From contig NZZF01000001.1 of assembly GCA_002702385.1 (NCBI GenBank), positions 1 through 20,182 on the forward strand: DNA of 20,182 nt, written 5' to 3'. The DNA comes from Flavobacteriaceae bacterium (GTDB lineage: Bacteria; Bacteroidota; Bacteroidia; Flavobacteriales; Flavobacteriaceae). Of the stretch, positions 1-20,182 are shown piece after piece. The translations under genes were made by a program, and so were the position numbers. The notes beneath the pieces were generated by a model that saw only the letters and a list, made by a program, of their open reading frames with translations, made no database searches and had not been told where the DNA came from. The first letter of the stretch is position 1; every line of letters begins with the position of its first letter.

Positions 1-681
1 GAGAATTTATTTTTTGGAAATTTTTCTGTTGCAGAAGAAGGTGTAACTATTGGTGATAATGTAAAAATACAATCACAAGTTTACATAGGGGAAAATGTAA
101 AAATAGGTAATAATTGCCTCATATATCCTGGTGTTAAAATTTACAGAAATACAGTTATTGGTAATGATTGTATTATTCACTCAGGAACTGTATTAGGGTC
201 TGATGGTTTTGGTTTTAATTTTGATTCTAAGGGAAATACATTGAAGGTTGTACATAATGGAAATGTTATTGTTGAAGATGATGTTGAAATTGGATCTAAT
301 TGTACAATTGACAGAGCAACTTTAGGATCAACTCTTATAAAATCTGGAGCTAAGCTCGATAATCTTGTTCAAATTGCTCACAATGTTGTAATTGGAAAAA
401 ACACATGTCTTGCTGCCCAAGTTGGTGTAGCCGGTTCAACAACTATAGGTGATAATTGTTTAATTGGTGGACAAGTTGGAATTGCAGGTCATCTAAAGAT
501 AGGTGACAGAGTTCAAATGCAAGCGAAATCAGGAGTTTTAAAGAATATAAAATCCGATTCTGTTATTATGGGCTATCCTGCAATTAATTACATGGATTAT
601 AATAAATCTTATGTTCATTTTAAGAACTTACCTTCTGTAATGAAATTCATTTATAAATTGATGAAAAAGAATGTCGAATAA
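1..681 (+). CDS. lpxD: UDP-3-O-(3-hydroxyacyl)glucosamine N-acyltransferase LpxD, 5' end missing
   Basis: LpxD adds the second 3-hydroxyacyl chain, from acyl-ACP, to the 2-amino group of UDP-3-O-acyl-glucosamine in lipid A synthesis (cytoplasmic, trimeric). The frame is open from base 1 to TAA at 679-681, giving 226 visible codons; family members are about 330-345 aa, so roughly the first third (the N-terminal uridine-binding domain) lies outside the window. What is visible is the left-handed beta-helix of hexapeptide repeats (IGDN, IGEN, IGNN, IGNDC and similar) and the signatures SDGFGF and [18 protein letters not shown] carries the expected catalytic His at visible residue 127 (bases 379-381). 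The C-terminal helix ends in a basic tail. The TTG at 241 lies inside the domain and is not a start. The stop overlaps the lpxC/fabZ start by 11 bases, so the two are probably translationally coupled. Confidence 0.96.
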
Positions 682-2059
682 GCAAACAACCATTAAAAAA
701 TCAATATCTCTTGAAGGTGTTGGCATTCATACTGGAAATCAAGTAAAATTAACATTTATGCCAGCTCCAGCTGACACCGGCTATGTTTTTAAACGAATCG
801 ATTTAAGAAATATTCCTGAAATAGAGGCTCTTGCAAAATATGTGGTGGATACTCAAAGAGGAACTACACTAGAAAAAGATGGTGTAAAATTAAAAACCGT
901 AGAGCATGTTTTAGCGGCCTTGGTTGGTCTTGAAATTGATAATGTTTATATTGAAATTAATGGTGAAGAACCACCAATTATGGATGGTTCTTCTAAGTTT
1001 TTTGTTGAAGCACTAGAAACTGCAGGAATTAAAGTTTTAGATAAAATCAGATCAGAATATATCGTTAAAGATGTTATTTCTTATGTTGATGAGAATACTG
1101 GTAGTGAAATAACAGTTATTCCCTCAGATAAATATCAAATAACTACCATGGTTGATTATGATACTAAAATCTTAGGCACGCAGAATGCTACTTTAAATGA
1201 ATTAAATGAGTTTAAAGAAAACTTCGCAAATGCCAGAACTTTTAGTTTTCTTCATGAAATTGAGATGTTATTGGAAAATAATTTAATAAAAGGAGGTGAT
1301 TTAAATAACGCTATTGTTTATGTTGATAAAAAGATATCAAATGATACAATGGATAAATTAAAAAAAGCCTTTAAAAAAGATAAAATATCAGTAAAACCTA
1401 ATGGGATTTTAGATAATTTAAATTTACATTATCCCAATGAAGCTGCTCGACATAAATTATTAGATGTTATGGGTGATCTAGCTCTAATTGGTAAGAGAAT
1501 TAGAGGTAATGTTATTGCAAAGAAACCAGGTCATAAGACAAATACAAATTTTGCAAAAAAAATCAGTTCAATTATAGAAATAGAGGATACTTTAAAAAAA
1601 CATAAAAGTATTTATGATAAGAAAGCTATTATGGATGCTGATGATATAATGAATATATTGCCTCACAGACCTCCATTTTTATTTGTAGATAAAATTCTTG
1701 AAATAAGTGAAAATTCAATAACTGGTTTAAAATATGTATCCCCTGATGAACCATATTTTAAGGGACATTTTCCAGGGAGACCTGTAATGCCTGGTGTTCT
1801 ACAAATTGAGGCTATGGCTCAAGTAGGCGGAGTTTTAGTTTTAAGTACTTTTCCAGATCCTGAAAACTATCTTACGTTTTTTGCTAGAATAGAAAATGCA
1901 AAATTTAAGCGAACTGTTGTGCCTGGTGATGTATTAATTTTTAAATTAGAGCTACTTTCACCAATCAGAAGAGGAATTAGTCACATGATTGCTAGAGCAT
2001 ATGTTAATGGTGAACTCACTACTGAAGCTGAAATGAAAGCAAAAATTATAGAAAAATAA
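671..2059 (+). CDS. lpxC/fabZ: Bifunctional LpxC deacetylase / FabZ dehydratase fusion
   Basis: This is a 462-residue fusion. Residues ~1-305 are LpxC, the zinc-dependent UDP-3-O-acyl-GlcNAc deacetylase that is the committed step of lipid A synthesis. Residues ~318-462 are FabZ, the 3-hydroxyacyl-ACP dehydratase. In LpxC the zinc ligands are seen as H79 (TVEH, with E78 as base) and H261/D265 (RHKLLD), and the general-acid His as H288 in PGHKTNTNF. In FabZ the hot-dog fold begins at [11 protein letters not shown] and carries [20 protein letters not shown], with catalytic H366 and E380. A short charged linker (~306-318) joins them. The fusion is a known feature of Bacteroidetes. It ties two enzymes that compete for 3-hydroxyacyl-ACP: one branch goes to lipid A, the other to phospholipid. 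The ATG at 671 overlaps lpxD by 11 bases, and lpxA follows after 3 bases. Confidence 0.97.
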
Positions 2060-2062
2060 ATA

Positions 2063-2845
2063 ATGAATCAACCACTTTCTTATGTACATCCTGATGCTAA
2101 AATTTCAAAAACTGTTGTTATTGAACCTTTTTCAACAATTGACAAAAATGTTGTAATTGGAGAAGGTACATGGATTGGCTCCAATGTCACAATTTTAGAG
2201 GGTGCAAGAATTGGTAAAAACTGTTCAATATTTCCAGGAGCGGTAATCTCAGGTGTTCCTCAAGATCTTAAGTTTGATGGAGAAGATACTACTGCAGAGA
2301 TTGGAGATAATACTGTTATTAGAGAATGTGTTACAATTAATAGAGGAACAAGTGATCGTAATAAAACAGTTATTGGTAAAAATTGTTTAATTATGGCTTA
2401 TTCTCACATAGCCCATGACTGTCAATTAGGAGATAATTGTATTTTTTCCAACAACTCAACCCTAGCAGGTCATGTTTCGGTTGGTGACCATGTTACTTTG
2501 GCTGGGATGGTTGCTGTTCATCAATTTTGTAGAATAGGTAGACATTCTTTTATAGCTGGAGGATCTTTGGTTAGAAAAGATATTCCACCTTATGTAAAGG
2601 CTGCTAGAGAACCTCTTTCTTATGTAGGTATAAATTCTGTAGGTTTAAGAAGAAGAGGTTTTGATGCAACAACTATAAAATCAATTCAAAATATTTATAG
2701 AATTTTATTTCAAAAGAAACACAATAACACTCAAGCAATTAGTATTATTGAAGCTGAAGTTGAAGCAACGAAAGAAAGAGATGAAATTTTATCTTTTATT
2801 CAAAATTCTCAAAGAGGAATTATGAAGGGTTATTTCAAAAATTAA
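2063..2845 (+). CDS. lpxA: Acyl-ACP--UDP-N-acetylglucosamine O-acyltransferase LpxA
   Basis: LpxA catalyses the first step of lipid A synthesis, the reversible 3-O-acylation of UDP-GlcNAc from 3-hydroxyacyl-ACP, as a cytoplasmic homotrimer. The 260-residue length is normal. Hexapeptide repeats (IGEGTWIGS, IGKNCSI, IGDNTVI, IGKNCLI, LGDNCIF, VGDHVTLAG) make up residues ~10-190. SHIAHDCQLG contains the catalytic His at residue 118, matching E. coli H125. AVHQFCRIG and NSVGLRRRGF are strongly conserved LpxA signatures, and the helical C-terminus (~195-260) follows. Unlike LpxD it lacks the N-terminal domain, which separates the two paralogues in this cluster. It sits 3 bases after lpxC/fabZ and 3 bases before efp, so the same mRNA is very likely. 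Because the acylation is thermodynamically unfavourable in this family, LpxC just upstream is the effective pull on the pathway. Confidence 0.97.
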   Translation: MNQPLSYVHPDAKISKTVVIEPFSTIDKNVVIGEGTWIGSNVTILEGARIGKNCSIFPGAVISGVPQDLKFDGEDTTAEIGDNTVIRECVTINRGTSDRNKTVIGKNCLIMAYSHIAHDCQLGDNCIFSNNSTLAGHVSVGDHVTLAGMVAVHQFCRIGRHSFIAGGSLVRKDIPPYVKAAREPLSYVGINSVGLRRRGFDATTIKSIQNIYRILFQKKHNNTQAISIIEAEVEATKERDEILSFIQNSQRGIMKGYFKN

Positions 2846-2848
2846 AAT

Positions 2849-3415
2849 ATGATATCTACATCTGATATAAAAAAGGGCCTATGTATTAAATATTCCAATG
2901 ATATTTATAAAATAATAGAATTTTTACATGTAAAACCTGGAAAAGGACCAGCTTTTGTTAGAACAAAATTAAAAAGTGTTACCTCAGGAAAAGTAATTGA
3001 CAACACCTTTGCAGCTGGACATAAAATTGATGATGTAAGAGTAGAAAATAGAAAATATCAGTATTTATATAATGACGGTGAAACTTATCATTTCATGAAT
3101 ACTGATGATTATAATCAAATAGAAGTAAATAAATCAATTATTGAAGGAAGTAAATTTCTTAAAGAAGGTTTTGTTGTTACTATAATAATTAACACTGAAA
3201 ATTCTAATATTCTTTCTGTTGAGATGCCCCTTAGCGTTATTTTAGAGGTTGTTTCATCAGAACCTGGAGTAAAAGGAAACACAGCAACTAATGCAACTAA
3301 ACCAGCTATTTTAGAAACAGGAGTTGAAATTAATGTCCCTCTTTTTATTAATGAAGGAGACAAAGTGAAAGTTGATACTGAAAAGGGCGATTATATAGAA
3401 AGAATTAAAGATTAA
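2849..3415 (+). CDS. efp: Translation elongation factor P
   Basis: EF-P is the ribosome-bound factor that relieves stalling at consecutive prolines. The length of 188 residues is typical for the bacterial family. The N-terminal KOW-like domain (~1-63) carries the loop [10 protein letters not shown], whose tip lysine is K32. This is the position that is modified (beta-lysylated) in E. coli K34, but no modification gene is visible here, so the state of K32 is unknown. Two OB domains follow (~66-127 and ~130-188); the last has [20 protein letters not shown] and the C-terminal GDYIERIKD typical of the family. efp directly after lpxA is a recurring Bacteroidetes arrangement. It is 3 bases after lpxA and one base before sucD. 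The start ATG at 2849 is the only one preceding the conserved N-terminus. Confidence 0.97.
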
Positions 3416-3416
3416 G

Positions 3417-4289
3417 ATGAGTATATTAGTTAATAAAGATTCAAAAATTCTTGTTCAAGGTTTTACTGGTTCTGAAGGAACTTTTCATTCTGAGCAAATG
3501 CTTAAATATGGATCTAATATAGTAGGTGGAGTCACACCTGGAAAAGGAGGTACAAATCATTTGGATAAACCAGTGTTTAACACTGTTACTGATGCAATAA
3601 ATGCTACAGGTGCTAATACATCAATAATTTTTGTTCCAGCTGGTTTTGCCGCTGATGCAATTATTGAGGCTGCTGATTCAGGTATTAAAGTGATTGTTGC
3701 TATAACTGAAGGAATTCCTGTATCGGATATGTCAAGAGTTTATAGATATCTAAAAAATTTAGATTGTAAACTGATAGGTCCAAATTGTCCTGGAATTATA
3801 ACTCCAGATGAAGCTAAAGTTGGTATTATGCCTGGCTTTGTATTTAAAAAAGGGAGAGTAGGTTTAGTTTCGAAATCAGGAACTCTTACATATGAAGCAG
3901 CTGATCAAATTTCAAAATCTGGTTATGGTATTTCCACTGCAATTGGTATTGGTGGTGATCCAATAATTGGTACAACAGTTAAAGAAGCTGTAAAGATGTT
4001 TTTTGAAGATCCTGACACAGATTGTGTTGTTATGATTGGTGAAATTGGTGGACAATTAGAAGCTGATGCAGCAGAATGGATTAAAAAATCTAAAATAAAA
4101 AAACCAGTTGTAGGTTTTATTGCTGGTGAAACTGCTCCTAAAGGTAGAACAATGGGTCATGCTGGAGCAATTGTTGGAGGCAAGGATGATACTGCTGAAG
4201 CAAAAAAGAAGATCTTGAGAGAATCAGGTGTTAATGTTGTTGATTCACCTGCTAATATAGGTCTTGAAGTAAAAAAAATATTAAACTAA
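3417..4289 (+). CDS. sucD: Succinyl-CoA synthetase, ADP/GDP-forming, alpha subunit
   Basis: SucD is the alpha subunit of the TCA-cycle enzyme that converts succinyl-CoA to succinate with substrate-level NTP synthesis. The 290-residue length is standard. The N-terminal CoA-binding Rossmann domain (~4-125) begins [15 protein letters not shown] and has GVTPGKGG. The ligase domain (~145-285) has [13 protein letters not shown] and IGIGGDP. The phosphorylated histidine is H248 in [13 protein letters not shown], and the family [10 protein letters not shown] signature is at 121-130. No sucC (beta subunit) is in the window, so the partner must be encoded elsewhere, a separation from the sucCD pair of E. 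coli. It is linked in tight spacing to efp (1 base) and the following reductase (6 bases). Confidence 0.97.
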
Positions 4290-4295
4290 TTAATA

Positions 4296-5042
4296 ATGAA
4301 ATTACTCGAAAATAAAAACATCTTAATTACTGGTGGAAGTAGAGGAATTGGTAAAGGTATTGTCTATAAGCTAATAGAACATGGTGCTAACGTGGCTTTT
4401 ACATATTCATCTTCATCTGAAGCTTCAGATTTGATTGTAAGTGAGCTTAGTTCAGACAAATCTCTTTGTAAAGCATATAAAAGTGATGCTTCAAAGATTG
4501 AAGAATGTGAGAATCTAGTTGAAAAAGTAATAACAGATTTTGGCAATATTGATGTTTTAATTAATAATGCTGGAATAACAAAAGACAACTTATTAATGAG
4601 AATGACTGAGGAAGATTTTGATTCAGTTATTAGAATTAATCTTAATTCAGTGTTTAATATGACAAAAGCGTGTCAAAGAATTTTTTTAAAAAATAGAGCT
4701 GGAAGTATTATTAATATGAGTTCAGTAGTTGGTGTAAAAGGAAATGCAGGTCAGTCTAATTACGCAGCCTCAAAATCTGGTATTATAGGATTTTCAAAAT
4801 CTATTGCTCTTGAATTAGGGTCCAGAAATATAAGATGTAATGTTATAGCACCTGGATTTATAAAAACTGAAATGACTGACAAGTTGTCTGAATCAGTCAT
4901 TGAGTCATGGAATAATAATATTCCTTTAAAAAGACCTGGAGAAACTTATGATGTAGCAAACTTATGTCTCTTTCTGGCATCAGATTTGTCATCTTATATA
5001 ACAGGACAAGTCATTAATGTTGATGGCGGTCTATTAACTTAA
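4296..5042 (+). CDS. fabG: 3-oxoacyl-ACP reductase, FabG-type SDR
   Basis: This is a short-chain dehydrogenase/reductase of 248 residues, best read as FabG, the NADPH-dependent 3-oxoacyl-ACP reductase of fatty acid elongation. The cofactor loop TGGSRGIGKG (12-21) is the classical SDR glycine motif, and NNAG is at 90-93. The catalytic tetrad is N115 (INLNSVF), S143 (INMSSVVG), Y156 and K160 (QSNYAASK). The C-terminus shows APGFIKTEMTDKL and the FabG-like ITGQVINVDGG. Its product, 3-hydroxyacyl-ACP, is the substrate of FabZ and the acyl donor for LpxA/LpxD upstream, so the cluster makes biochemical sense. SDR specificity is hard to fix from sequence alone, and if another fabG exists in the genome this copy could be a specialised paralogue. 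Confidence 0.9.
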   Translation: MKLLENKNILITGGSRGIGKGIVYKLIEHGANVAFTYSSSSEASDLIVSELSSDKSLCKAYKSDASKIEECENLVEKVITDFGNIDVLINNAGITKDNLLMRMTEEDFDSVIRINLNSVFNMTKACQRIFLKNRAGSIINMSSVVGVKGNAGQSNYAASKSGIIGFSKSIALELGSRNIRCNVIAPGFIKTEMTDKLSESVIESWNNNIPLKRPGETYDVANLCLFLASDLSSYITGQVINVDGGLLT

Positions 5043-5055
5043 TTAAAAATTTATC

Positions 5056-5874
5056 ATGGAAAAACTACAAAAACTTGGACTCCCTATTTTAGTTGGAGGA
5101 TTAATATTATTCATATTTCTTGCAAAAACATTTGTAAATATTGGATATGGAGAAGCAGGTGTCTTATTTAAGACATTTGGTAATGGTGTTGTTACTGATG
5201 AACCACCATTAGGCGAAGGATTAAATTTAGTAATGCCTTGGAATAAAGTATACATTTATAATGTAAAACAACAAGAAGTGTTTGAAAGTAAAATGCAGGT
5301 TTTATCCTCAAATGGTCTAGATATATCACTTGATATTTCTGTGCTATATCAGCCTAAAATTGCTGAACTTGGTTTATTACATCAAACAAAAGGTTCAAAC
5401 TATCTTAATGTCGTAATTATTCCGTCACTAAGGGCAGTTGCTAGAAGTGTAGTTGGTCAATATACTCCTGAACAGTTATACTCAACAAAAAGAGATGCTA
5501 TTCAAAATGAAATATATGAGCAGTTAGTTTCTGATGTAGATGCTCAACATGTTCAGATTAATTCAGTTCTAGTAAGAGATGTAACTCTTCCTGCAAATAT
5601 TAAAGCAGCTATTGAAAGAAAATTAACTCAAGAGCAAGAAGCCTTAGAATATGTATTTAGATTAGAGAAAGCTAGACAAGAAGCTGAAAAATTAAGAATT
5701 GATGCTGAAGGTAAAGCTAATGCTAACAGAATATTAAATAGTTCATTAACATCAAATATTTTAAAGGATAAAGGAATTGAAGCTACTTTGAAGCTTTCTG
5801 AATCTCCGAATACTAAAACAGTAATTATTGGATCAGGAAGTGATGGCTTACCAATTATTTTAGGAAATCAGTAA
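5056..5874 (+). CDS. Membrane-anchored SPFH/prohibitin-family protein
   Basis: This 272-residue protein resembles the prohibitin branch of the SPFH (stomatin/prohibitin/flotillin/HflK) superfamily. A single hydrophobic helix (residues ~7-29, GLPILVGGLILFIFLAK) anchors it. The SPFH domain follows (~31-190), with GEAGVLFKTFG, a proline-rich PPLGEGLNLVMPW and the repeated ISLDISVLYQ strand. The terminal part (~185-225) is a charged, heptad-like helix rich in EA/EK/QE that would form the coiled coil used for ring assembly. Family members form large membrane-associated rings and can regulate FtsH-type AAA proteases; nothing in this window shows a protease partner, so that role is only inferred. 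It sits 13 bases after fabG and is probably the last gene of the lpx unit. The next 45 bases are A/T-rich and carry no convincing terminator. Confidence 0.88.
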   Translation: MEKLQKLGLPILVGGLILFIFLAKTFVNIGYGEAGVLFKTFGNGVVTDEPPLGEGLNLVMPWNKVYIYNVKQQEVFESKMQVLSSNGLDISLDISVLYQPKIAELGLLHQTKGSNYLNVVIIPSLRAVARSVVGQYTPEQLYSTKRDAIQNEIYEQLVSDVDAQHVQINSVLVRDVTLPANIKAAIERKLTQEQEALEYVFRLEKARQEAEKLRIDAEGKANANRILNSSLTSNILKDKGIEATLKLSESPNTKTVIIGSGSDGLPIILGNQ

Positions 5875-5903
5875 TATTTATTTTTAAAATAAAAAAAAAG
5901 TAA

Positions 5904-5911
5904 GATATTTG
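5904..5911 (+). promoter_or_regulatory. Candidate -7 promoter box of the his operon
   Basis: GATATTTG matches seven of eight positions of the Bacteroidetes -7 consensus TAnnTTTG (counting n as matches; the first T is G). It lies 8 bases before the leader-peptide ATG, so transcription would begin at or within a few bases of that codon. No TTTG-type -33 box is visible at the expected spacing in the A-rich stretch upstream. Weak evidence on its own; supported mainly by the need for a promoter just ahead of the attenuator. Confidence 0.35.
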
Positions 5912-5919
5912 TAAAAGCA

Positions 5920-5979
5920 ATGATAAATCGTATTCATAATCATCATTTAAACATATATATTCTCAAGCGAGATATGTGA
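5920..5979 (+). CDS. hisL: his operon leader peptide, 19 codons
   Basis: The reading frame ATG...TGA encodes MINRIHNHHLNIYILKRDM. Three of the four codons at 5935-5946 are His (CAT AAT CAT CAT), well above random expectation for a 19-codon frame placed just upstream of hisG. The stop TGA (5977-5979) falls inside the 3' arm of the protector hairpin, as in classical amino-acid leader peptides. The peptide itself has no expected function; its translation rate senses charged tRNA-His. There is no Shine-Dalgarno sequence, only A-rich sequence (gtaaaagca), which is normal for this phylum. Too short for standard ORF callers. Confidence 0.8.
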   Translation: MINRIHNHHLNIYILKRDM

Positions 5980-6033
5980 TGATTATATACTTAATTATAA
6001 CAAACCCGTTTGAGTAATCAAACGGGTTTTTTT
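5936..6033 (+). promoter_or_regulatory. Transcription attenuator of the his operon
   Basis: Three mutually exclusive helices can be drawn by hand. (1) Protector: 5936-5946, which includes the His codons, pairs with 5976-5986 in an 11-bp helix (one G-U). It encloses a small inner hairpin, 5961-5964 with 5969-5972. (2) Antiterminator: 5962-5969 (CTCAAGCG) pairs with 6007-6014 (CGTTTGAG), 8 bp with one G-U. (3) Terminator: 6002-6012 with 6019-6029. Helix 2 takes up half of the terminator's 5' arm. A ribosome stalled at the His codons covers 5936-5946 and breaks helix 1, freeing 5962-5969 for helix 2, so transcription continues into hisG. A ribosome reaching the TGA masks 5962-5969, and with no translation helix 1 forms; in both cases the terminator folds. 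This is the logic of the enteric his attenuator, worked out here from base pairing alone. Confidence 0.78.
6002..6033 (+). terminator. Intrinsic terminator of the his attenuator
   Basis: A perfect 11-bp inverted repeat, AAACCCGTTTG (6002-6012) and CAAACGGGTTT (6019-6029), with a 6-base loop AGTAAT. It runs into seven T residues (6027-6033). It lies between the leader peptide and hisG and ends 11 bases before the hisG start, the expected position for conditional termination rather than end-of-gene termination. It is one of only two G+C-rich hairpins with T-tracts noted in the intergenic DNA of this window. Confidence 0.92.
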
Positions 6034-6044
6034 ATTTATAAATA

Positions 6045-6902
6045 ATGAAGAAAATAAATTTAGCAATTCAAAAATCAGGAAGACTCAACAAAGAATCAAT
6101 TTCACTATTGGAAAAAGCAGGTATTAAGTTTGACAACTTTAAAGATCAGTTAAAAGTTGATTGTCAAAACTTCCCTTTAAATATATATTTTTTAAGAAAT
6201 AGTGACATTCCCAGATATTTATCTGATGGAGTAGTAGATATCGCAATAATTGGTCAAAATTTAATTCAAGAAAGTGAATTAAATATTGATGAAATAATGA
6301 ATTTAAATTTTTCAAGATGTAGAGTTTCTATTGCAATTCCTTTAAATATGAAATACAGTGGACTTAAGGATTTGAATAATTTAAAAATTGCAACATCTTA
6401 TCCTAATACATTAAAAAAGTTTCTTTCAAATAATAATCTTAATTGTGAAATACATAAAATCAATGGCTCAGTTGAGATTTCTCCTAATATTGGTCTTTCT
6501 GATGCAGTATGTGATATTGTTTCTACTGGAAATACTTTGTATAAGAATAATTTAAAAGAAGTACTTACAATATTAGATTCTCAAGCAGTTTTATGCAACT
6601 CAAACAATTTTGATTTAACAAAAAAGGAGATTCTAGACAAACTTATTTTTAGAATTAATTCTGTTCTAAGAGCAAAACAATCTAAATATATTTTAATGAA
6701 TGTACCAAACGATAAAATTAAAATGGTATCAAGTCTATTACCTGTATTAAAAAGTCCAACTGTTCTTCCTCTTGAGATGGAAGGATGGTCCTCTTTACAT
6801 ACAGTTATAGATGATGATAAATTTTGGGAATCTATTGATTCAATAAAAGAAGCTGGTGCAGAAGATATCCTTGTTTGTCCAATTGAAAAAATGGTTTTAT
6901 AA
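6045..6902 (+). CDS. hisG: ATP phosphoribosyltransferase, long (regulated) form
   Basis: HisG makes the first committed step of histidine synthesis, condensing ATP with PRPP to phosphoribosyl-ATP. At 285 residues it is the long form. The bilobal catalytic part (~1-210) begins INLAIQKSGRLNK and carries the PRPP-binding region DAVCDIVSTGNTL (153-165). The C-terminal ACT-like domain (~213-285, RAKQSKYILMN to EDILVCPIEKM) is the one that binds histidine for feedback inhibition. The presence of that domain means no HisZ partner is needed. The operon therefore appears to be controlled twice: at transcription by the attenuator immediately upstream, and at enzyme level here. The ATG at 6045 is 11 bases past the terminator T-tract. 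The stop and the hisD start share one base (TAATG). Confidence 0.97.
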   Translation: MKKINLAIQKSGRLNKESISLLEKAGIKFDNFKDQLKVDCQNFPLNIYFLRNSDIPRYLSDGVVDIAIIGQNLIQESELNIDEIMNLNFSRCRVSIAIPLNMKYSGLKDLNNLKIATSYPNTLKKFLSNNNLNCEIHKINGSVEISPNIGLSDAVCDIVSTGNTLYKNNLKEVLTILDSQAVLCNSNNFDLTKKEILDKLIFRINSVLRAKQSKYILMNVPNDKIKMVSSLLPVLKSPTVLPLEMEGWSSLHTVIDDDKFWESIDSIKEAGAEDILVCPIEKMVL

Positions 6903-8182
6903 TGAATATTATAATTAATCCTAGCAAATCAAAATGGGACTCTTTAACCCAAAGACCCTACACTGAAAATAATTCTGTTGTTGATTCGGTAAAAGAAATT
7001 TTTAAAAATGTTCAAAAAAATGGAGACAAATCACTTATTGATTATACCCTAAAATTTGATAATGTTAAAATAGATAAATTAAAAGTCTCAGAAAATTTAA
7101 TTAATGATTCGGACGATAAAATATCTTCAAATCTTAAGAAAGCAATTGATTTAGCATATAATAATATTTATAAATTTCATAGCTCACAATTACAAAAGAA
7201 AAACATAATCGAAGTTCAAAAAGGGATTAATTGTTGGCAAGAAAAACGTCCTATTAATAATGTTGGACTTTATATCCCTGGTGGATCTGCTCCATTATTT
7301 TCAACAGTATTAATGTTAGGTATTCCCTCTTTAATTGCAAATTGCTCAAATCGAATACTCTGTACACCACCAAATTTTAAAAATGAGATAGCTCCTGAAA
7401 TTCTTTATGCATGTAAAGTATGCGGTATACATAATATTTTTAAAGTAGGTGGTGCACAAGCAATTGCAGCCATGACTTTTGGCACAGAATCAATTCCAAA
7501 AATTGATAAAATTTTTGGTCCAGGAAATCAATATGTTACTGAAGCTAAGAAGTATTCAATGAATTATGGTCTTTCAATAGATATGCCAGCTGGTCCTAGT
7601 GAATTATTAGTTCTTGCTGATGATTCTGCAAATCCAAAATATGTCGCATCGGATTTATTATCACAAGCTGAACATGGAATTGATAGTCAGGTAATTTTAG
7701 TAAGTAATTCAAAGGCTTTAATTGATGAAGTTTCTAAGGAAATTAAAATTCAAAAAAAAGATTTATCAAGAAAGGAAATTATTACTAAATCTCTTGAAAA
7801 TTCAAAATCAATATTATTTGATTCAATAGATGATTCGATTGATTTTATAAACGAATATGCTCCTGAACATTATATTATAAATACTTCAAATGAAGAATAT
7901 TGTATTTCTAAACTATCAAATGCTGGTTCTGTTTTTATTGGAAATTTCACCCCTGAAAGTGCAGGGGATTACGCCTCAGGAACAAACCATACTTTACCCA
8001 CAAATGGCTATGCTAAGCAATATAGTGGTGTTAATACTGATAGTTTTTTAAAAACAATCTCTTTTCAAAAAATTTCTAAATCTGGTTTAATATCAATTTC
8101 AAATGCAATTGAAACAATGGCTTTAAGTGAGGGTTTAGATGCACATAAACAAGCAGTATCAATTAGAATCAATGAAAATTAA
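6902..8182 (+). CDS. hisD: Histidinol dehydrogenase
   Basis: HisD performs the last two steps of the pathway, the NAD-dependent four-electron oxidation of L-histidinol to L-histidine, as a zinc homodimer. The 426-residue length is normal. Metal ligands are visible as Q255 and H258 (LLSQAEHGIDSQ), D356 (ESAGDYASGTNHTLPT) and H415 near the C-terminus (EGLDAHKQAV). The catalytic Glu-His pair is E322/H323 (APEHYIINT). VGLYIPGGSAPLFSTVLML and KVGGAQAIAAMTFGT are family signatures of the NAD and substrate region, and IFGPGNQYV is the second glycine-rich element. It overlaps hisG by one base and hisC by 11 bases. Confidence 0.98.
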   Translation: MNIIINPSKSKWDSLTQRPYTENNSVVDSVKEIFKNVQKNGDKSLIDYTLKFDNVKIDKLKVSENLINDSDDKISSNLKKAIDLAYNNIYKFHSSQLQKKNIIEVQKGINCWQEKRPINNVGLYIPGGSAPLFSTVLMLGIPSLIANCSNRILCTPPNFKNEIAPEILYACKVCGIHNIFKVGGAQAIAAMTFGTESIPKIDKIFGPGNQYVTEAKKYSMNYGLSIDMPAGPSELLVLADDSANPKYVASDLLSQAEHGIDSQVILVSNSKALIDEVSKEIKIQKKDLSRKEIITKSLENSKSILFDSIDDSIDFINEYAPEHYIINTSNEEYCISKLSNAGSVFIGNFTPESAGDYASGTNHTLPTNGYAKQYSGVNTDSFLKTISFQKISKSGLISISNAIETMALSEGLDAHKQAVSIRINEN

Positions 8183-9200
8183 AGATTTAGTAAGAAAAAA
8201 TATTGAGGAATTAACTCCATACTCCTCTGCAAGGGATGAATTTAAGTCCACTAGTGATTTTATTTACTTAGATGCAAATGAAAGTTCTTATGACAATAAA
8301 TTAAATAGATATCCTGATAACAGGCATATTCAATTAAATAAATTGATTTCCTCTTTTAAAAATGTAAATACAAATAATTTAATTCTATGTAATGGAACAG
8401 ACGAGTTAATTGATCTAGTGATTAGAGTTTTTTGTAATCCAGGTTTAGATAAAATAATTACATTAAATCCCACATATGGAATGTATGATATTTCCTCGAG
8501 AATTAATGATGTTGAAAATATAAAAATTGATTTAGATATAAACTTTCAAATTGATATTAATAAGGTATTATCAAGTTTTGATTCAAATACTAAAGTTATT
8601 TTTATTACAAATCCAAATAACCCTACTGGAAATTCCTTAAGTAATGAAGCAATTATTAAAATTATAGAATCATTTAAAGGAATTGTTTTTATAGACGAAG
8701 CTTATGTTGATTATTCCAATATATCTTTTTTAAAAAAAATAAATTCATATAATAATTTAATAGTTAGTCAAACCTTTTCTAAAGCTCTTGGACTTGCAGG
8801 TATCAGACTTGGTGTAGGCTACTCAAATCCAGAAATAATTTCCTATTTAAAAAAGATTAAACCACCATATAATATTAATTCTTTAACAGAGAAAAAGGCA
8901 ATTGAATCTCTTATGAGGGAATATGTTAATATTGATCAGGTTAATGAAACAATATATGAAAGAAAGTTCCTAGAGTTAAAATTAAAGGAATTAGCTTTTG
9001 TTAAAGTTGTATTTCCTTCAAACTCAAACTTTCTTTTGATTAAAGTAGATGATGCTGATAAAAGATACAAACAGCTTATTGATTATGGTATAGTGGTCAG
9101 AAATAGATCAAATGTTAAAGGTTGTGAAAATTGTTTACGGGTTACTGTAGGAACTCCCCAGCAGAATAAAATTTTAATAAATACTCTCAAAAAAATATGA
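8172..9200 (+). CDS. hisC: Histidinol-phosphate aminotransferase
   Basis: HisC is the PLP-dependent fold-type I aminotransferase that converts imidazole acetol-phosphate to histidinol phosphate with glutamate as donor. I take the ATG at 8172 as the start (342 aa; MKIKDLVRKNIEELTPYSSA). An in-frame ATG 33 bases upstream at 8139 would add 11 residues that do not belong to the family, and would lie deep in hisD. The Schiff-base lysine is K204 in SQTFSKALGLAGIRLG, with R212 nearby. LDANES (34-39), NPNNPTG (147-153) and FIDEAYVDY (173-181) are standard HisC motifs, and the substrate-phosphate Arg lies in CLRVTVGTPQQN at the C-terminus. The stop and the hisB start overlap as ATGA. Confidence 0.96.
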   Translation: MKIKDLVRKNIEELTPYSSARDEFKSTSDFIYLDANESSYDNKLNRYPDNRHIQLNKLISSFKNVNTNNLILCNGTDELIDLVIRVFCNPGLDKIITLNPTYGMYDISSRINDVENIKIDLDINFQIDINKVLSSFDSNTKVIFITNPNNPTGNSLSNEAIIKIIESFKGIVFIDEAYVDYSNISFLKKINSYNNLIVSQTFSKALGLAGIRLGVGYSNPEIISYLKKIKPPYNINSLTEKKAIESLMREYVNIDQVNETIYERKFLELKLKELAFVKVVFPSNSNFLLIKVDDADKRYKQLIDYGIVVRNRSNVKGCENCLRVTVGTPQQNKILINTLKKI

Positions 9201-10297
9201 AAAAAATAATTTTTTTAGATCGCGATGGAACAATTGTATTTGAACCTAAGATAGATAAACAGTTAGATAGTTTCGATAAGCTTTCTTTTATACCTGGTGT
9301 TTTCAAATATCTCGAAAAAATCAATAATGAACTCGGTTATGATTTGGTTTTAGTTACAAACCAAGATGGGTTGGGAACAGACTCATTTCCACAAGATACT
9401 TTTTGGCCAGTTCAAAACTTTATAATTGACTCATTAAGTAACGAGAACATAAGTTTTTTAGATATTTTAATTGATAACAGCTTTGAAGAGCAGAATCTTC
9501 CAACTAGAAAACCTGGTTTAGGACTAGTAACAAAATATATTAACGATACTACAATTGATTTAAAATCATCATTTGTAATAGGGGATAGGGAAACAGATTT
9601 AATTTTTGCTAATAATATTGGTTGCAACTCAATTTATTTTTCAGAATCTCAGTCTAAAATTGAAAATTCTGAAACTATTTCAAGTTGGAAAAATATTTAT
9701 GAGTATTTGAAGGGCTTAGAAAGAAAATCAGAATTTACAAGAAACACCAAAGAAACAAAAATTAAATTATCATTGAATTTAGATGGATCTGGAGAAAGTA
9801 ATATAAATACAGGTCTTTCTTTTTTTGATCATATGTTAGATCAGTTATCAAAGCATGCCCTAATAGATATAGATTTAACTGTTGATGGGGATTTAAATGT
9901 AGATGAACATCATACTATTGAAGATACAGGGATTTTATTGGGAGAAGCATTTAATTCACTTTTGTCTAATAAAGTTGGTATTAATAGGTATGGTTTTGTT
10001 CTACCTATGGACGATTGTTTAGCACAATGTGCTATTGATTTTGGAGGAAGAAATTGGATTGAATGGGATGCTGATTTTAAAAGAGAAAAAATTGGAGATA
10101 TGCCTACTGAAATGTTTTTCCATTTTTTTAAATCATTTTCAGATTCTGCAAAAGCAAACATAAATATAAAAGGAATTGGAAATAACGAACATCACAAAAT
10201 TGAATCAATTTTTAAAGCCTTTGCTAAGTCAATTAAATCAGCAATAATGAAGGATGAATCAAATATGGTTCTCCCAACAACAAAAGGAATTATATAA
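9197..10297 (+). CDS. hisB: Bifunctional histidinol-phosphatase / imidazoleglycerol-phosphate dehydratase
   Basis: A 366-residue fusion with two steps of the pathway. Residues ~1-170 are a HAD-family histidinol-phosphate phosphatase: nucleophile and acid Asp at D8 and D10 (FLDRDGT), LVTNQDGLG at motif II, the basic RKPG loop at 104-107, and VIGDRETD at 127-134. Residues ~175-366 are the manganese-dependent imidazoleglycerol-phosphate dehydratase, with FFDHMLDQLSKH, DEHHTIEDTG (236-245) and EHHKIESIFKAFAK (331-344). The pairing is as in E. coli HisB, but the zinc loop of the enteric phosphatase (C-x-H-x...C-x-C before RKP) is absent; the equivalent segment reads LIDNSFEEQNLPTRKP with no Cys or His. 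It directly abuts hisH with no gap. Confidence 0.96.
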   Translation: MKKIIFLDRDGTIVFEPKIDKQLDSFDKLSFIPGVFKYLEKINNELGYDLVLVTNQDGLGTDSFPQDTFWPVQNFIIDSLSNENISFLDILIDNSFEEQNLPTRKPGLGLVTKYINDTTIDLKSSFVIGDRETDLIFANNIGCNSIYFSESQSKIENSETISSWKNIYEYLKGLERKSEFTRNTKETKIKLSLNLDGSGESNINTGLSFFDHMLDQLSKHALIDIDLTVDGDLNVDEHHTIEDTGILLGEAFNSLLSNKVGINRYGFVLPMDDCLAQCAIDFGGRNWIEWDADFKREKIGDMPTEMFFHFFKSFSDSAKANINIKGIGNNEHHKIESIFKAFAKSIKSAIMKDESNMVLPTTKGII

Positions 10298-10885
10298 ATG
10301 AATGTTGCAATTGTAGATTACGGTGTAGGTAATATAAAAAGTATTCAACATAGCTTGGATAGAATTGGAGTGAATCATGTTTATACAATGAATCCAGAGA
10401 TAATCTTTTCTGCAGAGAAAGTTATTTTTCCTGGAGTAGGAGATGCTTCTTATGCAATGAAAAAATTAAAGAATAATAATTTAGATAAGCTAATCCCAAA
10501 TTTAAAACAACCATTACTTGGAATATGTTTAGGAATGCAACTTATGTGTACATATTCGGAAGAAGGAGATACATCATGCTTAGGAATCATTGATGCTGAG
10601 GTAAAAAAATTTAATTCGAAGAAGAATAAAATACCTCAAATTGGGTGGAATAATATAAAAAACTTAAAAACTAATTTGTTTAAAGGGATATATGAAAATG
10701 AGTTTATGTACATGGTACATACATATTATGTTCCAAAATCACGATTCACAATCTCTGAAAGTGTATATGGCTTAACTTACTCTTCAGCAATCAATAAAGA
10801 TAATTTTTATGGAACACAATTTCACCCTGAAAAGAGTGGATTAATAGGTGAAAAAATAATCAAAAATTTTATTAATGAATTATGA
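10298..10885 (+). CDS. hisH: Imidazole glycerol phosphate synthase, glutamine amidotransferase subunit
   Basis: HisH hydrolyses glutamine and channels ammonia to HisF in the IGP synthase heterodimer. It is a 195-residue class I amidotransferase. The catalytic triad is complete: nucleophile C77 in GICLGMQLM, and H176 and E178 in GTQFHPEKSG. The N-terminus MNVAIVDYGVGNIKS and the oxyanion-region PGVGDASYAM match the family. It starts one base after the hisB stop and overlaps hisA through ATGA. hisA lies between it and its partner hisF. Confidence 0.97.
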   Translation: MNVAIVDYGVGNIKSIQHSLDRIGVNHVYTMNPEIIFSAEKVIFPGVGDASYAMKKLKNNNLDKLIPNLKQPLLGICLGMQLMCTYSEEGDTSCLGIIDAEVKKFNSKKNKIPQIGWNNIKNLKTNLFKGIYENEFMYMVHTYYVPKSRFTISESVYGLTYSSAINKDNFYGTQFHPEKSGLIGEKIIKNFINEL

Positions 10886-11604
10886 AAATTATTCCTGCAA
10901 TAGACATATATGAAGGTAAGTGTGTAAGATTATTAAAAGGCGATTATAATCTTAAAAAAGAATACTCATCTAATCCATTACTTGTTGCTAAGGAATTTGA
11001 AAATAATGGTGCTACCAATTTACATGTTGTAGATTTAGAAGGAGCTAAATCTAATACTATTATCAATATAGGTGTTCTACGAGAAATATGTTCAAACACA
11101 AACTTAAAAGTTGATTTTGGTGGTGGTATCAAGACTAGAGACGACATTTCCTTAGCTTTTGATTTAGGAGTAAATCAAATAACATTAGGCAGTGTAGCTG
11201 TAACAAATAAAGACTTGCTAATAGATTCTTTAAATGTTTATGGAAAAGATAAAATAATATTAGGAGCAGATTTTTTAGATAATGTCATTAAAATAAATGG
11301 ATGGAAGACAACAACCGAACATAATTTATTTGATTTTATTAATGAATACTATAGTTATGGAATTAAATATGCAATTATAACAGATATTTCAAAAGATGGT
11401 GCAATGCAAGGCTCTTCCGTTGAAATATATTCAAAAATAATTGAGAAATTTCCTGATTTGAATCTCATTGCTAGTGGGGGAGTGACATATGAAAATGATT
11501 TAAATAAATTAAAACATATAGGATGTTATGGAGCTATAATGGGAAAGGCTTTGTATGAGAAAAGAATAGATTTAAAAAATATGATTAAACAATATGGTAG
11601 CTAA
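10882..11604 (+). CDS. hisA: ProFAR isomerase HisA
   Basis: HisA carries out the Amadori isomerisation of ProFAR to PRFAR on a (beta/alpha)8 barrel. The 240-residue length is standard. The general-base D8 is in [16 protein letters not shown]130 is at the end of the fourth strand (ILGADF), and D168 is in [12 protein letters not shown]. Phosphate-binding glycines are DFGGGIKT in the N-terminal half and ASGGV in the C-terminal half. The sequence is clearly paralogous to HisF, the next gene. It overlaps hisF by 11 bases in the form ATGGTAGCTAA. Confidence 0.97.
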
Positions 11605-12349
11605 AAGAATAATTCCTTGCTTAGATATTGACAATAACAGAACTGTTAAAGGTGTTAATTTTCTTAATTTAATTGATGCTGGTGATCCTGTAGAATTAGC
11701 AAAATTATACTCAAATGAAGGTGCTGACGAATTGGTTTTTCTTGATATTACTGCTACAAAAGATAAAAGAAAAACATTATCCAGTCTAGCTCATGAAATT
11801 TCAAAAAACATAAACATTCCATTTACAGTTGGAGGAGGAATTAGTTCTATTGATGATGTTTCATCTTTACTTTTTAGTGGAGCTGATAAAATATCAATTA
11901 ATACACAAGCATATAGGACTCCTAAACTAATAAACCAAATTTCATCAAGATATGGAAGTCAATGTGTTGTTGTTGCTATAGATGCTAAGTTAATTAATGA
12001 CTGTTGGTATGTTCATCTTGTTGGTGGAAGAGAAAAAACAAGTACAAAGTTAATAGATTGGGCACTTGAAGTTCAAGAGAGAGGAGCGGGTGAGATTTTA
12101 TTTACTTCCATGAATAATGATGGAACTAAAAATGGATTTGCAAATGAAATTCTTTCAAATTTATCTAAAAAGTTAACTATTCCAATTATTGCCTCTGGGG
12201 GTGCAGGAAAAGTACAAGATTTTATTGATGTATTTAATGTTGGAAATGCAGATGCGGCTTTAGCTGCAAGTGTATTCCATTTTAAAGAAATTGAAATAAA
12301 ATTGTTAAAAGAAGAACTAAAACAAAATAATATAAAAGTCAGAACATGA
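11594..12349 (+). CDS. hisF: Imidazole glycerol phosphate synthase, cyclase subunit
   Basis: HisF is the cyclase half of IGP synthase. It uses ammonia from HisH to convert PRFAR to imidazole glycerol phosphate and AICAR. The barrel of 251 residues has both catalytic aspartates: D11 in [16 protein letters not shown] and D130 in VVVAIDAKL. Other signatures are [33 protein letters not shown] and [13 protein letters not shown]. It has a long overlap with hisA upstream and an ATGA overlap with hisIE, so both partners of the channel complex come from the same message. Confidence 0.98.
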
Positions 12350-12936
12350 ATTTAGATTTTAATAAAAATAAAGATGGTTTGATTCCAGCAATAATTCAGG
12401 ACAGTATCACTAAAAACATATTAATGCTTGGCTACATGAACCAAGAAGCAGTAGATTTAACTATTTCATCCAAAAAAGTACACTTTTTTAGTAGATCAAA
12501 AAATAGAATTTGGATGAAGGGTGAAGTAAGTGGTAACATTTTAACGCTTGAATCATTTAAAGTTGATTGTGATAACGATTCAATATTAATTAAAGCTATT
12601 CCCAGAGGTCCTACTTGTCATAAAGGCGATGATACTTGCTGGGGAGAAAATAATGAAAAATATTTTTTAAATAAATTAGAAGAAATTATAGAGGATAGAA
12701 TATCAAATCCTAAATCAAACAGTTACATTTCTAATTTATTTGATAATGATATTGATAAAATTGCACAAAAGGTAGGAGAGGAGGCTACTGAACTGGTCAT
12801 TGCTTCAAAAAATTCAGATAAAAAAGAGTTTATTTATGAATCTGCCGATTTATTTTTTCATTTTTTATTAATCCTTCAAAAAAGAGGATTAAAATTTAAT
12901 GATGTCATAAATGAATTAAGAACTAGACATAAATAA
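12346..12936 (+). CDS. hisIE: Bifunctional phosphoribosyl-AMP cyclohydrolase / phosphoribosyl-ATP pyrophosphatase
   Basis: A 196-residue fusion that performs steps two and three. HisI, the cyclohydrolase (~1-105), has [29 protein letters not shown] and [10 protein letters not shown], with magnesium Asp at 74, 76 and 78, plus the zinc cysteines C75, C91 and C98 ([12 protein letters not shown]). HisE, the pyrophosphohydrolase (~106-196), is an all-helical MazG-like domain with [14 protein letters not shown] and [13 protein letters not shown]. It closes the his gene set, so the window carries a complete pathway from PRPP to histidine: G, I, E, A, H, F, B, C and D activities are all present. No terminator separates it from the next gene 35 bases on. 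Confidence 0.97.
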
Positions 12937-12959
12937 TTTTTCATAAAGAATTAAATATC

Positions 12960-12967
12960 TAAATTTT
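12960..12967 (+). promoter_or_regulatory. Possible -7 box ahead of the secreted protein
   Basis: TAAATTTT differs from TAnnTTTG only at the last base and ends 4 bases before the ATG at 12972. If used, it would give a leaderless or nearly leaderless transcript independent of the his operon. In DNA this A/T-rich a chance match is quite likely, and no -33 box was found. Confidence 0.2.
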
Positions 12968-12971
12968 TAAA

Positions 12972-13679
12972 ATGAAAAAAATAATATTATTATTCGTTTT
13001 GCTTACATCATTTAACCTGTCTGCTCAAGATAAGGCTTATTGGATGTGCTATAATTTTTCTGTTGATAATCAAACAGATGCTAAAGAATTAGTAGATGCA
13101 GTTGACATGCTCATGAATGCTGAGGAAATGTCTATGATGCCATTTACTGTTTTTTTATTTGAAATTGAGTTTGCAAGCTCAGAAAATGATTTTACTCATC
13201 AATTATGCTTTCTTGCTGAAAATGCGGATTATTTAAAGGGTTGGGGCCAAGGTCCAGGTGAGTTTGCTGAAAGTATGTATTTAGGCAAAGTTTTTGAATC
13301 AGTAGCTACACCAGTCGCTAGTGTATTAGCTTCTCCTATTATTTTTGATCCTTCAAAGGCTGGTTATGAATATTCTAATGTTTGGAGTATTAAAGTTACA
13401 GATGTGCCAAAATTTGCAAGTTTAGCAGCAGAATTTATTGAAGCAAATTCTGATAATTTTGATGGAACAATTGAACTTCACGAAGCTATTAGTGGTGCTG
13501 AAAGTGGTGTAACACATTATATGGTTGCCAGATCAAATAATCTTGGAGATTGGTTAAGAGGAAGAGAAGCTGTTTTTGCTAATCCAAAATCACAACCATG
13601 GTTTAATAATTCAAACAAATATTCTGAATTTCTTGATTCATTTGCTGGAAGAACAATCAAAGTATATTCTCCTGAATAA
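12972..13679 (+). CDS. Secreted protein of unknown function with internal duplication
   Basis: I do not recognise this 235-residue protein. The first 19 residues (MKKIILLFVLLTSFNLSAQ) form a clear signal peptide with likely cleavage after SAQ, so it is periplasmic or outside the cell. The mature part appears to contain two related halves. FTHQLCFLAENADYLKG (74-90) aligns with VTHYMVARSNNLGDWLRG (180-197), sharing T-H, an N and a D-aromatic-L-basic-G ending, each preceded by a helix-like stretch. This suggests a repeated alpha/beta unit, perhaps ferredoxin-like, but no family is assigned. There is no C-terminal sorting domain and no lipobox Cys. It starts 35 bases after hisIE with no terminator between and ends 21 bases before a strong one, so it probably shares the his transcript at least in part. 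A link to histidine metabolism is not implied. Confidence 0.8.
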   Translation: MKKIILLFVLLTSFNLSAQDKAYWMCYNFSVDNQTDAKELVDAVDMLMNAEEMSMMPFTVFLFEIEFASSENDFTHQLCFLAENADYLKGWGQGPGEFAESMYLGKVFESVATPVASVLASPIIFDPSKAGYEYSNVWSIKVTDVPKFASLAAEFIEANSDNFDGTIELHEAISGAESGVTHYMVARSNNLGDWLRGREAVFANPKSQPWFNNSNKYSEFLDSFAGRTIKVYSPE

Positions 13680-13700
13680 ACTTAGATTTAACTTAAATAT

Positions 13701-13728
13701 AAACCCCCGAATTTTTGGGGGTTTTTTT
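13701..13728 (+). terminator. Intrinsic terminator closing the his unit
   Basis: AAACCCCC (13701-13708) pairs perfectly with GGGGGTTT (13717-13724) around an 8-base loop, and a run of seven T residues covers 13722-13728. It begins 21 bases after the stop of the secreted-protein gene. No convincing hairpin lies between hisIE and this point, so it is the likely 3' end of the his transcript. Confidence 0.93.
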
Positions 13729-13788
13729 ATTGTTGATAATCAAAGTGTTAAATCTTAAATGAGGTTAAGAATTTTCAGCTTAGTTTAT

Positions 13789-13796
13789 TATATTTG
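13789..13796 (+). promoter_or_regulatory. Probable -7 promoter box of the GH5 gene
   Basis: TATATTTG is an exact match to the Bacteroidetes -7 consensus TAnnTTTG. It lies after the 13701-13728 terminator and 38 bases before the TTG start at 13835, where a promoter is required. The -33 TTTG element at about 19-21 bases upstream is not clearly present (only TTAAG-like sequence), so strength is uncertain. The remainder of 13729-13834 shows nothing else identifiable. Confidence 0.55.
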
Positions 13797-13834
13797 GGCA
13801 ACACACGGAATAAAAGCAATAAATAATACCAAAA

Positions 13835-16800
13835 TTGAAAAAGCTATTTTTATTTTTTTTATTCATTTTTTCTCTTAATATACAATCTCAAGGCTTAAAA
13901 ACTAAGGGAAAGCTTATTGTTGATAAAAATGACAATGAAGTCCTTTTACGTGGTTACGCACCTGGTGGATGGCTAGTAATGGAAGGCTATATTATGCAAT
14001 CCGCTGGTTTGGCTGGTCCTCAGCATGAAATCAGGGAAAAATTAACTGAATTGATGGGCTCTGACAAGACCGATGAATTTTTTCAGAAATGGAGAGATAA
14101 TAATTTTACCAAAAGAGATGTTGATTCATTAGCCGCATGGGGATTTAATAGCATTAGAATTCCAATGCATTATAATTTATTTACACTTCCTATTCAAGAC
14201 GAACCTGAATCTGGAAAAGATACTTGGTTGGATACTGGTTTTGATATTATTGATAAAGTTTTGGAATGGTCTCTTCCCCATAATATGTATGTAATTTTAG
14301 ATTTACATGCTGCACCAGGAGGTCAAGGTAAAAATGCTGATATTAGTGATTACGACGACACAAAACCTTCTCTTTGGGAAAGTGATGAAAATAAAAGAAA
14401 AACAGTTGCTTTGTGGACAAAAATAGCTGAAAGGTATAAGGACAATGAATGGATTGGTGGTTATGATTTAATTAATGAAACCAACTGGCCTCTAGGGCAA
14501 GCTAATAAAGATTTAAAAGATTTATTTGTTAGAATTACTGAAGGTATTAGATCAACAGGTGATAGTCATATAATTTATATTGAAGGAAATGACTACGCAA
14601 ATAATTTTTCAGGTCTAGTTCCACCCTGGGATGATAATATGGTATACAGTTTTCATAAATACTGGAGCTCTGTAAATGCTGATGATTTAGACTGGATATT
14701 GCCTTTACAGGAAAGGTATGATGTTCCCCTATGGATGGGTGAGTCTGGTGAAAATTCCAATACTTGGTACACTAAGTCAATAGAATTGTATGAGAATAAT
14801 AATATTGGCTGGAATTGGTGGGCAATGAAAAAGGTAGGTGATATTGACAGCCCTTATTCAATTAAAATTAATGATGGATATCAGAGCATTCTAAATTATT
14901 GGAAAGGCGAAGCAAGTAAACCAACTGAAAGTGAAACATATGAGGCAATGATGAAGTTAGCTGATGATGCTTTAACTGAAAATTGTTTATATAGAAAGGG
15001 TATTCAAGATGCTTTATTGAGACAACCTCATACAGATGATGCTATTCCATATAAAGAGGTTCAAAAAATACCTGGCGTTGTATACTTGTCTGATTATGAT
15101 ATGGGAAAAAACCACATTGCATATTATGACGTTGATGTAATGTATAACGGTGGTGATTTTCAGGCTTGGAATGCTGGATGGCAATATAGAAATGATGGTG
15201 TAGATGTTGAAACTAATAGCGATAGTGTTAATTCAAACGGCCATCATATAGGTTTTGTTAATAATGGTGAATGGATCAGATATTCAGTTGATGTGCTATA
15301 TCCTGGTCTTTATACAATGAAGTTAAGATTTGCTACCCAAGAAGATGGTGGTAAATTTCATTTTTCAATGAATGATCAAGATATTACTACTATAAGAACA
15401 GAAAATAATACAGGGGGTTGGTACAGTTTCAAAAATCATGTTATTGAAAATGTTTATTTAAACAATGGTAAAAATTACTTGAAAATTCATTTTAATGATG
15501 ACGTTCCATTAAATGTTAGTAGTGTTGAGTTTGAAAGAACAGGAAGTGAAGGATCAGTTGAATTTAATGCATTAAGTGGTAAAGCTAATGATGACGAAAA
15601 GTCAATTAATGTTTTTCTTAACTTAAATATTAGTGAATCGTCTTTGCAAAATTCATTAGATAAATTTACAGTTCATATAAATAATGAAGAAAAGAATATA
15701 AGTTCAATTTCTTATGACTCTGATCAAACAAGAACAATTAAATTAGTTTTAGAAAATAATATTATTTACACTGATGATGTAAGAGTTTCCTATAATGGAG
15801 ATTTGGTTAAATCAACTAGTGGGAAAGCTTTAAAATCTTTCACTAAACTTCCAATAATAAATAATCTTAATGCAAGATTTGTGCTTCCTGGCTATGTTCA
15901 GGTTGAAGATTATTATAATATGGTTGGTTTAGGAGTTGAAAACACTTCAGATACCGGAGGTGGAAAAAATATAGGATATACTCATAAAGGTGACTATGCT
16001 GACTATTTAATTTACAGTGAAAAAGGTCAAAAATATTCTGTTGATTTCAGGGTTGCTTCAAATGCTAATGGAGGTAAAGTAGGTTTATTTCTTGGTGGTA
16101 GTACTTATCAGATTGCTGAAGCTGAGTTTCCAGGTACTGGAGGATGGCAAGAATGGACAACTGTCACCGTAAATCTAGACAGACCTATTCCACAAGGAAT
16201 TTCAACTTTAAGAATGCTTATTCTTGAGGAAGGTGAATTTAATATGAATTGGATGAAGTTCGACTATTTTGATTCTGATTATGATGGAGTTAAAGATAAT
16301 GTTGATCAATGTCCAGGAACAACACCAGGTGTAGTGGTCGACACGAACGGTTGTGAGGTATTTAGTATGCCAAAGGATAACTATAGGGTGGAGGTAGGCA
16401 GTGCTACTTGTATTGGCAATAGTGATGGTGTGATTAATTTAAGTGTAGAGGATGCAGCTTATGATTATACGGTGACTATTACTGGTAAGGATAATGTAAC
16501 CATCACAGGTACTGATAAAACAGCTTCTATAACGGGATTATCTAAAGGAACGTATACAGTATGCTTTAAAGTAGATGGTAAGGATAACTACGAACAGTGT
16601 TTTGTAGTTGAAGTAGGGGAGCCAGCACCTTTAAATGCCTTTATAGATGTGGATGAGGATAACAAGAGAACAAGCATCACTATGACAGGCTCTAAGAGCT
16701 ACAATGTGGATGTTAATGGAGTTAAGACTACAGTAAACGCAGATACTTTTGAAACAGAGCTTAATACTGGGTTAAATATTATCAAAGTATATACAGATCT

Positions 16801-17086
16801 AGAGTGTCAAGGATATGTAGAGAGAGAAGTGTTTATATCAGAGGATATTCATTACTATCCAAACCCAACAAATAATGATGTAAAAGTACATGTAGGAGGA
16901 GTGGACGAGAAGGTGACAGTAAGCGTATATACAAGCGCAGGAGCCTTGGTATATACAAAAGAGCAGGATATAGCGGATACATCAAGAAAAACACAGATAG
17001 ACCTGTCAAAACAAGTAACAGGAACTTATATAGTGGTATTAGACAGTAAAACGGTTAGAAAAACCTTTAAAATTATTAGAGAATAA
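13835..17086 (+). CDS. Secreted GH5-family glycosidase with CBM6-like modules and type IX sorting domain
   Basis: A 1083-residue multi-domain enzyme. The TTG start is supported because it opens a complete signal peptide (residues 1-19) and no in-frame ATG lies between it and the stop at 13820-13822. Order: GH5 barrel (~22-360) with acid/base E215 (YDLINETNWP) and nucleophile E303 (WMGESGEN), plus GGWLVMEGYI and LDLHAAPGGQ, which recall exo-beta-1,3-glucanase-like GH5 members; CBM6-like module (~413-568); Ig-like module (~574-672); second CBM6-like module (~683-812); TSP3-type calcium repeat (DSDYDGVKDNVDQCPG, 813-828); a conserved linker domain (~845-1000); and a C-terminal sorting domain (~1005-1083) with YPNPTNN and TGTYIVVL, ending KTFKIIRE. 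It should be exported by Sec and then by the type IX system to the surface or medium, acting on an algal or plant beta-glucan-type polysaccharide; the substrate is inferred, not shown. The coding style changes at about 16325. Confidence 0.9.
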   Translation: MKKLFLFFLFIFSLNIQSQGLKTKGKLIVDKNDNEVLLRGYAPGGWLVMEGYIMQSAGLAGPQHEIREKLTELMGSDKTDEFFQKWRDNNFTKRDVDSLAAWGFNSIRIPMHYNLFTLPIQDEPESGKDTWLDTGFDIIDKVLEWSLPHNMYVILDLHAAPGGQGKNADISDYDDTKPSLWESDENKRKTVALWTKIAERYKDNEWIGGYDLINETNWPLGQANKDLKDLFVRITEGIRSTGDSHIIYIEGNDYANNFSGLVPPWDDNMVYSFHKYWSSVNADDLDWILPLQERYDVPLWMGESGENSNTWYTKSIELYENNNIGWNWWAMKKVGDIDSPYSIKINDGYQSILNYWKGEASKPTESETYEAMMKLADDALTENCLYRKGIQDALLRQPHTDDAIPYKEVQKIPGVVYLSDYDMGKNHIAYYDVDVMYNGGDFQAWNAGWQYRNDGVDVETNSDSVNSNGHHIGFVNNGEWIRYSVDVLYPGLYTMKLRFATQEDGGKFHFSMNDQDITTIRTENNTGGWYSFKNHVIENVYLNNGKNYLKIHFNDDVPLNVSSVEFERTGSEGSVEFNALSGKANDDEKSINVFLNLNISESSLQNSLDKFTVHINNEEKNISSISYDSDQTRTIKLVLENNIIYTDDVRVSYNGDLVKSTSGKALKSFTKLPIINNLNARFVLPGYVQVEDYYNMVGLGVENTSDTGGGKNIGYTHKGDYADYLIYSEKGQKYSVDFRVASNANGGKVGLFLGGSTYQIAEAEFPGTGGWQEWTTVTVNLDRPIPQGISTLRMLILEEGEFNMNWMKFDYFDSDYDGVKDNVDQCPGTTPGVVVDTNGCEVFSMPKDNYRVEVGSATCIGNSDGVINLSVEDAAYDYTVTITGKDNVTITGTDKTASITGLSKGTYTVCFKVDGKDNYEQCFVVEVGEPAPLNAFIDVDEDNKRTSITMTGSKSYNVDVNGVKTTVNADTFETELNTGLNIIKVYTDLECQGYVEREVFISEDIHYYPNPTNNDVKVHVGGVDEKVTVSVYTSAGALVYTKEQDIADTSRKTQIDLSKQVTGTYIVVLDSKTVRKTFKIIRE

Positions 17087-17090
17087 TTAG

Positions 17091-17098
17091 TAAATTTG
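17091..17098 (+). promoter_or_regulatory. Probable -7 promoter box of the cold-shock-domain gene
   Basis: TAAATTTG fits TAnnTTTG exactly and lies 5 bases after the GH5 stop and 16 bases before the next ATG. TTTA at 17066-17069 sits 21 bases upstream as a possible degenerate -33 element. The box overlaps a short inverted repeat (AATTTG 17093-17098 / CAAATT 17103-17108, loop AAAT) that could bind a repressor or be chance. Confidence 0.45.
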
Positions 17099-17114
17099 AA
17101 ATCAAATTAAATAA

Positions 17115-17558
17115 ATGGCAAAATCACAACAAACTTTTAATAAACTAGAAAGAGAAAAGAATAAAGCAAAGAAAAGAGAAGAGAAAAGAAAAAAAATGCA
17201 AGCGCGTAAAGAAGCTAGAGAAAGAGGTGATTTAAAGCAAGATGAGTTTGTGTATGTTGATCATTTAGGAAATTTCACAGATACTCCACCAGATCCAGCT
17301 GAAAAGGAAGAAATTAGTTTAGAATCTATTAATCTTGGAGCGGCTAAAAATCAAGGAAATGATGAAAAATTACAAGGAAAGGTTACTTTTTATGACAACG
17401 AAAAAGGTTTCGGGTTTATTAAGAATCTATTAACGCAGGAATCTTATTTCTTTCATTTTAGTGAATGTAAAGACACTTTAGATGTTGGAAATAAAGTAGA
17501 GTTCGATACAGTTCGTGGTGAAAAAGGTTTAAATGCTGTTAAAATAAATAAGTTATAA
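17115..17558 (+). CDS. Cold-shock-domain RNA-binding protein with basic N-terminal extension
   Basis: At 147 residues it is about twice the length of a plain CspA protein. Residues ~8-38 are a highly basic helix (KLEREKNKAKKREEKRKK and on), likely to bind RNA or ribosomes and predicted to be extended or coiled. Residues ~39-85 are a low-complexity acidic linker. The cold-shock OB fold spans ~86-147, with RNP1 KGFGFI at 97-102 and RNP2 YFFHFS at 111-116 in place of the usual VFVHFS. It is a nucleic-acid-binding protein, probably an RNA chaperone; whether cold induces it cannot be told from the short 5' leader. It follows the GH5 gene by 28 bases, but a promoter box in the gap suggests separate expression. 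The DUF2911 gene begins 37 bases after it. Confidence 0.88.
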   Translation: MAKSQQTFNKLEREKNKAKKREEKRKKMQARKEARERGDLKQDEFVYVDHLGNFTDTPPDPAEKEEISLESINLGAAKNQGNDEKLQGKVTFYDNEKGFGFIKNLLTQESYFFHFSECKDTLDVGNKVEFDTVRGEKGLNAVKINKL

Positions 17559-17595
17559 ATGAACCATAATTTATATTATGTTAAATTGTTTTGAT

Positions 17596-18129
17596 ATGAA
17601 AAAAGTTTTATATGCCCTACTTGGATTTGTTATTGTAATAGGAATATACTTTGCTTACAATATATTAAATCCAAAAAGTCCGTTAGAAACAGTTTCAACG
17701 GATGATTCAAACATTTCTATTACTTATAGCCGTCCATATAAAAATGATAGATTAATTTTCGGCGAAGAAAATGATGGTGCTCTTGTTCCTTTTGGTGTTT
17801 ACTGGCGAACAGGTGCTAATAAGCATACTTTCATTGAAACTTCACAAACCTTAATGATTGGAGATGAAACTTTAAGCCCTGGCACTTATTCAATTTATAC
17901 AATTCCTAATCTTCAATCATGGGATGTTTTTTTCAATGAGGAAGTTAATTTTTTTGGAATTAGCAGACCGTCTTCTGATTCTGATGTAGTTAGTGTAAAT
18001 GCTTTGACAAATAATTTATTTAATTCTGTAGAACAATTTACAATTGGTTTTTCTGGTGATTCTATTTCAAATTATATAGATTTTTCTTGGGATAAAACTA
18101 AAATTTCTATTCCTTTTTCAGTAAAATGA
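17596..18129 (+). CDS. DUF2911 family membrane-anchored protein
   Basis: I place the start at the second in-frame ATG (17596, 177 aa, MKKVLYALLGFVIVIG), because it gives a clean single N-terminal membrane helix or signal anchor (residues ~4-22). The upstream ATG at 17578 adds only MLNCFD. The soluble part matches DUF2911: ISITYSRPYKNDRLIFG, LVPFGVYWRTGANKHT and LSPGTYSIYTIP. The function of the family is unknown to me. It should lie on the periplasmic side. It overlaps the next gene by 4 bases (ATGA), so the two are coupled and may work together. The gap before it carries a short inverted repeat (CATAAT 17565-17570 / ATTATG 17575-17580). Confidence 0.85.
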   Translation: MKKVLYALLGFVIVIGIYFAYNILNPKSPLETVSTDDSNISITYSRPYKNDRLIFGEENDGALVPFGVYWRTGANKHTFIETSQTLMIGDETLSPGTYSIYTIPNLQSWDVFFNEEVNFFGISRPSSDSDVVSVNALTNNLFNSVEQFTIGFSGDSISNYIDFSWDKTKISIPFSVK

Positions 18130-19304
18130 AATCTTTTTCATTTAAATCGCTAGTTAAACTTTTTTTATTTTTTTTCTCATTAATTATACTTCTTTTAGTA
18201 GTATTTGGGGTTTCATATTATACCATTGATAAAATTCAAAAAAAGAATAATCTTATGGATATTGAAGAATACTCCCCTATTTCAACATTAATTGTACCCT
18301 CAAACCCAAAAACTAAATCAAAATTTCCATTTATTGATGTTCATAGTCATCATTGGAACATGCCAATAATGAATCTAGAAAACCTTACTCAAGAAATGGA
18401 TAGTTTAAATATGGTATTTCAAATAAATTTGAGTGGTTCTGGACTTGCTGTATTCTCAGGAAATCAGGAATTGATGAATCTTAATTTATCAAAGTCTATT
18501 AATAACGTAAAAGAAAATTTTCCTGAGAGATTTGGAATTTTTGTTAATGTTGATCTTTCTAAAATTGGGAGAAAGAATTTTCGTGAAGACACTGAAAAAA
18601 ATTTAGAAAAAGCTGCAAAACTTGGAGCAATTGGTTTAAAAATATATAAAAATTTAGGGTTAAACCTAAAAGATGGTAAAGGAAATAGAGTAAAAGTTGA
18701 TGATGATAGACTTCAGTTTATATGGGAAAAGTGCGCTCAACTTGGATTCCCAGTATTAATTCATTCTGGTGAACCCATTGCTTTTTTTGACGATATAGAT
18801 AAATTTAATGAAAGATGGCTTCACGCTAGACAAAGACCAAGTAGTTTTAGACCTTCCAATAAATATCCATCATTTAATGAAGTGATGTCTGAACAATATA
18901 ATATGTTCAAAAAGAACCCAAATACAATTTTTATTAATGCACATCTTGGGTGGTATGGAAACAATCTTGAAAAACTTGATTCCCAATTAAATGATTTACC
19001 AAATGTATATACTGAGTTTGGTGCAGTTATAAATGAATTAGGAAGACAACCAGTTTCAGCTAGAAAATTTTTTGTTAAACATCAAGACAAGATTTTATTC
19101 GGAAAAGACAACTATAATAAGGAAGAATACTACCTGTATTTTCAGGTTTTAGAAACAAATGATGAATACATTGAATATTTTAGAAAAAGACACGGTTTAT
19201 GGAGGTTGTATGGTTTAAATCTTCCAGATTCAATATTAAAGAAAGTTTACCATGAAAATGCTTTAAAAATTTTTCCATCAATAAATTCAAATCTTTTTAA
19301 ATAA
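18126..19304 (+). CDS. Membrane-anchored amidohydrolase (Amidohydro_2-like metal hydrolase)
   Basis: A 392-residue TIM-barrel metal-dependent hydrolase with an N-terminal membrane helix (~10-31), so probably fixed to the inner membrane with the enzyme outside the cytoplasm. Metal ligands expected for the amidohydrolase superfamily are all seen: H73 and H75 (FIDVHSHHWN), H213 (VLIHSGEP), H273 (INAHLGWYG) and D328 (LFGKDNY), with K172 (GLKIYKN) near the usual bridging position. The overall layout fits the Amidohydro_2 branch (decarboxylase or lactonase/hydrolase types), but the substrate cannot be named. An exported member of this branch is less common than a cytoplasmic one. It overlaps the DUF2911 gene by 4 bases. 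The ald gene begins 15 bases after its stop. Confidence 0.85.
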   Translation: MKSFSFKSLVKLFLFFFSLIILLLVVFGVSYYTIDKIQKKNNLMDIEEYSPISTLIVPSNPKTKSKFPFIDVHSHHWNMPIMNLENLTQEMDSLNMVFQINLSGSGLAVFSGNQELMNLNLSKSINNVKENFPERFGIFVNVDLSKIGRKNFREDTEKNLEKAAKLGAIGLKIYKNLGLNLKDGKGNRVKVDDDRLQFIWEKCAQLGFPVLIHSGEPIAFFDDIDKFNERWLHARQRPSSFRPSNKYPSFNEVMSEQYNMFKKNPNTIFINAHLGWYGNNLEKLDSQLNDLPNVYTEFGAVINELGRQPVSARKFFVKHQDKILFGKDNYNKEEYYLYFQVLETNDEYIEYFRKRHGLWRLYGLNLPDSILKKVYHENALKIFPSINSNLFK

Positions 19305-19307
19305 TTA

Positions 19308-19315
19308 TATATTTG
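19308..19315 (+). promoter_or_regulatory. Possible -7 box of a leaderless ald transcript
   Basis: TATATTTG exactly matches TAnnTTTG and ends only 4 bases before the ald ATG at 19320. A start site 5-8 bases downstream would make the mRNA begin at or next to the ATG. No -33 TTTG is seen at the usual spacing, so it may be chance in A/T-rich DNA. Confidence 0.4.
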
Positions 19316-19319
19316 GCGC

Positions 19320-20182
19320 ATGTTAATTGGAATTCCAAAAGAAATTAAAGAAAGTGAACACAGAGTTGGTATGACTCCATCTGGCGTTCAATCATTAATT
19401 GAAAATGGTCATACTGTATACGTACAAAACAATGCGGGTAATGGAAGTGGCTACTCTGATAAAGACTACCTTGCAGTTGGTGCAGAAATTTTAAAAACCA
19501 TTGAAGAAGTATACGATATTTCTGAAATGATTATTAAAGTAAAAGAGCCTTTAAAAAAGGAATATTCCCTTATTAAATCAGGTCAAATTATTTATACATT
19601 TTTTCATTTCGCATCTTCTCTAGAATTAACAAATGCAATGATTAAAAGCGACTCTATATGTATTGCATATGAGACTGTCGAAAATCCTGATAAATCATTA
19701 CCCTTGTTAACTCCGATGTCTGAGGTTGCTGGAAGAATGGCAGCTCAACAAGGTGCTAAATTTCTTGAAAAACATCAAAAAGGTTGTGGTATCTTACTAG
19801 GAGGAGTGCCTGGAGTAAGCCCTGCTAAAGCTGTTGTTCTTGGCGGTGGTGTTGTAGGAACTCAATCTGCAAAGATGTTGGCTGGATTAGGAGCTGATGT
19901 CACTATTTTAGATATAAGCCTTGATAGACTTAGAGAGCTTGACGATATAATGCCTAAAAACGTTAAAACCAAGTTTTCAAATCAGTATAATATTAAAGAG
20001 GAAATTCAAAATGCTCATCTAATAATTGGAGCAGTTTTAATTGCTGGAGCTAAAGCACCTAATCTAATTACTAATGACATGCTTAAGGATTTGAGAAAAG
20101 GCACTGTTTTAGTTGATGTTGCAGTTGATCAAGGAGGTTGTTTTGAAACTACAAAACCAACTACTCACAGCTCCCCTACTTA
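19320..20182 (+). CDS. ald: Alanine dehydrogenase, 3' end missing
   Basis: Ald catalyses NAD-dependent oxidative deamination of L-alanine to pyruvate and ammonia, and the reverse. The gene starts at ATG 19320 and is still open at the window end: 287 codons seen of about 370. Key residues are in the expected places: R15 (ESEHRVGM), K75 (KVKEP) and H96 (FFHFAS) for pyruvate binding and catalysis, a Rossmann motif GGGVVG (175-180) with D198 binding the NAD ribose, and VDVAVDQGGCFETT near the visible end. It is a plain cytoplasmic enzyme of nitrogen and carbon metabolism. The missing part is the C-terminal return to the substrate domain. Confidence 0.96.
   Translation, partial: MLIGIPKEIKESEHRVGMTPSGVQSLIENGHTVYVQNNAGNGSGYSDKDYLAVGAEILKTIEEVYDISEMIIKVKEPLKKEYSLIKSGQIIYTFFHFASSLELTNAMIKSDSICIAYETVENPDKSLPLLTPMSEVAGRMAAQQGAKFLEKHQKGCGILLGGVPGVSPAKAVVLGGGVVGTQSAKMLAGLGADVTILDISLDRLRELDDIMPKNVKTKFSNQYNIKEEIQNAHLIIGAVLIAGAKAPNLITNDMLKDLRKGTVLVDVAVDQGGCFETTKPTTHSSPT

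Follow-up and report, generated by a model that had tools for sequence, protein, structure and literature searches.

A probable ribosome-mediated his attenuator in a Flavobacteriaceae bacterium and a putative additional pairing element in many of its relatives

The his leader of E. coli is a chain of alternating stems, and the 2004 survey of Vitreschak and colleagues is said to mention Bacteroidetes/Chlorobi. The available passages of PMC8305728, a paper on the his genes of this superphylum, describe attenuation for enterics only, and those of PMC9413887 place attenuators in Proteobacteria and Firmicutes. The available text of PMC9723704 (2021) reports a structured 5' element of hisG in Flavobacterium psychrophilum, conserved in other Flavobacteriaceae and without an Rfam match, and, for amino acid operons as a whole, strong clues that they are attenuated through leader peptides. 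Since it concerns the same gene and the same bacterial family, this element almost surely belongs to the same family as the leader described here. Control at two levels is known from the vmlR leader of Bacillus subtilis, which combines transcription and translation attenuation (PMC9226507, in the part available).

The DNA that we analyzed, called the window throughout, is a stretch of 20,182 nucleotides that carries a his operon whose genes abut or overlap. All eight operon proteins, from HisG to HisIE, scored above the cutoff of an NCBIfam model. The features considered below are the following.

5904..5911, + strand: probable promoter -7 box GATATTTG, with one mismatch to TAnnTTTG (near match; box found in relatives)
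5920..5979, + strand: leader peptide ORF of 19 codons, MINRIHNHHLNIYILKRDM, stop included (sequence)
5935..5946, + strand: regulatory codons His-Asn-His-His (sequence; spacing to the antiterminator kept in relatives)
5936..5946, + strand: 5' arm of the leader hairpin P (folds; stable leader hairpin in relatives)
5962..5969, + strand: 5' strand of the antiterminator AT, CTCAAGCG (folds, relatives, own versus swapped pairing)
5976..5986, + strand: 3' arm of P, overlapping the stop codon at 5977-5979 (folds)
6002..6013, + strand: 5' arm of the terminator T (fold, terminator scan, relatives)
6007..6014, + strand: switch strand CGTTTGAG, which is the 3' strand of AT and overlaps the 5' arm of T (folds, relatives)
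6018..6036, + strand: 3' arm of T (6018-6029) and T tract (sequence, terminator scan)
6045..6902, + strand: hisG, ATP phosphoribosyltransferase (TIGR00070, 181.1 bits, cutoff 75.75)
6902..12936, + strand: hisD, hisC, hisB (bifunctional), hisH, hisA, hisF and hisIE (NCBIfam matches above cutoff)

As listed, the hisC ORF and the end of hisD overlap (8139-8182), and hisC may truly start at an inner ATG at 8172 (MKIKDLVRKN). Another strong hairpin that resembles a terminator and has a T tract is found at 13701-13724, 3' of the ORF (12972-13679) that comes after the his operon. The gene upstream of the leader (5056-5874) had no NCBIfam match at E 1e-10, and the opposite strand of 5880-6060 holds only three short mechanical ORFs of 20 to 23 codons.

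An earlier note, made from the DNA sequence alone, had read the region before hisG as a complete his attenuator, and sequence and folds confirmed the leader, P, AT and T where it had placed them. The terminator is present as it had said, with 12 pairs (6002-6013/6018-6029) instead of 11 (6002-6012/6019-6029); the hairpin has a loop of 4, is followed by a T tract in the terminator scan and lies 15 nt from the hisG start. P consists of 11 pairs (5936-5946/5976-5986), and the His codons of the leader are at 5935-5937, 5941-5943 and 5944-5946. AT consists of 8 pairs (5962-5969/6007-6014), one of them G-U. The three helices had been called mutually exclusive, which holds for AT and T, as they have bases in common, and not for P and AT, which have none. 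The 5' strand of AT sits within P and is partly paired there in the unconstrained fold (5962-5964/5969-5971). Since P encloses this strand, its exclusion of AT would be topological, and the two helices may also coexist as a pseudoknot. The fold of 5910-6035 has a z score of -5.43, none of 200 dinucleotide shuffles being equally stable. Of 5,000 mononucleotide shuffles, 71 yielded a helix scoring like AT, and 20 yielded one that matched P. The pattern CTCARRCG-N20-50-CGTYTGAG has a single occurrence in the 1.19-Mb assembly to which the window belongs, namely, the window site.

We conclude that the locus is very probably a cis-acting, ribosome-mediated and histidine-responsive transcription attenuator of the his operon. 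It has a His-rich ORF before the operon, an intrinsic terminator between this ORF and hisG, and a covarying AT on a terminator strand, in an arrangement where stalling would free AT and a ribosome at the stop codon would mask it. On the other side, P fails an ungapped test in most relatives, the -7 box of the window has a mismatch, and the region has no Rfam match at gathering. Neither His_leader (RF00514, enteric hisL) nor T-box was among 40 weak Rfam matches up to E 5.

In the mechanism that we propose, RNA polymerase would start a few bases ahead of the leader ORF, giving a nearly leaderless ATG at which a ribosome would initiate. When charged tRNA-His is scarce, the ribosome would halt at codons 6 to 9, covering the 5' arm of P and leaving CTCAAGCG free. 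The free strand would pair with the emerging CGTTTGAG, the terminator would come too late, and the polymerase would continue into hisG. When histidine is ample, the ribosome would reach the stop codon and cover CTCAAGCG, so that T would form and transcription would end. The leader, the helices, their spacing and the selection on the RNA come from sequence and comparison; we infer the transcription start, the stalling, the termination efficiency and the histidine response.

The region was then folded stage by stage with the footprints of E. coli ribosomes. In the stalled states, the mask covered the 5' part and stood for a ribosome whose A site holds His codon 6, 8 or 9; in the stop state, it covered 5959-5989 and stood for a ribosome on the stop codon. 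The mean pair probability of AT was 0.99 to 1.00 at RNA ends 6014 to 6022 in all three stalled states, and it was 0 with the ribosome at the stop codon. These constrained states, whose folding the earlier note had proposed, thus gave an AT close to 1 during stalling and absent at the stop. Its claim that the distances fit ribosome footprints is borne out by the same folds and by relatives, where 94 of the 95 loci that have a good AT keep the spacing.

In ribosome-free nascent RNA the outcome was mixed, with probabilities of 0.33 to 0.66 for P and 0.28 to 0.63 for AT at ends 6014 to 6022. Because AT still reached 0.43 to 0.63 at ends 6014 to 6020, P is, in these models, an incomplete protector when translation is lacking. 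Without a ribosome, and before T emerges, P and AT are predicted to be about equally likely. As soon as the RNA reached 6029, T had a probability of 0.93 to 0.96 whatever the state. Given that T prevails in every full-length state and that folding cannot show kinetics, the models imply that the choice between AT and T must be kinetic and made before T is completed, as in known attenuators.

To compare relatives, we used the 30 of 60 related genomes in which hisG was found, plus 80 named loci kept from 289 that encode a relative. Of the 110 loci thus assembled, 105 extended far enough upstream (L029, L030, L039, L047 and L092 were left out) and 100 were distinct, L031 to L034 and L038 being second copies of genus loci. 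Under a strict test (an ATG-started ORF of 6 to 40 codons within 260 nt, in which some stretch of 7 codons holds 3 or more His), a His-rich leader ORF preceded hisG in 98 of the 100 distinct relatives, compared to 16 of 2,000 shuffles and 1 of 200 stretches inside hisG. The two misses, L040 and L104, have two His each, so that a His-containing leader ORF is found in all 100. Such an attenuator had been thought unusual for a Bacteroidetes-like genome without Shine-Dalgarno sequences, a view that the presence of a His leader ORF in 100/100 distinct relatives does not support. The absence of Shine-Dalgarno sequences is the normal state in flavobacteria, as stated in the available text of PMC9723704.

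A terminator with a full U tract was present in 99/100 relatives, the exception being L007. The AT helix was equaled by at most 5 of 100 shuffles at 85 of 99 loci and by at most 10 at 94 of 99. When terminators were paired with the leaders of other loci, the own AT pairing beat the swapped one for 28 of 30 distinct cores. The AT motif was recognized at 79 of the 100 loci and lies in ORF frame 0, 1 or 2 at 15, 58 and 6 of them, respectively. In the window's genus, CTC AAG CG reads L-K-R, and in most Flavobacterium, TCTCAAGCG reads S-Q-A. The occurrence of the motif in all three frames argues that the RNA is under selection: the end of the peptide varies, and the RNA stays. Among the 95 loci with a good AT, 94 have at least 2 His codons at which a stalled ribosome would leave AT free and a stop codon at which a ribosome would cover it; L018 is the sole exception to this spacing rule. 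All six genus loci with upstream sequence keep the leader, AT and T despite sequence differences.

The leader hairpin is conserved in a looser form. Taken as an exact ungapped helix, P is weak in most relatives: at only 23 of 99 was it equaled by no more than 5 of 100 shuffles. What is well conserved is an imperfect but stable hairpin, with a z score below -1 in 86 of 90 distinct leaders; the leader fold has a mean energy of -16.8 kcal/mol, versus -9.1 kcal/mol when leaders were shuffled around an unchanged AT strand. The comparison of relatives suggested in the earlier note supported the clustered His codons, the terminator, the covariation of AT, and P as an exact helix only in those 23 of 99. 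The nesting of the AT strand had also been considered unusual, and it is not: this strand is enclosed by at least 8 leader-hairpin pairs (mean, 19.3) in 90/90 distinct leaders of the group. Nesting is therefore a family rule. By itself, this topology is weak evidence, since the AT strand is enclosed in shuffled leaders too (mean, 10.9 pairs), and just 33 of the 90 leaders beat nine-tenths of their own shuffles on enclosing pairs. The attenuator reading itself stands, as the three helices, their order and their spacing to the His codons and the stop codon are present in the window and kept in relatives.

In 77 of 100 relatives, a box matching TAnnTTTG occurs in the 60 nt that precede the leader ATG, versus 0 of 100 control stretches inside hisG. 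In the available text of PMC9723704, the -7 box is positioned at -12 to -5, which predicts a transcription start near 5916, so that the 5' untranslated region (UTR) would probably be about 4 nt long. The same text gives 5.5% leaderless mRNAs for F. psychrophilum. A sigma-70 scan gave 103 sites versus 115 expected and is useless in this phylum.

The same hairpin could be read in other ways. If the leader acted chiefly on translation, T would hide the hisG initiation region and AT would open it. This fits with T ending 15 nt before the ATG, with the predicted opening of 6025-6060 when T was prevented in the fold (mean unpaired probability, 0.65 instead of 0.46), and with L007, which keeps the leader, AT and switch strand without a T tract. 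However, the change at the ATG proper was small (0.10 to 0.21), L007 is one assembly, and the U tract of T is complete in the window and in 99/100 relatives, so that we consider this explanation highly improbable. Still less probable, in our view, is that the hairpin is a plain terminator of the upstream gene (5056-5874) with an incidental leader ORF. The hairpin is downstream of this gene on the same strand, but 127 nt past its stop codon; moreover, a plain terminator would need no AT strand, and leader, AT and T accompany hisG in 99/100 relatives. The least probable reading is an unresponsive relic in a genome of reduced size: although the genus assembly is about 1.2 Mb and P is weak in some relatives, leader, AT and T persist, with sequence differences, at 6/6 genus loci with upstream sequence. 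Transcription attenuation in response to histidine is hence the reading that we retain.

We then looked more broadly, at 40 more stretches taken from the 103 hisG-bearing genomes in a phylum-wide draw of 118. With GTG and TTG starts permitted, unlike in the ATG-only strict test, at least 3 His in 7 codons were found in 10/10 loci of the same family, 12/12 of the same class and 11/18 that share the phylum only. A terminator was present in 10, 6 and 7 of these loci, respectively, and AT was within 5% of shuffles in 7/10, 5/6 and 5/7. Own AT beat swapped AT at 12 of 13 class and phylum loci, and the distant AT sequences are wholly different (e.g., GGGTAAGC/GCTTACCC and AGCCGGG/CCCGGCT). Leaders of a similar kind therefore extend to other families in the class and the phylum. 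A His-rich ORF without a recognizable terminator precedes hisG at L125, L126, L129 to L132, L142 to L144 and L147, all from other families of the class and phylum.

Other amino acid operons of the window's own genome have leaders as well. On contig C3 (L272, reverse complement), a Phe-rich leader, MNKGYNTKFYFYFYYLSIKRIFC, is followed by a terminator right before the prephenate dehydratase gene; Phe-rich leaders were found at 27 of 30 related pheA loci. On contig C9 (L273 and L225, reverse complement), a Trp leader, MNNRFKFWWHFMKFRLLSL, is followed by a terminator 10 nt before trpE. The trp leader of the genus pairs with the 3' arm of its terminator (CCTGTCGC/GCGACAGG), and the his leader pairs with the 5' arm.

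In many relatives, a stretch past the terminator, here called D (e.g., TGTACTCAAAC), pairs with the switch strand (GTTTGAGTACA), here the 5' arm and loop of the terminator, and usually lies 14 to 32 nt before hisG. At the 81 loci that offer 35 nt or more past T, the D helix was equaled by at most 5 of 100 shuffles in 63 and had at least 8 pairs in 64. The own D pairing beat the swapped one for 30/30 distinct cores. For a covariation test, D was placed by the terminator arm alone, and the next 4 loop bases were then scored; 85 of 109 loci qualified, with an arm match in 76 of these. D and the terminator loop agreed in 145 of 192 pairs (48 distinct combinations) against a permutation mean of 105 (standard deviation [SD], 5.3), and with one row per loop type, in 56 of 76 against 34.8 (SD, 4.1); none of 5,000 permutations was as high in either case. 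On a hisG tree, D was counted as present at 68 of 95 loci, and the switch sequence underwent at least 17 changes among these 68; D was placed there by best match and thus with a bias toward pairing. D as a DNA operator is disfavored, as its letters covary instead of staying fixed. In the window's genus, D is absent, the gap from T to hisG being 11 to 15 nt at 6/6 loci.

D often matches the hisG start too (ATGAGTAAA or ATGAGTACA). Over 69 distinct UTRs, the predicted openness of the first 6 hisG bases was 0.26 in the own sequence, 0.44 with D masked and 0.38 in shuffled UTRs, and the accessibility of the start codon was at or below 10% of own shuffles in only 13 of the 69. L056 and similar species show strong pairing between D and the start through other letters. 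At L008, L011, L013, L018 and L028, D pairs little with the hisG start, and at L013 and L018 it still matches the loop and not the start. Upstream of hisG at L007, the His leader, AT, switch strand and D are kept, the terminator hairpin has no T tract, and all 12 D bases were paired with the switch strand in the fold; this locus is possibly a natural switch to translation control. In other operons, no D helix of more than 6 pairs was found among the phe leaders (27 of 30 loci) or the trp leaders (16 of 30), and nothing clear was seen at the thr loci (18 of 30) or the ilv loci (15 of 30), the thr match being too deep within the gene.

We propose that D could signal to the hisG start codon which state the switch strand is in. 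We advance tentatively, and with somewhat more doubt than belief, that the his leader of many Flavobacteriales works at two levels, with a D that pairs with the switch strand and often with the hisG start, and that the window's genus no longer has D, retaining a short form in which T is next to the start codon. A stalled ribosome would then keep T open, and D could leave the start codon for the switch strand. If D works so, one RNA strand would couple termination and translation start in an amino acid operon.

Compared to known systems, the window resembles the enteric his attenuator in its His-rich leader, its terminator and antiterminator before hisG, and its stall logic. It differs from it by having no match to Rfam His_leader, no Shine-Dalgarno sequence and a probable 5' UTR of 4 nt, and unlike the stem chain of E. 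coli, it has one leader hairpin that encloses the AT strand. The His leaders of some Firmicutes in the available text of PMC9413887 and PMC2965389 likewise have a peptide with His codons, a terminator and an antiterminator, and they belong to another phylum, with other sequences than those of the window. The vmlR leader, as presented in the part of PMC9226507 available, is a precedent for two-level control in one leader, as proposed for D; unlike the his leader, it senses antibiotics and not an amino acid, and its sequence is unrelated. Our searches of the open-license literature turned up no account of D or of how the hisG leader is built in this phylum. For the hisG element of PMC9723704, the available passages give no anatomy, ribosome spacing, covariation or D, in contrast to the present analysis, by which a flagged and unexplained flavobacterial element would become a defined mechanism with testable bases. 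Leader-peptide control of his would also be common in a phylum that lacks Shine-Dalgarno sequences and where stalling and initiation are little studied, and the natural variants (three frames, a lost terminator tract, presence or absence of D) offer material for testing how the position of the ribosome is read. Overall, the kind of switch is known and the element of this family was flagged earlier; its anatomy, its breadth and D appear, within the literature searched, to be new.
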